NCBI RefSeq assembly: GCF_002952215.1
Contig: NZ_CP022600.1
Coordinates: 3,038,001-3,102,000, forward strand
Direction: 5' to 3'
Length of the DNA stretch: 64,000 nucleotides
Source: Porphyrobacter sp. HT-58-2
GTDB lineage: Bacteria > Pseudomonadota > Alphaproteobacteria > Sphingomonadales > Sphingomonadaceae
Part shown: positions 1 through 64,000 of the stretch, piece by piece
How positions within the stretch are numbered: the first letter of the stretch is position 1
Layout: each line of letters starts with the position of its first letter
Program-made: the position numbers and the translations under genes
The notes under the pieces: generated by a model
Database searches by the model: none
Seen by the model: the letters and a program-made list of their open reading frames with translations, nothing else
What the model was told of the DNA's origin: nothing

Positions 1-480
1 CAGGATCGCCAGCATGTCGATGGTCAGCGGGATCGCGACCCGCGCCGTCCAGTCGAAGCCCTCGCCGCGGGGCAGGCCATCGAGACAGGCGGCAGTGCGC
101 GCACGGATCGACTCGCTCAGCCGCGTCATTTCCGATGGGGTGAAGGCGGGGGCGATGGTGCGGCGCTTCTGGGCGTGGCGCGGCGGGTCCATCATGATGA
201 AGGATTCCAGATAGGTCGCTTCAGCCGGGTTGATGTCGATGATCGACACCCCGCCATGCTTCGCCTCGGAGGAGAACAGCGCAGGGTTGGCTTCGATGGC
301 GACGATGTCGTCATAGCAGCTCACCGACCAGAACGGGCCGAAGGCGCCGTCCGAGCACCAATGCACCGGAGCCTCGCGCCGCAGCCGGGCAAACATCGCG
401 TGGGCGCTGCCGTCGGCGAAGCGTTCGGGCAGGCTGGGATCGAGCGTGTCGGGGCGGTCGGCGAGATCGAGGGTCATCAT
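1..480 (-). CDS. Cytochrome P450, CYP153-like (N-terminal 160 residues, cut by window edge)
   Basis: The frame is open from an ATG at 480 (or 477) to the window edge, so the heme-binding Cys region is not visible. The protein contains FGPFWSVSCYDD, a stretch ending FSSEAKHGG, and MMDPPRHAQKRR, in the order and spacing of bacterial CYP153 alkane/fatty-acid terminal hydroxylases. An AGGAG ribosome site lies directly before the start, in the 10-base gap to the upstream marR-type gene, so the two genes are probably co-transcribed. CYP153 enzymes oxidise medium-chain alkanes with ferredoxin and ferredoxin reductase partners, and a ferredoxin reductase gene lies at 5548-6363. The P450 family is clear. 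The CYP153 assignment is from memory of the family pattern. Confidence 0.85.
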   Translation of the reverse strand, partial: MMTLDLADRPDTLDPSLPERFADGSAHAMFARLRREAPVHWCSDGAFGPFWSVSCYDDIVAIEANPALFSSEAKHGGVSIIDINPAEATYLESFIMMDPPRHAQKRRTIAPAFTPSEMTRLSESIRARTAACLDGLPRGEGFDWTARVAIPLTIDMLAIL

Positions 481-490
481 CGGGGCTCCT

Positions 491-952
491 TCACGCCTTG
501 ATGTTGCGCGCCATGCGCTCGAAGAACTGGCCGAGCTGCGCGAGTTCGCTGTCGCTGAAGCCGCCAAACAGCTGGGCGTAGATCTCGTCGATCACCTCGC
601 GCAGGCTGCCGAGCATGGCCTTGGCGGTATCGGTCGGCAGGATGCACCACACGCGGCGGTCGGTGGCATGCTGGCTGCGCGCGATCAGCCCGCGCTTTTC
701 CAGCGCGTCGATCGCGACGCCGACACTGGCGCGCTCGATTTCCAGATGCCGGGCAAGCTCGGTCTGAGTCAGCCCTTCCTGCCGCAGGACATAGGCGAGC
801 AAGCGCCATTGGGTGCGACTGAGGCCCTGATCCTGCAAGGCATCGTCGATGATGCGGCGCAGCTGGCGGGGCAGATCCTCAAGCCGGAAGGTAAGCGCAT
901 CGAGCGGGGTGAGAACCGGCGACTCGGTCGGGGCGGTGGGGACGAGTTTCAT
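491..952 (-). CDS. MarR-family transcriptional regulator
   Basis: This 153-residue protein has the winged-helix pattern of MarR regulators: a helix-turn-helix with LTQTELARHLEIERASVG, then KRGLIAR and a wing (HATDRRVWCILPT), followed by a C-terminal dimerisation helix (about residues 120-150). It ends 10 bases before the P450 start, so it probably controls its own operon and the P450. There is no Shine-Dalgarno before the ATG, and the predicted promoter places the transcript start at the start codon. The ligand cannot be inferred from sequence. Confidence 0.9.
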   Translation of the reverse strand: MKLVPTAPTESPVLTPLDALTFRLEDLPRQLRRIIDDALQDQGLSRTQWRLLAYVLRQEGLTQTELARHLEIERASVGVAIDALEKRGLIARSQHATDRRVWCILPTDTAKAMLGSLREVIDEIYAQLFGGFSDSELAQLGQFFERMARNIKA

Positions 953-990
953 GCCATCAGCATAAAGTGAATACTCATATTGTCAAATGA
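953..990 (-). promoter_or_regulatory. Promoter of the marR-type gene, predicted leaderless
   Basis: Read on the minus strand, TTGACA (plus 981-986) is followed after 16 bases by TATGCT (plus 959-964). Only six bases separate the -10 element from the ATG at 952, so initiation would fall at or next to the start codon. There is no ribosome-binding sequence in this gap. The AT-rich TCAT/ATGA inverted elements here could be the operator of the regulator itself. Confidence 0.5.
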
Positions 991-1101
991 CTTACTAAAT
1001 GAACAGCAAGCCTTACCCATTGACCTCTATGGGCTCGGTTTCGGAACGGCCAGCTTCGGCAGTCGGCCGGACAAAGCGGCCAGTCGGCACGCTAGGCCCC
1101 T

Positions 1102-1776
1102 TCACCCCAGATCGAAGACATACCCCAGTGATCGCACGGTGCGCAGCGGGTTGCCGCCGCCTGCTGCCTTGATCGCGCGCCTGAGCCGCCCGATCCAGAC
1201 GTCCACCGTGCGCTCGTCGATCGGCGGTTCGCGCTTGCCGAGCCCGTTGATCAGATCCTCGCGGGTCAGCACCCGGTTGGGGTTTTCGGCGAGGAAGCGC
1301 AGCAGGCGGAATTCGTTGGGGCGCAGGGTGATCGGCTCCCCCGCCCAGCGCGCCTGAAGCGCGGCCATGTCGATAGTGAGCGCGCCCAGCTCGAACTTTT
1401 GCGATGCGTGACGATCCATGCCGCGCGATTGCAGCGCCAGCACCCGGTCGAGCACTGCTGTGCGCGTGAGCGGCCCGATCACGTAATCATCCGCCCCGGC
1501 CCGCAGCGCGCGGCGGCGATCATCGGGATCGTCCTCCTCCAATACCATCGTGACATGCGCTTCAGCCGTGCGCGGATCGGCGCGCAACCGGCGGCACATT
1601 TCGAGGCCGGCCAGCTCGTCCATCACCCAGTCGACAAAGGCCCACATCGGCCCTTCAACCAGCCGCCGCGGGCCTTCCGGGCCGAGCCGGTCGAAGGTGA
1701 AGCGGCGCTGATCATGGACGAAATCCTCCAGGCTCTCGCCCAGTTCGCCTGTCACGAAAATATTGACGACATCCAT
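1102..1776 (-). CDS. OmpR/PhoB-type response regulator with degenerate receiver
   Basis: This 224-residue protein has two parts. The C-terminal half (about 125-224) is a good winged-helix DNA-binding domain (RPNEFRLLRFL, VDVWIGRLRRAI, VRSLGYVF). The N-terminal half resembles a receiver (DWVMDELAGLEMCRRLR, GADDYV) with an Asp at about 49 in the phospho-acceptor position. The acidic pair expected at the end of strand 1 is missing (VNIFVTGEL), and the conserved Lys before Pro is replaced by Gly (YVIGPL). Canonical phosphorylation is therefore doubtful. No histidine kinase is adjacent. Two GTCAC repeats 11 bases apart upstream suggest autoregulation. Confidence 0.8.
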   Translation of the reverse strand: MDVVNIFVTGELGESLEDFVHDQRRFTFDRLGPEGPRRLVEGPMWAFVDWVMDELAGLEMCRRLRADPRTAEAHVTMVLEEDDPDDRRRALRAGADDYVIGPLTRTAVLDRVLALQSRGMDRHASQKFELGALTIDMAALQARWAGEPITLRPNEFRLLRFLAENPNRVLTREDLINGLGKREPPIDERTVDVWIGRLRRAIKAAGGGNPLRTVRSLGYVFDLG

Positions 1777-1817
1777 GCCCTGATTGCCCCGGTTTGGGCC
1801 GGGATTGGCGCAGGCGT

Positions 1818-1833
1818 GTGACGCGTTTGTGAC
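1818..1833 (-). promoter_or_regulatory. Tandem GTCAC direct repeat upstream of the response regulator
   Basis: On the minus strand GTCAC occurs twice with an 11-base period (plus-strand GTGAC at 1818-1822 and 1829-1833). One helical turn between direct repeats is the usual site geometry for OmpR/PhoB-family regulators. The site lies about 40-57 bases upstream of the start codon at 1776. Function is inferred. Confidence 0.4.
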
Positions 1834-1869
1834 GGGATTACAGTCGCGTGTCGCAATCCGCGAAAAAGG

Positions 1870-2610
1870 TCAGGAAAGCGTCAGCCCGCCATCCACCACC
1901 AGCGTCTGCCCGGTGATGTAGGCCGACAGCGGCGAGGCAAGGAACAGCGCCGCGCCCGCCATATCCTCTGGCGTGCCCATGCGGCGCAGGGGGATCTTCT
2001 TGAGGCTGGCTTCGAGGCGTTCGGGGTGCTCGGTCGTGACGCTCGTCAGCTTGGTCGGGACGAGGCCCGGAGCGATGCCGTTGACGCGGATGCCGTCGCG
2101 CGCCCAGGCCTCGCCCAGCGTCTTGGTGAGGCTCGCCGCCCCTGCCTTGGAGGCCGCATAGGCGGGCGTGCCGATGGTCGATTTGAACGCGGCGACGCTG
2201 GAAACGATGATGATCGCGCCCTTGGCTTCAGCGAGCGCACGGTGGAAGGCGCGGGCGGCGTCCATCACCGAGTTGAGGTTGATGTCGACCACCTGATCCC
2301 ACCCCTCGCGGGTAAACTCGGCCCGGCCATAGCGTACGGTGCCCTGACACAACACCAACACGTCCACCGCACCAAAGTCCGCCGCCAGCCGCTCCGCAGC
2401 CTCGCGGTCAGTGAGGTCAAGCTGGCGGTAATCGAGCCCGGTGAAGTCGGCATCCTCGGCTTCCAGGTAATCGCCGTAATCAGGCCGCGTGCCGGTGACG
2501 GTCACAGCCGCGCCGCGCCCCCGGAACCCGTGCGCAATGCCGTTCCCGATCCCGCTCGACCCGCCGATGACGAGGACGCGTTTGCCGGTGAAATCGAGCG
2601 GTTCGGTCAT
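1870..2610 (-). CDS. SDR-family oxidoreductase
   Basis: This is a 246-residue short-chain dehydrogenase/reductase. It has the dinucleotide-binding motif GGSSGIGNG near residue 20, the catalytic Ser in IIIVSSVAAF, the YxxxK pair in YAASKAG, and a C-terminal YITGQTLVVDGG typical of FabG-like enzymes. The ATG at 2610 is chosen because a longer reading would run back into the neighbouring gene. It starts 2 bases after the acyl-CoA dehydrogenase stop, so the two form an operon, probably for oxidation of a fatty or branched acyl compound. The substrate is unknown. Confidence 0.92.
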   Translation of the reverse strand: MTEPLDFTGKRVLVIGGSSGIGNGIAHGFRGRGAAVTVTGTRPDYGDYLEAEDADFTGLDYRQLDLTDREAAERLAADFGAVDVLVLCQGTVRYGRAEFTREGWDQVVDINLNSVMDAARAFHRALAEAKGAIIIVSSVAAFKSTIGTPAYAASKAGAASLTKTLGEAWARDGIRVNGIAPGLVPTKLTSVTTEHPERLEASLKKIPLRRMGTPEDMAGAALFLASPLSAYITGQTLVVDGGLTLS

Positions 2611-2612
2611 GA

Positions 2613-3755
2613 TCAAATACTCCGCGAGATCACTTCCTTCATGATCTCGTTCGTCCCGCCGAAGATCCGCGTCACGCGCGCGTCGCGCCAAAGCCTCGCG
2701 ATGGCATATTCGTTCATGTAGCCGGCCCCGCCGTGGAGTTGCAGCGCGACATCGCAGCATTCCCATTGCAGATCGGTGTGCCACAGCTTGGCTGCGGAGG
2801 CCTCGTCGGTGGTGAGTTCGCCTGCGAGGTGCTTGCGGATCGCCCAGTCGAGATGCGCCCAGCCGACTTGCAATTTCGCCTTGAGGTCCGCCAGCGTGAA
2901 CTTGGTGTTCTGGAACTCGAACACGGTCTTGCCGAAGGCCGCGCGCTCCTTGGTGAACTTCACCGCCTCGTCGAACGCCCGCTGCGCTGCCGCCTGCGCG
3001 CCTACCGCGATGCTGAGGCGCTCTTGCGGCAGCTCCTCCATCAAGTGCACAAAGCCCATGCCTTCCGCGCCAAGGATGTTGGTCATCGGCACGCGGCAAT
3101 CATTGAAGAACAGCTCCGAAGTGTCGGCCGAATGCTGCCCGATCTTGTCGAGATTGCGCCCGCGCTCGAAGCCGGGGGTGTCGGCGTCCACCAGAACGAG
3201 GCTGATGCCCTTGGCCCCGCGCTCGGGATCGGTCTTGGCGACCACGATCACGCAATCGGCGTTCTGGCCATTGGTGATGTAAGTTTTCGAGCCGTTGATG
3301 ACGAGGTGGTTGCCGTCCTTCTTCGCCGTGGTGCGGATGCCCTGAAGGTCGGAGCCTGCGCCCGGTTCGGTCATGGCGATGGCGGTGATGATGTCGCCGC
3401 TGACCATGCCGGGCAGATATTTCTGGCGCTGTTCGGGGGTGCCGAGACGCTCGAAATAGTTCGCGGTGATGTCCGATTGCAGGGTGAAGCCCGCGGCCGA
3501 GCCGAGGTAGGAGAGCTCTTCGGCGACGATGCAGTTGAAGCCGAAATCGAGGCCCAAGCCGCCGTTCTCCTCCTTCACGGTGGGGCACAGCAGCCCCGCC
3601 TCGCCCACCGCCTTCCAGACGTCGCGCGGGACGATGCCCTTTTCCTCATGCTCGTCGAGGTTGGGGGTGAGGTGCTCGGCAAAGACCTTGCGGACAGTGT
3701 CGCGGAAGGCCTCGTGGTCTTCGTTATAGGCGGTGCGGTGGGCAGTCGCGAGCAT
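2613..3755 (-). CDS. Acyl-CoA dehydrogenase
   Basis: This 380-residue protein has the full family length. It carries the FAD-binding signature AIAMTEPGAGSDLQGI, the central beta-domain sequence VINGSKTYITNGQ, the mid-chain QERLSIAVGAQ, and the C-terminal LHGGAGYMNEYAI and IFGGTNEIMKE that contains the expected catalytic Glu. Family members oxidise acyl-CoA to trans-2-enoyl-CoA and pass electrons to ETF. It is the first gene of a two-gene unit with the downstream SDR. Chain-length preference cannot be read from the sequence. Confidence 0.95.
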   Translation of the reverse strand: MLATAHRTAYNEDHEAFRDTVRKVFAEHLTPNLDEHEEKGIVPRDVWKAVGEAGLLCPTVKEENGGLGLDFGFNCIVAEELSYLGSAAGFTLQSDITANYFERLGTPEQRQKYLPGMVSGDIITAIAMTEPGAGSDLQGIRTTAKKDGNHLVINGSKTYITNGQNADCVIVVAKTDPERGAKGISLVLVDADTPGFERGRNLDKIGQHSADTSELFFNDCRVPMTNILGAEGMGFVHLMEELPQERLSIAVGAQAAAQRAFDEAVKFTKERAAFGKTVFEFQNTKFTLADLKAKLQVGWAHLDWAIRKHLAGELTTDEASAAKLWHTDLQWECCDVALQLHGGAGYMNEYAIARLWRDARVTRIFGGTNEIMKEVISRSI

Positions 3756-4005
3756 GGGGGTCTCTCCGGGCAGATGGGTTTTGATTTGCCACGATTGAAC
3801 AGCGCACGCGCGCGGGGGTCAAGCGCGAAATTGGGGTTGTGGGCGCGTCCTGTGCTAGCGGCTGGAAGGTTCGTCGGAAGCCTGCCGACGGCCTCTTGTG
3901 AGATGGCAGGTGCGATGTGGCCAATATTTTTGATATCCCCTTGTGTTTCTGGCCAAATTGCTGGACATCTACCGAAATTTTTCAAGACAGACTCAAGGTA
4001 ATAGT

Positions 4006-5343
4006 ATGCGTCCATTGGTAGTTGCCTGCCTGTTGCTCGTTGGCTGTGGTGGGGGCGGTGAAAGTAGCACCCCACCTCCCACTAGCGGCGTCACGCCAAC
4101 ACCCAGCCCGACCCCCACACCAACACCCATACCAAGCCCCTCTCCCAACGTCAGAGTGGAGATCGTGCCGCCCTTTGCAGCCTTGCTCCCCGGGGGCGCC
4201 GCAACGGCGGGTCTGGTGCTGGCATCGGATGGCAATTACTACGGTGCCGAGCGGCTCCCCGGCCAAAATCCGTGTCGTCCGGAGATATTCCCCGGGCGTG
4301 ATTGCGGGGTAATCGTCAGAGTCTCGCCCACAGGTGACAAGACCATATTGCACCGCTTTGGACTGACCGCCGGCGACGAATTCGACCCGGGCCCTCTGGT
4401 TCTGGGTGACGATGGCGCATTTTATGGCGCAACCAATAATGGCGGCGCTTTTGGCGGCGGCGGCACGATTTTTCGCATCACCCAGTCTGGCAGCTATACG
4501 ATCCTGCATTCGTTCAGCGGCGCCAATGGCGATGGGGCCGGTCCCGGATTTCTGACCAAGGGCAGCGACGGCAATTTCTATGGCACCACGGCGTCTGGAG
4601 GCGCTAACCGGTGCCCAGCGATCCCATCCGACGGCCCGAATTGCGGAACCGTTTACCGGATCACACCGGAAGGTAACGTGACGATCCTCCACTCCTTTGG
4701 GAGCACGGCAAGCGACGGAGTTTTACCGGAAGCGCGTCTTGTAGAAGGGGAGGACGGAAGGCTCTACGGCACGACGCAAATTGGCGGAACCAATACCTGC
4801 GGAACCCTCCCCAATTCGTGCGGCACGCTGTTCAGCATCTCCAAGGCCGGCGCGCTTGCAATCCTGCATTCGTTCGGCTCGGCGACAGGTGACGGAATCG
4901 TACCGCGGGATTTGATCCGCGGGCCGGGCGACAGCATCGTCGGCTTTACGGTTGCCGGAGGCGGAAGCCGTTGCTCCGTTACCTCGGGCTGCGGAACAGT
5001 CTTCACCTTTTCCGCCGGCAGTGGAGTGAGCGTACTTTATGCTTTCGGACAGCAGAACCAACTCGACGGGAGCGGGCCCTCATCCTTGACGCTTGGAACG
5101 GATGGCAATTTCTACGGCACGACCACGTCTGGCGGGCAGTTTCAATGTTCTTCCTGTGGGACGGTATTCCGGCTGACTACCGCAGGCCGCCTTACCACCT
5201 TGCATTCCTTCGGTCCTGTCAACACGACCCCCAGCAGCCCCACGCTGATTTCGCGATCAGCTAACGGCGTTCTCTATGGGTTCATGCAATTCAACACGAG
5301 CTTCGATGGAACGCCGCAGTATTTCAGGCTGACGGAGCTTTAG
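4006..5343 (+). CDS. GloVer-type repeat lipoprotein
   Basis: This 445-residue protein starts with a lipoprotein signal ending in the lipobox LVGC. A Pro/Thr/Ser linker follows (about residues 23-50), then roughly six imperfect repeats. Each repeat contains DGNFYGTT-like, GGxxxCGTVFRIT-like and LHSFG-like elements, often with a Cys pair. This matches the repeat described in Gloeobacter and Verrucomicrobia (TIGR03803), likely a beta-propeller. The ATG at 4006 is preferred over an in-frame one at 3943 because it begins the signal peptide and has AAGG 6 bases upstream. The function of the family is not established. Base composition looks lower in GC than the neighbours, which may indicate transfer. 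Confidence 0.85.
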   Translation: MRPLVVACLLLVGCGGGGESSTPPPTSGVTPTPSPTPTPTPIPSPSPNVRVEIVPPFAALLPGGAATAGLVLASDGNYYGAERLPGQNPCRPEIFPGRDCGVIVRVSPTGDKTILHRFGLTAGDEFDPGPLVLGDDGAFYGATNNGGAFGGGGTIFRITQSGSYTILHSFSGANGDGAGPGFLTKGSDGNFYGTTASGGANRCPAIPSDGPNCGTVYRITPEGNVTILHSFGSTASDGVLPEARLVEGEDGRLYGTTQIGGTNTCGTLPNSCGTLFSISKAGALAILHSFGSATGDGIVPRDLIRGPGDSIVGFTVAGGGSRCSVTSGCGTVFTFSAGSGVSVLYAFGQQNQLDGSGPSSLTLGTDGNFYGTTTSGGQFQCSSCGTVFRLTTAGRLTTLHSFGPVNTTPSSPTLISRSANGVLYGFMQFNTSFDGTPQYFRLTEL

Positions 5344-5440
5344 GCGGCATCAGATCAATCATCAGCCGAGTGCCGCACCCATTTGGTCAGGCGCGGTTGC
5401 TCACCACCAGCACGCGTAGAACGCGCCCGTCACGCTTTAG

Positions 5441-5534
5441 CACCAGGCTTGACCCGGGATCCCGCTTACTCTGCGCCACCGGTCGAAGGACCAAAAAAAG
5501 GCAGCGGGGCCCCGGATCAAGTCCGGGGAGACGA
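5441..5534. repeat. Imperfect inverted repeat, small REP/MITE-like intergenic element
   Basis: The left arm 5441-5466 (core CTTGACCCGGGATCCCGCT) matches the reverse complement of the right arm 5503-5534 (core AGCGGGGCCCCGGATCAAG) with few mismatches; about 36 bases separate them. Elements of this GGATCAAGTCCGGGG type are dispersed in many alphaproteobacterial genomes. The element lies in the convergent gap between the repeat lipoprotein and the ferredoxin reductase, where it could also terminate transcripts. Confidence 0.6.
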
Positions 5535-5547
5535 TGAGGGTATCAAG

Positions 5548-6363
5548 TCACCCCACAAACGCCCGCTCGATGACGAACTGACCCGGCTTGTTGTTCGCGC
5601 CCTCTTCAAACCCGCGGGCTTCCAGATCGGCGGCGTGGTCCTTGATCATCGCCATGCTCCCGCACAGCATCACGCGGTCCTCGTCGGGAACGAAGTGCTT
5701 CGGGCCCTTGGACTGCGCGAACAGGCGGCCATCGTCGATCAGGGTCTGGATGCGGCCGGTGGTGTGGAAATCCTCGCGCGTGACGGTCGGCACGTAGATC
5801 ATCCGCGCGCGGTCTTCATCCTCGAGCAGCGGGTCGCCTTCGAGCTTCGATTCCAGCAGTTCGCGATAGGCCAGCTCGGCGACGTTGCGCACCGAGTGGA
5901 CAACGATCACTTCCTCGAACATCCCGTAAACCTCGGGATCGCGCACGAGGCTCATGAAGGGCGCCAGGCCGGTGCCGGTCGAAAGCATGAACAATCGCTT
6001 GCCCGGCAGCAGCGCGTCGGTGACGAGGGTGCCGGTCGGCTTCTTGCCGAGGTAGATCGGATCGCCGACCTGGATGTGCTGAAGCCGCGAGGTCAACGGG
6101 CCGTCCTGCACCTTGATCGACAGGAACTCCAATTCCTCGGCGTAGGACGGCGAGGCGACCGAATAGGCGCGGAGCAGCGGCTTGCCGTTGTCGCCCGGAA
6201 GCCCGATCATCACGAACTCGCCCGAACGGAAGCGGAAGCTCGCGGGGCGCGTCATCTTCAGGCTGAACAGTCCGTCACACCAGTGGTGGACATCGGTGAT
6301 CGTCTCAATGCTGAGCGCCGCGCTTTCGGTGAACTGGTCGCGGTCGATGATGGGCTGGTTCAA
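5548..6363 (-). CDS. fpr: Ferredoxin--NADP(+) reductase
   Basis: This 271-residue protein has the usual length of the bacterial FPR class. It carries the FAD-binding motif RAYSVASP (about residue 65), the NADP-binding GTGLAPFMSLVRD, the later VMLCGSMAMIKD, and a C-terminal FVIERAFVG that caps the flavin. It transfers electrons between NADPH and ferredoxin or flavodoxin in the cytosol. It is transcribed alone. In this setting it could supply reduced ferredoxin for the P450, for BchXYZ and BchLNB (dark-type reductases), or for oxidative-stress defence. Confidence 0.95.
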   Translation of the reverse strand: MNQPIIDRDQFTESAALSIETITDVHHWCDGLFSLKMTRPASFRFRSGEFVMIGLPGDNGKPLLRAYSVASPSYAEELEFLSIKVQDGPLTSRLQHIQVGDPIYLGKKPTGTLVTDALLPGKRLFMLSTGTGLAPFMSLVRDPEVYGMFEEVIVVHSVRNVAELAYRELLESKLEGDPLLEDEDRARMIYVPTVTREDFHTTGRIQTLIDDGRLFAQSKGPKHFVPDEDRVMLCGSMAMIKDHAADLEARGFEEGANNKPGQFVIERAFVG

Positions 6364-6508
6364 AACGGGCCTCGGAATACTGGATCAGCGCCGCGCGGAC
6401 GCACGGCAGGAATGGAGGCGCAAATGGACGATAGGCGCGCCCCCTTCAAGACAGTTTCGTGATAGGGCCTGAAAGCGGGCCTTCAATTGCGCCAAATCAA
6501 CCCAGCGT

Positions 6509-7552
6509 TCAATTCCATCCGGCGCGGTCGAAGATCTTGACCGCGTCGGCCTGCCCCTTGCCGATGGTGGCGACGCTCAGCGTATCGGCCTTGAATGTCC
6601 CAAGCTGTTCAACCGCCGAATTGGCCTTCAGCCCGATGGCAGCGGGATATTCGTTGTTGCCATCGGCAAAGTAACGCTGGGCGCTTTCCGAGGTGAGGTA
6701 TTCGAGGAACTTCACCGCGTTCTCGCGGTTCGGCGAGGTCTTCACCAGGCCAGCGCCGCTGACATTGACATGCGTGCCGGTGCCTGACTGATCGGGGAAG
6801 ATCACGCCGACCTTGTCGAACATCGCCTTTTCCTTGGCCTCCCCTCCGGCATAGCGGGCGAGGTAGTAGGTGTTCACCAGCGAGATGCGGCACTGCCCGG
6901 CAGCCACCGCCTCGATCATCGCGGTGTCATTGCCTTGCGGGGCCTGCTTGAAGTTGGCGACCACGCCCCTCGCCCACTTTTCCGCCTCCCCTGCCCCCTT
7001 ATGGGCGATGATGCTCGACAGCAGCGAGATGTTGTAGATGTTCGAGGAAGACCGCATGCAGATCTGGCCCTTGAACTTCGGATCGGCCAGATCGGCGTAA
7101 TTGGCGAGACCTTCGGGCGCGCCCTTGGCCTTGTCGTAGATGATGATCCGCGCGCGGGTCGACAGGCCGAACCACAGGCCTTCAGGGTGGCGCAGGTTGG
7201 CGGGGAGCCGCTCGGCAAGCACCTGCGAACCAACCGGAGCGAGAATTCCCGCTTCCTCGGCACGCCAAAGTCGGCCCGCATCAACCGTGATGAGCAGATC
7301 GGCGGGGCTGAATTCGCCTTCGGACTGGATACGCTCGATCAGGGCATCGGCATCGGCTTCGATGCGGTTGACCTTGATCCCGGTCTGCTTGGTGAAGTCA
7401 TCGTACAAAGCCAGATCGGTATCATAGTGACGCGAGGAGTAGATGTTGACCTCGCCGGTGATCGGTGCGGCGCCTTCCTGCGCCTCCTCAGCACATCCGG
7501 GCAGCACGGCAAGGCCGGCAAGAGCAAGAGCGGTCAACGCAGATTTCGTCAT
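6509..7552 (-). CDS. fbpA: Ferric-iron ABC transporter substrate-binding lipoprotein
   Basis: This 347-residue protein has a signal peptide with a lipobox (VLPGC). NIYSSRHYDTD and the later QSGTGTHVNVSGAGLVKTSPN and FLEYLTSESAQRYFADGNNEYP are characteristic of FbpA/FutA-type ferric-binding proteins. The Tyr residues (YSSRHYDTD, the NTYYLARYAGG region) are the expected Fe(III) ligands. A Fur-like box lies just upstream (7576-7599). The matching ATPase gene is upstream on the same strand and the permease gene is divergent beyond it. It binds Fe3+ outside the cytoplasmic membrane and delivers it to the permease. Confidence 0.93.
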   Translation of the reverse strand: MTKSALTALALAGLAVLPGCAEEAQEGAAPITGEVNIYSSRHYDTDLALYDDFTKQTGIKVNRIEADADALIERIQSEGEFSPADLLITVDAGRLWRAEEAGILAPVGSQVLAERLPANLRHPEGLWFGLSTRARIIIYDKAKGAPEGLANYADLADPKFKGQICMRSSSNIYNISLLSSIIAHKGAGEAEKWARGVVANFKQAPQGNDTAMIEAVAAGQCRISLVNTYYLARYAGGEAKEKAMFDKVGVIFPDQSGTGTHVNVSGAGLVKTSPNRENAVKFLEYLTSESAQRYFADGNNEYPAAIGLKANSAVEQLGTFKADTLSVATIGKGQADAVKIFDRAGWN

Positions 7553-7575
7553 GGAGAGGAACCTTCGATTACAAG

Positions 7576-7599
7576 TTGCGAATGACTTGCAGTATTATT
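7576..7599 (-). promoter_or_regulatory. Fur-like iron box upstream of fbpA
   Basis: The plus-strand core TTGCGAATGACTTGCA (7576-7591), followed by an AT-rich tail, is an imperfect palindrome of the TGCGAAT/ATTCGCA type found before iron-uptake genes in alphaproteobacteria. It lies 24-47 bases upstream of the fbpA start, so binding of Fe-Fur would be expected to block this promoter. This is a pattern match only. Confidence 0.5.
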
Positions 7600-7615
7600 A
7601 CGGGAAGTGCAAGAC

Positions 7616-8647
7616 CTAACTCTGCTGCGCGCCATGCACAAAGGCGCGCACGCTTCCGGGGTCGGGCAGCACGCCGTAGGTGCGTGCCGGATCGACCGGG
7701 AGCGCGGTTTCGACGGTAATCGCCGCGCCGTCCGATGATTCAAGCAGGACGCGGTTGCACGGGCCGAGCGGATGCACATCGCGAACCCGGCATCCGCGCG
7801 GATCGGCCACCGGCACCAGCCTGTCGGCCTGCACCAGCAGATCGAGAACGCCTGCTTCGCGGCATTCGCCGGAAAGGCTCTCCAGCGGCCACAGGCCGAA
7901 GGGGGTGTCCAACCCCTTATCCACCCGCGTCCCGGCAATCACCTGCGCGCCGCTGAAGATCGCACCGACCGCCGCTGTGGCGGGGGCGTCGTGGAGTTCC
8001 TCCGGCGTGCCGAACTGGACGATGCGCCCATCCTCCATCACCGCGATCCTGTCGGCAATATCGAGCGCCTCGGCCGGGTCATGCGTCACCAGCACCACGG
8101 TTGCCCCGGCCTCGCGCAGCAGGATGCGGCAATCGCGGCGGAGTTTGCGGCGCAGCACGATGTCGACGCTGGCAAAGGGTTCATCCATCAACAGCACCCG
8201 CGGGCCCGGCGCCATCGCCCGGGCCAGCGCGGCACGCTGCTGCTGGCCACCCGAAAGCTCATGCGGATAGCGCCTGTCCATGCCCGCAAGACCGACCCTC
8301 GCCAGCCACGCATCCGCCTCACCGCGCTGCGACTTGGGCATCCCGAAGGCGACATTGGCGGCCAGCGTCATGTGCGGGAACAGCGCGCCGTCCTGAAACA
8401 CCAGCCCCACCGGGCGCGCCTCGGGCGGTGGATTGTCTCTGGCATCGGCCAGCACCGCGCCGTCGAGCACAATCGCGCCCTGCTGCACCCTGAGCAGACC
8501 GGCAGCAAGGCCGAGCAGTGTTGACTTACCGCAACCCGACGCGCCAAGCAGACAGGTGATCTCCCCAGCCGGGGCGGTGAAGGAAATGTCCTCCAGCGCC
8601 CGAACTGCACCGTAAGCATGGGCAATATGACGAAATTCGAGGCTCAA
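7616..8647 (-). CDS. fbpC: Ferric-iron ABC transporter ATP-binding protein
   Basis: This 343-residue ATPase has Walker A GASGCGKSTLLG, the Q-loop VFQDGALFPH, the signature LSGGQQQRAALARA, Walker B VLLMDEPFASVD and the switch His in VLVTHDPAEAL. The C-terminal third (about 240-343) fits the TOBE-like regulatory region of FbpC proteins. The start is a TTG at 8647-8645; no ATG or GTG lies in a better position, and the ABC fold begins immediately. That start overlaps the ATG of the divergent permease gene, so there is no intergenic space between the two genes. Confidence 0.93.
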   Translation of the reverse strand: MSLEFRHIAHAYGAVRALEDISFTAPAGEITCLLGASGCGKSTLLGLAAGLLRVQQGAIVLDGAVLADARDNPPPEARPVGLVFQDGALFPHMTLAANVAFGMPKSQRGEADAWLARVGLAGMDRRYPHELSGGQQQRAALARAMAPGPRVLLMDEPFASVDIVLRRKLRRDCRILLREAGATVVLVTHDPAEALDIADRIAVMEDGRIVQFGTPEELHDAPATAAVGAIFSGAQVIAGTRVDKGLDTPFGLWPLESLSGECREAGVLDLLVQADRLVPVADPRGCRVRDVHPLGPCNRVLLESSDGAAITVETALPVDPARTYGVLPDPGSVRAFVHGAQQS

Positions 8648-10362
8648 TGGCGCTGTCCGCAGGATTACCGGTGAGCCGCCTTAGGCAAATTGCCCGCTCC
8701 GGCGCAAGCGGCGCTTCGCGCACAGCGGGCGGCGGCGGGCGCTGGACGCTGGGTGCGCTAGCGATTGCCGCGCTCGCCGGATTGCCGATCGGCGCGATTG
8801 TTTGGGCAGCACTTGCAGGGGGCGAGACAGACGAAGCAAGCGGGACGCTCGGTGATCTCGCCGCGACGGTGCTGCCGACCTATATCGCCAACACCGCGCT
8901 GCTGATGCTGCTGGCAGGCGGCATTGCAGCTATCATCGGGACGGGCTGTGCCTGGCTGATCGCCGCAACCCGCTTTCCGGGGCAACGCCTGCTCGGCTGG
9001 GCGCTGGTGCTGCCGCTGGCGCTTCCGGCCTACCTTGCCGCCTATATCTATGCCGATATGCTGGACTATGCCGGGCCGGTGCAGAGCGCCCTGCGCAGCC
9101 TGACCGGCTGGGGCGCCGAGGATTACATCTTTCCCGACATCCGCTCGCTGGGCGGCGGTGCCTTCGTGCTGGGCTTCGTGCTCTACCCTTACGTCTACCT
9201 GCTCGCGCGCACCGCCTTTGCCACCCAGAGCCTGACCCAGTTCCGCGCCGCGCGCAGCCTGGGCGCGCCGCCCGCCCGCGCGTTCCGGCAGGTGGCTCTG
9301 CCTGCCGCCCGCCCTGCCATAGCAGGCGGCCTCGCATTGGTATTGATGGAGGTGCTCGCCGATTTCGGCGTGGCTGAATATTTCGCCATTCCCACCTTTT
9401 CGACCGGCATCTTCAGAAGCTGGCTGGCGATGGGGGACAAGGCTGCGGCGCTGAAGCTGGCAGCAGTAATGCTGGTCTTCGTCATCCTGCTGGTCGCATG
9501 GGAAGCGCAGTCGCGGCGTGGACGCAGCGATAGTCGCGATGGCCTTGCCGCCCGCCCGACGGACGAACCGCTGGTCGGGCTCTCGCCGCTCGGCAAGGTG
9601 CTGGCCTTTGCCGCCTGCGCGCTGCCGGTGCTGCTCGGCTTCGTGCTGCCGGCGGGCTACCTGGTGAGCCTTGCCCTGAGCGAGACCGCGCAGAACGCTG
9701 CGGGAGAGATTGGCACCTACCTCAAGGGCAGCCTGTGGCTGGGGCTGGCGACGGCGCTGCTGTGCCTGATCGCGGCACTGCTGCTCGCCTTCGCCCGCGC
9801 CCGATCACCATCGCGCGCGGCGGCAGGAGCGATCCGGTTGGCAACCCTCGGTTACGCCCTGCCCGGCGCGCTGCTGGCGGTGGGACTGCTCGCACCGCTC
9901 GGTGCCTTCGACCAGAGCCTGACCCGCTTTGCCCGCGACAGCCTCGGCTGGACTGGCGGGCTGCTGCTGACAGGGACGAGCGCGATCCTTGTCTATGCCC
10001 TGTCGGTGCGGTTCCTGACGGTGGCCTATAACTCGGTGAGCGGTGGGCTGGCACGTATCCCTCCCAGCCTCGATGCTGCGGCCAGGAGCCTCGGCGCGGG
10101 GCCATCGCAGGTGCTGGCGCGGATCTATGCCCCGTTGCTTGCACCAAGCCTTGCGGGTGCAGCGGCGCTGGTGTTCATCGACACCCTGCGCGAACTGCCC
10201 GCAACGCTGATCCTGCGGCCCTTCAACCTCGAAACCCTCGCCACCCGCACCTATCGCCTCGCGAGTGACGAACGGCTGGTGGAGGCGGCGATCCCCGCGC
10301 TGATCCTGCTCGCAGCAGGGCTGCTGCCGGTGCTGGTGCTGAACCGGCTGGGGAAGCGTTAG
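8647..10362 (+). CDS. fbpB: Ferric-iron ABC transporter permease (two-domain)
   Basis: This 571-residue integral membrane protein is built of two permease halves of about six helices each. The EAA-type loops appear at RAARSLGAPPARAFRQVALP (first half) and DAAARSLGAGPSQVLARIYAP (second half). This is the organisation of FbpB-type ferric permeases. The ATG at 8647 overlaps the divergent ATPase start; an in-frame GTG at 8671 is an alternative that would remove the overlap. It should form the channel for the FbpC ATPase and FbpA receptor. Its promoter would have to lie inside fbpC. Confidence 0.93.
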   Translation: MALSAGLPVSRLRQIARSGASGASRTAGGGGRWTLGALAIAALAGLPIGAIVWAALAGGETDEASGTLGDLAATVLPTYIANTALLMLLAGGIAAIIGTGCAWLIAATRFPGQRLLGWALVLPLALPAYLAAYIYADMLDYAGPVQSALRSLTGWGAEDYIFPDIRSLGGGAFVLGFVLYPYVYLLARTAFATQSLTQFRAARSLGAPPARAFRQVALPAARPAIAGGLALVLMEVLADFGVAEYFAIPTFSTGIFRSWLAMGDKAAALKLAAVMLVFVILLVAWEAQSRRGRSDSRDGLAARPTDEPLVGLSPLGKVLAFAACALPVLLGFVLPAGYLVSLALSETAQNAAGEIGTYLKGSLWLGLATALLCLIAALLLAFARARSPSRAAAGAIRLATLGYALPGALLAVGLLAPLGAFDQSLTRFARDSLGWTGGLLLTGTSAILVYALSVRFLTVAYNSVSGGLARIPPSLDAAARSLGAGPSQVLARIYAPLLAPSLAGAAALVFIDTLRELPATLILRPFNLETLATRTYRLASDERLVEAAIPALILLAAGLLPVLVLNRLGKR

Positions 10363-10375
10363 CGCACGCCTCATC

Positions 10376-10436
10376 CATTCGTGTCGAGCGAAGTCGAGAC
10401 ACCGCTCACTGGCCTCTCGACTTCGCTCGAGGCGAA
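10376..10436. repeat. Palindromic repeat (TCGAGCGAAGTCGAG hairpin), possible terminator
   Basis: TCGAGCGAAGTCGAG at about 10384-10398 is matched by its reverse complement CTCGACTTCGCTCGA at about 10415-10430, giving a 15-base-pair stem. This sequence is a dispersed palindrome familiar from sphingomonad genomes. It lies 3' of fbpB and before bchI, so it may end the iron operon transcript and insulate bchI. Confidence 0.65.
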
Positions 10437-10514
10437 CGGGCATGGACAAAACTGTAAGGCCAGCCTGTCACCGCACTTGTCCAAACCGGCTGAAGGGTTC
10501 ACAAGACAGGTTAC

Positions 10515-11516
10515 ATGGCACGATTTCCCTTCTCAGCAATCGTCGGTCAGGACGAGATGAAACAGGCGCTGCTGATTGCCGCCGTCGACCCCAGCATTGG
10601 CGGGGTGATGGTGTTCGGCGATCGCGGCACGGGCAAATCCACCGCCGCGCGCGCGCTCGCCAGCCTGCTGCCGCCGATCATGGCAGCGGACGGCTGTCCC
10701 TATGGCTGCTCGAAGGAGGATCAGGCCCGCTACCCCGACGTGTGCGGCACGGGCAAGATGGTCAAGCGCGCCGTCCCCTTCATCGACATGCCCCTGGGCG
10801 CGACCGAAGATCGGGTGATCGGCAGCCTCGATCTCGAACGCGCTCTGAGGTCGGGCGAGAAAGCATTCGAACCGGGGCTGCTCGCCAAGGCGCACCGCGG
10901 GTTCCTTTACATCGACGAGATCAACCTGCTCGAAGATCACCTCGTCGATCTGCTGCTCGACGTGGCAGCCTCGGGCGAGAATGTGGTCGAGCGTGAAGGC
11001 CTGTCAGTCCGCCACCCGGCCAAGTTCGTGCTGATCGGTTCGGGCAACCCCGAAGAAGGCGAATTGCGCCCGCAGCTGCTCGACCGCTTTGGCCTGTCGG
11101 TGGAAGTGCGCACGCCCAAGGATATCGAAACCCGCATCAGCATCATGAAGCTCGTCGCCGCAAACGAGGCTGATCCGGAAGGCTTTGCCGCGCGCTGGGC
11201 GGGAGAGGACGAGGCGATCCTCAAGCGTGTCGCCAAGGGCAAGGCGCGTTTGCCCAAGCTTGTCCCCGGTGAGGACGTGCTGCGCGATGCCGCCAACCTG
11301 TGCCTTGCGGTGGGCGCGGACGGCCTGCGCGGCGAACTCACCCTGATGCGCGCCGCCCGCGCGCTGGCTGCGCTGCAGGGGGCCAAGGCTGTCACCCGCA
11401 AGCACCTGATTGCCATCGCGCCTTCCGCTCTGCGGCACCGGCTGCGGCGCGATGTGCTGGACGAGACCGGCTCCACCACGCGCATCACGCGGGCGATTGC
11501 CGAGCTGTTCGGATGA
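10515..11516 (+). CDS. bchI: Magnesium chelatase subunit I (AAA+ ATPase)
   Basis: This 333-residue protein is full length. Walker A GDRGTGKST is at residues 35-43 and Walker B LYIDEIN at 131-137. The family-specific GCPYGCSKEDQ insert with its Cys residues lies near 60-70, and the sensor region GSGNPEEGELRPQLLDRFG follows. BchI forms the ATPase ring that with BchD drives Mg2+ insertion into protoporphyrin IX by BchH, the first committed step of bacteriochlorophyll synthesis. The stop overlaps the bchD start (GGATGA), so bchI, bchD and bchO are translationally coupled. BchH is encoded far away at 43801. Confidence 0.98.
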   Translation: MARFPFSAIVGQDEMKQALLIAAVDPSIGGVMVFGDRGTGKSTAARALASLLPPIMAADGCPYGCSKEDQARYPDVCGTGKMVKRAVPFIDMPLGATEDRVIGSLDLERALRSGEKAFEPGLLAKAHRGFLYIDEINLLEDHLVDLLLDVAASGENVVEREGLSVRHPAKFVLIGSGNPEEGELRPQLLDRFGLSVEVRTPKDIETRISIMKLVAANEADPEGFAARWAGEDEAILKRVAKGKARLPKLVPGEDVLRDAANLCLAVGADGLRGELTLMRAARALAALQGAKAVTRKHLIAIAPSALRHRLRRDVLDETGSTTRITRAIAELFG

Positions 11517-13228
11517 CTTCGCCACACGCCGCGTCGGCCGATCCGCTCGACGATGCGGTGCTGGCGGCGCGGCTGTTCGTCCTCGCGCCGAACGTCTTCA
11601 GGGGCATGACCTTGCGCGGTTCCAGCCCGGCGCGCGAGGCCTTGGTGGCGGCGCTGAGCGATGCCCTCCTCCTGCGCCGCCTGCCGGGCCACGTCGATGA
11701 TGAACGCCTGCTGGGCGGGATCGATCTGGCCGCCAGCCTGTCCGCCGGAAAGCCGATCCGCCAGACCGGGCTGATCGAGGAAGCGCGCGGCGGCGCGCTG
11801 ATTGCGGGCATGGCGGAAAGGCTGGACGGCAGCATTGCCGGGCGGCTGGCGCAAGCGCTCGACGACCCATCGCATGGGGGCGAGACCGCGCTGGTGCTGC
11901 TCGATGATGCGAGCGACCCCGATGAAGCACCCCCTGTCAGCCTGACCGAGCGGCTTGCCTTCACCTGTGACCTGTCCGCCTCGCGCCGCTGGCAGGGTGT
12001 GGAACTGGCTCCGGCTGCCGGGACGCTGGCCGAAGTCGCGCCGCTGGATGAGGCCGCCCTGCGGGCGCTGGCGGCAACGGCCGAGGTGCTGGGGGTGGAT
12101 TCCCTGCGGGCGCTGATCTTCGCGGGCGAGGCTGCGCGGGGCCTTGCCGCGCTGGAGGGGCGCACAACCGTCAGTGAGGGCGATCTGGCGGGCGCTGTCC
12201 GCCTCGCCCTCGCCCCCCGCGCCACGCGCCTGCCGCCGCAGGAAGCACAGGAACCGCCCCCGCCCGAGGAACCCGACCAGCCGCCACCCGACGGGCAGAA
12301 CGACAATTCCGAGGATTCCGACCGCCAGCAGCAGGAGCCCGATCTGTCCGAGGTTCTGGTCGAAGCAGCCAAAGCCTCGATCCCGGCAGGCCTGCTGGAA
12401 CAGCTCACCCAAGGCAAAGCGCCGCGCCGCTCCTCCTCCAGCGGCACCGGTCAGAAACGCAAGGCGGCGACGCGCGGCAAGCCATTGGGCGCGCGCCCGG
12501 GAATGCCGCGCGGCGGGGCAAAACTGGCGCTGATCGACAGCTTGCGCGCTGCCGTGCCGTGGCAGGCCGTGCGCCGAAAGGAACAGGGCGCCGACGCCGC
12601 ATCTGCGATCATCATGCGCAAGGAAGACCTGCGCATCCGCCGCTTCGAGGAACGCGCCGCGCGGGTGACGATTTTCGCGGTCGATGCCAGCGGATCGGCG
12701 GCGGCAGCGCGGCTGGCCGAGGCCAAGGGCGCGGTCGAACTGATGCTGGCGCAGGCCTATGTCACCCGCTCCGAGGTCGCGCTGGTCGCCTTCCGGGGGA
12801 CAAGCGCGGAACTGATCCTGCCCCCCACCCGCAGCCTTACCCGCGCCCGACGCATGCTGGCCGAATTGCCGGGCGGCGGCGGCACCCCGCTGGCAATGGG
12901 GCTGAACGTCGCCCGTGAAGTGGCCGAGGCGGTGATTGCGCGCGGACGCAGCGCGGCGCTGGTGATCCTCACCGATGGCAGAGCCAATATCGCTGCCGAT
13001 GGCTCCCCCGGCCGCGCACAGGCCAAGGACGATGCCGAGGCCGCCGCCAAGGCGATCTGCGCGCGCGGGATTGATGCACTGGTGGTCGATATCTCCGCCC
13101 GTCCCGGCCCCGAAGGCGCGGCGCTGGCGCAGGCGCTGGGGGGGCGCTTCCTCGCCCTGCCGCGGGCCGATGCGCGGATGCTGCAAGCCGCGATCAACGC
13201 CGTGCAACCGATCGGCAAGGCGGCGTGA
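11513..13228 (+). CDS. bchD: Magnesium chelatase subunit D
   Basis: This 571-residue protein starts at the ATG that overlaps the bchI stop; the longer open frame upstream is a shadow of bchI. It has three parts: a degenerate AAA+ domain without a usable Walker A (residues 1-220), an acidic Pro-rich linker (about 240-290, repeated PPPEE-like runs), and a C-terminal integrin-type VWA domain. The metal site DASGS begins at Asp391 and ILTDGRANI follows later. BchD is the platform that couples the BchI ring to BchH. Its end overlaps bchO. Confidence 0.97.
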   Translation: MTSPHAASADPLDDAVLAARLFVLAPNVFRGMTLRGSSPAREALVAALSDALLLRRLPGHVDDERLLGGIDLAASLSAGKPIRQTGLIEEARGGALIAGMAERLDGSIAGRLAQALDDPSHGGETALVLLDDASDPDEAPPVSLTERLAFTCDLSASRRWQGVELAPAAGTLAEVAPLDEAALRALAATAEVLGVDSLRALIFAGEAARGLAALEGRTTVSEGDLAGAVRLALAPRATRLPPQEAQEPPPPEEPDQPPPDGQNDNSEDSDRQQQEPDLSEVLVEAAKASIPAGLLEQLTQGKAPRRSSSSGTGQKRKAATRGKPLGARPGMPRGGAKLALIDSLRAAVPWQAVRRKEQGADAASAIIMRKEDLRIRRFEERAARVTIFAVDASGSAAAARLAEAKGAVELMLAQAYVTRSEVALVAFRGTSAELILPPTRSLTRARRMLAELPGGGGTPLAMGLNVAREVAEAVIARGRSAALVILTDGRANIAADGSPGRAQAKDDAEAAAKAICARGIDALVVDISARPGPEGAALAQALGGRFLALPRADARMLQAAINAVQPIGKAA

Positions 13229-14097
13229 GCACGCTCGACTGGCACCGCGAAGGCCTGATCTGGCCCCACCGCGAGGCGAGCGCGTTCGTGCAGGTAGGCA
13301 ACAGGCGCTGGCATGTGCAGACGATGGGTTCCGGCCCGCCGCTGCTGCTGCTCCACGGCACCGGTGCCTCGGTCCATTCATGGCGCGGCCTGATGCCGCT
13401 GCTGGCACAGACCCACACTGTGATCGCCCCGGATCTCCCTCGCCACGCCTTCACCACCGGTCATGATGCCTACGCCATGAGCCTGCCCGCGATGGCGCAG
13501 GAGATTGCACGGCTGCTCGACGCGCTTGAGGCCAGGCCCGCCGCGATCATCGGCCATTCGGCAGGCGCGGCGATTGCGCTGCAACTGGCGCTTGACCATG
13601 CCTACCAAGGCCCAATCATCGGCCTTAACGCGGCGCTGCGGCCCTTCCCCGGCGCGCTGGCGCAGATCTTCCCCGCGCTCGCCAAGACGCTGTTCGTCAA
13701 TCCGCTGGTGCCGCGCATCTTCACCGGCAGCATCGACCTTGTCGGCGGGGCGGAGCGGTTCCTGTGGCGCTCCACCCATTCGCGCATCGATGCGGCGGGG
13801 CTGGCCTGTTACCGCACCTTGCTCAAGCATCCCGGCCATGCCGGCGGGGCGCTGGCAATGATGGCGAACTGGGATCTGCCCACTCTGCGCACGCGCATGG
13901 GGGAGGCCCGCAACCCCGTGCTGCTGATCCACGGCACCCATGATCCCGCTATCCCGCCCGACTGGGCGCGCGATGCGCAAAGCTGGCTTCCCGATGCGCG
14001 GCTGGAACTTCTCCCCGGGCTCGGCCATTTGGCCCATGAGGAAGCCCCTGAGGCTGTGCAGGCGCAGATCGCCGCCTTCCTCGCTCAGGCAGGTTAG
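13225..14097 (+). CDS. bchO: BchO, alpha/beta hydrolase of the Mg chelatase operon
   Basis: This 290-residue protein begins at a GTG that overlaps the bchD stop (GTGA). It shows an alpha/beta-hydrolase fold: oxyanion region LLHGTGASVHSW, nucleophile elbow IGHSAGAA with Ser112, a late Asp in LLIHGTHDPAIP, and a His in LPGLGHLAHEE. BchO proteins are consistently encoded with bchID and are described as Mg-chelatase accessory proteins. The exact substrate is not established. Confidence 0.95.
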   Translation: MSTLDWHREGLIWPHREASAFVQVGNRRWHVQTMGSGPPLLLLHGTGASVHSWRGLMPLLAQTHTVIAPDLPRHAFTTGHDAYAMSLPAMAQEIARLLDALEARPAAIIGHSAGAAIALQLALDHAYQGPIIGLNAALRPFPGALAQIFPALAKTLFVNPLVPRIFTGSIDLVGGAERFLWRSTHSRIDAAGLACYRTLLKHPGHAGGALAMMANWDLPTLRTRMGEARNPVLLIHGTHDPAIPPDWARDAQSWLPDARLELLPGLGHLAHEEAPEAVQAQIAAFLAQAG

Positions 14098-14109
14098 GAG
14101 AGGCAGCAG

Positions 14110-14283
14110 ATGCACAGCGGCAATTACGGCTGGATCGAGATCGTGCTGTTTTACGGCATCGCGATCGGCTTTGGCGCGTGGCAGTTCTGGAAGATGGACC
14201 GGATGCTGAAAAAGACCCGTGCGGAAAAGGCAGCCAAGGAGGCGGCCGAACGCGAGGGCGATGGTGAGGCTTCGGCGGAGTAA
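14110..14283 (+). CDS. Small single-helix membrane protein downstream of bchO
   Basis: This is a 57-residue ORF that common length cut-offs miss. The ATG at 14110 is 12 bases after the bchO stop, with AGGAGAGG directly upstream. The N-terminal half is one transmembrane helix (WIEIVLFYGIAIGFGAWQFW). The C-terminal half is a charged Lys/Glu/Ala segment likely to be helical in the cytosol. Position, ribosome site and composition argue that it is real and part of the bchIDO transcript. I do not recognise the family. A membrane anchor for the chelatase accessory protein is a guess. Confidence 0.7.
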   Translation: MHSGNYGWIEIVLFYGIAIGFGAWQFWKMDRMLKKTRAEKAAKEAAEREGDGEASAE

Positions 14284-14328
14284 GGCGGACGCCGCAAGGC
14301 TGTCACACCGCAAGCAAGGGAACTGTCA

Positions 14329-14949
14329 TCAGCACAATGTCCGCTCGCGCGCGATCATCGCGGCATGGGTGCGGTTGCGCGCGCCGAGCTTGCGGCAGAT
14401 CAGCTTGACGTGGAGCTTGATCGTCGGCTCGCGCAGGTCGAGGTCGCGGGCGATTTCCTTGTTTGCCTGTCCTGCGCACAGCCCGGCCAGCACCTGCCGC
14501 TCACGCGGCGAAAGGCCGCCGGTTTCGGGCGGCTTTTCCTGTGAGGGGCGGTGGAGATCAATCGGCATATAGGTCTCGCCCGCCGCCATGAAGCGGATCG
14601 CATTGACCAGCGACCGGGCAGGCAGGGTCTTGGGGAGATATCCCGCCGCGCCCACAGCAATTACCTTGTCCGCCACGCCCGCCGGACTCAGGCCCGACAT
14701 CAGCGCGACACGCTGACCCTTGCCCGCCACAATCGCCTGCTCCAGCCCGCGATAGCCGTCCATCCCCGGCATCCCGTAATCGAGCACCACCAGATCGAAA
14801 GGCGCGCCTTCGGCATTGGCGGCGTCAATCGCCTGCAAGGCTTCGGGCAGATTGGCGACGGTATCGACCGTGAATTGCCCTGCTGCTTCGAGGTAGGAAC
14901 GCAGGACATCGCGCAGCAATTCATGGTCGTCGGCAATTAGGATACGCAT
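14329..14949 (-). CDS. NarL/LuxR-family response regulator
   Basis: This 206-residue protein has an intact receiver (IADDHE acidic pair, phospho-Asp in VVLDYGMPGMDG, Lys in YLPKTLPA). It ends in a LuxR-type helix-turn-helix (LSPRERQVLAGLCAGQANKEIARDL, then a recognition helix TIKLHVKLICRKLGARNRT). It overlaps the upstream hybrid kinase gene by 13 bases on the same strand, so the two form a cognate pair. A two-component output next to a fimbrial gene set suggests surface-structure control, but this is inferred. Confidence 0.95.
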   Translation of the reverse strand: MRILIADDHELLRDVLRSYLEAAGQFTVDTVANLPEALQAIDAANAEGAPFDLVVLDYGMPGMDGYRGLEQAIVAGKGQRVALMSGLSPAGVADKVIAVGAAGYLPKTLPARSLVNAIRFMAAGETYMPIDLHRPSQEKPPETGGLSPRERQVLAGLCAGQANKEIARDLDLREPTIKLHVKLICRKLGARNRTHAAMIARERTLC

Positions 14950-17444
14950 TGATTGGTCCTTTCACGCGCCGCCAGCAGCGCAGCGCCTGCGGCGGCGGCG
15001 AGCTGGGCGGTGCTGGCGGGCTTGCCGAGCACGGCGTCGAACAGGCCGACCTGTTTCTGGTGCAGCTTGTGGATGCGCGGCAGGGCGGTCAGTAGCAGGA
15101 TCGGCAGATCGGGCCTGAACCGACGCACCGCGCGGGCGAGCTCGGCACCGTTCATGCCGGGCATGTCGTAATCGGTGATGACCAGATCCCACGCCCCGGG
15201 ATCATCCTTGATCGCGGTGACCGCGTCACGGACATCGAGGCACGGGCCGACCTCGGCGCCCGCATCTTCCAGCATGGCGACCAGCGTATCGACCACCGCC
15301 GGGCTGTCATCGACCACCAGCACGGTCTTGCCCGCGAGCCCTGCCACCTCGAGATCACGGTCAGGCTGGCTTCCGTCGGCATCGCCGGTCTGAGGCTGGA
15401 GCGGCCAGTAGAGTTCGAAGATCGTGCCCGCACCGGGCCAGCTCTCGATCGCGAGCGCGCCGCCATTGCTGGCGATGATCCCGGCCACGACGGCAAGGCC
15501 AAGACCGGTTCCCGCTTCGCCCTTGCGGGTGAAGAAGGGCTCGAAAATCTGGCTCACCTCCTCCGGGTTGATTCCGCATCCGGTGTCGCTCACCCGGATC
15601 ATGACGGCCGGCCCCGTGGGCAGACAGCCGATCGCCAGCCTGCCGGGGGGCGGTTCGAGCGGGCCGGTCTTGACCTCCAGCTTGATCCACCCGGTCTCCC
15701 CCAGCCGCAGCGAATCGCGCGCGTTCAGGACCAGATTGAGCAGCACCTGATTGAGCTCAGTCTCGTCGGTCAGCAGCATGATCGGGGCCGAGGGCATCGC
15801 CAGTTCGATCCGGTGGAGCGGATCAGTGAGGCTGGGCTCGACCAGATCGCGAACATTGCGCAGCATCCCGCGCAGATCGACCAGCTTGGGGTGCGGAACC
15901 CGGCGGCCGAGTGTCAGCAATTTCTCCACCAGCCGCGCCGCGGTGGTCGTCGCTGTCTGGATGCGCAGCGCGTGGTGCCGCACACGGTCGTCCTCGATAT
16001 GCCGCAGCAGCTCTGCCGTGCCGGATATGGCAGCGATCAGATTGTTGAAATCATGCGCGATACCGCTCGCCAGCTGGCCCACGACCTCCTGCCGCTGGGC
16101 CAGCATCAGCTGGTCGCGCAGCCGCGCCTTTTCCCGTTCCATCCCGCGCCGGTCGCCGACATCGCGGGTAACGCAGACGATCCCGCCATCAGGCGCCAGC
16201 GACAGGGCGATTTCCTGTTCGAGCGGAGAGCCATCGGCCTTCAGGCCATTTGTCTCGCCACGCCACTGGCCTGCGGCGAACAGTTCCGGCATGGCCTCGT
16301 CATTGATGCGGCGTGCTTCATCAGGGCCGTAGAGCACGCTCCAAGCCTGCCCCATCAGCGCGGCGGCATTGGGATAGCCGAACATGGCCGCGTGGGCGTG
16401 GTTCATGAAGATGAAGCGGCCCTCGGCATCGGTCAGGGCGATGCCATCGTCCGAAGCTTCGATGGCGGCGACCTGCCGGGCGAGCCGCGCTTCGGTGGCG
16501 ACCCGCTCGGCCTCAGACTGCTTGCGGGCGCTGATGTCGCGGATGATCGCGGCAAACCCGTCCGGCGTGCCGCCGGTGGCGCTGCCATCCTCGGACCACA
16601 TCGCCAACGAGAGCTCGATGGGAAACTCACGCCCGTCCTTGGCCAATGCAGGCACCTCGACCGTCTGTCCGACCAGCTTCGACGGCCCTTTGGCGCGCAG
16701 GCGGGCAACTCCGGCATGGTGGCCCTGGCGGTGAACCGGCGGGATGATGAGATCGAGGCTTTGCCCAAGTGCCTCGGCAGCGCTCCAGCCGAACATCGCC
16801 TCGGCAGCGCGGTTCCAAAGGATAATGCGGCTGTGCGAATCAGCGCAGACGAAGGCATCGGTGGTGGTCTGAGCAATAAGGTGTGCGATGCGCCGTTCCT
16901 GACGCGCTTGTCGCCCTTCAAGCAACGCCACCACCTGCCGCGCCATCAGCTGCAGCACCTCTGCCTCGTGCGCGGTGAAGGCGGCGCGGGGGGCAGGGTC
17001 GATCACGCATAACGTCCCGATCCGGTGCCCGCTCGCCAGCACCAGCGGCGCGCCTGCGTAGAAACGGATGTGCGGATCGTCAGTCACCAGCGGGTTTCCC
17101 GCAAAGCGTGTATCGGCGGTGGCATCGGGTACCACCATCACCCCGTCCTGATGGATCGTGTGCCCGCAAAACGAAATGCTGCGGCAGGTCTCGCGCGCAG
17201 CGAGGCCGTGACGTGCCTTGAACCACTGGCGGTCGGCATCGACCAGGCTGACCAGCGCAGTTGCAGTGCCGAACCGATCGGCGGCCAACCGCGCGATCAC
17301 GTCAAGCTCGTCCTCGCTCGGTGTGTCGAGAACTGTGAGGCGATGCAGCGCGGCGAGCCGTTCGGGCTCGTCAGCGGGGATCGGGGGAGGGGTGAAGGCA
17401 GGCTCAGGCATGGCGGTGTCGGTCCGGTCGGAATGCTGCGTCAA
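14937..17444 (-). CDS. Hybrid sensor histidine kinase (GAF-PAS-PAS-HisKA-HATPase-REC)
   Basis: This 835-residue protein has, in order: a GAF domain (about 30-180), two PAS domains (about 190-310 and 320-430), a HisKA box with the phospho-His in SGIAHDFNNL (about 465), an ATPase domain with DTGCGIN and TGLGLAVV, and a C-terminal receiver (about 715-825) with VITDYDMPGMNG. No transmembrane segment is visible, so it is a cytosolic sensor. The PAS domains lack the Cys of LOV photoreceptors. The GAF domain lacks an obvious phytochrome-type chromophore site. It overlaps the LuxR-type regulator and is divergent from the pilin gene across a 250-base promoter region. Confidence 0.93.
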   Translation of the reverse strand: MTQHSDRTDTAMPEPAFTPPPIPADEPERLAALHRLTVLDTPSEDELDVIARLAADRFGTATALVSLVDADRQWFKARHGLAARETCRSISFCGHTIHQDGVMVVPDATADTRFAGNPLVTDDPHIRFYAGAPLVLASGHRIGTLCVIDPAPRAAFTAHEAEVLQLMARQVVALLEGRQARQERRIAHLIAQTTTDAFVCADSHSRIILWNRAAEAMFGWSAAEALGQSLDLIIPPVHRQGHHAGVARLRAKGPSKLVGQTVEVPALAKDGREFPIELSLAMWSEDGSATGGTPDGFAAIIRDISARKQSEAERVATEARLARQVAAIEASDDGIALTDAEGRFIFMNHAHAAMFGYPNAAALMGQAWSVLYGPDEARRINDEAMPELFAAGQWRGETNGLKADGSPLEQEIALSLAPDGGIVCVTRDVGDRRGMEREKARLRDQLMLAQRQEVVGQLASGIAHDFNNLIAAISGTAELLRHIEDDRVRHHALRIQTATTTAARLVEKLLTLGRRVPHPKLVDLRGMLRNVRDLVEPSLTDPLHRIELAMPSAPIMLLTDETELNQVLLNLVLNARDSLRLGETGWIKLEVKTGPLEPPPGRLAIGCLPTGPAVMIRVSDTGCGINPEEVSQIFEPFFTRKGEAGTGLGLAVVAGIIASNGGALAIESWPGAGTIFELYWPLQPQTGDADGSQPDRDLEVAGLAGKTVLVVDDSPAVVDTLVAMLEDAGAEVGPCLDVRDAVTAIKDDPGAWDLVITDYDMPGMNGAELARAVRRFRPDLPILLLTALPRIHKLHQKQVGLFDAVLGKPASTAQLAAAAGAALLAARERTNQCVS

Positions 17445-17518
17445 ACAGGAGTCCTGCGTGGGTCACGCGCACCTCGCGCGCAACCTGACCATACGGGCAG
17501 AATCCTTATCCTTTCGTA

Positions 17519-17550
17519 TAGGTGGCCCCCTCCCACGGTAGCGCCACCTA
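17519..17550. promoter_or_regulatory. Inverted repeat in the kinase/pilin divergent region
   Basis: TAGGTGGC (17519-17526) and GCCACCTA (17543-17550) form a perfect 8-base inverted repeat. It lies between the sensor kinase start at 17444 and the pilin start at 17695. It could be an operator, perhaps for the neighbouring LuxR-type regulator, or an RNA hairpin. Confidence 0.35.
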
Positions 17551-17694
17551 TCCCGCCGGAGGTCGGCCTTAACCCTTCCGCGCCGCGCAATATCCTGTCG
17601 CTACCGAGACAGAATCGACCCGGTCCGCCACATGGGGTTCAGCCACGGCAACACCGCCGCTGGACACAACCCATGACCACAAAGGACCAATGAA

Positions 17695-18186
17695 ATGAAC
17701 AAGATGTTTGCAATCGCCGCCGCTTTCGCGTCGCTCGCCGCGGCCACTTCGGCCCAGGCCCAGTCGGCTGATGCCGGCGCTGGCGCGAAGATCATCGCGC
17801 CGCTGGAAATCAGCAACGTAACCGATCTCTACTTCGGCACGATCGCTCCCTCGACCACGGTTGCCGACACTGTCACCGTGCTGGCCGACGGCAGCCGCAA
17901 GTGCGGCCCGGCGCTGACCTGCCTCACCGCCGACCACACCGCTGCCGCCTTCGCGGTGACGGGTGAAGCCGACGCCTTCTACACCATCGCGCTCCCCCGC
18001 GAGATCAAGATCGTCAACGAAAAGGGCACCGAAATGCGCGTTGCCGACTTCAACGGCTCGAAGGCTGGCGGTCAGCTCCTGAGCGGCGAAGACAGCTTCA
18101 CCGTTGGCGGCACGCTGGATGTCGGCGTCCGTCAGGAAGCGGGCAAGTACACCGGTAGCTTCACCGTCGCGGTGGAATACCAGTAA
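17695..18186 (+). CDS. DUF4402-type secreted protein, putative pilin subunit
   Basis: This 163-residue protein has a clear Sec signal peptide (cleavage after about SAQAQ, residue 23). A beta-rich mature part resembles DUF4402 proteins (KIIAPLEISNVTDLYFGTI; GGTLDVGVRQEAGKYTGSFTVAVEYQ at the end). A Cys pair (KCGPALTC) could form a disulfide. AAAGGA precedes the ATG. A chaperone gene and an usher-like gene follow on the same strand, which supports a structural-subunit role in a chaperone-usher-like fibre. Confidence 0.85.
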   Translation: MNKMFAIAAAFASLAAATSAQAQSADAGAGAKIIAPLEISNVTDLYFGTIAPSTTVADTVTVLADGSRKCGPALTCLTADHTAAAFAVTGEADAFYTIALPREIKIVNEKGTEMRVADFNGSKAGGQLLSGEDSFTVGGTLDVGVRQEAGKYTGSFTVAVEYQ

Positions 18187-18305
18187 GCCCTCCGTGGCAG
18201 GGGGAGAAGGGAGCCGCGCATTCCCCCGCGCGGCTCCCCGATCCCCTGGCCACTCTCTTCATCTTCCCCCAAGACCACTCCCTGCCCACGTAAGGTCTTC
18301 CCATC

Positions 18306-19127
18306 ATGCACCGTTTCTCTCTCGCCGCCGCGCTGCTCGCGGCGCTTGCCACCCCTGTGCCTGCCGCCGCTGAACTGCTGGTCGCCCCCACCCGCGTGGT
18401 GCTGACCCCGGACGCGCGCAGCACTGAACTCGTGCTCGTCAACAAGGGCACCGAGACCGCTGCTTTCCGCATCAACATCGAAAACCGGCGCATGAACGAA
18501 AACGGCAGTCTCGATGACGCACCGACGCCCCAGGCGGGCGAGCTCTTTGCCGATGACAAGCTGCGCTATTCCCCACGCCAGCTGGTGCTGGAACCGGGCG
18601 CGCGCCAGGTGGTGCGGATCCTGGCCAGCGCGCCGCCTGATCTTGCACCGGGCGAATATCGTTCACACCTGCGGCTGATGTCCGCGCCGGTCAGCGCCGG
18701 GGCCTCGACCCTCGGGGGCGAGCCGGCGGGTGACAACAGCCTGTCGATCGAACTCGTTGCGATCCGTTCGCTCACCATCCCGGTGATCCTGCGCGTCGGT
18801 ACGCTTGAGGCCAGCGTCACCATGGACAGCGCCGCCATGGCCGAGGACGCCCCCAGCCAGCTGGTGGTGCGCCTGACCCGTTCCGGCACGCGTTCGACCT
18901 ATGGCGATGTCAGCTTCACCCCCGAAGGCGCCAAGGCCCCGTTGTGGGTAGTGCGCGGCGTCGCGATCTATACCCCCAACACCACCCGCGACGTGGTGAT
19001 CCCGCTCCCGCCTGAAGTGCGCGCGCAGCTGGCGGGCAAGCGGGTACGGATCGACTACACATCAACCGATGCCGCCGATCCGGCGAACGCGGGCAAGCTG
19101 CTCGCCAGCCTCACCGCAGCGCTCTGA
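18306..19127 (+). CDS. PapD-like periplasmic fimbrial chaperone
   Basis: This 273-residue protein has a signal peptide ending near PAAAE. It has an N-terminal immunoglobulin-like domain with VAPTRVVLTPDARSTELVLVNKG, then RYSPRQLVLEPGARQVVRI, which is the pattern of the chaperone G1/F1 region. The second domain is shorter and less typical (PLWVVRGVAIYTPN). It should cap pilin subunits in the periplasm before export by the usher. It lies between the pilin and usher-like genes with short gaps. Confidence 0.88.
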   Translation: MHRFSLAAALLAALATPVPAAAELLVAPTRVVLTPDARSTELVLVNKGTETAAFRINIENRRMNENGSLDDAPTPQAGELFADDKLRYSPRQLVLEPGARQVVRILASAPPDLAPGEYRSHLRLMSAPVSAGASTLGGEPAGDNSLSIELVAIRSLTIPVILRVGTLEASVTMDSAAMAEDAPSQLVVRLTRSGTRSTYGDVSFTPEGAKAPLWVVRGVAIYTPNTTRDVVIPLPPEVRAQLAGKRVRIDYTSTDAADPANAGKLLASLTAAL

Positions 19128-19154
19128 TCCCATGACCCGGCCCGGTAACCACCC

Positions 19155-21752
19155 ATGTCCCGCCGCCCCATCAGGCCACTGCGCTGGCTGTCCGCGCTGC
19201 TGTGTGCAGCCGGTCTGGTGGGAGCCGTCGCTGCCCCACTTCGGGCGCAGGATACCGACGCCGACGGGGGCCTGTTCGACCGGCTGTTCGGCACCGACCC
19301 CGCTGCGGAGCGGGCCGGTCAGGCCGCTGACGGGCTCGCCCTTCCGGCCCTTTTCGCCGACGGCAGGCTGATCGCCGACACCATCCCGCTCCACGATCTC
19401 GGCGCGGCGGGCGGGGCCTGCGTGGCGATTATGCCCCTGCTCGAAGCGCTGGAACTGGCCCACGCAGCCACGCCCGAAGGGCTGAACCTCACGCTGCCTG
19501 AACCGCGTCGCACCGTTGCCATCCCCGCCGCCCTGCTGCTGCCGAGCCCCTCGGGCGAGTGCCTGCCGCTTGCCGATGTGCCGGGTGTCCTTCCCATTAG
19601 CCTCACGCATGACCGAGTGAGCCAGCGCCTTGTCCTCACCCCGCGCGCCGCGCTTCCCGTGCTGATGCGTCTTGCGCGGGAAGAACGCCAGGCGCGGCTG
19701 CGGCCCGAGACGGCGCGACCCGCCTACGCCCTGCTCGCCCGCCCGAACCGGATCGCCGAACTGTGGAGCGCCGATCTGGGCGCTGGGATAGCCGTGGGGC
19801 CGCAGGGGCGTCAGCTCTCGGCCAATCTGCTGGCGAGCGGCGGGCTGCTGGGCATGGCCGGGCGGATCGGCGTCGGGCTGACAGCGGAAGGGCGTATCAC
19901 CCCCGGCTTCGCCCTGTCTGATGCGCGCAACACGCCCGATCTGCTGGGGCCGCTGGCCGCCCGCAGCCTCGCGCTGGGCGATATTGCCGCGCCCGCACAA
20001 CCGCTGATTGCCGATGCCCTGTCGGGGCGCGGGTTGATCGTGTCTTCGCGTGCGCCCTGGCGGGCCGATCTGATCGATACCATCACCCTCTCCGGCCCGC
20101 TTCCGCAAGGCTGGGAGGCCGAGCTATGGCATGAGGAACGCCTCGTCGCCGTCACCCGCGAGACCGATGCGGCGGGTCACTGGCAATTCGGAAACATCCC
20201 GGTGCGGATTGGCGCAAACCGCTGGATGGTGCGGCTCTACGGCCCCAATGGCGAAACCGAGGAACAAGTCTTCACCCGCCTCGTCGGCACCGAAATGAAC
20301 GCCGAGAACGAGGTCGGCTACAGCTTCGGCATCGTCGACGGCGGGCGCCCGCTGATCGGCACCACGCTGGCGGGCGCTCCGGCAGGGCCTGCCGCCTTCG
20401 CCAGCATCGACTGGGGCATGACAAACGACGTCACTGTGCGGCTCGATCTGAGAGCAGAACGCCAAGGACAGCCTGCACTGGCGCTGGGATTTAACGGTGC
20501 GCTTGGCGAGGGGCTGTGGGCGCTGACCGGGGCGCGCGACCGCAAAGGTGGCTATGGCGGGATGCTGCGACTGGCGCGGCGGATCGGGGCGCAGGACGTG
20601 ACGTTCGACCTCGCGCGGCATGGCCGCGATGCCGGCCCCGGCCTCCCCCCGCCGGTGCGCGAATTTGCCAGCGTGATGGCGGTCGCCGGACAAGGGCGCA
20701 TCGGTCTCGGACGCCTCAGCCTACCCTGGCAGGCGCGCTTCCAGACCGGCGAGCGGCGCAGCGGCGGCAGCCGTGAAGTGGCCGCCGCGCGGCTGGTGCT
20801 GCCGATGGCGGACTGGCAGGCGAACCTCGCACTCGGCGGCGTGCGGGAGGGCAGCACGCCCTGGCTCGGCACGGCGGCGCTGGGTGTCACCGCCCGCCAC
20901 GGTGACTGGCGGCTGCGCAGCGCCGTCAACGCCTCTGACCGTCAAGGCTGGCGGATCGACGGCGCCAGCATCAGTGCGGCGCGGCGGCTGGGCCGGGGCG
21001 GCAATGTCGCGCTCGATCTCGACTGGCAGGCCGACACTGGCAAGCTCGGCGGCGGGGTGATCTTCGCGCATCAGCTCGGCCCGCTTGGGATCAGCGCTTC
21101 GGCCGGGCGCGAGGGCGAAGGCTGGCGGGCGGGGATCGGCCTCACGATCGGGCTTTTTCGCGGCCCCGAACGCTGGCGCACCGCGCCCGCCGGGATTGCC
21201 CGTTCCGGCGCGGTGCTGGCCGAGATGTTCGTCGACGAGGACGGCGACGGCGTCCGCGGCTCGGACGAAGTCGGGGTCGAAGGCGGGCGCTTCATCGTTG
21301 GCGCAGCGCTGCGGCGCGAGGCGACCGATGCGCAGGGCCGGGTGCTGATCGGCGGGATCGCACCGGGGCCGGATGTCGATATCGAGACCCAGATGTCCTC
21401 GCTCACCGACTTCACCCTGCGCCCCGCCCATGCGGGCGACCGCCTTGCCCTGCGACCGGGCGAGATTCGTCACCTGCCCATCGCCCTGCGCCCCACCGGC
21501 AGTATCGAGGTGCAGGTTCTGCTCGCAGCCGGTGACAGGCTGACCCCTCGCTCGGGCGTCCCGGTGATCCTGCGCGATGCTCAGGGCCAAGAGGTCGCCC
21601 GGGCGATCACCGATTTTGACGGCTTCGTCCTGTTCGATGGGCTTGCCTTCGGGTCGTGGCAGGCCGAAGCGGCTGGCCAGCACACGTCGAGGCTCATCCT
21701 GTCCCGTGACAGGCCTGATGACGCGGTGCGCCTGCTGTTGCCGCCAGCGTGA
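19155..21752 (+). CDS. Outer-membrane usher-like protein of the fimbrial cluster
   Basis: This 865-residue protein has a signal region (LRWLSALLCAAGLVGAV). Long stretches alternate as in outer-membrane beta-strands, including repeated DLDWQADT- and GLTAEGRITPGF-like segments. The C-terminal part has an EF-like FVDEDGDGVRGSDEVG and carboxypeptidase-regulatory-like beta domains. Position after a pilin and a PapD-like chaperone and the general layout fit an usher that threads subunits through the outer membrane. Similarity to classical FimD is weak to the eye, so the name rests partly on context. Confidence 0.65.
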   Translation: MSRRPIRPLRWLSALLCAAGLVGAVAAPLRAQDTDADGGLFDRLFGTDPAAERAGQAADGLALPALFADGRLIADTIPLHDLGAAGGACVAIMPLLEALELAHAATPEGLNLTLPEPRRTVAIPAALLLPSPSGECLPLADVPGVLPISLTHDRVSQRLVLTPRAALPVLMRLAREERQARLRPETARPAYALLARPNRIAELWSADLGAGIAVGPQGRQLSANLLASGGLLGMAGRIGVGLTAEGRITPGFALSDARNTPDLLGPLAARSLALGDIAAPAQPLIADALSGRGLIVSSRAPWRADLIDTITLSGPLPQGWEAELWHEERLVAVTRETDAAGHWQFGNIPVRIGANRWMVRLYGPNGETEEQVFTRLVGTEMNAENEVGYSFGIVDGGRPLIGTTLAGAPAGPAAFASIDWGMTNDVTVRLDLRAERQGQPALALGFNGALGEGLWALTGARDRKGGYGGMLRLARRIGAQDVTFDLARHGRDAGPGLPPPVREFASVMAVAGQGRIGLGRLSLPWQARFQTGERRSGGSREVAAARLVLPMADWQANLALGGVREGSTPWLGTAALGVTARHGDWRLRSAVNASDRQGWRIDGASISAARRLGRGGNVALDLDWQADTGKLGGGVIFAHQLGPLGISASAGREGEGWRAGIGLTIGLFRGPERWRTAPAGIARSGAVLAEMFVDEDGDGVRGSDEVGVEGGRFIVGAALRREATDAQGRVLIGGIAPGPDVDIETQMSSLTDFTLRPAHAGDRLALRPGEIRHLPIALRPTGSIEVQVLLAAGDRLTPRSGVPVILRDAQGQEVARAITDFDGFVLFDGLAFGSWQAEAAGQHTSRLILSRDRPDDAVRLLLPPA

Positions 21753-21842
21753 AGCATGATCGTCGCCACAATGCATCTCCTGCCCCCTGAAATGCTGGTC
21801 AAGGGGCGGACTGGCTCTGCCAGGGGCCAGCAACGGGCGCCT

Positions 21843-22853
21843 TTATGCCTTGCGGCGCGGCATCCGGTAGGGGAGCATGAACTGCACGAGCCGCGACGAA
21901 AAGCGCCGCATGTCGAGGCTTTCCTGCACCGCCACCACGTCCTCGCCCATGAAGCGCGAGGCGAGTTCACTGCGAGCGTAGAACGGCGTGTCCTCCCACG
22001 TCCGGCGCACTTCGGCGACGCCGATGTCGGAACGGGTGCGGCGGGTGATGCCCCACTTGCTGTCGGGAAGCGCGGCAATCGGAGGCAGATCGACCGGCTC
22101 CGGCACGCCATGTGCATCAAATCGCAGGGCGCTGGCGAACAGCGAACCATCGCCGCGCTCGCCTTCATAGCATACCAGCGCGCCTTCCTTCAGGTGCGCG
22201 CGCGACCAGTGCCAGGTGTTGAAGCCCGTCTCCAGCGGCTCGGCCCCGCGGTTGTGATCGAGATAGGCCTTGCCGCTCCACGACAGGCCGGGGGACTGCA
22301 TCTCCACCTCGATCCGCGCGCGCGGAGCAAGACAATGCCAGATGTGGCGTTCCTGCGGATCGAGCGCGAAGGCGGCGCGGTTGAGCACTTCGGGGATCAC
22401 CCGCACCCGCCCGCGCACCGGGCGCTGCCAGGGGACGAACAGGCGCGTGTCGCCTTCATGGATGTCGATGGTGAGCGCCCCGCCCTCCCAGCGCACGCTG
22501 CTTGGCCCGATCACGAGATTGCTGGCATCGCGATCCAGCGCGCTGCGGCCCCGCTCGGTCATCGTCCAGCGCGCCTGCGGGCCGTAAAGCGCGACATTGA
22601 GCGCCACGTGATCGAGCGGATCGCTCCGCCCAGACCGCTTGTAATAGGGCGAGAACACGCTCCCGAGGAACGCGATGATCGTCAGCCCGTGCTGCCCGTC
22701 GTCGCTGATGGCATCGACATACCACCAGGAATAGCCGCCGGGCGGGATGTCTTCATCGAAACGAGGTCCTTCGCGATCACCCGCGCTGCCAGCTGCCCGG
22801 ACAAGGCTGCCATCGGGACGCCTGCCGCCGGATGGGTCGCCCCGCCCGTGCAA
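21843..22853 (-). CDS. crtC: Hydroxyneurosporene synthase (carotenoid 1,2-hydratase)
   Basis: CrtC is recognised by PRFDEDIPPGGYSWWYVDAIS, IIAFLGSVFSPYYKRSG, HVALNVALYG and WSRAHLKEGALVCYEG. It hydrates the 1,2 double bond of acyclic carotenoids. The N-terminus is a problem. In this frame there is no ATG or GTG near the start of homology (about 22775); the nearest start codon is a TTG at 22853-22851. This gives 336 residues and overlaps crtD by 172 bases. The ATG further upstream (23051) would only add crtD antiphase sequence. Either an unusual start or a sequence error affects this junction. Confidence 0.85.
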   Translation of the reverse strand: MHGRGDPSGGRRPDGSLVRAAGSAGDREGPRFDEDIPPGGYSWWYVDAISDDGQHGLTIIAFLGSVFSPYYKRSGRSDPLDHVALNVALYGPQARWTMTERGRSALDRDASNLVIGPSSVRWEGGALTIDIHEGDTRLFVPWQRPVRGRVRVIPEVLNRAAFALDPQERHIWHCLAPRARIEVEMQSPGLSWSGKAYLDHNRGAEPLETGFNTWHWSRAHLKEGALVCYEGERGDGSLFASALRFDAHGVPEPVDLPPIAALPDSKWGITRRTRSDIGVAEVRRTWEDTPFYARSELASRFMGEDVVAVQESLDMRRFSSRLVQFMLPYRMPRRKA

Positions 22854-24244
22854 TAGAGACCGGGCAGACGGGTTTTCGGCCCCTGCCGCTGGAAGGAGGC
22901 CGCCCAACCGTGCGACGCTCTGCCATAAAGGGCGCCGCCCGTGGCCGGGAACAGGCCTTCCCAATCCTCGGGCGTCATGAGCTGGTGCGGCAGTGGCTCC
23001 TCCAGTTGCAGGCCGCAGCGTTTCAGCGTTGCCATCATGGCCCGTGTGCATCGCTCTCTCTCCTCGGGTGTATAGTGGTGAACGTCTCCATGAGCGGGGG
23101 CGTTGACGATGATCTGGATGCGTTCGCGCCCCGCCGGTGGGGGCGCATGCTCGCCCGCGCCGCGATCAATGGCGCAGACATAGACGGTCGGCTCGGACGG
23201 GGTGTTCCCGGCGCCGATCTCGCGGAATTCCTTAGGGTAATCGCGCGAGAAGAAGACGTTGTGGTGGGTAAGATCAAAGCCCTTGGTCTCGGCATGGGCA
23301 TACCACACCAGCGCCGATAGCGAGCGTTTGCGCACCGGAATGGCAGGCACAGCGCGGGTAGCTGCCGCCCCGAAACGACCAGTGGCAAGCGCGCCGGGAT
23401 CGCCATTGCAGATCACGACATCGGCCGGGATCACCTCTCCGCTGGCAAGCCGCACGCCGCTGGCGCGGCCATTATGGGTGAGGATTTCCGCAACCGGCGC
23501 ATGGCAGCGCACCCGTGCGCCCTGCCCCTCAGCCAGCCCGGCAATTGCCCTCGCCAGCGCATGGATCCCGCCCTCGATCAGCCACACCCCGCGCGCCTCG
23601 ACGTGGGCGATCAGCATCAGGGTCGCGGGCGCACTGAACGGCGAAGACCCGCAATAGGTGGCATAGCGCCCGAACAACTGCTGGAGGCGCGCATCCTTAA
23701 AATGGCTGCCGAGCGCCTTCCACATCCCGTCAAACGGACGCATCGCCAGCATATCGCCCATGCGCCACGGCCCGATCCGCCACATCATCGGCAAAGGCGT
23801 GCTGGCCTTGTCGCCGCGCAGGAAGGGTTCTTCCAGCACTTCGAAGATCCGCCGCGCCTCGGCGGTGAAGCTGGCGTAACCCCGCGCTGCCTCGGCCCCG
23901 GCAAATTCGCCCACGGCTTCGATGCTGCGCGCACGGTCGGCATAGAGATCAAGCTGGCCTGCATCATCCCACGCATGACGGGCGATCACATCGGCCTTGT
24001 TGACGGTGACATGATCCTCCAACCGCGCGCCGCAAGCGGCAAAGACCTCGTCGAAGACCTCGCGATAGGTGAAGACTGTCGGCCCGCCGTCGATTGCCGC
24101 GCCATCGACGCTGATACGCCGCGCCTTCCCGCCGACCCAGGCCTCCTTCTCGCATACGGTCACATCCGCGCCGCGCGCGGCGAGCAAGGCGGCGCTGGTC
24201 AGCCCGCCCATTCCCGCTCCGATCACGACGACTCGCGCAGTCAC
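22682..24244 (-). CDS. crtD: Carotenoid 3,4-desaturase
   Basis: This 520-residue flavoprotein has the N-terminal dinucleotide motif VVIGAGMGGLTSAALLAARG and the C-terminal signature GLYCTGGATHPAAGVPMAALSGQLAAR of the CrtI/CrtD desaturases. The position between crtC and crtF identifies it as CrtD, which desaturates 1-hydroxy carotenoids. It starts at GTG 24244. About 25 residues after the usual family end are encoded by DNA that also encodes the CrtC N-terminus in another frame, so the natural end may be shorter. A PpsR box lies upstream, shared with divergent crtF. Confidence 0.88.
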   Translation of the reverse strand: MTARVVVIGAGMGGLTSAALLAARGADVTVCEKEAWVGGKARRISVDGAAIDGGPTVFTYREVFDEVFAACGARLEDHVTVNKADVIARHAWDDAGQLDLYADRARSIEAVGEFAGAEAARGYASFTAEARRIFEVLEEPFLRGDKASTPLPMMWRIGPWRMGDMLAMRPFDGMWKALGSHFKDARLQQLFGRYATYCGSSPFSAPATLMLIAHVEARGVWLIEGGIHALARAIAGLAEGQGARVRCHAPVAEILTHNGRASGVRLASGEVIPADVVICNGDPGALATGRFGAAATRAVPAIPVRKRSLSALVWYAHAETKGFDLTHHNVFFSRDYPKEFREIGAGNTPSEPTVYVCAIDRGAGEHAPPPAGRERIQIIVNAPAHGDVHHYTPEERERCTRAMMATLKRCGLQLEEPLPHQLMTPEDWEGLFPATGGALYGRASHGWAASFQRQGPKTRLPGLYCTGGATHPAAGVPMAALSGQLAARVIAKDLVSMKTSRPAAIPGGMSMPSATTGSTG

Positions 24245-24296
24245 TCGTCTTCGCTCCCGTCCATCCGGCGATTATCATTGACCTTACGCGCGTATC

Positions 24297-24314
24297 TGTC
24301 CAACTATTTAGACA
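24297..24314. promoter_or_regulatory. PpsR/CrtJ box between crtD and crtF
   Basis: TGTCCAACTATTTAGACA is an exact TGT-N12-ACA match to the known PpsR/CrtJ recognition sequence. It is centred in the 94-base gap between the divergent crtD and crtF starts, and so can repress both. No well-placed -35/-10 pair stands out in either direction. Confidence 0.8.
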
Positions 24315-24338
24315 TATGGCCTGTGAAACTTCTCGATC

Positions 24339-25462
24339 ATGAGCAAATGGGCCGCTTTCAAGCTCGGATATGTGGCGCGCCGCAACCGGGTGTTCGCCTC
24401 GCCAAGGTTCCAGCACTGGGCCGCGCGCCTGCCGCTGATCCGGTGGATCGCTCGCAGCCGTGCCAACGGCGCTTTCGATCTCCTCGCAGGGTTTGCCTAT
24501 TCGCAGGTGTTGCGCGCCTATGTTGAAGGCGGACTGTTCGATGTGCTCAAGGACGGTCCGCTGGGGCAGGCGCAGATTGCCGCGCGCATGAACCTGTCCG
24601 AAGCCGCAACGCTGACCCTGCTGCGCGCCGGACGCCCGCTGATGCTGTCGGAAGAACCGGCCCCCGATCACTGGATGCTGGGCGAGCAAGGCGCTGTATT
24701 CGCTTCCAATCCCGGTGTGCAGGCGATGGTGCGCCACCACCGGCTGCTCTATGCCGATCTCGCTGATCCGCTTGCCCTGCTGCGTGCCGACCGGGCTGAG
24801 CCGACGGCGCTTTCACAATTCTGGACCTATGCCGGGGCGCTCCATGGTGTCGCCGAGCGTGGAGAGCAGACCGCCGAATATTCGCAGCTGATGGCTGCCT
24901 CGCAACACTTCGTCGCGGACGAGGTGCTGGCGACAGTCGCCTTCCGGGACGTGACCCGCCTGCTGGATGTCGGGGGCGGGCATGGTGCCTTCCTTGCGGC
25001 AATCGGCAGTGCGCATCCGCATCTGCGGCTCGGCTTGTTCGATCTGCCGGAAGTCGCCGAGACCGGCGGGCGCGTACTGGCCGAGGCCTTCGGTGCTGAG
25101 CGCGTGACCGCGCATCCCGGCAATTTCTTCAGCGATTCCATTCCACAAGGCTATGACATGGTGTCGCTCATCCGCATCCTCCACGATCATGACGATACCC
25201 CGCGCAAGCCCTCCTCGCCAATATCCGCGCCAGCCTCGCCCCTGGAGCGCGGCTGCTGATCGCCGAACCGATGGCGCAAATTCCCGGCGCCGAGGCGATG
25301 GGCGAGGCGTTTTTCGGGCTGTACCTGTGGGCGATGGGCTCAGGCCGCCCGCGCAGCCCGGTCGAGATCGCCGCCATGTGCCGCACTGCCGGCTTTTCCC
25401 GCGCACAGCCCGTCGCAACAGCGCAACCAGTCAACGCAAGCGTCATCATCGCCACCGCCTGA
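24339..25462 (+). pseudogene. crtF: crtF (hydroxyneurosporene O-methyltransferase) interrupted by a frameshift
   Basis: The first frame (ATG 24339, stop 25259) encodes an O-methyltransferase with the SAM-binding motif LLDVGGGHGAFL and LFDLPEVAETGGR, up to ILHDHDDTP. The family sequence then continues in another frame from about 25208 (ALLANIRASLAPG, LLIAEPMAQIPG, FGLYLWAMGSGRPRS) to a stop at 25462. A single missing base near 25200-25207 (for example one G in CCCCGCGCAAG) explains it; restoring it gives a full-length protein of about 374 residues. The enzyme would methylate the 1-hydroxyl of acyclic carotenoids. This is either a real loss of function or a sequencing error. Confidence 0.85.
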
Positions 25463-25470
25463 GCAAAACT

Positions 25471-25511
25471 TGTCCAATAAATTTGACAGTGAATAGCGTA
25501 AGGCGTAGCTA
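25471..25511 (+). promoter_or_regulatory. bchC promoter with PpsR box overlapping the -35
   Basis: TGTCCAATAAATTTGACA (25471-25488) is an exact TGT-N12-ACA PpsR box. Its right end is a consensus -35, TTGACA (25483-25488), followed after 17 bases by TAGCTA (25506-25511) as -10. A repressor bound here would cover the -35. The transcript would have a leader of about 70 bases before bchC and probably reads through bchXYZ into puf. Confidence 0.75.
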
Positions 25512-25586
25512 ACAGGTGGGAGAACGTTTTTTCGGACTTTCGAGTCGGCGTTCGCGCCGCGGAATCCGAGCACGGAGAGCGAGTCG

Positions 25587-26534
25587 ATGAACACCCTGGC
25601 GGTCATTCTTGAAGCACCTGAGCGCATCGCGCTCCGGCCGCTTGAGATGAAGCCGCTGGATGCTGCCGACGTTCTCGTGGATATCGCGTACAGCGGCATC
25701 AGCACCGGCACTGAAAAGCTGCTTTTTACCGGGCGAATGCCGCCCTTTCCGGGCCTCGGTTATCCGCTGGTGCCGGGCTACGAATCGGTGGGCCGCATCG
25801 TCGATGCCGGGCCTGATGCGCGCGGACGGATCGGTGACTGGGTGTTTGTACCCGGTGCCAATTGCTATCAGGATGCGCGCGGCCTGTTCGGCGGCACGGC
25901 ACAGCGCGTGATCGTGCCTTCGGCGCGGGCACTGCCAATCCCTGAACATCTTGGCGATGCCGGCGTGCTGTGCGCGCTTGCTGCGACCGCGCTTCATGCG
26001 ATCAAGGGCGGCTTCGACCGCCGCGAGGCCCTGCCCGATCTCATCATCGGCCACGGCGTTCTGGGTCGCCTGCTCGCTCGCCTTACGCTGGCGCTGGGCG
26101 GCGCTGCGCCCACGGTGTGGGAAGTGAACCCCGCGCGCCGCGCAGGTGCATCCGGTTACAATGTTATCGACCCTGCCGCTGATGAGCGCCGCGATTATCA
26201 CGCCATCTATGATGCCAGCGGCGATGCCGGGCTGATCGATGATCTCGTGATGCGCCTCGCCAAGGGTGGGGAGATCGTGCTGGCGGGCTTCTATTCCGAA
26301 CGGGTGAGCTTCGCCTTTCCGGCGGCCTTCATGAAGGAGGCGCACTTCCGCGTTGCCGCCGAGTGGCAGCCCGGCGATCTCGCCGAAACCCGCGCGCTGA
26401 TCGAATGCGGGAGGCTCGATCTTAAGGGCCTCGTTACCAACCGGCGTCCTGCCGGGGAGGCGCTCGACGCCTATCCGCAGGCTTTCACTGACCCCGACTG
26501 TCTCAAGATGGTCCTCGATTGGAGCGAATGCTGA
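25587..26534 (+). CDS. bchC: Bacteriochlorophyllide a dehydrogenase (3-hydroxyethyl)
   Basis: This 315-residue protein belongs to the zinc-type/medium-chain dehydrogenase fold ([33 protein letters not shown], later a Rossmann part [15 protein letters not shown]). BchC oxidises the C3 hydroxyethyl group to acetyl late in bacteriochlorophyllide a synthesis. The ATG has GGAGA 10 bases upstream. Its stop overlaps the bchX start (TGATG). It heads the bchCXYZ-puf superoperon. Confidence 0.96.
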
Positions 26535-27523
26535 TGTCCGTGCTCGACACCCAGACTGCAAGCCTGCGCGAAGAAGCGAGCATTGAACCGGATCCGGTTC
26601 ACACCGGTGAGGTGAAGAGCGAAACGCAGATCATCGCGATCTACGGCAAGGGCGGCAGCGGCAAGAGCTTCGCGCTCGCCAATCTCAGCTACATGATGGC
26701 CCAGCAGGGCAAGCGCGTGCTGCTGATCGGCTGCGACCCCAAGTCCGACACCACCAGCCTGCTGTTCGGCGGCAAGGCGACCCCGTCGATCATCGAAACC
26801 TCGTCGAAGAAGAAGCTGGCCGGCGAGGAAGTGCGCATCGAGGATGTGTGCTTCCAGCGTGACGGTGTCTTCGCGATGGAACTAGGCGGCCCCGAAGTCG
26901 GGCGTGGCTGCGGCGGGCGCGGGATCATCCACGGCTTCGAAACGCTCGAAAAATTGGGCTTCCACGACTGGGGCTTCGACTACGTGCTGCTCGATTTCCT
27001 TGGCGACGTGGTGTGCGGCGGCTTCGGCCTGCCGATCGCCCGCGACATGTGCCAGAAGGTGATCGTGGTCGGCTCGAACGACCTGCAGTCACTCTATGTC
27101 GCCAACAACGTGTGCCACGCGGTCGAATACTTCCGCAAGATGGGCGGGAATGTCGGTGTGGCGGGCATGATCGTCAACAAGGACGACGGCACCGGCGAAG
27201 CCCATGCCTTTGCCAAGGCGGTCGGCATTCCGGTGCTCACCGCGATCCCCGCCAACGAGGACATCCGCCGCAAGAGCGCCAATTACCAGATCATCGGCAT
27301 GCCCGGCGGCGAATGGGGCAGCCTGTTTGAAGAACTTGCCAGCAACGTCGCCAGCGCGCCGCCGCTGCGGCCCACGCCGCTTGATCAGGACGGACTGCTG
27401 GGCCTGTTCAGTGCCGATGTGGTCGGCGGCAATGTCGAGCTCGTCCCCGCGACCCAGGCCGACATGCGCGGCGGGGTGTTCGAAACCAAGCCCAGCCTCG
27501 AAGTGATCTACGACGAGGCCTGA
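26534..27523 (+). CDS. bchX: Chlorophyllide a reductase, iron protein subunit X
   Basis: This 329-residue NifH-like ATPase has the P-loop YGKGGSGKS at residues 37-45. The two Cys ligands of the shared 4Fe-4S cluster lie in VGRGCGGRG and GDVVCGGFG. BchX passes electrons to BchYZ to reduce the C7-C8 bond of chlorophyllide a to the bacteriochlorin level. The ATG at 26534 overlapping the bchC stop is preferred because GGAG lies about 10 bases upstream. The ATG at 26528 and the TTG at 26519 are in frame but sit too close to or before the ribosome site. Confidence 0.97.
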   Translation: MSVLDTQTASLREEASIEPDPVHTGEVKSETQIIAIYGKGGSGKSFALANLSYMMAQQGKRVLLIGCDPKSDTTSLLFGGKATPSIIETSSKKKLAGEEVRIEDVCFQRDGVFAMELGGPEVGRGCGGRGIIHGFETLEKLGFHDWGFDYVLLDFLGDVVCGGFGLPIARDMCQKVIVVGSNDLQSLYVANNVCHAVEYFRKMGGNVGVAGMIVNKDDGTGEAHAFAKAVGIPVLTAIPANEDIRRKSANYQIIGMPGGEWGSLFEELASNVASAPPLRPTPLDQDGLLGLFSADVVGGNVELVPATQADMRGGVFETKPSLEVIYDEA

Positions 27524-27525
27524 GC

Positions 27526-29067
27526 ATGAGCGACGCCTTCCCCCCCAACGCGACACGCGCCCCTGACCGGATCGAACTCGATACCGCCAGCGCCCCTGTG
27601 GTCGAAGGCGGCTGTGCGTCGAAGGACACCATGCGCGAGGCTGCGCGTGCTGCAGGCAAGAGCGATATCCTCGATCAATATGCCGCCGATTATCCGGTCG
27701 GCCCCCATGATCAACCCCAATCCATGTGCCCCGCGTTCGGGTCACTCCGGGTGGGCCTGAGAATGCGGCGCACCGCGACCGTGCTCTCGGGCTCGGCCTG
27801 CTGCGTCTATGGCCTGACCTTCACCTCGCACTTCTACGGCGCGCGGCGGACGGTGGGCTATGTGCCGTTTTCCTCCGAAACGCTGGTCACCGGCAAGCTG
27901 TTCGAGGACATCAAGGAAGCGGTCGAAGGGATGGCCGATCCCGATCTTTATGATGCGATCGTGGTCACCAACCTGTGCGTCCCCACTGCCAGCGGCGTGC
28001 CGCTGCGGCTGCTCAAGAAGCAGATCAATGGCGTGCGCATCATCGGCATCGACGTGCCGGGCTTCGGCATCCCCACCCATGCCGAGGCAAAGGACGTACT
28101 TGCCGGCGCCATGCTGCAATATGCGCGCGAGGAAGTGATGTCCGGCCCGGTTGCCGCCCCGCGCGAACGCGCCGACCGCCCGAGCGTCGCGCTGCTGGGC
28201 GAAATGTTCCCGGCTGATCCGGTGGTGATCGGGCAGATGCTCGAACCGCTCGGGCTGGCTGCTGGCCCCGTGGTGCCGACCCGCGAATGGCGCGAGCTCT
28301 ATGCCGCACTCGATTGTGCGGTCGTGGCCGCAATCCACCCCTTCTACACCGCCTCGATCCGCGAATTCGAAGCCGCGGGCCGCCCGGTGGTGGGCTCGGC
28401 TCCGGTAGGCGCGGATGGCACGGCGGCCTGGCTGCAATCACTCGGTGATACGCTGGGCCTGCCCCAGGCCAAGGTCGACGGCGTCAAGAACGCCATGATT
28501 GGCGCTTGCAAAGGCGCGCTCGGTGCCATGCCGATCAAGGGGCGCATCACGGTTTCGGGCTATGAAGGCTCCGAACTGCTGGTCGCCCGCCTGCTGGTCG
28601 AAAGCGGCGCGGATGTGCGCTATGTCGGGTCGGCCTGCCCGCGCACGAAATGGTCGGATGCCGACCGCGAATGGCTCGAAGCGCGCGGCGTGCAGGTGCA
28701 ATACCGCGCCAGCCTCGAACAGGATATCGCCGCGGTCGAGGAATATCGCCCCGATCTCGCCATTGGCACCACGCCTGTCGTGCAGCACGCCAAGGCGAAG
28801 GCGATCCCGTCGCTCTACTTCACCAACCTGATCTCGGCCCGCCCGCTGATGGGCCCGGCAGGGGCCGGCAGCCTCGCCACAGTGATCAACGCGGCGATGG
28901 GCAACAAGGCGCGCTTCGATGCGATGCGCGACTTCTTCGAAGGCGTCGGGACCGAGCATGCCGCAGGCGTGTGGGAAGACCTGCCGGTCGATCGGCCCAA
29001 GTTCCGCAAGAAGTACGCCGCCCTCAACGAGGCCGCGCGCAAGGCATCGGAGGCGATCGGCACATGA
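27526..29067 (+). CDS. bchY: Chlorophyllide a reductase subunit Y
   Basis: This 513-residue NifD-like subunit has the Cys-containing motifs [19 protein letters not shown] and SGSACCVYG, and [12 protein letters not shown] further on, which are the candidates for cluster coordination. With BchZ it forms the catalytic component of chlorophyllide a reductase. It begins two bases after the bchX stop (TGAGCATG) and overlaps bchZ (ATGA). Confidence 0.97.
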
Positions 29068-30509
29068 CCCTCGTCCTCGACCATGATCGGGCAGGCGGCT
29101 ACTGGGGCGCCACCTACGTCTTCACCGCCGTGAAGGGCTTGCAGGTCATCATCGATGGCCCGGTGGGTTGCGAGAACCTGCCCGTCACCAGCGTCCTCCA
29201 CTACACCGACGCCCTGCCCCCGCATGAACTGCCGATCGTGGTGACAGGGCTGGCTGAGGAAGAACTGGGCAAGACCGGCACCGAAGGCGCGATGAAGCGG
29301 GCGTGGAAGACGCTCGATCCCGAACTGCCCTGCGTGGTGGTGACCGGCTCCATCGCCGAAATGATCGGTGGCGGCGTCACGCCCGAAGGCACCAATATCA
29401 AGCGCTTCCTGCCGCGCACCATCGATGAAGATCAATGGCAGTCGGCTGACCGCGCGCTGACCTGGCTGTGGACCGAATTCGGCCCCAAGAAGATGCCCGC
29501 GCGCCGCGAACGCCGCGAGGGCGAGAAGCCGGTCGTCAACATCATCGGGCCTTCCTATGGCATGTTCAACATGCCCAGCGATCTGGCCGAGATCCGCCGT
29601 CTGATCGAAGGCATCGGCGCCGAGGTCGGTGTGGTCTTCCCGCTCGGCACACATCTTGCCGACATCGCCAAGCTCGCGAATGCGGACGCGAATGTCTGCC
29701 TCTACCGCGAATTCGGTCGCAACTTGTGCGAGACGCTGGAACGACCCTATTTCCAGGCACCGGTGGGCTTGTCGCAGACCACCAAGTTCCTGCGCGCCCT
29801 CGCCGCTGAGCTCGGCCTTGATCCCGAGCCCTTCATCGAGCGCGAGAAGCACACCACGATCAAGCCGCTGTGGGATCTGTGGCGTTCGGTCACGCAGGAT
29901 TTCTTCGGCACGGCGAGCTTCGGCATCGTCGCCAATGAAACCTATGCGCGCGGCATCCGCCACTTCCTCGAAGACGACATGGGCCTGCCCTGCGCCTTCG
30001 CCTTCTCGCGCTGCGCGGGGGTCAAGCCCAAGAACGAAGACGTGCGCGCCGCGATCCGCGCCAACCCGCCGCTGGTGGTGTTCGGCAGCTACAACGAACG
30101 CATGTACATGGCCGAATGCGGGGCGCGGGGGATGTATATCCCGGCGAGCTTCCCCGGCGCTGCCATCCGCCGCCATACGGGCACACCCTTCATGGGCTAT
30201 TCGGGCGCCACCTATCTGGTGCAGGAAGTGTGCAATGCGCTGTTCGATGCGCTGTTCCACATCCTCCCGCTCGGCACGGACATGGACAAGGTCGACGCAA
30301 CGCCCGCCCGCACCGAGGCCCCATTGATCTGGGACAAGGACGCCAAGGCACGGCTCGATACACTTGTCGAAGCCCAGCCGGTGCTGATCCGCATCTCCGC
30401 CGCCAAGCGCCTTCGCGACGCGGCCGAGCGGACTGCGCGCCAGCGTGGCGAAACCACAGTTACGGCAGACTGCCTTGCAGAGGCTCTGCTTGAAGGAGCG
30501 GGAGCATGA
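29064..30509 (+). CDS. bchZ: Chlorophyllide a reductase subunit Z
   Basis: This 481-residue NifK-like subunit begins at the ATG overlapping the bchY stop; the longer open frame upstream is a shadow of bchY. Features include the start [38 protein letters not shown] with the cluster Cys, and [20 protein letters not shown]. The C-terminal region (about 400-481) resembles the small helical tail seen in BchB/BchZ proteins ([20 protein letters not shown]). Its stop overlaps a tiny ORF that leads into pufB. Confidence 0.96.
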
Positions 30510-30685
30510 CGACGATGCTTCTCTCCAACCCATTGTCGCTGCTGCGGAACCTTTCCGCTCCGGCGCCATGCCATGCCCCCCGCAAGGGGGCTCTCCAATC
30601 CACGTGGGGGATCACGCGGGGATGCCGACGGGGGCCTTCGGGCTCCCACTCACACCCAACTGAATGGAGACAACCCAATGAATGA
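30506..30685 (+). CDS. Putative 59-residue coupling ORF between bchZ and pufB
   Basis: The ATG at 30506 overlaps the bchZ stop (ATGA) and has GAAGGAG 7 bases upstream. The frame runs to a TGA at 30683-30685 that lies just inside pufB, whose ATG is at 30678. The predicted peptide is Pro/Arg/Ser-rich with several Cys. It has no membrane helix and no resemblance to PufQ, which occupies this place in Rhodobacter. The ORF contains two strong RNA hairpins. It may act through its translation, coupling bchZ to pufB, more than through its product, or it may be chance. Confidence 0.4.
30575..30647 (+). promoter_or_regulatory. Two mRNA hairpins in front of pufB
   Basis: Hairpin 1 pairs GCCCCC (30575-30580) with GGGGGC (30586-30591). 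Hairpin 2 pairs GGGGGCC (30630-30636) with GGCTCCC (30641-30647) around a TTCG tetraloop (UUCG in RNA), which is exceptionally stable. Neither is followed by a T-run, so they are more likely 5' stabilisers or processing boundaries of the puf mRNA than terminators. Confidence 0.6.
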
Positions 30686-30824
30686 ACGCATCGGGACCCA
30701 CCTGACCCCGGAAGAGGCTCAGGAAATCCACAAGGGCTTCATGGGCACCTTCACCATCTATGTGGTGATTGCTGTCGTTGCCCACGCGCTGCTTTGGGCC
30801 AACAAGCCCTGGCTGCCGCTCTGA
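30678..30824 (+). CDS. pufB: Light-harvesting complex 1 beta subunit
   Basis: This 48-residue protein has the LH1 beta pattern: a polar N-terminus (LTPEEAQEIHKGFMGTF), one transmembrane helix with the bacteriochlorophyll-binding His in VVAHALLWANKPWLP, and the conserved C-terminal Trp. The ATG at 30678 is preceded by TGGAGA. The upstream extension of the frame is not family sequence. Paired with PufA it forms the LH1 ring around the reaction centre. Confidence 0.97.
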   Translation: MNERIGTHLTPEEAQEIHKGFMGTFTIYVVIAVVAHALLWANKPWLPL

Positions 30825-30912
30825 TCCTCAGCTGAGATCGGCTGATAGCTGCGGGGCGTTCCCGTGGTTCCTGGCCGGCAAAGGCTCCTGAAAATCTGAA
30901 AGGAACTTCACC

Positions 30913-31101
30913 ATGTGGAGACTCTGGTTCTATTTTGACATTCGCCGCACCCTTGTGGCGCTGCATGTTGGTCTCGCCGTTCTGGCGTTCACCATCCACT
31001 TCATCCTGCTCAGCACGGAAAACTACAACTGGCTCGAAGACGCCAGTGCCGCGCCGGCGCAGGCTGCTATCGAATCGTCGGAAGCTCCGGCGGCGGGATA
31101 G
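30913..31101 (+). CDS. pufA: Light-harvesting complex 1 alpha subunit
   Basis: This 62-residue protein begins MWRLWFYFDIRRTLVALHVG, as LH1 alpha chains do. It has one transmembrane helix with the bacteriochlorophyll-ligand His in FTIHFILLST, then a short Ala/Ser/Glu-rich tail. AAAGGAA lies upstream. The 88-base gap after pufB contains no ORF. A strong hairpin follows the stop. Confidence 0.97.
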   Translation: MWRLWFYFDIRRTLVALHVGLAVLAFTIHFILLSTENYNWLEDASAAPAQAAIESSEAPAAG

Positions 31102-31116
31102 TCCTGCTCGAAATGT

Positions 31117-31143
31117 GAGGGGGCAGGTTCGCCTGCCTGCCTC
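31117..31143 (+). promoter_or_regulatory. puf mRNA stabilising hairpin between pufA and pufL
   Basis: GAGG and GGCAGG pair with CCTGCC and CCTC around a TTCG tetraloop, with a small internal loop. There is no T-run. In Rhodobacter capsulatus hairpins at this exact place protect the pufBA segment from 3' exonucleases and raise LH1 over reaction-centre levels. The same role is likely here by position and structure. Confidence 0.7.
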
Positions 31144-31200
31144 CTAACACTCGTCGAACAACCCTATTGAACCCGCCCTTGTGGTGGGGAGGATGGACCT

Positions 31201-32025
31201 ATGGCGCTCCTTAGTTTCGAGCGGAAATACCGCGTCCGCGGTGGCACATTGATCGGCGGCGACCTTTTCGACTTCTGGGTCGGGCCGTTTTATGTCGGAT
31301 TCTTTGGAGTGACGACGGCAATCAGCGCGCTGCTTGGCACCGCGCTGATCTTCGCTGCAGCCACACAAGGGCCGACTCTCAACCCCTGGCTGATTTCGAT
31401 CAACCCGCCGCCGGTCGAATACGGCCTTAACCTGGCACCGCTCTCTCAGGGCGGGTACTGGCAAATCATCACCGCTTGCGCTGTCGTCGCATTCGGGTCG
31501 TGGGTGCTCAGGCAAGCGGAAATCTCCCGCAAGCTCGGCATGAGCTACCACGTCCCGATCGCATTCAGCGTTGCGGTGTTTGCCTATGTCACGCTCAACG
31601 TCATCCGTCCCTTGTGGATGGGCGCGTGGGGCAACGGCTTCCCCTATGGCATCTGGACCCACCTCGAGTGGGTTTCGGGCGTGGGCTATGCCTTCGGCAA
31701 CTTCCACTACAACCCCGTGCACATGCTCGCGATCACGTTCTTCTTCACGAACTGTCTCGCGCTCGCGCTGCATGGCGGCCTGGTGCTGTCGGCGGTCAAT
31801 CCCAGCGGGGGCACCGACGTCAAGACGCCCGAATACGAAGACACCTACTTCCGTGACTTCATCGGCTATTCGGTCGGCACGCTCGGCATCCACCGGGTGG
31901 GGCTCTTCCTGGCGCTCAACGCCGGGTTCTGGAGCGCCATCTGCATCGTCATCTCCGGCACTCTGTATGTCGGCAGCTGGATCGAATTCTGGGACTTCTG
32001 GAAGAAGATTCCGATCTGGTCGTAA
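31201..32025 (+). CDS. pufL: Photosynthetic reaction centre L subunit
   Basis: This 274-residue protein has five transmembrane helices and the L-type start [36 protein letters not shown]. Ligand regions are [16 protein letters not shown] (His for the special pair) and [14 protein letters not shown] (His for the non-haem iron side). The start is the ATG at 31201, with GGGAGGA about 8 bases upstream. It forms the core heterodimer with PufM. Confidence 0.98.
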
Positions 32026-32039
32026 GGAGCACCTGAACC

Positions 32040-33011
32040 ATGGCGACATATCAAAACATCTTCACGCAGGTTCAGGTGCAAGGGCCGCCCGAAATGGGCG
32101 TTCCCCACCTTGACGGCAGTGATGAACGGCTTCCCTTCACCACCCATAACCACTGGATGGGCAAGCTTGGGCAGGCCCAGATCGGGCCGGTCTACCTCGG
32201 CACCACCGGGGTGATCAGCCTGGCCTTCGGCACGCTGGCCATCATGATCATCGGGCTCAACTTCTGGGCTCAGGTCAACTGGAGCCCGCAGGGATTCATG
32301 CGTGAGTTCTTCTGGCTCACGCTCAACCCTCCGGGGCCGGAATACGGCTTCAGCCCCTTCGTCCCGCTGGACAAGGGTGGCTGGTGGATCCTCGCAGGCT
32401 TCAGCCTGACGGTCTCGATCCTGCTGTGGTGGGTGCGCACCTATACCCGCGCGAAGGCGCTGGGCATGGGGATGCACATTCCCTGGGCCTTTGCCTCGGC
32501 GATCTGGCTCTACCTGGTGCTGGGCTTCATCCGCCCGATGCTGCTGGGCCAGTGGTCGGAAGCGGTGCCGTTCGGCATCTTCAGCCACCTCGACTGGACC
32601 AACAACTTCTCGCTGGTCTACGGGAACCTGTTCTACAATCCGTTCCACGCGCTCTCGATCGTCTTCCTCTACGGGTCGGCGGTGCTGTTCGCGATGCACG
32701 GGGCGACCATTCTGGCGCTGGGCCGTTACGGCGGTGAGCGCGAGATCGAACAGATCACCGATCGCGGGACGGCTGCCGAACGCGGCGCGCTGTTCTGGCG
32801 CTGGGTGATGGGCTTCAATGCTACCTTTGAATCGATCCACCGCTGGGCCTGGTGGTTTGCGGTGCTGACGACGCTCACGGGCGGCATCGGCATCCTGCTT
32901 ACCGGCACCGTGGTCGATAACTGGTACCTGTGGGCGCAGGAGCACTACTATGCTCCGACCACCGAAAACTACGATCCGAGCGGCGCGATCGGCGCAGCTT
33001 CGGGCCAGTAG
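32040..33011 (+). CDS. pufM: Photosynthetic reaction centre M subunit
   Basis: This 323-residue protein has the M-type start ([17 protein letters not shown]) and five membrane helices. The special-pair His lies in [12 protein letters not shown], and the iron/quinone region includes [12 protein letters not shown] and [19 protein letters not shown]. The ATG follows the pufL stop by 14 bases with AAGGAG upstream. No pufC (tetrahaem cytochrome) follows; two terminators end the superoperon. Electron donation to the special pair therefore likely comes from a soluble or membrane-anchored cytochrome encoded elsewhere. Confidence 0.98.
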
Positions 33012-33020
33012 GCAAGAGAG

Positions 33021-33041
33021 GCCGGGCTTTCGCGGCCCGGC
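33021..33041 (+). terminator. First terminator-like hairpin after pufM
   Basis: GCCGGGC pairs with GCCCGGC around TTTCGCG, followed by the weak T-tract TTTCT. It lies 10 bases after the pufM stop. Confidence 0.6.
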
Positions 33042-33063
33042 TTTCTCACGCAGACGACAAGAC

Positions 33064-33105
33064 AAACCCGGTCGGGCCTCAGCGGCCCGGCCGGGTTTTC
33101 TTTTG
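33064..33105. terminator. Strong rho-independent terminator ending the puf superoperon
   Basis: AACCCGG...GGGCC pairs with GGCCC...CCGGGTT across a short TCAGC loop, and TTTTCTTTT follows. The A-rich left flank (GACAAGACAAA) means it could also work for the convergent minus-strand gene ending at 33122. Confidence 0.85.
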
Positions 33106-33121
33106 TCCGATTGAAGGAAGC

Positions 33122-33388
33122 CTAAGGTTCCCGCGCTACCGCCAGCCGGGCGCGCAGATCCATCAGGTGCAGCGGGAAAGACGCAGCCAGCGGCAGGGCA
33201 ATCCACCACCACCCCGCCCCGACCAGAGCCGCACGCAGCCCGAGCACGATCAGCACCGCAGGCCCCAGCAGCCCGGCAATCGCGCCCCAGCGCCAACCCC
33301 GCGCCATCCTCAGCCAGACCGCCTCACCCGCCAGCACGGCGATCACGACATCGGCGGCATGACCGCTGGCGAAGAACCATTCCATCAT
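33122..33388 (-). CDS. Small membrane protein next to tspO
   Basis: This 88-residue protein (ATG 33388, with a second ATG at 33385) has three hydrophobic helices (SGHAADVVIAVLAGEAVWL; an Ala/Gly/Leu-rich middle; WWWIALPLAASFPLHLMDLRARL). It begins 60 bases after the tspO stop on the same strand, so it is probably co-transcribed. I do not recognise the family. A pigment- or membrane-related role is suggested only by its place in the PGC. Confidence 0.75.
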   Translation of the reverse strand: MMEWFFASGHAADVVIAVLAGEAVWLRMARGWRWGAIAGLLGPAVLIVLGLRAALVGAGWWWIALPLAASFPLHLMDLRARLAVAREP

Positions 33389-33448
33389 CGCTGCCCCGCT
33401 TTCCAGTCCACCCTGCCTGGCCTCGACCCGTGCAGCTCCAGCGCCGTG

Positions 33449-33931
33449 TCAGCCGAAAGGCGCGTTGAGTTCGACCACCGCCCAGTTGAGCGCGCCGGCG
33501 AAGCTGACCCAACCAAGATAGGGCAACAGCAGCAGCGCCGCCTGCTTCGAAAAACGGCCGCAATAGATGATCAGCGCCAGGATCGAGAGCCACAGCAGGA
33601 TCACCTCGGCGAACGCCCAATCCGGTCGCTGGAGGCGGAAAAAGATCAGGCTCCAGGTGATGTTGAGAAAGCCATTGAAGGCGAACAGCCCGATCACCCA
33701 CTCTGCCTGCGCCGAGGTGCGCGCGGCGCGCCATGCGGTGATCGCCGAAACCGTGATCAGCGCATAGATCACCGTCCAGCCGATCGGAAAGACCACGTCG
33801 GGCGGGTTCCAACCGGGCTTCGCCAGCCCCTGATACCACGGCCCGAGATCGGTCACGGTCGCGCCCAGCGCAGCCACGCACAGCGCCGCCACGGTCGCCA
33901 CCGTCACCGGAATGATCATCATCCTGTTCAT
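33449..33931 (-). CDS. tspO: TspO/MBR family protein (CrtK)
   Basis: This 160-residue protein with five membrane helices carries the TspO hallmarks WYQGLAKPGWNPPD, FPIGWTVIYALI, FNGFLNITWSLIFF and LPYLGWVSFAGALNW. TspO of Rhodobacter sits in the outer membrane, binds tetrapyrroles and dampens photosynthesis gene expression under oxygen. It is the last recognised gene of a minus-strand run that starts with ppaA. Confidence 0.96.
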   Translation of the reverse strand: MNRMMIIPVTVATVAALCVAALGATVTDLGPWYQGLAKPGWNPPDVVFPIGWTVIYALITVSAITAWRAARTSAQAEWVIGLFAFNGFLNITWSLIFFRLQRPDWAFAEVILLWLSILALIIYCGRFSKQAALLLLPYLGWVSFAGALNWAVVELNAPFG

Positions 33932-33984
33932 CGGCGAAGCTTAGTTACGCGCTCCGCATCCTGCAATGGCCCCCGGCACCGCGA

Positions 33985-35178
33985 TCAGGTGGCAGGTCGC
34001 AGGCCCAACAGGTGCGCAGTATCCTTGAGGAAGATCTTGACGTGGGCGAGCGGTTTGGCGCGCACCAGCTTCTTGTGCATGTAGGCCTGCCAGGTCAGTT
34101 CCTGCACGTCCTTGTCGTCGCACATGGTCACGAAGCGTTCGCGGCGCTTGTCGGAGGAGTACCAGAAGTACTGCATCATCCCGAGCACCCAGAACACCGT
34201 TCCGTGCTCCTTCATGAAGCGCTTGCGCGCGGTGCGCAGCTGCTTGGCATCTCCGGTCTTGAGGAAGGCCGCCGCCGCCTCACCGACCACCCGGCCACCG
34301 ACCATGGCGTAATAGATCCCCTCGCCCGAGGCCGGGGCCACCACGCCCGCAGCATCGCCGGCAACGATCACGTCAGCGCCATTGTCCCAGCGTTTGAGGG
34401 GCTTCAGCGGGATCGGCGCGCCCTCGCGGCGCACCGTCTCGCAGCGGTCGAGCCCCAGGTCGTCGCGCATCGTGGCGATCGCGCCGCGCAAGCTGAAGCC
34501 CTTGTTGGCGCTCCCCACTCCGATGCTCGCCGTGTCGCCATGGGGGAAGACCCAGGCGTAGAAATCGGGCGAGAGGCGGCCCTGATAATAGACATCGCAG
34601 CGCGAGGCGTCGAAGGCCTCGGAATTCTGGCGCGGGGACTTGATGATCTCGTGATAGGCAAAGACGCAGGGGATGCGTTCGGCGCCCGGAAGGCATTGCT
34701 TGGCCACCGCCGAGCGCGCCCCGTCCGCGCCGATCACCACGCGGGCGCGCACGCTTTCGAGCGCGCCGCCGCGGGTGCGGCGGAAGGTGACAATGGGGTG
34801 CGCGGCATCATCGCGCTCGATCTTCTCGAAGGTCGCGGTCAGGCGTTCCGCGCCCGACAGGCGCGCGCGTTCACGCAGCCATTCGTCAAATTCCTCGCGG
34901 TCAACGAGGCCGACATAGCCGATCTCGCCCACCGGCATGTCGACCGCACGGCCAGACGGCGCAATCATCCGGGCCGAGCGCGCCTTGGCGACCAGCAGCG
35001 ATTGCGGAATGTCGAAATCGGCGAGCAGGCGCGGCGGGATCGCGCCGCCGCAGGGCTTGATCCGCCCACCGCGCTCGATCAGCAGAACCGAATGGCCAGC
35101 CAGTGCCAGATCGGTCGCCGCCGTGGAACCGGAAGGGCCGCCGCCGATGATGACCGCGTCATAGATAGTCTGGTTCAT
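33985..35178 (-). CDS. bchP: Geranylgeranyl diphosphate/bacteriochlorophyll reductase
   Basis: This 397-residue flavoprotein has the FAD-binding start YDAVIIGGGPSGSTAATDLA, then GGAIPPRLLADFDIPQ, VVIGADGARSAVAKQC, DVIVAGDAAGVVAPASGEGI and a C-terminal MCDDKDVQELTWQAYMHKKLVRAKPLAHVKIF. BchP reduces the geranylgeranyl tail of bacteriochlorophyll to phytyl. It overlaps the upstream PucC-family gene by 4 bases (ATGA type). Confidence 0.97.
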   Translation of the reverse strand: MNQTIYDAVIIGGGPSGSTAATDLALAGHSVLLIERGGRIKPCGGAIPPRLLADFDIPQSLLVAKARSARMIAPSGRAVDMPVGEIGYVGLVDREEFDEWLRERARLSGAERLTATFEKIERDDAAHPIVTFRRTRGGALESVRARVVIGADGARSAVAKQCLPGAERIPCVFAYHEIIKSPRQNSEAFDASRCDVYYQGRLSPDFYAWVFPHGDTASIGVGSANKGFSLRGAIATMRDDLGLDRCETVRREGAPIPLKPLKRWDNGADVIVAGDAAGVVAPASGEGIYYAMVGGRVVGEAAAAFLKTGDAKQLRTARKRFMKEHGTVFWVLGMMQYFWYSSDKRRERFVTMCDDKDVQELTWQAYMHKKLVRAKPLAHVKIFLKDTAHLLGLRPAT

Positions 35179-36539
35179 GCGAACACCTTTCCTTCCTGTT
35201 TTGTCATGCTGGCCCGCACCGCCGCGCCGCCCGTGGCCTTGACCGCGAGAAGCGCCGCGAGGACGAAAGCCGCCGCTTCAAGCGCAAAGACCAGCTGGAA
35301 TGCCGTGCCATCATTGCCGAGCATCCTGCGTGACAGATCGACCCCGACCGCGCCGGACAGCCCGCCAAGCCCGAAGGCGATGGCCTGACTGGCACCCCAC
35401 ACGCCCATGCGTACGCCTTCGCGTGTGGTCTCCCCAGCACCGGCAAGGCCCATCATCGCGCCAATCGCGGCGACCGCGAAGACGCCATTGCCGAAGCCGA
35501 GCACGAACACGTTCACGCCCAGCGGCCAGGGCGGGCCGCTTACCGCCGCCAGCGCCAGCGTGCCGAGCCCCACGGCGGACAGCAGGCACCCGCCGATCAC
35601 CCAGGCGCGAAGGCCATCAGGCCGCTTGCCGGTAAAGGCACTGCCGCCCACGCCGGTCACGATCATGCCAAGCAGAATGCCGCCCTGATGCTGCCCGCCA
35701 AGCTGGGTCGATTCGCCCGGCGACAGGCCGAAGATCAGCCCGGCAAAGGGTTCGAGGATCAGATCCTGCATCGAAAAGGCGATCATCGAGACAAAGATGA
35801 AGATGGTGAAGCGCCGCGCGGCAGGCTCGTTCCAGATCTCTGCCAGCGCAGCGCGGAAATCCGGCGGCGCAACATCATCGCGTGCGGCATCGCCAAACCG
35901 GCCCGCCTGCCGTTCCAGCCGGAAGGTGGCGAGCACGGTGATGCCCACCGTCACCAGCGCCAGTCCGCCCGCGACCACCAGCAGCCGCTCGGCCGAGAAC
36001 GGCTTGAGCAATTCGCCCACAGTAATCGCCGAGACCACAATCCCGGCGACCATCATGATCCAGGTCACCGCCGCTGCTGCCGCACGGCGCTGCGGTGCAA
36101 CGCCAGAAGCCAGCAGCGCCAGCGCCGAGGTGCCGCCCGCGCCCACGCCCATCCCGATCAGCGCATAGGCCAGCACCGCCAGCGCGAAGCCCGCAGCAAA
36201 CGCGCCCTCCAGCATCAGTGTCGCCTGCGTCGCCAGCAGCGCGCCTGCGGCCAGCACCACCAAGCCGCCGATTATCCACAAGGTGCGATTATTGCCCTTG
36301 TCCGAGGCATGGCCCCACAAGGGCCGCCCCAGCTGAACCGCATAATGCCATGCCACCAGCCCGGCAGGGATCGCGGCCAGCAGCCCGAGTTCCACCACCA
36401 TCACCCGGTTCAGCACCGTCGTCGCCATCATCACCAGCGCGCCGATCGAGGCCTGCACCAGCCCGATGCGGATGATCGCCAGCCACCCGAACCCGGCATC
36501 AGCCTTGCTGGCCCGAGGCGAGGCAAGGGAGCCGTGCAT
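35175..36539 (-). CDS. PucC/BCH2-family MFS protein between bchG and bchP
   Basis: This 454-residue membrane protein has about 12 helices and the family start LNRVMVVELGLLAAIPAGLVAWHYAVQLGRPLWGH. SMQDLILEPFAGLIFGLSPGESTQLGG is the core signature of the PucC/LhaA/Bch2 group. Members act in assembly or pigment delivery for light-harvesting complexes. The start is the ATG at 36539 that overlaps the bchG stop (TGATG); the longer reading has no membrane-protein character. A paralogue (lhaA) lies at 49056-50495. Confidence 0.92.
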   Translation of the reverse strand: MHGSLASPRASKADAGFGWLAIIRIGLVQASIGALVMMATTVLNRVMVVELGLLAAIPAGLVAWHYAVQLGRPLWGHASDKGNNRTLWIIGGLVVLAAGALLATQATLMLEGAFAAGFALAVLAYALIGMGVGAGGTSALALLASGVAPQRRAAAAAVTWIMMVAGIVVSAITVGELLKPFSAERLLVVAGGLALVTVGITVLATFRLERQAGRFGDAARDDVAPPDFRAALAEIWNEPAARRFTIFIFVSMIAFSMQDLILEPFAGLIFGLSPGESTQLGGQHQGGILLGMIVTGVGGSAFTGKRPDGLRAWVIGGCLLSAVGLGTLALAAVSGPPWPLGVNVFVLGFGNGVFAVAAIGAMMGLAGAGETTREGVRMGVWGASQAIAFGLGGLSGAVGVDLSRRMLGNDGTAFQLVFALEAAAFVLAALLAVKATGGAAVRASMTKQEGKVFA

Positions 36540-37465
36540 CAGATATAGCCTCCAAGGCCGAGCGCCGCTGCCAGCATCCCCAGCACATAGAGCGTCACGC
36601 CGACGCCATTGTACCACGGGGCATATTTCGCCGGATCGCGGATCAGCTTGGGCATGGCGGCAATCTGCGCAGCCAGCACCGCCGTCACGATCAAGGCCGA
36701 GAACGTGAAGCCCCAGATCGCCAGCAGGGCGATCACCACGATCTGCGCCGAGGCCATGGTGATGCAGGCAAAGCGCGCCGCGTGTTCGACCCCCATCGTC
36801 ACCGGCAGCGAGGTCAAGCCGGTCTGGCGATCCCCTTCGACCGCCTTGAAATCGTTGAGCACCATGATCCCGTGCGCGCCGAGCGAATACATCACCAGCA
36901 CGCAGATCACCTCGACAGAGGGCATCGCGCCCAGCATCACCGTGGCCCCGGTGAACCAGCTGAGCCCTTCATAGGTCAGCCCGCACACCAGCGGCCCGAC
37001 CATGCCATTGGCCTTGAAGCGCAGCGGCGGCGCGGAATAGGCCCAGGCAAAGGCAAGGCCGACCAGCGAGGCGACAAACACGATCGGCCCCAGCAACCAG
37101 CCCACACCCGCCGAAATCAGGCTGGCGAGACACGCAATGTACAGCCCCCAGCGCCCCGGAATGCGGCCCGAGGGGATCGGGCGATGCGGTTCGTTGATGG
37201 CATCGACATGGCGATCAAACCAGTCGTTCACCGCCTGGGACGTGCCGCACACCAGCGGGCCTGCCAGCAGCACGCCGCCCGCCACAAACCACCAGCGCCC
37301 TTCAAGCCCGGCGCCGGACGAAACCGCCCCGCACATGAAGGCCCACATCGGCGGAAACCAGGTGATCGGCTTGAGCAGCTCAAGCACGTCGCGCGGCCTG
37401 AGCCCTGTCTTGGACTGCGCCGCTTGAATGGGCGCATTGCGAGTCGAGGGTACCGAATGCTCCAT
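36539..37465 (-). CDS. bchG: Bacteriochlorophyll synthase (geranylgeranyl transferase)
   Basis: This 308-residue UbiA-type prenyltransferase has nine or so helices, the Asp-rich motif NDWFDRHVDAINEPHRPIPSG and the second motif VLNDFKAVEGDRQTGLTSLP. BchG esterifies bacteriochlorophyllide a with geranylgeranyl diphosphate in the membrane. It begins at ATG 37465 without a Shine-Dalgarno. The predicted transcript start falls on the start codon, so translation may be leaderless. A PpsR box covers its -35. Confidence 0.97.
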   Translation of the reverse strand: MEHSVPSTRNAPIQAAQSKTGLRPRDVLELLKPITWFPPMWAFMCGAVSSGAGLEGRWWFVAGGVLLAGPLVCGTSQAVNDWFDRHVDAINEPHRPIPSGRIPGRWGLYIACLASLISAGVGWLLGPIVFVASLVGLAFAWAYSAPPLRFKANGMVGPLVCGLTYEGLSWFTGATVMLGAMPSVEVICVLVMYSLGAHGIMVLNDFKAVEGDRQTGLTSLPVTMGVEHAARFACITMASAQIVVIALLAIWGFTFSALIVTAVLAAQIAAMPKLIRDPAKYAPWYNGVGVTLYVLGMLAAALGLGGYI

Positions 37466-37780
37466 ATTGAGAGGCTATGCCTGACAGGGCAAAGCGTCAA
37501 ATTATTTTGACACTCTATTCCCGGCAAACCTCGATTTTCGTGTTCATATTTGTCGGCAGCGATGGAACCTGTCCACTTCGGGCACAGTGCAATCGTTTGA
37601 CAGTTGGACAAGGTGAGTCGGGCAGACTGACAAATTCTGGCTAGTGCCAGATCAGGTCAGACCGCTTCCAGCCCTCCTCTGGCCCGCGTCAGACCGGGGG
37701 CAGCCCGCTTTTGCAGGGCCCTTGCGAAAGCGTGGATTGAAAGGCCGCCATACCCTACATCGGGCCGCGGCTGGGGCGCG
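37466..37780 (-). promoter_or_regulatory. bchG promoter region with PpsR box
   Basis: This 315-base region between the ppsR stop and the bchG start has no gene. Plus-strand CGTCAAATTATTTTGACA (37495-37512) is a CGT-N12-ACA box with a nearly perfect palindrome. Read towards bchG it supplies a -35 TTGACG (plus 37495-37500), followed after 17 bases by TAGCCT (plus 37472-37477), and the start codon is 7 bases further. A second, weaker half-site (TCG-N12-ACA) lies at 37593-37610. The rest shows nothing I can interpret. Confidence 0.7.
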
Positions 37781-39202
37781 TCAGTCGCCGTCGCCCGCCA
37801 GATTGCCAAGCCCGTAGCGGTGCAGCTTGGAATAGAGGCTCTGGCGCGAAAGGCCGAGGATTTCCGCCGCCGATGCGCGGTTGTCCGAGGTGTAGGACAG
37901 CGCAGCCTCGATGCACAAACGCTCAATCAGATCGGTGCTTTCGCGCACAATATCCTTGAGGCTCATGCGCCCGACAAGGTCGGTGAGCTGTTCGACCGAG
38001 CGCGGGAGATCCTGCGATCCGGGCGGCAGATCGCGCAGGCGGCGACCGATCGGGCGGATCACGAAAGCATAATAGCCATCCTCACCCGCCGTCCGAACTG
38101 CCGACAATTCAACAGGTTCGCCTTCAACATCATGGCCCACGCGCAGCACCGTGACGACATTGCGCGCTGCGCCATGCTGGTCGATCTGACCCTCGATCAG
38201 ATCAAGGTCGATCCCCGGCCGGCCAATCGATTCCGACAGGTGACGCCCGCGCAGTTGATCGACGCTGGCGGCCTGCAACATCTCGACGAAAGCGGCATTG
38301 GCAGTCACGATCTCCAGGTTGCCGTCAGCCACCACAAAGGCATCCGGCATCTGGTCAACCAGTTCCAGCACCGGCGAGAAATCGGCCACCGGACGGTCGC
38401 TCGCAGGCACCAGTCGCACCAGCAGAAACTGACCGCGATCCTGCGTAAAGCCGCTGACCGAGGCCATCACCTCGCGCGCGCCGCGGGCAATGCGGATCCG
38501 GGCCGGGCTCACCGTGTCCGAGACCAGCGCCGCGCCGACCAGCGACTGCACCGCGTCGTGCGAATTTTTGTCGATGAAAGTCAGTAATTTCTTGCCCGGG
38601 AGCCCCGCAGGACGCGCGCCAACCAGCATATGGGCTGCCGGGTTGGCTTCGCGAATGCGCAGCGTGCCGGCTTCGATGATCATCACCGGTTCGGTCGAGC
38701 GTTCGAACAACATCCGGTAACGCGCTTCAAGCTGGCGCATCCTGAGATAGTCGCGCTCAAGCGATTGCTGGACTTGCAAGAGACGCTGCTGGAGCTTGCC
38801 CGCCTCACGCAGGTCGCGGCCAAAGGCGATGCGGTGTTCGCCCCCGTTGACACTCAGCACGGCATAGCGGATCGGCACATCGCCATCGCGCGAAGGGTGG
38901 TTGACCTGTCGCCAGTGCTGCACTTCACCACGCCGGGCAGCAGCCAGCATCTCCATGATTTTAGGGCGAGATTCGTCGGTGACAGTCTCAATCCAGTTAT
39001 TGCCGACAAGCCCGGCGAAGGTCGGGAATTCGCGCGGATCGAAGGCGGCATCGAGGATCGTGCCGGTATCGTCGAGCACCAGAGTCACATCGCCGGCCAC
39101 CATCGCCAGCTTCATCGCCGCATCGGCATCGAGCGTGTTGAAGAGTTCAGCTGCATTGCCGAACCCATGCTTGCCTTCGATGCTGTGTTTGCGGGTGAGC
39201 AT
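37781..39202 (-). CDS. ppsR: PpsR/CrtJ transcriptional repressor
   Basis: This 473-residue regulator has three PAS domains (about 25-140, 160-270 and 275-385), a Q-rich linker helix (QQRLLQVQQSLERDYLRMRQLEARY), and a C-terminal Fis-type helix-turn-helix (RASAAEILGLSRQSLYSKLHRYGL). PpsR represses bch, crt and puf genes at TGT-N12-ACA sites under oxygen and light. It has a single Cys (residue 430, LIERLCIEAALSY), where the Rhodobacter protein has two involved in redox sensing. It starts 12 bases after the ppaA stop, so the repressor and its antirepressor are made together. Confidence 0.95.
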   Translation of the reverse strand: MLTRKHSIEGKHGFGNAAELFNTLDADAAMKLAMVAGDVTLVLDDTGTILDAAFDPREFPTFAGLVGNNWIETVTDESRPKIMEMLAAARRGEVQHWRQVNHPSRDGDVPIRYAVLSVNGGEHRIAFGRDLREAGKLQQRLLQVQQSLERDYLRMRQLEARYRMLFERSTEPVMIIEAGTLRIREANPAAHMLVGARPAGLPGKKLLTFIDKNSHDAVQSLVGAALVSDTVSPARIRIARGAREVMASVSGFTQDRGQFLLVRLVPASDRPVADFSPVLELVDQMPDAFVVADGNLEIVTANAAFVEMLQAASVDQLRGRHLSESIGRPGIDLDLIEGQIDQHGAARNVVTVLRVGHDVEGEPVELSAVRTAGEDGYYAFVIRPIGRRLRDLPPGSQDLPRSVEQLTDLVGRMSLKDIVRESTDLIERLCIEAALSYTSDNRASAAEILGLSRQSLYSKLHRYGLGNLAGDGD

Positions 39203-39214
39203 GGCGCGCCGAAC

Positions 39215-40114
39215 CTATCGCAGGTTCAAATCGCGCGTTGCAGCCGTCTTCACCAGACCATTTGCAAGCTCGAGCGCGGCAAGCGCATCCGAACCCGTCC
39301 CGTCGGCCCCCACTTCCATAGCGATTTCAGGGTTTTCGTTGATCATTCGTCCCCCGACAAGCACGATGATGTGTGGATTGGCAGACACGTTGCGCATCGC
39401 CTTGATCAAGTTTCCGAGCGCGGCGCTAGGGCAATCGCGGGCGAGCGTCAATCCTACGAGGTCGAAGGGCTGTCGTGAAAGCCGGTCGAGCAGCTCGCGC
39501 CGCTCAGGCTTGACCAGCGCCTCACTGTTCCAGCCGCCACGCGCGAAGACCTCCTCGATCATCAGCGTGCCGAAATTATGGTGATCGCCCGGCATCGGGG
39601 TGAATAGCGCGGAACGCGGCGTGACCAGCCCGCCATGTTCGATCGGAGAGCGCGCGGCGATTTCGCGCATGACTTCCTGAAGTCGCCACAAACCCATTGT
39701 AACGTCAAGGAAATCGCACTCGTCATTGTCCCACATCTCACCCAGCTTGCGCGCCGCGGGCGCGAGCAGATCGAGGCAGATCGTCTCCACGCTCGCCCCT
39801 TCTGCGATGAAGGCATCGACTTCCGTCAGCAGACTCGCAGCCTCAAGGCGGAGCGGAAGGAGAGCAAAGCGGGAAGCATCGTCGGGGGTGATCGTGCGGA
39901 AGCGTCGTGATCGCTTTCGTTCTTCCCCGCTGGAATGGGCCATAAGAAGGCGGGGGATAATCTCCCCCTCGATGATCGAATTGACCGAATCGACCTGATC
40001 GAGAGCGCCATTCGCGGCGTTGCGCCGTCGCACCCGTTCGAGCGGTGCCGATATCACCCCGCGCAGCACCGCCGATCCGGCGCCGAACATTCCTGAACCC
40101 TTCGTCTCTCCCAT
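39215..40114 (-). CDS. ppaA: PpaA/AerR-type cobalamin-binding antirepressor
   Basis: This 299-residue protein has a helical N-terminal B12-binding cap (about 100-150, LGEMWDNDECDFLDVTMGLWRLQEV). A B12-binding Rossmann domain follows with the cobalamin-ligand motif PGDHHNFG and the end-strand IIVLVGGRMINENP. PpaA/AerR proteins bind cobalamin and act as light- or oxygen-dependent modulators of PpsR. It is divergent from bchF across a 244-base region with a PpsR box, and co-directional with ppsR. Confidence 0.93.
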   Translation of the reverse strand: MGETKGSGMFGAGSAVLRGVISAPLERVRRRNAANGALDQVDSVNSIIEGEIIPRLLMAHSSGEERKRSRRFRTITPDDASRFALLPLRLEAASLLTEVDAFIAEGASVETICLDLLAPAARKLGEMWDNDECDFLDVTMGLWRLQEVMREIAARSPIEHGGLVTPRSALFTPMPGDHHNFGTLMIEEVFARGGWNSEALVKPERRELLDRLSRQPFDLVGLTLARDCPSAALGNLIKAMRNVSANPHIIVLVGGRMINENPEIAMEVGADGTGSDALAALELANGLVKTAATRDLNLR

Positions 40115-40285
40115 TCGTCAGACCCTCCCAGGTCGTGCGGACGAACCTTCCGCAGGAGGTAGTGACCGGACGAAATTTCCGGCCTTGGCCGCGATCCCGA
40201 AAAGCCAGCGACTCCAACCTACGCCTTTTTCCCTTCCGGCGCAAACGACCTTACCCGCACGATACCAATCGTCAACAAAACTGAA

Positions 40286-40327
40286 CGTCCAATCTAGTTG
40301 ACACTTGTGTTGGAACCGGCGTAATCT
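40286..40327 (+). promoter_or_regulatory. bchF promoter with PpsR box overlapping the -35
   Basis: CGTCCAATCTAGTTGACA (40286-40303) is a CGT-N12-ACA PpsR-type box. Its right end is TTGACA (40298-40303), followed by TAATCT (40322-40327) at 18-base spacing. It lies between the divergent ppaA and bchF starts, about 30 bases before the bchF coding region begins, and may control both directions. Confidence 0.65.
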
Positions 40328-40358
40328 CCGAGTCTGAGAGAAAAGGCTAACGCATCAA

Positions 40359-42229
<1,871 letters not shown>

Positions 42230-42233
42230 GACC

Positions 42234-43800
42234 ATGCAGCTGGCCGTCTGGACCTATGAAGGGCCGCCCCATGTGGGTGCCATGCGGGTCGCGACGGCCA
42301 TGGAAAAGCTGCACTATGTCCTGCACGCGCCGCAGGGCGACACTTACGCCGACCTGCTGTTCACGATGATCGAACGGCGCGGCAAGCGTCCGCCGGTAAC
42401 CTACACCACCTTCGAAGCGCGCGATCTGGGCAAGGACACCGCGCAGATCTTCCAGGACGCTGCGCGCGAGGCGGTGACGCGCTTCAATCCGCAGGCGATC
42501 ATCGTCGGCGCGTCCTGCACCGCCGAACTGATCCAGGACGATCCGGCCGGCCTTGCCGAGGCGATGGGGCTTCCGGTGCCGGCCATCCCGCTCGAACTGC
42601 CCAGCTACCAGCGCAAGGAAAACTGGGGGGCGGCGGAGACCTTCTACCAGATCGTGCGCCAGCTGGCCGACAAGTCGGTGGTGCGCGCGCCCCGCGAAGG
42701 CCGACCAGCCCGCGCCAATATCCTCGGTCCCACGGCGCTGGGCTTCCGCCACCGCGACGATCTGGTCGAGATCCGCAAGATTCTCGATGCCCTTGGCGTC
42801 GAGGTGAACCTCGTCGCCCCGCTGGGCGCCACCCCGGAGGACATCGCGAGGATCGGCGCCGCCGACTTCAACATCGTCCTCTACCCCGAAATCGCAGATG
42901 AGGCCGCCCGCTGGCTTGAGCGCACTTTCGCTCAACCCGCGGTGCGGACCGTCCCTATCGGCGTGGGAGCAACCCGCTCCTTCATCGCCGACGTCGCCGA
43001 GCTGGCAGGTGCAGATCCCACGCCTGCCCTCGGCGACACCTCTTCCCGGATGCCCTGGTGGTCACGCTCGGTCGATTCGACCTATCTGACCGGCAAGCGC
43101 GTCTTCATCTTCGGCGATGCGACCCACGCCGTCGCCGCCGCCCGCATTGCGCGCGAGGAACTGGGCTTCGAGGTCTGTGGGCTGGGCTGCTACGCCCGTG
43201 AATTCGCCCGCGACGTGCGCGCCGAAGCCGCGCGCTGCGGGGTCGAGCCGCTGATCACCGACGATCACCTAGCGGTCGAAGACGCCATCGCTGCGGCTGC
43301 GCCCGAACTGGTGCTCGGCACGCAGATGGAGCGCCACATCGCCAAGCGGCTCGGCATCCCTTGCGCGGTCATCTCCGCGCCGGTGCATGTGCAGGATTTC
43401 CCCGCGCGCCACTCGCCCCAGATGGGCTTCGAAGGCGCCAACGTGATCTTCGACACCTGGGTGCATCCGCTGGTGATGGGCCTTGAAGAGCACCTGCTCA
43501 CCATGTTCCGCGAGGATTTCGAATTCTCTGACGAGGCCGGTGCATCGCATCACGCCGCCCACTCCCCGCGCAAGGCAGCGGTACCGGTCGTTTCGGAAGC
43601 ACCGGTTACGGACATCCCTGCCCCCGTCGCGGAAACGGCTGTGGAGGGCGGCACGCTCTGGACGGCTGAGGCCGAACGCGAGCTGAAAAAGATTCCCTTC
43701 TTCGTGCGCGGCAAGGCGCGCCGGAACACCGAAAACTTTGCCGCTGCCGAGGGACGGGCGCGGATCGACCTTGAAACCCTCTATGATGCGAAGGCGCATT

Positions 43801-43811
<11 letters not shown>
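42234..43811 (+). CDS. bchB: Dark-operative protochlorophyllide reductase subunit B
   Basis: This 525-residue NifK-like subunit has Asp36 (HAPQGD), which matches the unusual Asp cluster ligand of the family. [16 protein letters not shown] and [25 protein letters not shown] follow. The C-terminal domain (about 475-525, [29 protein letters not shown]) is typical of BchB. An Ala/Pro-rich stretch of about 25 residues joins it to the body. The stop lies inside the bchH start region. Confidence 0.98.
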
Positions 43812-49055
<5,244 letters not shown>

Positions 49056-49059
<4 letters not shown>

Positions 49060-50495
49060 CCCGTCCCGCTCGCCCTGCCCCGCCACGGCTGGCTGAGCTG
49101 GTGTTCCAGCTGCTCCCGTTTGCGGATGCGGCGAGCGTCGACCTGCCGTTGCCACGCCTGCTGCGGCTGGCGCTGTTTCAGGTCAGTGTCGGCATGGCGA
49201 TGGTGCTGCTCAATGGCACCTTGAACCGCGTGATGGTGGTGGAGCTTGGCACGCCCACCTGGCTTGTCGCGCTGTTGATCGCGGTGCCGATGTTCGCTGC
49301 CCCGTTCCGCGCCCTGATAGGCCACAAGTCCGACACCCATCGTTCGGTCCTCGGCTGGCGGCGCGTGCCCTATATCTGGTTCGGCACGATGATGCAGTTC
49401 GGTGGCCTTGCGATCATGCCCTTCGCGCTGCTGCTGCTGGCCCTGCCCGACCGGTTCACGCTGGGCCTTGTCGCAGCGACAGCGGCCTTCCTGCTGACCG
49501 GCATTGGCTTTCATGTCACGCAGACCGCAGGTCTTGCGCTGGCAACCGATCTTGCGCCCGAAGACAAGCGCCCGCGCGCTGTCGCATTGCTTTATGTGAT
49601 GTTGCTGGTCGGCATGATGTTCGCAGCTTTCGTGATTGGCGGTTTCCTTGCGGATTACTCCCCCGAAAGGCTGGTTCAGGTGATCCAGGGCTGCGCCGTG
49701 CTGACCATCATTCTCAACGTGACAGCGCTGTGGAAGCAGGAAGCGCGAAATCCTGCTGCGACCGCGCCTGACCGCGAGACGGCGACCTTCTCGGAAATCT
49801 GGCAGGCTTTCGTCAAGGATGGGCGCAACGCCCGCCTGCTGACGGCGATCGGCATTGGTGCGGCAGGATTTGCCATGCAGGATGCCCTGCTGGAACCCTA
49901 TGGCGGCGAAATCCTCGGCCTGTCGGTCGGCGCAACCACGGGGCTGACAGGGGCCTGGGCGCTGGGTTCGCTGTGCGGATTCATGCTGTCGGGACGGGCC
50001 TTGTCGCGCGGCTGGGATCCTTTGCGTCTTGCCGGTGCGGGCCTCGTGATCGGGATCAACGCCTTCCTGCTGGTGCTGTTCGCAGGCCCCTTCGGCGCGC
50101 CGCTTATGCTTTATGCGGGTGCGGTGGGGATCGGGGTCGGGCTTGGCCTTTTCTCGGTCGGAACGCTGATGGAGGCGATGAGCCTCGCCAAGAGCGAAAC
50201 CGCTGGTCTGGCGCTGGGTGCCTGGGGCGCGGTGCAGGCCACCTGTGCCGGTCTGGGGATCGCGGTGGGCGGCCTGCTGCGCGATGGTGTCGCGGCCCTG
50301 CTGCAAAGCGGCGAGCCGACAGCCAGCATGGCCATGCGCGCGACCGGCTACGGCACCGTCTACATTCTCGAAATCACTCTGTTGCTGATCGGCCTTGCCG
50401 CGATCGGCCCGCTTGTCGGCCATCAACGCCGACTTTCACCCGATGCCGAGGACCCTTCCGGTCAGCCCTTTGGCCTGATGGAGTTTCCGACATGA
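49056..50495 (+). CDS. lhaA: LhaA, LH1 assembly protein (PucC family)
   Basis: This 479-residue protein has about 12 membrane helices and the family pieces LNRVMVVELGTPTWLVALLIA, APFRALIGHKSDTHRS, GWRRVPYIWFGT and MQDALLEPYGGEILGLSVGATTGLT. LhaA helps assemble the LH1 antenna in Rhodobacter. Its place between bchM and puhA is the conserved one. The stop overlaps a 26-codon ORF that leads to puhA. Confidence 0.95.
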
Positions 50496-50572
50496 TTACC
50501 CGTGCCCGCCAGTCCTGTCCCTTTTCCGGCTCCGCCTCAGCCGGTCTGTTCCATGAGAGGAATATGAAATGA
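50492..50572 (+). CDS. Putative 26-residue coupling ORF between lhaA and puhA
   Basis: An ATG at 50492 overlaps the lhaA stop (ATGA). The frame reads 26 codons and ends in a TGA at 50570-50572 that overlaps the puhA ATG (ATGA). The reading frame therefore hands ribosomes from lhaA to puhA with no gap. It includes an RNA hairpin, CCGGCT/AGCCGG (50526-50544), and the puhA ribosome site AGAGGA. The peptide (Ser/Arg/Cys-containing) has no visible domain. The arrangement matches that before pufB, but either ORF could be chance. Confidence 0.35.
   Translation: MITRARQSCPFSGSASAGLFHERNMK
50526..50544 (+). promoter_or_regulatory. mRNA hairpin in front of puhA
   Basis: CCGGCT (50526-50531) pairs with AGCCGG (50539-50544) around a 7-base loop. 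No T-run follows, so it is more likely to stabilise or regulate the puhA 5' end than to terminate. Confidence 0.45.
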
Positions 50573-51375
50573 ACGCTGCCTATATCGTCGGCACATTCGA
50601 CGTCGCCGAACTCGCCTTCCTGCTGTTCTTTGGCTTCTTCATCGCGCTGGTCTTCTACCTGAACCGCGAGAGCCGCCGCGAGGGTTATCCGCTGGAGGAT
50701 GAGGACACCGGCAAGATCCACCCCGGCAGCCTGTTCGACGCCGGCAAGAAGAGCTTCCAGCTGCCGCATGGGCGTGGCACCTACGTGCCGGAAGACGTGG
50801 CCCGTGACGACATCAACGTGCCTGCCGTCCCGGCCTTCAGCGCCGCCGGCGCGGCGCTGGTGCCGACCGGCGATCCGATGATCGACGGCATGGGGCCGGC
50901 CGCCTGGGCGAACCGCTCGAAGTATCCCGACCTCACCTTCGATGGCCGTCCGCGCATCGTGCCGATCGCTCAAAGCCACGAGCTGGTCGTCTCGCCTCAG
51001 GATCCGCAGCTGATCGGCTGGGATGTCGTCGCCGCCGACAAGCAGGTGGCTGGCAAGGTCACCGACATCTGGGTCGATCAGGCCGAGCACCTGATCCGCT
51101 ATCTGGAAATCGAAACCACCAGCGGCAAGAAAGTGCTCGCACCGATGATGGTCGCACTCGTCCATGGCAACAGCCTGCTGGGCAAGATCCTGCCGACCAC
51201 CAATGATGAGCCCGAATATGTCGAGATCGACGCGATCACGGCGGCTCAGTTCGAAAACGTCCCGGCGCTCGAAACCGCAGGGATCATCACCCGCTACGAG
51301 GAAGACCGCATCCAGGCCTATTTCGGGGGCGGTTACATGTACGCGACACCGGAAAGGTCGGAAGCATGGATCTGA
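50569..51375 (+). CDS. puhA: Photosynthetic reaction centre H subunit
   Basis: This 268-residue protein has a single N-terminal membrane helix (FDVAELAFLLFFGFFIALVFYLNRESRREGYPLE), then a cytoplasmic PRC-barrel-type domain (WDVVAADKQVAGKVTDIWVDQAEHLIRYLEIE). The C-terminus RIQAYFGGGYMYATPERSE is typical of H subunits. AGAGGA lies 8 bases before the ATG. It caps the PufLM core on the cytoplasmic side and overlaps puhB by 10 bases. Confidence 0.98.
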   Translation: MNAAYIVGTFDVAELAFLLFFGFFIALVFYLNRESRREGYPLEDEDTGKIHPGSLFDAGKKSFQLPHGRGTYVPEDVARDDINVPAVPAFSAAGAALVPTGDPMIDGMGPAAWANRSKYPDLTFDGRPRIVPIAQSHELVVSPQDPQLIGWDVVAADKQVAGKVTDIWVDQAEHLIRYLEIETTSGKKVLAPMMVALVHGNSLLGKILPTTNDEPEYVEIDAITAAQFENVPALETAGIITRYEEDRIQAYFGGGYMYATPERSEAWI

Positions 51376-52127
51376 CACGCTCCGCAGGCGCGGCAGCGGC
51401 GATAGCGCCGCTGCCCGCCGGCATCGATCACGCCGAGCTCGAAAATGACGGTCCCAAGGCCTTTGGCGATCGCCTCGGCACCCCGGCGCCCGATGAAAAG
51501 GTGCTGTGGAAGGGCCGCCCGAACCTTGGCCTGCTGGCGCGCACCGCGTTCCACACACGCAAGGCCGGGATCTACATGGGCGCCCTTGTGGTGATCGCAC
51601 TGGCAATGGGCAACACCGATGCCGCGATTGTCTCAGCCGTGCTCGGCATTGCCCTGATCGCGATCCTTTATGTGCTTGCCTGGGCGAGTGCGCGAAGCAC
51701 GCTCTACATCCTCACCGATGCGCGGCTGATCATGCGGATCGGCATGGCGATCGAGACGCGGATCAATATTCCGCTCAAGCAGGTCGAAGCGGCGCATTTG
51801 CGTCCCCGCCCTGACGGGCATGGCGACATCGCCTTTGAAGTCGCTGGCGAACGGCTGCTCGGCACGGTGCTGCTGTGGCCGCATGTGCGTCCGTGGCACT
51901 ATGCCAAGCCCCAGCCGATGCTGCGCGCCGTGCCTGAGGCGGAGACGCTGGCAAAGATGATCGCCGAAGTTCGCGCCCAATACGGCACGATCGAACGGAA
52001 TTTGACAGAGATCAAGGAAGCGGCCCCGACTGGCGGCCACACGGGACAACAGCCCGCGGCCGCTCCCGGTCGCCTCGCCCCGGTGATCCACCGCGGCGAA
52101 CCGGGTCTGGAGGGAGCCCCCGCATGA
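51366..52127 (+). CDS. puhB: Photosynthetic complex assembly protein PuhB
   Basis: This 253-residue protein has LPAPDEKVLWKGRPNLGLLARTAFHTRK near the N-terminus, two to three membrane helices (VVIALAMGN..., IALIAILYVLAWA), and a PH-like domain with SARSTLYILTDARLIMRIGMAIETRINIPLKQVE. PuhB dimerises and aids reaction-centre and LH1 assembly in Rhodobacter. It overlaps both puhA and puhC. Confidence 0.95.
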   Translation: MDLTRSAGAAAAIAPLPAGIDHAELENDGPKAFGDRLGTPAPDEKVLWKGRPNLGLLARTAFHTRKAGIYMGALVVIALAMGNTDAAIVSAVLGIALIAILYVLAWASARSTLYILTDARLIMRIGMAIETRINIPLKQVEAAHLRPRPDGHGDIAFEVAGERLLGTVLLWPHVRPWHYAKPQPMLRAVPEAETLAKMIAEVRAQYGTIERNLTEIKEAAPTGGHTGQQPAAAPGRLAPVIHRGEPGLEGAPA

Positions 52128-52624
52128 TCGTTCGCGAATACGAAAAGGACGAGATAACGGTCCACAAGGTGCCGCTCATGCTGATGGGCGGGATTGTGCT
52201 GATCTCGCTGGCGCTGACAGCTTCGGTGACGCTCGGCTTTGTCGATCGCACCTCGGTCCCGTCGGAAGCCCGTGCTGCGGCCGGGGTGAAGGCATCGGCT
52301 GAACGCACGCTCAAGTTCTTTGACGAGCCCGATGGCACTGTGCGCATCGAGGATGGCGCCACGCAGGAAGTGCTCGCACGCTTCGGTCAGGGCGAAGGCG
52401 GCTTCATCCGGGCAACCGTGCGCAGCCTCGTCCATCAGCGCCGCATCCGGGGCGAGGGGCCAGCGGTCCCCTTCACCCTCACCCAGTGGGATAATGGCGG
52501 ATTGACGTTGCACGATCCGGTGACCGGACGCAGCGTCGAAGTCAGCTCTTTCGGCCCGCAGAACCGCGCCGTCTATGCCGATTTGCTCCCCGGCAAGTCA
52601 GCCGCACAGGACGAGGCGCACTGA
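52124..52624 (+). CDS. puhC: Photosynthetic complex assembly protein PuhC
   Basis: This 166-residue protein has a short cytosolic start (VREYEKDEITVHKVPL), one membrane helix (LMGGIVLISLALTASVTLGFV), then a periplasmic domain with FDEPDGTVRIEDGATQEVLARF and FIRATVRSLVHQRR, as in PuhC. It is needed for reorganisation of the photosynthetic core in Rhodobacter. It overlaps the next gene (TGATG). Confidence 0.93.
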   Translation: MIVREYEKDEITVHKVPLMLMGGIVLISLALTASVTLGFVDRTSVPSEARAAAGVKASAERTLKFFDEPDGTVRIEDGATQEVLARFGQGEGGFIRATVRSLVHQRRIRGEGPAVPFTLTQWDNGGLTLHDPVTGRSVEVSSFGPQNRAVYADLLPGKSAAQDEAH

Positions 52625-52926
52625 TGGCCCTGCCTTTTCTTGCCACCCAGTCTTTCGAGCTGCCCTGCACGATCACCGTCGAGCAGAGCTCCGAGCATTT
52701 CCACGCCCATGTCGAGCTCGCGGATGAGGTCGACATCCAGCCGGGCGACAAGGTGCGTGTTCACGGTGCGCCGATCCAGATCCCGTTCGGCACCCGTCAG
52801 GTGTTCGAACGCAGTGCTACCGTCACCCGCGCCAGCCCGCTGATGCGCGCGCTGACACGGATTGCCGCCTATTTCGACCTGGCTGAACTTTATGAAGTCA
52901 GCTTCAACGCCGGGAGGATCAAATGA
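52624..52926 (+). CDS. PGC-linked conserved protein between puhC and acsF, function unknown
   Basis: This 100-residue soluble protein is probably cytosolic. It shows beta-strand-rich sequence ([40 protein letters not shown]), then an amphipathic helix and the end [15 protein letters not shown]. It overlaps puhC and acsF by one and four bases, so it is translated in step with both. From memory, a small ORF of this kind is found at this place in other aerobic phototroph clusters. A role near AcsF or complex assembly is possible but not shown. Confidence 0.85.
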
Positions 52927-53984
52927 ACGCCTACAAGCCGATGACCAGCGAAGAGGCGATGGCCCTGGCGACGCAGGACACCATGCTCACTCCGCGGTTC
53001 TACACCACCGATTTCGACGCGCTCGATGCGATCGATGTCAGCCCGGTGCGCGCCGAATGGGATCAACTGATCGCGGACATGGTGGGCGACCCCAACAAGC
53101 TGCACTTCAAGCACAATGACAGTTTCAAGGGCGTGATCGAGGGATTGGAACCGGCCCTGCGACAGGAGTTCACCGATTTCCTCGTCAGCTCGATGACGTC
53201 GGAGTTTTCGGGCTGCGTGCTCTATGCCGAAATCGCGCGGCGCACCAAAAACCCGGATGTGAAGCAGTTGTTCCGCCTGCTCGCCCGCGATGAAAGCCGC
53301 CATGCCGGTTTCATCAACGAAAGCCTGAAAGATGCGGGCATCGGTGTCGATCTCGGCTATCTGACCAAGACCAAGAAATACACCTATTTCAAGCCGAAGT
53401 TCATCTTCTACGCGGTCTATCTCAGCGAGAAGATCGGCTATGCGCGCTACATCACGATCTTCCGGCATCTGGCGCGCAATCCGCAATACAAGTTCCACCC
53501 GATCTTCGACTGGTTCGAGGAATGGTGCAACGACGAGTTCCGCCACGGCGAAGCCTTCGCCATGCTGCTGCGCTCCGATCCAAAGCTGCTTGAAGGCGCC
53601 AACAAGCTGTGGGTGCGCTTCTTCCTGCTATCGGTCTACGCCACCATGTACGTGCGCGATCACAACCGGCCGGTGTTCCACGCCGCTTTGGGCGTCGATC
53701 CGACCGAGTACGACTACAAGGTCTTTGCAATCTGCAACCAGATCGCCCGCCAGGTCTTCCCGGTGGAACTCGACATCGACAGCCCGGCCTTCCGCCGCCA
53801 GATGGAAAAGCTGCGCCTTGCGGCTGAACGCATCGAGGAAGGCAAGGCGCGGGGCGGGATCGGCGGGATGCTGGCCCGCGCCTCGGGGACGCTGGGAGCA
53901 GGCCTTGCCTTTGCGCGGATGTATCTGCAACGGCCCAAGCCCAACGCCCTGCCCCGTTCGATCAGGCTGCAGCCCGCGTGGTAA
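52923..53984 (+). CDS. acsF: Mg-protoporphyrin IX monomethyl ester oxidative cyclase
   Basis: This 353-residue diiron oxygenase has family sequence from [25 protein letters not shown] onwards. Ligand regions are [35 protein letters not shown] and [17 protein letters not shown]. AcsF uses O2 to form ring E. No radical-SAM bchE (the oxygen-independent enzyme) is in the window, which fits an obligate aerobe. It overlaps the next gene by 7 bases. Confidence 0.98.
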
Positions 53985-54772
53985 GCTGGAGCGGCCATAT
54001 TGTGCCGTTCATTGTGACGGTGGTGATCTGGTTCGTCGCAACCGGGCTGATTGCCTGGGCGGACAACCGCGAGCGGGCCACCTTCTCGCGCAGCCTGATG
54101 ATCGGCAGCGTGGCGGGGATTGCGGGGCTGATCGTGATCCTGATCGCCTCGCTTTCCCCGGCGGTCTGGGCCGTCTATCTCGCTTTTGTCGGTGCGCTGA
54201 TGGTGTGGGGCTGGCACGAACTTTCGTTCCTGACCGGTGCCTCGGCCGGCCCGCGGCGCGGGCTGGCTGACCCTTCGCTGACCGGCCTTGCCCGCTTCCG
54301 ACAGGCCGCCGCGACGGTAATGCATCATGAGGTCGCTCTCGCGCTGACAGCGCTGTTGCTGATTTCGCTATCGTGGAGCGTTCCCAACCAGATTGGCGCG
54401 ACGGTGTTCGTGCTGATGTTCGGGATGCGGCTGATCTCCAAGATCAACCTGTTCGTGGGCGTGCCGAATTCGACTTCTGAAATGCTGCCCGAACATCTCG
54501 GCTACCTAAAGTCCTATTTCGGGCCAAACCGGATGACCGTACTTCTCGCGCTGTCGATTGCGGGGATTGCAGGGGTGACCGCCTATTTTGCCAAACTCGC
54601 CCTCGCCGCTCCAGTCGGCAGCGCCGAAATGGTGGGCGCGAGCCTGCTGACCACGCTGAGCCTGCTCGGCGTGCTCGAACACCTGTTTCTGGCCCTGCCC
54701 TTCCGCGACGGAATGCTGTGGGGTTGGGCTTTGCCCAAGCGCCGGATGACGACGCCGGGCCATCAAGACTGA
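53978..54772 (+). CDS. puhE: Photosynthetic complex assembly protein PuhE
   Basis: This 264-residue protein has seven or so membrane helices and starts at a GTG inside the acsF end. It contains [41 protein letters not shown] and [18 protein letters not shown], and [21 protein letters not shown] near the end; these match PuhE between acsF and hemA in other clusters. The precise function is not established. Confidence 0.92.
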
Positions 54773-54803
54773 GAGAATGATAATGACGACCGAAGGAACA
54801 CCC

Positions 54804-56024
54804 ATGGATTTCGAAGCCTTTTTCGCTGGCGAGCTTGATGCTGTGCGCGCCGATGGCCGTTACCGGGTGTTCACCGATATCAAGCGCCATCGCGGCCGCT
54901 TCCCTCACGCTACCCGCTTCGTTGACGAAGAGACGCAGGCGGTGACGGTGTGGTGTTCGAACGACTATCTCGGGATGGGACAGCACCCTGCCGTGCTTGA
55001 GGCGATGCATGATTGCCTCGATGAATGCGGCGCCGGCGCCGGCGGCACGCGCAACATCTCTGGCACAAATCACTATCACGTGCTGCTCGAACAGGAACTG
55101 GCCGATCTCCACGGCAAGGAAAGCGCGCTCCTGTTCACGAGCGGCTATGTCTCGAACTGGGCGGGCCTCGGCACGCTCGCCAGCAAGATCCCGGGCTGCG
55201 TCGTGTTCTCGGATGCGCTCAACCACGCCTCGATGATCGAAGGCATCCGCCACTCCCGCGCGCCCTACAAGGTGTGGCGCCACAACGATGCCGAGCATCT
55301 CGACGAACTGCTCTCGATGTATGGCTCCGAAGTGCCCAAGCTGGTCGCCTTCGAAAGCGTCTATTCGATGGACGGCGATATTGCCCCCATCGCCGAGATC
55401 CTCGACGTGTGTGAAAAGCACGGGGCGATGAGCTATATCGACGAAGTCCACGCGGTCGGCCTCTACGGCCCGCGCGGCGGCGGGATTGCCGAGCGCGAAG
55501 GCCTGATGGACCGCATCACCGTGATCGAAGGGACGCTCGGCAAGGCCTTCGGGGTGATGGGCGGCTATATCGCGGCGAGCGCCAACCTCGTCGACTTTGT
55601 GCGCTCTTTCGCCAGCGGCTTCATCTTCTCGACCGCCCTGCCCCCCGCCATCGCGGCAGGGGCTGCGGCGAGCATCCGGCACCTGAAAACCAGCAGCGCC
55701 GAGCGCGAGTTGCAGCAGGAGCGTGTTGCACAGGTGCGTCGCAAGCTCGACCTGATGGGCATCCCGCACCTCGACAACCCCAGCCATATCATCCCGGTGA
55801 TGGTCGGCGATGCCAAGAAGTGCAAAATGATCAGCGACTGGCTGATGGACAATCACGGCATCTATGTGCAGCCGATCAACTACCCGACTGTCCCCGTCGG
55901 CACCGAGCGGCTGCGGGTCACGCCCTCACCGGTGCATACCGATGGCGACATCGACCGGCTGATCAAGGCGCTGTCCGAAATCTGGTCGCACTGCGAACTG
56001 GCCCGGATGGAACAGGCCGCGTAA
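54804..56024 (+). CDS. hemA: 5-aminolevulinate synthase
   Basis: This 406-residue PLP enzyme has [50 protein letters not shown] with the cofactor Asp and His, and [18 protein letters not shown] with the Schiff-base Lys. It condenses glycine and succinyl-CoA (C4 pathway), feeding tetrapyrrole synthesis. The ATG at 54804 has GAAGGA 8 bases upstream; ATGs at 54777 and 54783 would add up to nine unconserved residues. Placement in the PGC suggests a dedicated isozyme controlled with bacteriochlorophyll genes. Confidence 0.97.
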
Positions 56025-56072
56025 GGGCGCTTCCCGACTGACAGGACTACCGGCTCTCCCTTGGACGGGAGT

Positions 56073-56109
56073 GAGGGCGGACGCCATGGGGGTGGCGTCC
56101 GCCCTCTTT
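56073..56109 (+). terminator. Rho-independent terminator after hemA
   Basis: GAGGGCGGACGCC pairs with GGCGTCCGCCCTC across a short loop, followed by TTTG. The 13-pair stem closes the bchF-hemA transcript and marks the PGC boundary. Confidence 0.85.
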
Positions 56110-56271
56110 GCGTGTGGAGGGCGCGCGGCGGCTTTCGGGTGATGGCGATTGGGGGCGGATAACGGGGATTGGGTGGATTTCAGAAGGGCAGCTTTGTGCA
56201 ACCCATAAATCTACCTCGCCGGCAATTGAGAGCGCATTGCCAATGCGTTGTGCCACTCATATCCCAGTTGA

Positions 56272-57057
56272 ATGACCGCCGACAGCTCCGGAATATTGGA
56301 ACAGCTCATTGGGTCTTGGATCGCCACTCCCTCACCGGTCGGAGAATCCGGCTGCGGGGTGCTGCGCCTCGATGATCGCGAGGGACAAACGGTTGCCTAC
56401 CTGAAACACGGCAAGGATGCGCGCGGCGATGCGGTTGCAGACGAGATGATCCGGCTCCGGTGGCTACACTCCCGCCTGCCGGTTCCCGAGATTATCAGGT
56501 TTGTCGCTACCCAAGACGAGTGCTGGCTGATGACAAAGGCGCTGGCAGGCAAAAGCGCGCGAGCCTTGCTCGATGAAGACCCTGATGACCTCGGCATTAT
56601 CGTCGACGCACTCGCTGATTTCCTCCGCCTGATCCATGAATTGCCAATCGTTGAATGTCCCTTCGACGCGCGGCTAGAGCGCAGGCTCAATGAGGGCCGC
56701 GTGCGGATTGATGCCGGACTGGTGAATGAAGCGGATTTTGACCGGGAGCAGCAGGGATGGTCCGCAGAAGATGTTTGGAAGGCCATTCAGGCCCAGTTGC
56801 CTCTAGAGACTGACCTTGTCGTAACCCACGGTGATTTCTCGCTGGATAACGTCCTGATCGAAGATGGCGGGATCACGGGATGCATTGATGTCGGTGGTGC
56901 CGGGCTGGCTGATCGTTATCACGACCTCGCAATTTGCTGGAGAGATCTGGCTGATTATGGATCGGACGCCCAAGCGCGATTTCTCATGCGCTACGGCGTC
57001 GGCGAAGGCGACCGCCGCAAGCTTGAGACATATCAGCTCTTGAATGAGTTATTCTGA
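56272..57057 (+). CDS. APH(3')-like phosphotransferase
   Basis: This 261-residue protein has the aminoglycoside 3'-phosphotransferase layout: LKHGKDARG with the ATP-binding Lys, EMIRLRWLHSRLPVPEIIRF, the catalytic-loop motif VTHGDFSLDNVLI, and the metal-binding IDVGGAGLADRYHDLAICWRDL, close to the family IDxGRxGxADRYxDLA. The expected Arg in that motif is Gly. No strong ribosome site precedes the ATG. Base composition looks less GC-rich than the PGC, which suggests acquisition. Activity on a drug is not implied; such kinases also act on other small molecules. Confidence 0.85.
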   Translation: MTADSSGILEQLIGSWIATPSPVGESGCGVLRLDDREGQTVAYLKHGKDARGDAVADEMIRLRWLHSRLPVPEIIRFVATQDECWLMTKALAGKSARALLDEDPDDLGIIVDALADFLRLIHELPIVECPFDARLERRLNEGRVRIDAGLVNEADFDREQQGWSAEDVWKAIQAQLPLETDLVVTHGDFSLDNVLIEDGGITGCIDVGGAGLADRYHDLAICWRDLADYGSDAQARFLMRYGVGEGDRRKLETYQLLNELF

Positions 57058-57361
57058 GTGCGTGAGAGAAATTGAACGACCGCTTCGGGGTCGCTTCCTG
57101 ATTGTCGCCTTCTGGCCAGCGAGCGACGGTTGCTGACATTTCCTACGCCCCCGCCAGACTCTATGGTGCCTGCGGCTCTTTCCCATCGTTGTGTCCGGTC
57201 CCAAGAAGCCGTTGAACCCCCGGAGCGCAAGACAAGCCCCCCGCTCCCTGTCCGTCCACTTTCCAGAATCGGACGCAGGCATCTGAAAAAATTCAGAAAG
57301 TTTCGAGCAGCCGAAGTTGACACGGTGTCAAGTTTGTAAAGCTCAACGGCCCGGATTGCCC
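57058..57361. other. Convergent intergenic region with palindromes, no gene
   Basis: This 304-base stretch lies between the phosphotransferase stop and the GH97 stop. It contains a CTGAA/TTCAG hairpin (57283-57296), a GAAAGTTTC-type block (57296-57304) and a perfect palindrome TTGACAC-G-GTGTCAA (57317-57331). These look like promoter and operator elements, yet no gene starts here. A block including GAAAGTTTC recurs near 62517. The rest shows nothing I can interpret. Confidence 0.4.
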
Positions 57362-59434
57362 TCACTTCACCGGGATGAACCTTACCGCGAACCCGCCGCC
57401 TGCCGCCATCCGCGCCGCGAAGGCATCGCCGCCGGTGACGACCTTCTCCTCGATCACCATCGCATAGGGGTTGGTCTTCCAGTCGGCATCCGGCCCGTCG
57501 CGGTAGATCTGGGCGCGATATTTCCTGCCCTTTGCGAGGAAGTCGAGCGGCAGCGACAGATCGCGGGCTTCCTCGTCCGTCACCGCGCCGAGGAACCACT
57601 CCTTAGACTTCCGCCCCTGCCGCGCGATCGCGACGTAATCGCCGATCTCGCCTGCGAGCGCGATCGACTCCTCCCAGTCGGCCTCTACGTCCTTGATGAA
57701 CTGGAAGGCGTCGGGGCGTGCTTCGTAATTCTCCGGTAGGTCGGCGGCCATCTGCACCGGGGAATAGAGCACCACATAGAGCGCCAGCTGTTTGGCCAGC
57801 GTGGTCTCGGGGCGGTTGGACGGATCGCCGCGCGGCATGTCTTCGCGCAAGGGCGGCCGCTCGTTGGGCCTCAGGTCGAAGATGCCGGGGGTGAAGTCCA
57901 TCGGCCCGGAGAGCATGCGGGTGAAGGCCAGCATCGCCTCGTGCTCGGGCGGGTTGGGCGGCGTCCCCCAGGCGTTGTATTCCATCCCGCGCGCGCCTTC
58001 GCGGGCGAGCCAGTTGGGGTAGGTGCGGCGGAGGCCCGTATCCTTGACCGGCTCGTGCGCGTTGATCGAAATCTGCCGCTTGGCAGCCTCCTGCACGACC
58101 TTGAGGTGGTGGCGGACCATGAACTGGCTGTCGTGCCATTCGTAATGGCGCACACCGTTTGCGTCGATCCGCACCGCATCGCCCGCATCGGCGACATAGC
58201 CGGTCTTGACCTGCCGCACCCCGACCTTTTCGTAGAGGTCGAAGGCGGCTTCCATTTGGTTTTCATAGTTGGTGATGTTGGCCGAGGTTTCGTGGTGGCC
58301 GATTAGGCGCACACCCTTGGACCGGGCATAGCGGCCAAGCTCCTCCAGATCGAAATCAGGCATCGGCTCGGTGAAGCGGAACAGGTCGCCGTTATTGTAC
58401 CAGTCGCCGTCCCAGCCGATGTTCCAGCCTTCCACCAGCACGCCGGCAAAGCCGTGCCTGGCGGCGAAGTCGATGTAGCGCTTGGTTTCTTCGGTGGTGG
58501 CGCCATGGATCTGATCGCGCCCCCAGCTGCGGTCGCGGATGTGCATGGCCCACCAGATGCCGACATATTTGCCGGGCTCCACCCATGACACGTCGCCCAG
58601 CTTGTTAGGCTCGTTGAGGTTCAGGATGATGTCCGAATTGATCAGGCCCACCGCGTTCGCCGCCACCTGAATGGTGCGCCAGGGCGAGGTGAAGCCAGTC
58701 CTCGTCTTGACCTTTGGCCCGCCGCTCCAGCCGCGCAGCTTGGATTCGAAATTGCCGGGGCGTAGCTGGTCGAGCGACATGGCGGCGTAATCGACCAGCG
58801 CGGCCTCGTGGATGCTGAAATAGATCCCGTCCTCGTTGCGGAAGGTCGCCGGGGTGTGCGCGTCGTCGACCTTGCCAGCGGGGGCCACGCGGGTGAGATA
58901 TTCGTAGCGGTTGAACTCGTCCGAGGGGGTGTACCACATGGTGGTCTGCTCGCCGACGCCGAACTGGGTCAGCTCCTCGGTGATGGCGACGTCGCCTTGG
59001 AGCGCCGCCTGCTCGGGCAATTCGTAGCGGAACCCTACGCCGGTATCGAATGCGCGAAAGCGGACGGTCATCTGGCGGTCAGGGCCATCGGCGGGTTTGA
59101 AGGTCACGGCGAGTTCATTGTGCTGGTCGCGCACCAAGCGGCGCTCGCCCCACGGTTGTTCCCACGTCGTGTCCTTGGCTGTGCGGATCGATGCGGTGAT
59201 GGCAAGCCCGCGCTCGAAACCGTGATGATCGGCAAACAGCATCCCGAGCTTGGAGGGCGCGATCACCTGCTTGCCTTCGTAAGCGACGGTGTAGGTCGCC
59301 TGCCCCTTGTCATCGCTGACGGTGACGGTGATCCGGCCATCAGGCGAGGCCAGCGTCAGGCTTTCGGCATGGGCCGGGGCCGCGGCCCAGCTGATGGCGG
59401 CCAGTGCCACGAGCGGTTTCCAGTGCTTGGTCAT
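57362..59434 (-). CDS. Glycoside hydrolase family 97 (SusB-like alpha-glucosidase)
   Basis: This 690-residue protein has a signal peptide (MTKHWKPLVALAAISWAAAPAHAES) and starts at ATG 59434 with GAGAGGGA upstream. The GH97 beta-sandwich and barrel pieces are visible: EELTQFGVGEQTTMWYTPSDEFNRYEY, GVLVEGWNIGWDGDWYNNG, HHETSANITNYENQME, QISINAHEPVKDTGLRRTYPN and GARGMEYNAWG. Glutamates at the last two motifs fit the inverting SusB type rather than the retaining subgroup. It should release glucose from maltodextrins in the periplasm. It is last in an operon with a GH13 enzyme and a sugar transporter. Confidence 0.93.
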   Translation of the reverse strand: MTKHWKPLVALAAISWAAAPAHAESLTLASPDGRITVTVSDDKGQATYTVAYEGKQVIAPSKLGMLFADHHGFERGLAITASIRTAKDTTWEQPWGERRLVRDQHNELAVTFKPADGPDRQMTVRFRAFDTGVGFRYELPEQAALQGDVAITEELTQFGVGEQTTMWYTPSDEFNRYEYLTRVAPAGKVDDAHTPATFRNEDGIYFSIHEAALVDYAAMSLDQLRPGNFESKLRGWSGGPKVKTRTGFTSPWRTIQVAANAVGLINSDIILNLNEPNKLGDVSWVEPGKYVGIWWAMHIRDRSWGRDQIHGATTEETKRYIDFAARHGFAGVLVEGWNIGWDGDWYNNGDLFRFTEPMPDFDLEELGRYARSKGVRLIGHHETSANITNYENQMEAAFDLYEKVGVRQVKTGYVADAGDAVRIDANGVRHYEWHDSQFMVRHHLKVVQEAAKRQISINAHEPVKDTGLRRTYPNWLAREGARGMEYNAWGTPPNPPEHEAMLAFTRMLSGPMDFTPGIFDLRPNERPPLREDMPRGDPSNRPETTLAKQLALYVVLYSPVQMAADLPENYEARPDAFQFIKDVEADWEESIALAGEIGDYVAIARQGRKSKEWFLGAVTDEEARDLSLPLDFLAKGRKYRAQIYRDGPDADWKTNPYAMVIEEKVVTGGDAFAARMAAGGGFAVRFIPVK

Positions 59435-59463
59435 GCGTCCCTCTCCCGCGCCTTGGCGGCGCC

Positions 59464-60831
59464 TCACTTGGTCTCGGCGAAAATGTAAAAGCCCCAGGCG
59501 GGCAGTTCGAGCGTCTCGCCGCCTGTGAATGCCGCCGCCTCGCCGCTCAGCGCATCGCGATAGGTGCCATGGTGACGGGCGTGGCTGAAGGTGACGGCCT
59601 GCGGTCGGGGCGAGAGGTTGAACACCGCGAACACCCGCTCGCCGTCAGTTCCGCGCGTAAAGGCGAAGACGTCGGCGGTGGCGTTGGTCGGCACCTCGAC
59701 CATCGGTGCGCCGAAGCGCCCATTGTGGAGCGCCTGGGTCGCGGATTTGAGCGCGATCAGCTTTTTGAAGAGATCGGCGTGGCGGCCTTCTTTCCACACG
59801 ATCGGATCACGCTCAAAGAATTCGAGTTGCCGGTCGTTATCCGCCTCCTGCCCGTTATAGATCAGCGGCAACCCGCCGCCGACAAAGGATAGGGCAATCG
59901 CCGCCTCGTAGGCCGGGCCGTAGATTTCCGCCGCCACCCCGTCCCACGAATTCTGATCGTGGTTCTCGGTGTAGACCATGCGCATCGCGGCATGCGGCCA
60001 GGTTTCGGACTGCCCGGCGTAATAGCCGCGCATCGGCCCTGCTCCCTCGCCGCTTTTGACAAGGCGCTGCATCGCCTCCTTCCAGCCCCAGCCATAGGTC
60101 GCATCGAAGGCGCGGGCGTGGAGATCGCGCTGCTCCCATTCGGCGAGCATGAAGACGGGCTTCACCTTGTCCAGCTCGGCCCGCGCCGTCTCCCAGAAAT
60201 CGGTCGGGACATAGCCGGCGACATCGCAGCGATAGCCGTCGATCCCGAATTCACGCACCCAGTAAACGAGGCTTTCGGTCATGTAACGGCGCAACGCGGG
60301 CTGGCTGTAGTCGAAGTCGGCGACATCGGACCAGTCGGTTCCCGCCGGGCTGGTGAGCGCGCCTTCCGGAGTGCGGGTGTACCATTCGGGATGGCTGAGG
60401 GTCAGCGGATTGTCGGTGGCGGAGTGGTTGGCGACCCAGTCGAGGATGACCTTGAGGCCCAGCCGGTGGGCCTCGTCCACGAAGGCGCGGAATTCGGCCT
60501 CGGTGCCGAGCTCGGGATTGACCGCGCGATAGTCGCGCACGGCATAGGGGCTGCCGAGCGTACCCTTGCGGTTCGCCTCGCCGATGGGGTGGATCGGCAT
60601 CAGCCAGATGATGTCCACCCCCATCGCGGCCAGACGCGGCAGCTGTTCCTGTGCGGCCTTGAAGGTGCCTTCCGGTGTGAACTGGCGGGTGTTGAGCTGA
60701 TAGAGCACCGCATCGCGCGTCCAGTCGGCGTTCTGCACCTGCACCGCGTCGCGCGGGGTGTAATCCGTCTCGGCCAGTACAGGATTGGCGGCGAGCGTCA
60801 GAGCCAGCAGCGCGAATGCCAGACGCATCAT
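59464..60831 (-). CDS. GH13 alpha-amylase-family enzyme, secreted
   Basis: This 455-residue protein begins at the ATG at 60831 with a signal peptide (RLAFALLALTLAANPVLAE). The upstream extension of the frame belongs to antiphase transporter sequence. Barrel motifs are VILDWVANH, DGYRCDVAGYVP with the nucleophile Asp, FMLAEWE with the acid/base Glu, and TENHDQNSW with the stabilising Asp. The end NLSPRPQAVTF...YIFAETK is a C-terminal beta domain. It probably cleaves maltodextrins in the periplasm. It overlaps the transporter stop (ATGATGA). Confidence 0.93.
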   Translation of the reverse strand: MMRLAFALLALTLAANPVLAETDYTPRDAVQVQNADWTRDAVLYQLNTRQFTPEGTFKAAQEQLPRLAAMGVDIIWLMPIHPIGEANRKGTLGSPYAVRDYRAVNPELGTEAEFRAFVDEAHRLGLKVILDWVANHSATDNPLTLSHPEWYTRTPEGALTSPAGTDWSDVADFDYSQPALRRYMTESLVYWVREFGIDGYRCDVAGYVPTDFWETARAELDKVKPVFMLAEWEQRDLHARAFDATYGWGWKEAMQRLVKSGEGAGPMRGYYAGQSETWPHAAMRMVYTENHDQNSWDGVAAEIYGPAYEAAIALSFVGGGLPLIYNGQEADNDRQLEFFERDPIVWKEGRHADLFKKLIALKSATQALHNGRFGAPMVEVPTNATADVFAFTRGTDGERVFAVFNLSPRPQAVTFSHARHHGTYRDALSGEAAAFTGGETLELPAWGFYIFAETK

Positions 60832-62375
60832 GCCGTCTGCTCCTTCACCAGCAGCGTTGCCCCCGCCGCCAGTACGAAGCTCACCGCCGCAATCACGAAG
60901 GCATAGATCGGCACGCCGCCGAAAATATTGGTGACAAGAAAGCCGAGCAGCGTCGCCGCGAGCAGCTGCGGCACCACGATGAAGATGTTGAACACCCCCA
61001 TGTAGATGCCCATTTTCTCGGGCGGAACCGAGCCCGCCAGGATCGCGTAGGGCAGCGACACGATCGAGGCCCATGCTATGCCGATGCCGATCTGCGGCAC
61101 CCAGAGCAGCGCCGGATCGCGGATCAGCAGAATCGCGGCAAAGCCCGCTGCGCCCAACATCAGGTTGATGGCGTGAAGGCGGGTGCGGTCGATCTTTGCG
61201 GCCACCACCACGAAGCCCAATGCGGCAGCGGCAGCAAGGCCGTTCCTCACCGATCCCATCAGGCTCCACCAGTCGGCGCCGTCCTGATAGGCGGCGCTCG
61301 CTGCGTCGCCCGCGCCGAAGTGGTAGGCGGTCACCCCCGGCGTACCGTAGATCCACAGCGCAAACATCGCGAACCAGCTGAAGAACTGCACCACGGCCAG
61401 CTGGCGCATGGTGCGCGGCATGGCGAACAGATCGCTGACGACTTCCATGAAGCCGTTGTCGCTTCGGCCCTGCGCGCGCAGCATCCCCGCAATGAGCTGA
61501 ATGACCCCGAACCCTCCGACCAGACCCGCGAGAACATAGAGGTCTTTCTCGATTTCAATCGCGCCGAAAAGGGCCGGTCGCGGTTCGCTGCGACCGAGCA
61601 TCACGAAGCCAGCGAGGATGACCCCGGCGATGATCCATGCCGTGCCGCCACTGACAAACTGCGCGGCACTACGCTGGACACTGGAGGGTCGCGCACCTGC
61701 ACCCTCGCCTTCCGCCGCTGCGAACCCGGCGAGTTCCTGCGGCGAATATTCCTTCGTGGTGAACACCGTCCAGCACACCGCCGCCAGCAGCGCCGCGCCG
61801 CCGATGTAGAACGACCAGCGCACCGTCTCGGGGATCTCGCCCACCGGCGCAACATTGCTGAGACCCAGCCAGTTGGTCATCACCCAGGGCAAGGCCCCTG
61901 CCACCACCGCGCCAGTCCCGATGAAGAAGCTCTGCATCGCATAGCCCATGGTGCGCTGGCGGTCGGGCAGGTTGTCGCCGACGAAAGCGCGGAACGGCTC
62001 CATCGTGATATTGAGCGAGGCGTCCATGATCCACAGCATCCCCGCCGCCACCCACAGGGCGGGTGCATTGGGCATGACGAACAGCGCAAGACTGGCAAGC
62101 AGCGCGCCGATCAGGAAGAACGGACGGCGGCGCCCCCAGCGCGGGCTCCAGGTCTTGTCGGAAAGGTGACCGATGATCGGCTGCACGATCAGGCCTGTCA
62201 TTGGCGCAGCAATCCACAGGATGGCCAGTTCGCCTACCTCGGCACCCAATGTCTGAAAGATACGACTGACATTGCCGTTCTGAAGCTCGAACCCAATCTG
62301 GATACCGAGAAAGCCGAAGCTCATATTCCAGATCTGCGCGGCATTGAGCGCAGGCTTGCGGCCGGCTTCAATCAT
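60828..62375 (-). CDS. MFS sugar transporter (GPH/SLC45-like)
   Basis: This 515-residue protein has about 12 membrane helices. It starts at ATG 62375 with GAGGACGAG upstream; the extra 47 residues of the longer frame are not transporter-like. IWNMSFGFLGIQIGFELQNGNVSRIFQTLGA, APMTGLIVQPIIGHLSDKTWSPRWGRRRPFFLIG and DASLNITMEPFRAFVGDNLP are the pattern of SLC45-type sucrose/maltose carriers found in sphingomonad and caulobacter polysaccharide loci. It should import maltose or maltodextrins made by the neighbouring hydrolases. Confidence 0.92.
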   Translation of the reverse strand: MIEAGRKPALNAAQIWNMSFGFLGIQIGFELQNGNVSRIFQTLGAEVGELAILWIAAPMTGLIVQPIIGHLSDKTWSPRWGRRRPFFLIGALLASLALFVMPNAPALWVAAGMLWIMDASLNITMEPFRAFVGDNLPDRQRTMGYAMQSFFIGTGAVVAGALPWVMTNWLGLSNVAPVGEIPETVRWSFYIGGAALLAAVCWTVFTTKEYSPQELAGFAAAEGEGAGARPSSVQRSAAQFVSGGTAWIIAGVILAGFVMLGRSEPRPALFGAIEIEKDLYVLAGLVGGFGVIQLIAGMLRAQGRSDNGFMEVVSDLFAMPRTMRQLAVVQFFSWFAMFALWIYGTPGVTAYHFGAGDAASAAYQDGADWWSLMGSVRNGLAAAAALGFVVVAAKIDRTRLHAINLMLGAAGFAAILLIRDPALLWVPQIGIGIAWASIVSLPYAILAGSVPPEKMGIYMGVFNIFIVVPQLLAATLLGFLVTNIFGGVPIYAFVIAAVSFVLAAGATLLVKEQTA

Positions 62376-62688
62376 ATCATCTCGTCCTCTCCCCCGCGTG
62401 TCCACTAGAGAACGGATGACGCGGCTCCCGGCCGAGGCTATGTCTGAACGGGTCTGCTGCCCGGTGACGAATAGCCCCTGCCGACTATAGTCTGGACGCC
62501 CTGCAAAATTTTGCAAGAAACTTTCGAATTTTCCCTGAAAAATTCACTTAGACGCTCGCCTATTCCTCATTTTAGCATTGAATTATAGATCTTTGTGATG
62601 AAAATGGGACCATGAAAAAGCCGCCCACAAAGATTTGCAAAATTTTTCCCAAGCTGGCAGAAAGCCCGGTGGAGGGAGTTGGGTCATT
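62376..62688. promoter_or_regulatory. Divergent control region of the maltodextrin locus
   Basis: This 313-base gap lies between the transporter start and the divergent GH13 start and has no gene. It has a perfect 14-base palindrome TGCAAAATTTTGCA (62502-62515). A second partial copy, TTGCAAAATTTTT, lies at 62635-62647, about 42 bases before the GH13 start. The block GAAACTTTCGAATTTTCCCT begins at 62517. Two copies flanking a divergent promoter suggest a dimeric repressor, perhaps LacI-type, but no regulator gene is in view. Confidence 0.55.
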
Positions 62689-64000
62689 ATGCGAATCTTT
62701 GTCGCGCTGGTCGCTGCGCTTTGCGCAGGCAGTGCCTTGGCAGGACAGCCTGGCGCCATGCCGCTCACCGAGCGCCCGCCCGAGGACGAGATCATCTATT
62801 TCGTCCTCCCCGACCGGTTCGAAAATGGCGACGAACGCAATGATCGCGGCGGGATCGCCGGGACACGGCTCGATCATGGCTTCGATCCTGCACACAAGGG
62901 CTTCTACCAGGGTGGCGATCTTGCCGGACTGACCGCACGGCTCGACTATATCCAGCGCATGGGAGCAACCGCGATCTGGCTTGCGCCGGTGTTCAAGAAC
63001 AAGCCGGTGCAAGGCGCGCCTGGGCGCGAGACGTCCGGCTATCACGGTTACTGGATCACCGATTTCCTCGACGTCGATCCGCATTTCGGCACGCGCGCGG
63101 AGTTCAAGGCGCTGGTCGATGCCGCCCATGCGCGGGGGATGAAGGTCTATATGGACATCATCACCAACCACACCGCTGACGTGATCAAGTACGAGGAATG
63201 CCACGGCAAGAACGCCGGCGTCAGCGTGCAGGCCGATTGTCCCTATCGTTCGATCGGGGATTACCCCTGGAGCACCCGCGGCGGGCTGGATGGTGAGCCG
63301 ATCAATCAGGGTTTCCTCGGCACCGATCCGCAGCATTTGACGGCGGACAACTTCGCCCGGCTGACCAATCCGGCATGGGCCTACACCCCCTATGTTCCCG
63401 CGAGCGAAAAAGCCGCCAAGAACCCCGCCTGGCTCAATGATCCGATCTATTACACCAATCGCGGCGATTCCGTGTGGGAGGGCGAAAGCCGCACCACCGG
63501 CGATTTCTCGGGGCTTGACGATCTGCTCACCACCCACCCGCGCGTGGTCGAAGGTTTCATCGAGATCTACAAGCAGTGGATCACCGATTTCAAAGTCGAC
63601 GGCTTCCGGATCGACACCGCCAAGCACGTGAACCCGGAATTCTGGCAGGCCTTCGCCCCGGCGATGCTCGAACACGCCAGGGCCGAAGGCATTCCCAACT
63701 TCCACATCTTCGGCGAAGCCTACGAATTCGATCCGGCCCACCTTGCCAAGTTCACCACAGAGGCAAGCCTGCCTGCAGTGCTCGACTTCGCCTTTCAGGG
63801 CCGGGTGCGCTCTGTGGTGGCAGACGGCAAGCCCGCGACGACGCTGAGCTATCTGTTCGAAACCGATGCGGTCTACGCCAAGGGCTTTGCCACCGCGCGG
63901 CAACTTCCGACCTTCCTCGGCAATCACGACATGGGCCGCTTTGCCATGTTCGTGAAGCAGGCCAACCCCGGCATTTCCGATGCCGAGCTGGTGCGCCGCA
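62689..64000 (+). CDS. GH13 alpha-amylase, secreted (cut by window edge)
   Basis: The frame is open from ATG 62689 to the window edge (437 codons). It has a signal peptide (RIFVALVAALCAGSALAG). GH13 barrel motifs are IYFVLPDRFENGD, MDIITNHTADV, VDGFRIDTAKHVN with the nucleophile Asp, HIFGEAYEF with the acid/base Glu and FLGNHDMGR with the third Asp. The motif set resembles bacterial alpha-amylases of sphingomonad and caulobacter maltodextrin loci. It is transcribed away from the transporter operon and shares its control region. The C-terminal domain lies outside. Confidence 0.93.
   Translation, partial: MRIFVALVAALCAGSALAGQPGAMPLTERPPEDEIIYFVLPDRFENGDERNDRGGIAGTRLDHGFDPAHKGFYQGGDLAGLTARLDYIQRMGATAIWLAPVFKNKPVQGAPGRETSGYHGYWITDFLDVDPHFGTRAEFKALVDAAHARGMKVYMDIITNHTADVIKYEECHGKNAGVSVQADCPYRSIGDYPWSTRGGLDGEPINQGFLGTDPQHLTADNFARLTNPAWAYTPYVPASEKAAKNPAWLNDPIYYTNRGDSVWEGESRTTGDFSGLDDLLTTHPRVVEGFIEIYKQWITDFKVDGFRIDTAKHVNPEFWQAFAPAMLEHARAEGIPNFHIFGEAYEFDPAHLAKFTTEASLPAVLDFAFQGRVRSVVADGKPATTLSYLFETDAVYAKGFATARQLPTFLGNHDMGRFAMFVKQANPGISDAELVRR

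Follow-up and report, generated by a model that had tools for sequence, protein, structure and literature searches.

The window analysed here is a stretch of 64,000 nucleotides (positions 3038001-3102000) from Porphyrobacter sp. HT-58-2, the genome of which was searched as one contig of 3.28 Mb (3,279,145 bp). Within it, crtF has the minus-strand genes crtD and crtC on one side and the plus-strand genes bchC-bchX-bchY on the other. The ORF starting at 24339 is taken to be crtF from its position and presumed family, no model for such a CrtF having matched; its first piece (287 aa) hits only general and BchU-type curated models, with scores below their cut-offs (43 bits for NF053543, 35 bits for TIGR02716). 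Of the minus-strand neighbours, crtD (22682..24244) is assigned as 1-hydroxycarotenoid 3,4-desaturase by NF045637 (657 bits, cut-off 580, model positions 1-485 of 485), and residues 125-401 of the carotenoid 1,2-hydratase ORF, crtC (21843..23051), align with positions 1-275 of NF045922, a score of 280 bits that is below the cut-off of 400 while covering 275 of the 278 model positions. Downstream on the plus strand, crtF is adjoined by bchC (25587..26534; TIGR01202, model 2-308 of 308), followed by bchX (26519..27523; TIGR02016, model 1-290 of 296) and bchY (27526..29067; TIGR02015, model 1-422 of 422). The plus-strand ORF at 32040..33011 (323 aa), presumably pufM for the reaction-centre M subunit, served as a marker of phototrophy in comparisons of co-occurrence with crtF, and a crtY-type cyclase is also present in the genome.

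The first crtF ORF matches PF00891 (E 1.2e-27) and PF08100 (E 5.8e-8), the Methyltransf_2 and dimerisation domains that are also found in CrtF of purple and aerobic phototrophic bacteria, and its neighbourhood resembles the conserved crtF-bchCXYZ block described for such clusters (PMC3176799). When the 306-aa ORF was searched against solved structures, 56 matches came up, mostly named methyltransferases, the best being CalO6 (4z2y, E 3.9e-21); structure 1x19 ("CrtF-related protein") was matched at E 5e-4 and added nothing on the break described below. In the whole genome there is no second CrtF-like gene above the PF00891 cut-off, the sole other match being weak and below it. The locus is predicted to be an unremarkable member of a photosynthesis gene cluster, encoding a Methyltransf_2-type carotenoid 1-hydroxy O-methyltransferase.

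Unlike CrtF of purple and aerobic phototrophic bacteria, crtF of HT-58-2 is one base out of frame as assembled. The zero-frame ORF runs on the plus strand from the ATG at 24339 to a stop ending at 25259 (24339..25259, 306 aa) and follows its homologues as far as HDHDDTP before deviating, so that it consists of about 287 homologous residues, some 19 foreign residues and the stop. The C-terminal part lies in the -1 frame of the same strand at 25208..25462, with 84 codons aligned and a stop at 25460-25462; this frame is open to the homologous stop codon, with no further stop or shift. Alignment with relatives indicates that one base is missing between the two pieces, at about 25197-25208 on the plus strand, a G/C-rich zone containing four consecutive C. 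The methyltransferase domain is divided accordingly: positions 28-143 of PF00891 correspond to residues 170-287 of the 306-aa ORF and positions 148-210 to the piece 25208-25459 in the -1 frame, and scanning the genome with the same model gave the locus as positions 28-143 and 146-210, in two frames. Instead of a single frame of about 374 codons, the assembly thus contains a 306-aa frame and a detached piece, and the shortened product is separated from its C-terminal 87 residues and loses PF00891 positions 146-210. The C-terminal match is not by chance, since the 84 shifted codons align to 37 of 38 related loci with identities of 79-90% for 35 of them and 71% for the other two. A single-base frameshift after HDHDDTP had been proposed in the first-pass annotation, and it is borne out by the ORF, by the split of PF00891 over two frames and by the alignment of relatives; the coordinates, the frames, the stop at 25462 and the restored length of about 374 residues given there were also right. 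Of the 37 site-spanning loci, 25 have a frame of 374 codons.

The 38 related crtF loci, mostly from Erythrobacter and Porphyrobacter, share 59-88% identity with the gene, and the best of the 38 by identity is that of E. donghaensis DSM 16220 (88%). All are open across the break site except for one that is cut by a contig end (37/38). In the 12 spanning loci without a 374-codon frame the frames have 263-378 codons, the low values reflecting contig ends or later match starts. In 23 related loci the site reads HDHDD-[A/G/E]-P-x-x-x-x-L-L or nearly so, followed by 88 codons to the stop. We also surveyed 100 same-genus genomes, HT-58-2 included, drawn from a larger genus. The first part of crtF is present in 74 and the C-terminal piece in 73, one genome, the sequence of which runs out at the end of a contig, dropping out of the latter count. 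In each of the 72 others with the C-terminal piece, this piece forms part of a single long frame, of 250-601 aa (shortest in draft contigs) as against 89 aa here, and by eye these frame lengths equal those recorded for the first part of crtF in the other genomes. By eye, the list of genomes with pufM is identical to the list with crtF, 74 of 100 in both cases. Two relatives have irregularities of their own: in G034 (C3:217281-218130) crtF has a frame change near its N-terminus, with two matches covering residues 34-286 and 3-46, and in the draft genome G007 (C63:49540-50473) pufM gives two separate matches (residues 1-166 and 172-323), perhaps through a further assembly break. The accessible text of PMC12654162 makes no mention of a frameshift.

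For 23 of the 38 named loci, taken from the 25 with a 374-codon frame after leaving out L059 and L060 for no substantive reason, we compared substitution rates on either side of the break. Behind it (84 codons), the median dN/dS is 0.176 between the window and its relatives and 0.140 among the relatives, and ahead of it the corresponding values are 0.144 and 0.161. By mean amino-acid divergence the window ranks 20th of 24 behind the break, on the high side of the range and still within it, and 8th of 24 ahead of it. The higher rank and dN/dS behind the break could hint at slightly relaxed constraint. As judged from these codons, the C-terminus appears to be without clear decay, which would mean that the break arose very recently or is not real; in a pseudogene of so recent an origin no decay signal would be expected.

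Two further genes of the same assembly are broken in a similar manner, both outside the window. The valS gene, 77 kb from crtF, is spread over two frames, with model positions 2-590 at 3138593-3140512 (813 bits) and 606-861 at 3140557-3141315 (158 bits), and the break falls at about genome position 3140527. In three of three congeners valS is in one frame. The genome contains no other valS above the TIGR00422 cut-off; the remaining matches, with scores of at most 168 bits and open frames of 562-1001 aa, are presumably the Ile, Leu, Met and Cys enzymes. Valyl-tRNA synthetase is in general essential, and a cell would not survive without it. Because the gene is single-copy and presumably essential in this strain too, its break is almost surely an assembly error. 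The second gene, ntrX (minus strand, about 2359129), matches NF051870 in two contiguous pieces in different frames (positions 2-175 and 176-388) that meet at a G-rich run. Among the 31 genomes searched for ntrX, 30 matched, HT-58-2 included; the frame holding the second piece has 321 aa in HT-58-2 against 463-520 aa in all 29 of the other genomes with a match. Runs of four or five G or C lie a few bases at most from each of the breaks in crtF, valS and ntrX, which is weak evidence given how common such runs are in the genome. Another possible break, left uncounted, is at about 3157554, likewise outside the window, in an RNA pseudouridine synthase gene that we presume to be rluD-like. Two congeners have a different frame at its N-terminus, and a protein may still be made here from an in-frame ATG upstream.

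How frequent such breaks are was assessed by three scans. In a leave-one-out test, 400 kb of the HT-58-2 genome was compared with 400 kb from each of three congeners. Among the conserved cores, 2/154 are firmly frame-broken here (crtF and valS; the 154 include at least two antisense shadows), as against 0/153, 0/150 and 0/156 in the controls (0/459), zeros reached by reading the rows classed as "SPLIT"; a further 6 rows here and 2, 2 and 5 in the controls were classed as "partial". The five "SPLIT" rows of HT-58-2 are crtF, valS, one antisense shadow of each and one upstream extension, and the one such row in each control was judged an upstream extension after reading its frames. By a reckoning made by hand, a difference of 2/154 versus 0/459 has a probability of about 0.06 under chance alone, a modest excess based on few events. 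A reference-based scan covered 278,906 bp of the genome with the frames of the three congeners and listed 23 rows. Besides crtF and valS, it flagged 3115954 (with three references) and 3150751 (with two), which on reading were dismissed as boundaries between genes or as stop-to-stop frames extended upstream; a further eight sites were each indicated by a single reference, and the DNA was read at two of them (2778262 and 3080234). Finally, a codon-statistics scan of 1.6 Mb gave 419 direct frame changes, reduced to 44 by a filter, 13 of which were read by eye: one was a clear break (ntrX) and 12 resembled ordinary neighbouring genes. This last scan is insensitive, having missed crtF and the rluD-like gene altogether and having placed valS within the 419 and outside the 44.

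Whether the crtF break is a real loss or an assembly error had been left undecided in the first-pass annotation; the breaks in valS and ntrX favour the error, and a real loss now looks unlikely. We consider the one-base break in crtF to be most likely an indel error left in the assembly beside a short G/C run, with an intact gene in the living strain (probability roughly 0.86). Long-read assemblies are known to retain indels that turn genes into false pseudogenes, as the accessible parts of two reports describe (PMC12007338, PMC8011154), and the situation here is alike in that indels near short G/C runs break conserved genes, the essential valS among them. If the valS break is taken as not real, the assembly most likely holds indel errors, with crtF among those affected. 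If essential genes make up about a seventh of all genes, one error in such a gene points to several within the sample, a number close to that of the observed breaks, and little room is left for real breaks among the three firm ones. Counting against an error is the shortness of the run at the crtF site, four C, which is milder than a classic homopolymer error. The competing view, a genuine and very recent one-base deletion that inactivated crtF, for example in laboratory culture, and left 1-hydroxy carotenoids unmethylated, is improbable without being far-fetched. The break is, after all, present in the sequence as assembled, no second gene scores above the PF00891 cut-off, the end-step of a carotenoid pathway is dispensable in principle, and the near absence of decay suits a very young mutation as well as it suits an artefact. 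The N-terminal frame change in crtF of G034 may be a break in that relative's own gene and, if real, would mean that crtF can be broken in nature. Against a deletion stand the single-copy valS and ntrX, broken in the same assembly, so that false breaks are almost surely present in it; the 73 other genomes with a crtF match, all of which also have pufM; and the 72 other genomes with the site, none of which has the break.

Two explanations in which the shifted frames would be biologically meaningful fare much worse than an assembly error. Full-length CrtF might be made from the two frames by programmed -1 frameshifting or by polymerase slippage, an idea that the open -1 frame, conserved up to the homologous stop, invites. 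Such a shift would be unneeded in the 72 of 72 other genomes in which crtF is continuous and the shift site is not conserved. Slippery heptamers have the form X XXY YYZ, and slippage likewise requires runs above a certain length; the zero-frame codons gat acc ccg cgc aag contain no such heptamer and the run of four C is short for polymerase slippage. With neither conservation nor a heptamer, a programmed shift is rejected as exceedingly improbable. The same very low probability applies to the 306-aa form being a natural, functional short CrtF. It would keep the dimerisation domain and PF00891 positions 28-143, but the stretch lost spans positions 146-210 and the protein ends there in 0 of 72 other genomes and in 0 of 37 named spanning loci. 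Homologues ending at the first stop had been named in the first-pass annotation as what would speak against a frameshift, and as no examined homologue stops there, the short form is likewise rejected.

In the portions of the literature available to us, CrtF is described as methylating 1-hydroxy carotenoids in the spheroidene and spirilloxanthin routes (PMC10604819). As in the Rhodobacter crtF mutants treated there, loss of crtF would block this methylation; unlike in Rhodobacter, where the gene was assigned with mutants, a loss in HT-58-2 would be deduced from the assembly alone (PMC10604819). The first-pass annotation expected a product of the spheroidene type to be affected. For the order of the strain, PMC3176799 reports that there is no crtA, and it names bacteriorubixanthinal, zeaxanthin and beta-carotene as the light-harvesting pigments of Erythrobacter. 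One sentence there reads as if crtCDF were absent from the order, which conflicts with the genes found here and with another passage of that paper, where crtF-bchCXYZ is said to be conserved in every cluster studied. Elsewhere, spirilloxanthin formation via CrtC, CrtD and CrtF is proposed and both spheroidene and spirilloxanthin are listed for the order's phototrophs (PMC5989583, as far as accessible), and the cluster of the related strain ULC335 is described as containing crtC, crtD and crtF together (PMC10674011, likewise). Based on these published pigments and routes, the crtY-type cyclase and the ULC335 genes, loss of CrtF would more likely hit bacteriorubixanthinal- or spirilloxanthin-type pigments than spheroidene; the spheroidene expectation is less likely than claimed, though the listing of spheroidene in PMC5989583 counts in its favour.

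Since one of the frame breaks in the assembly is scarcely compatible with life, the pigment phenotype should not be predicted from the HT-58-2 assembly, and as biology the crtF finding is ordinary. If the break were real, about 287 native residues would be kept and the last 87 lost, a third of the methyltransferase domain, and from the loss of that third we infer that the shortened CrtF would lack activity. There is a small chance that the loss of CrtF is genuine and of very recent date in this strain, with crtC, crtD and the other photosynthesis genes observed in the cluster still in place. HT-58-2 would then be a natural aerobic phototroph with acyclic carotenoids ending in free 1-hydroxy groups, and such a CrtF-minus phototroph would be suited to probing the role of the 1-methoxy group.
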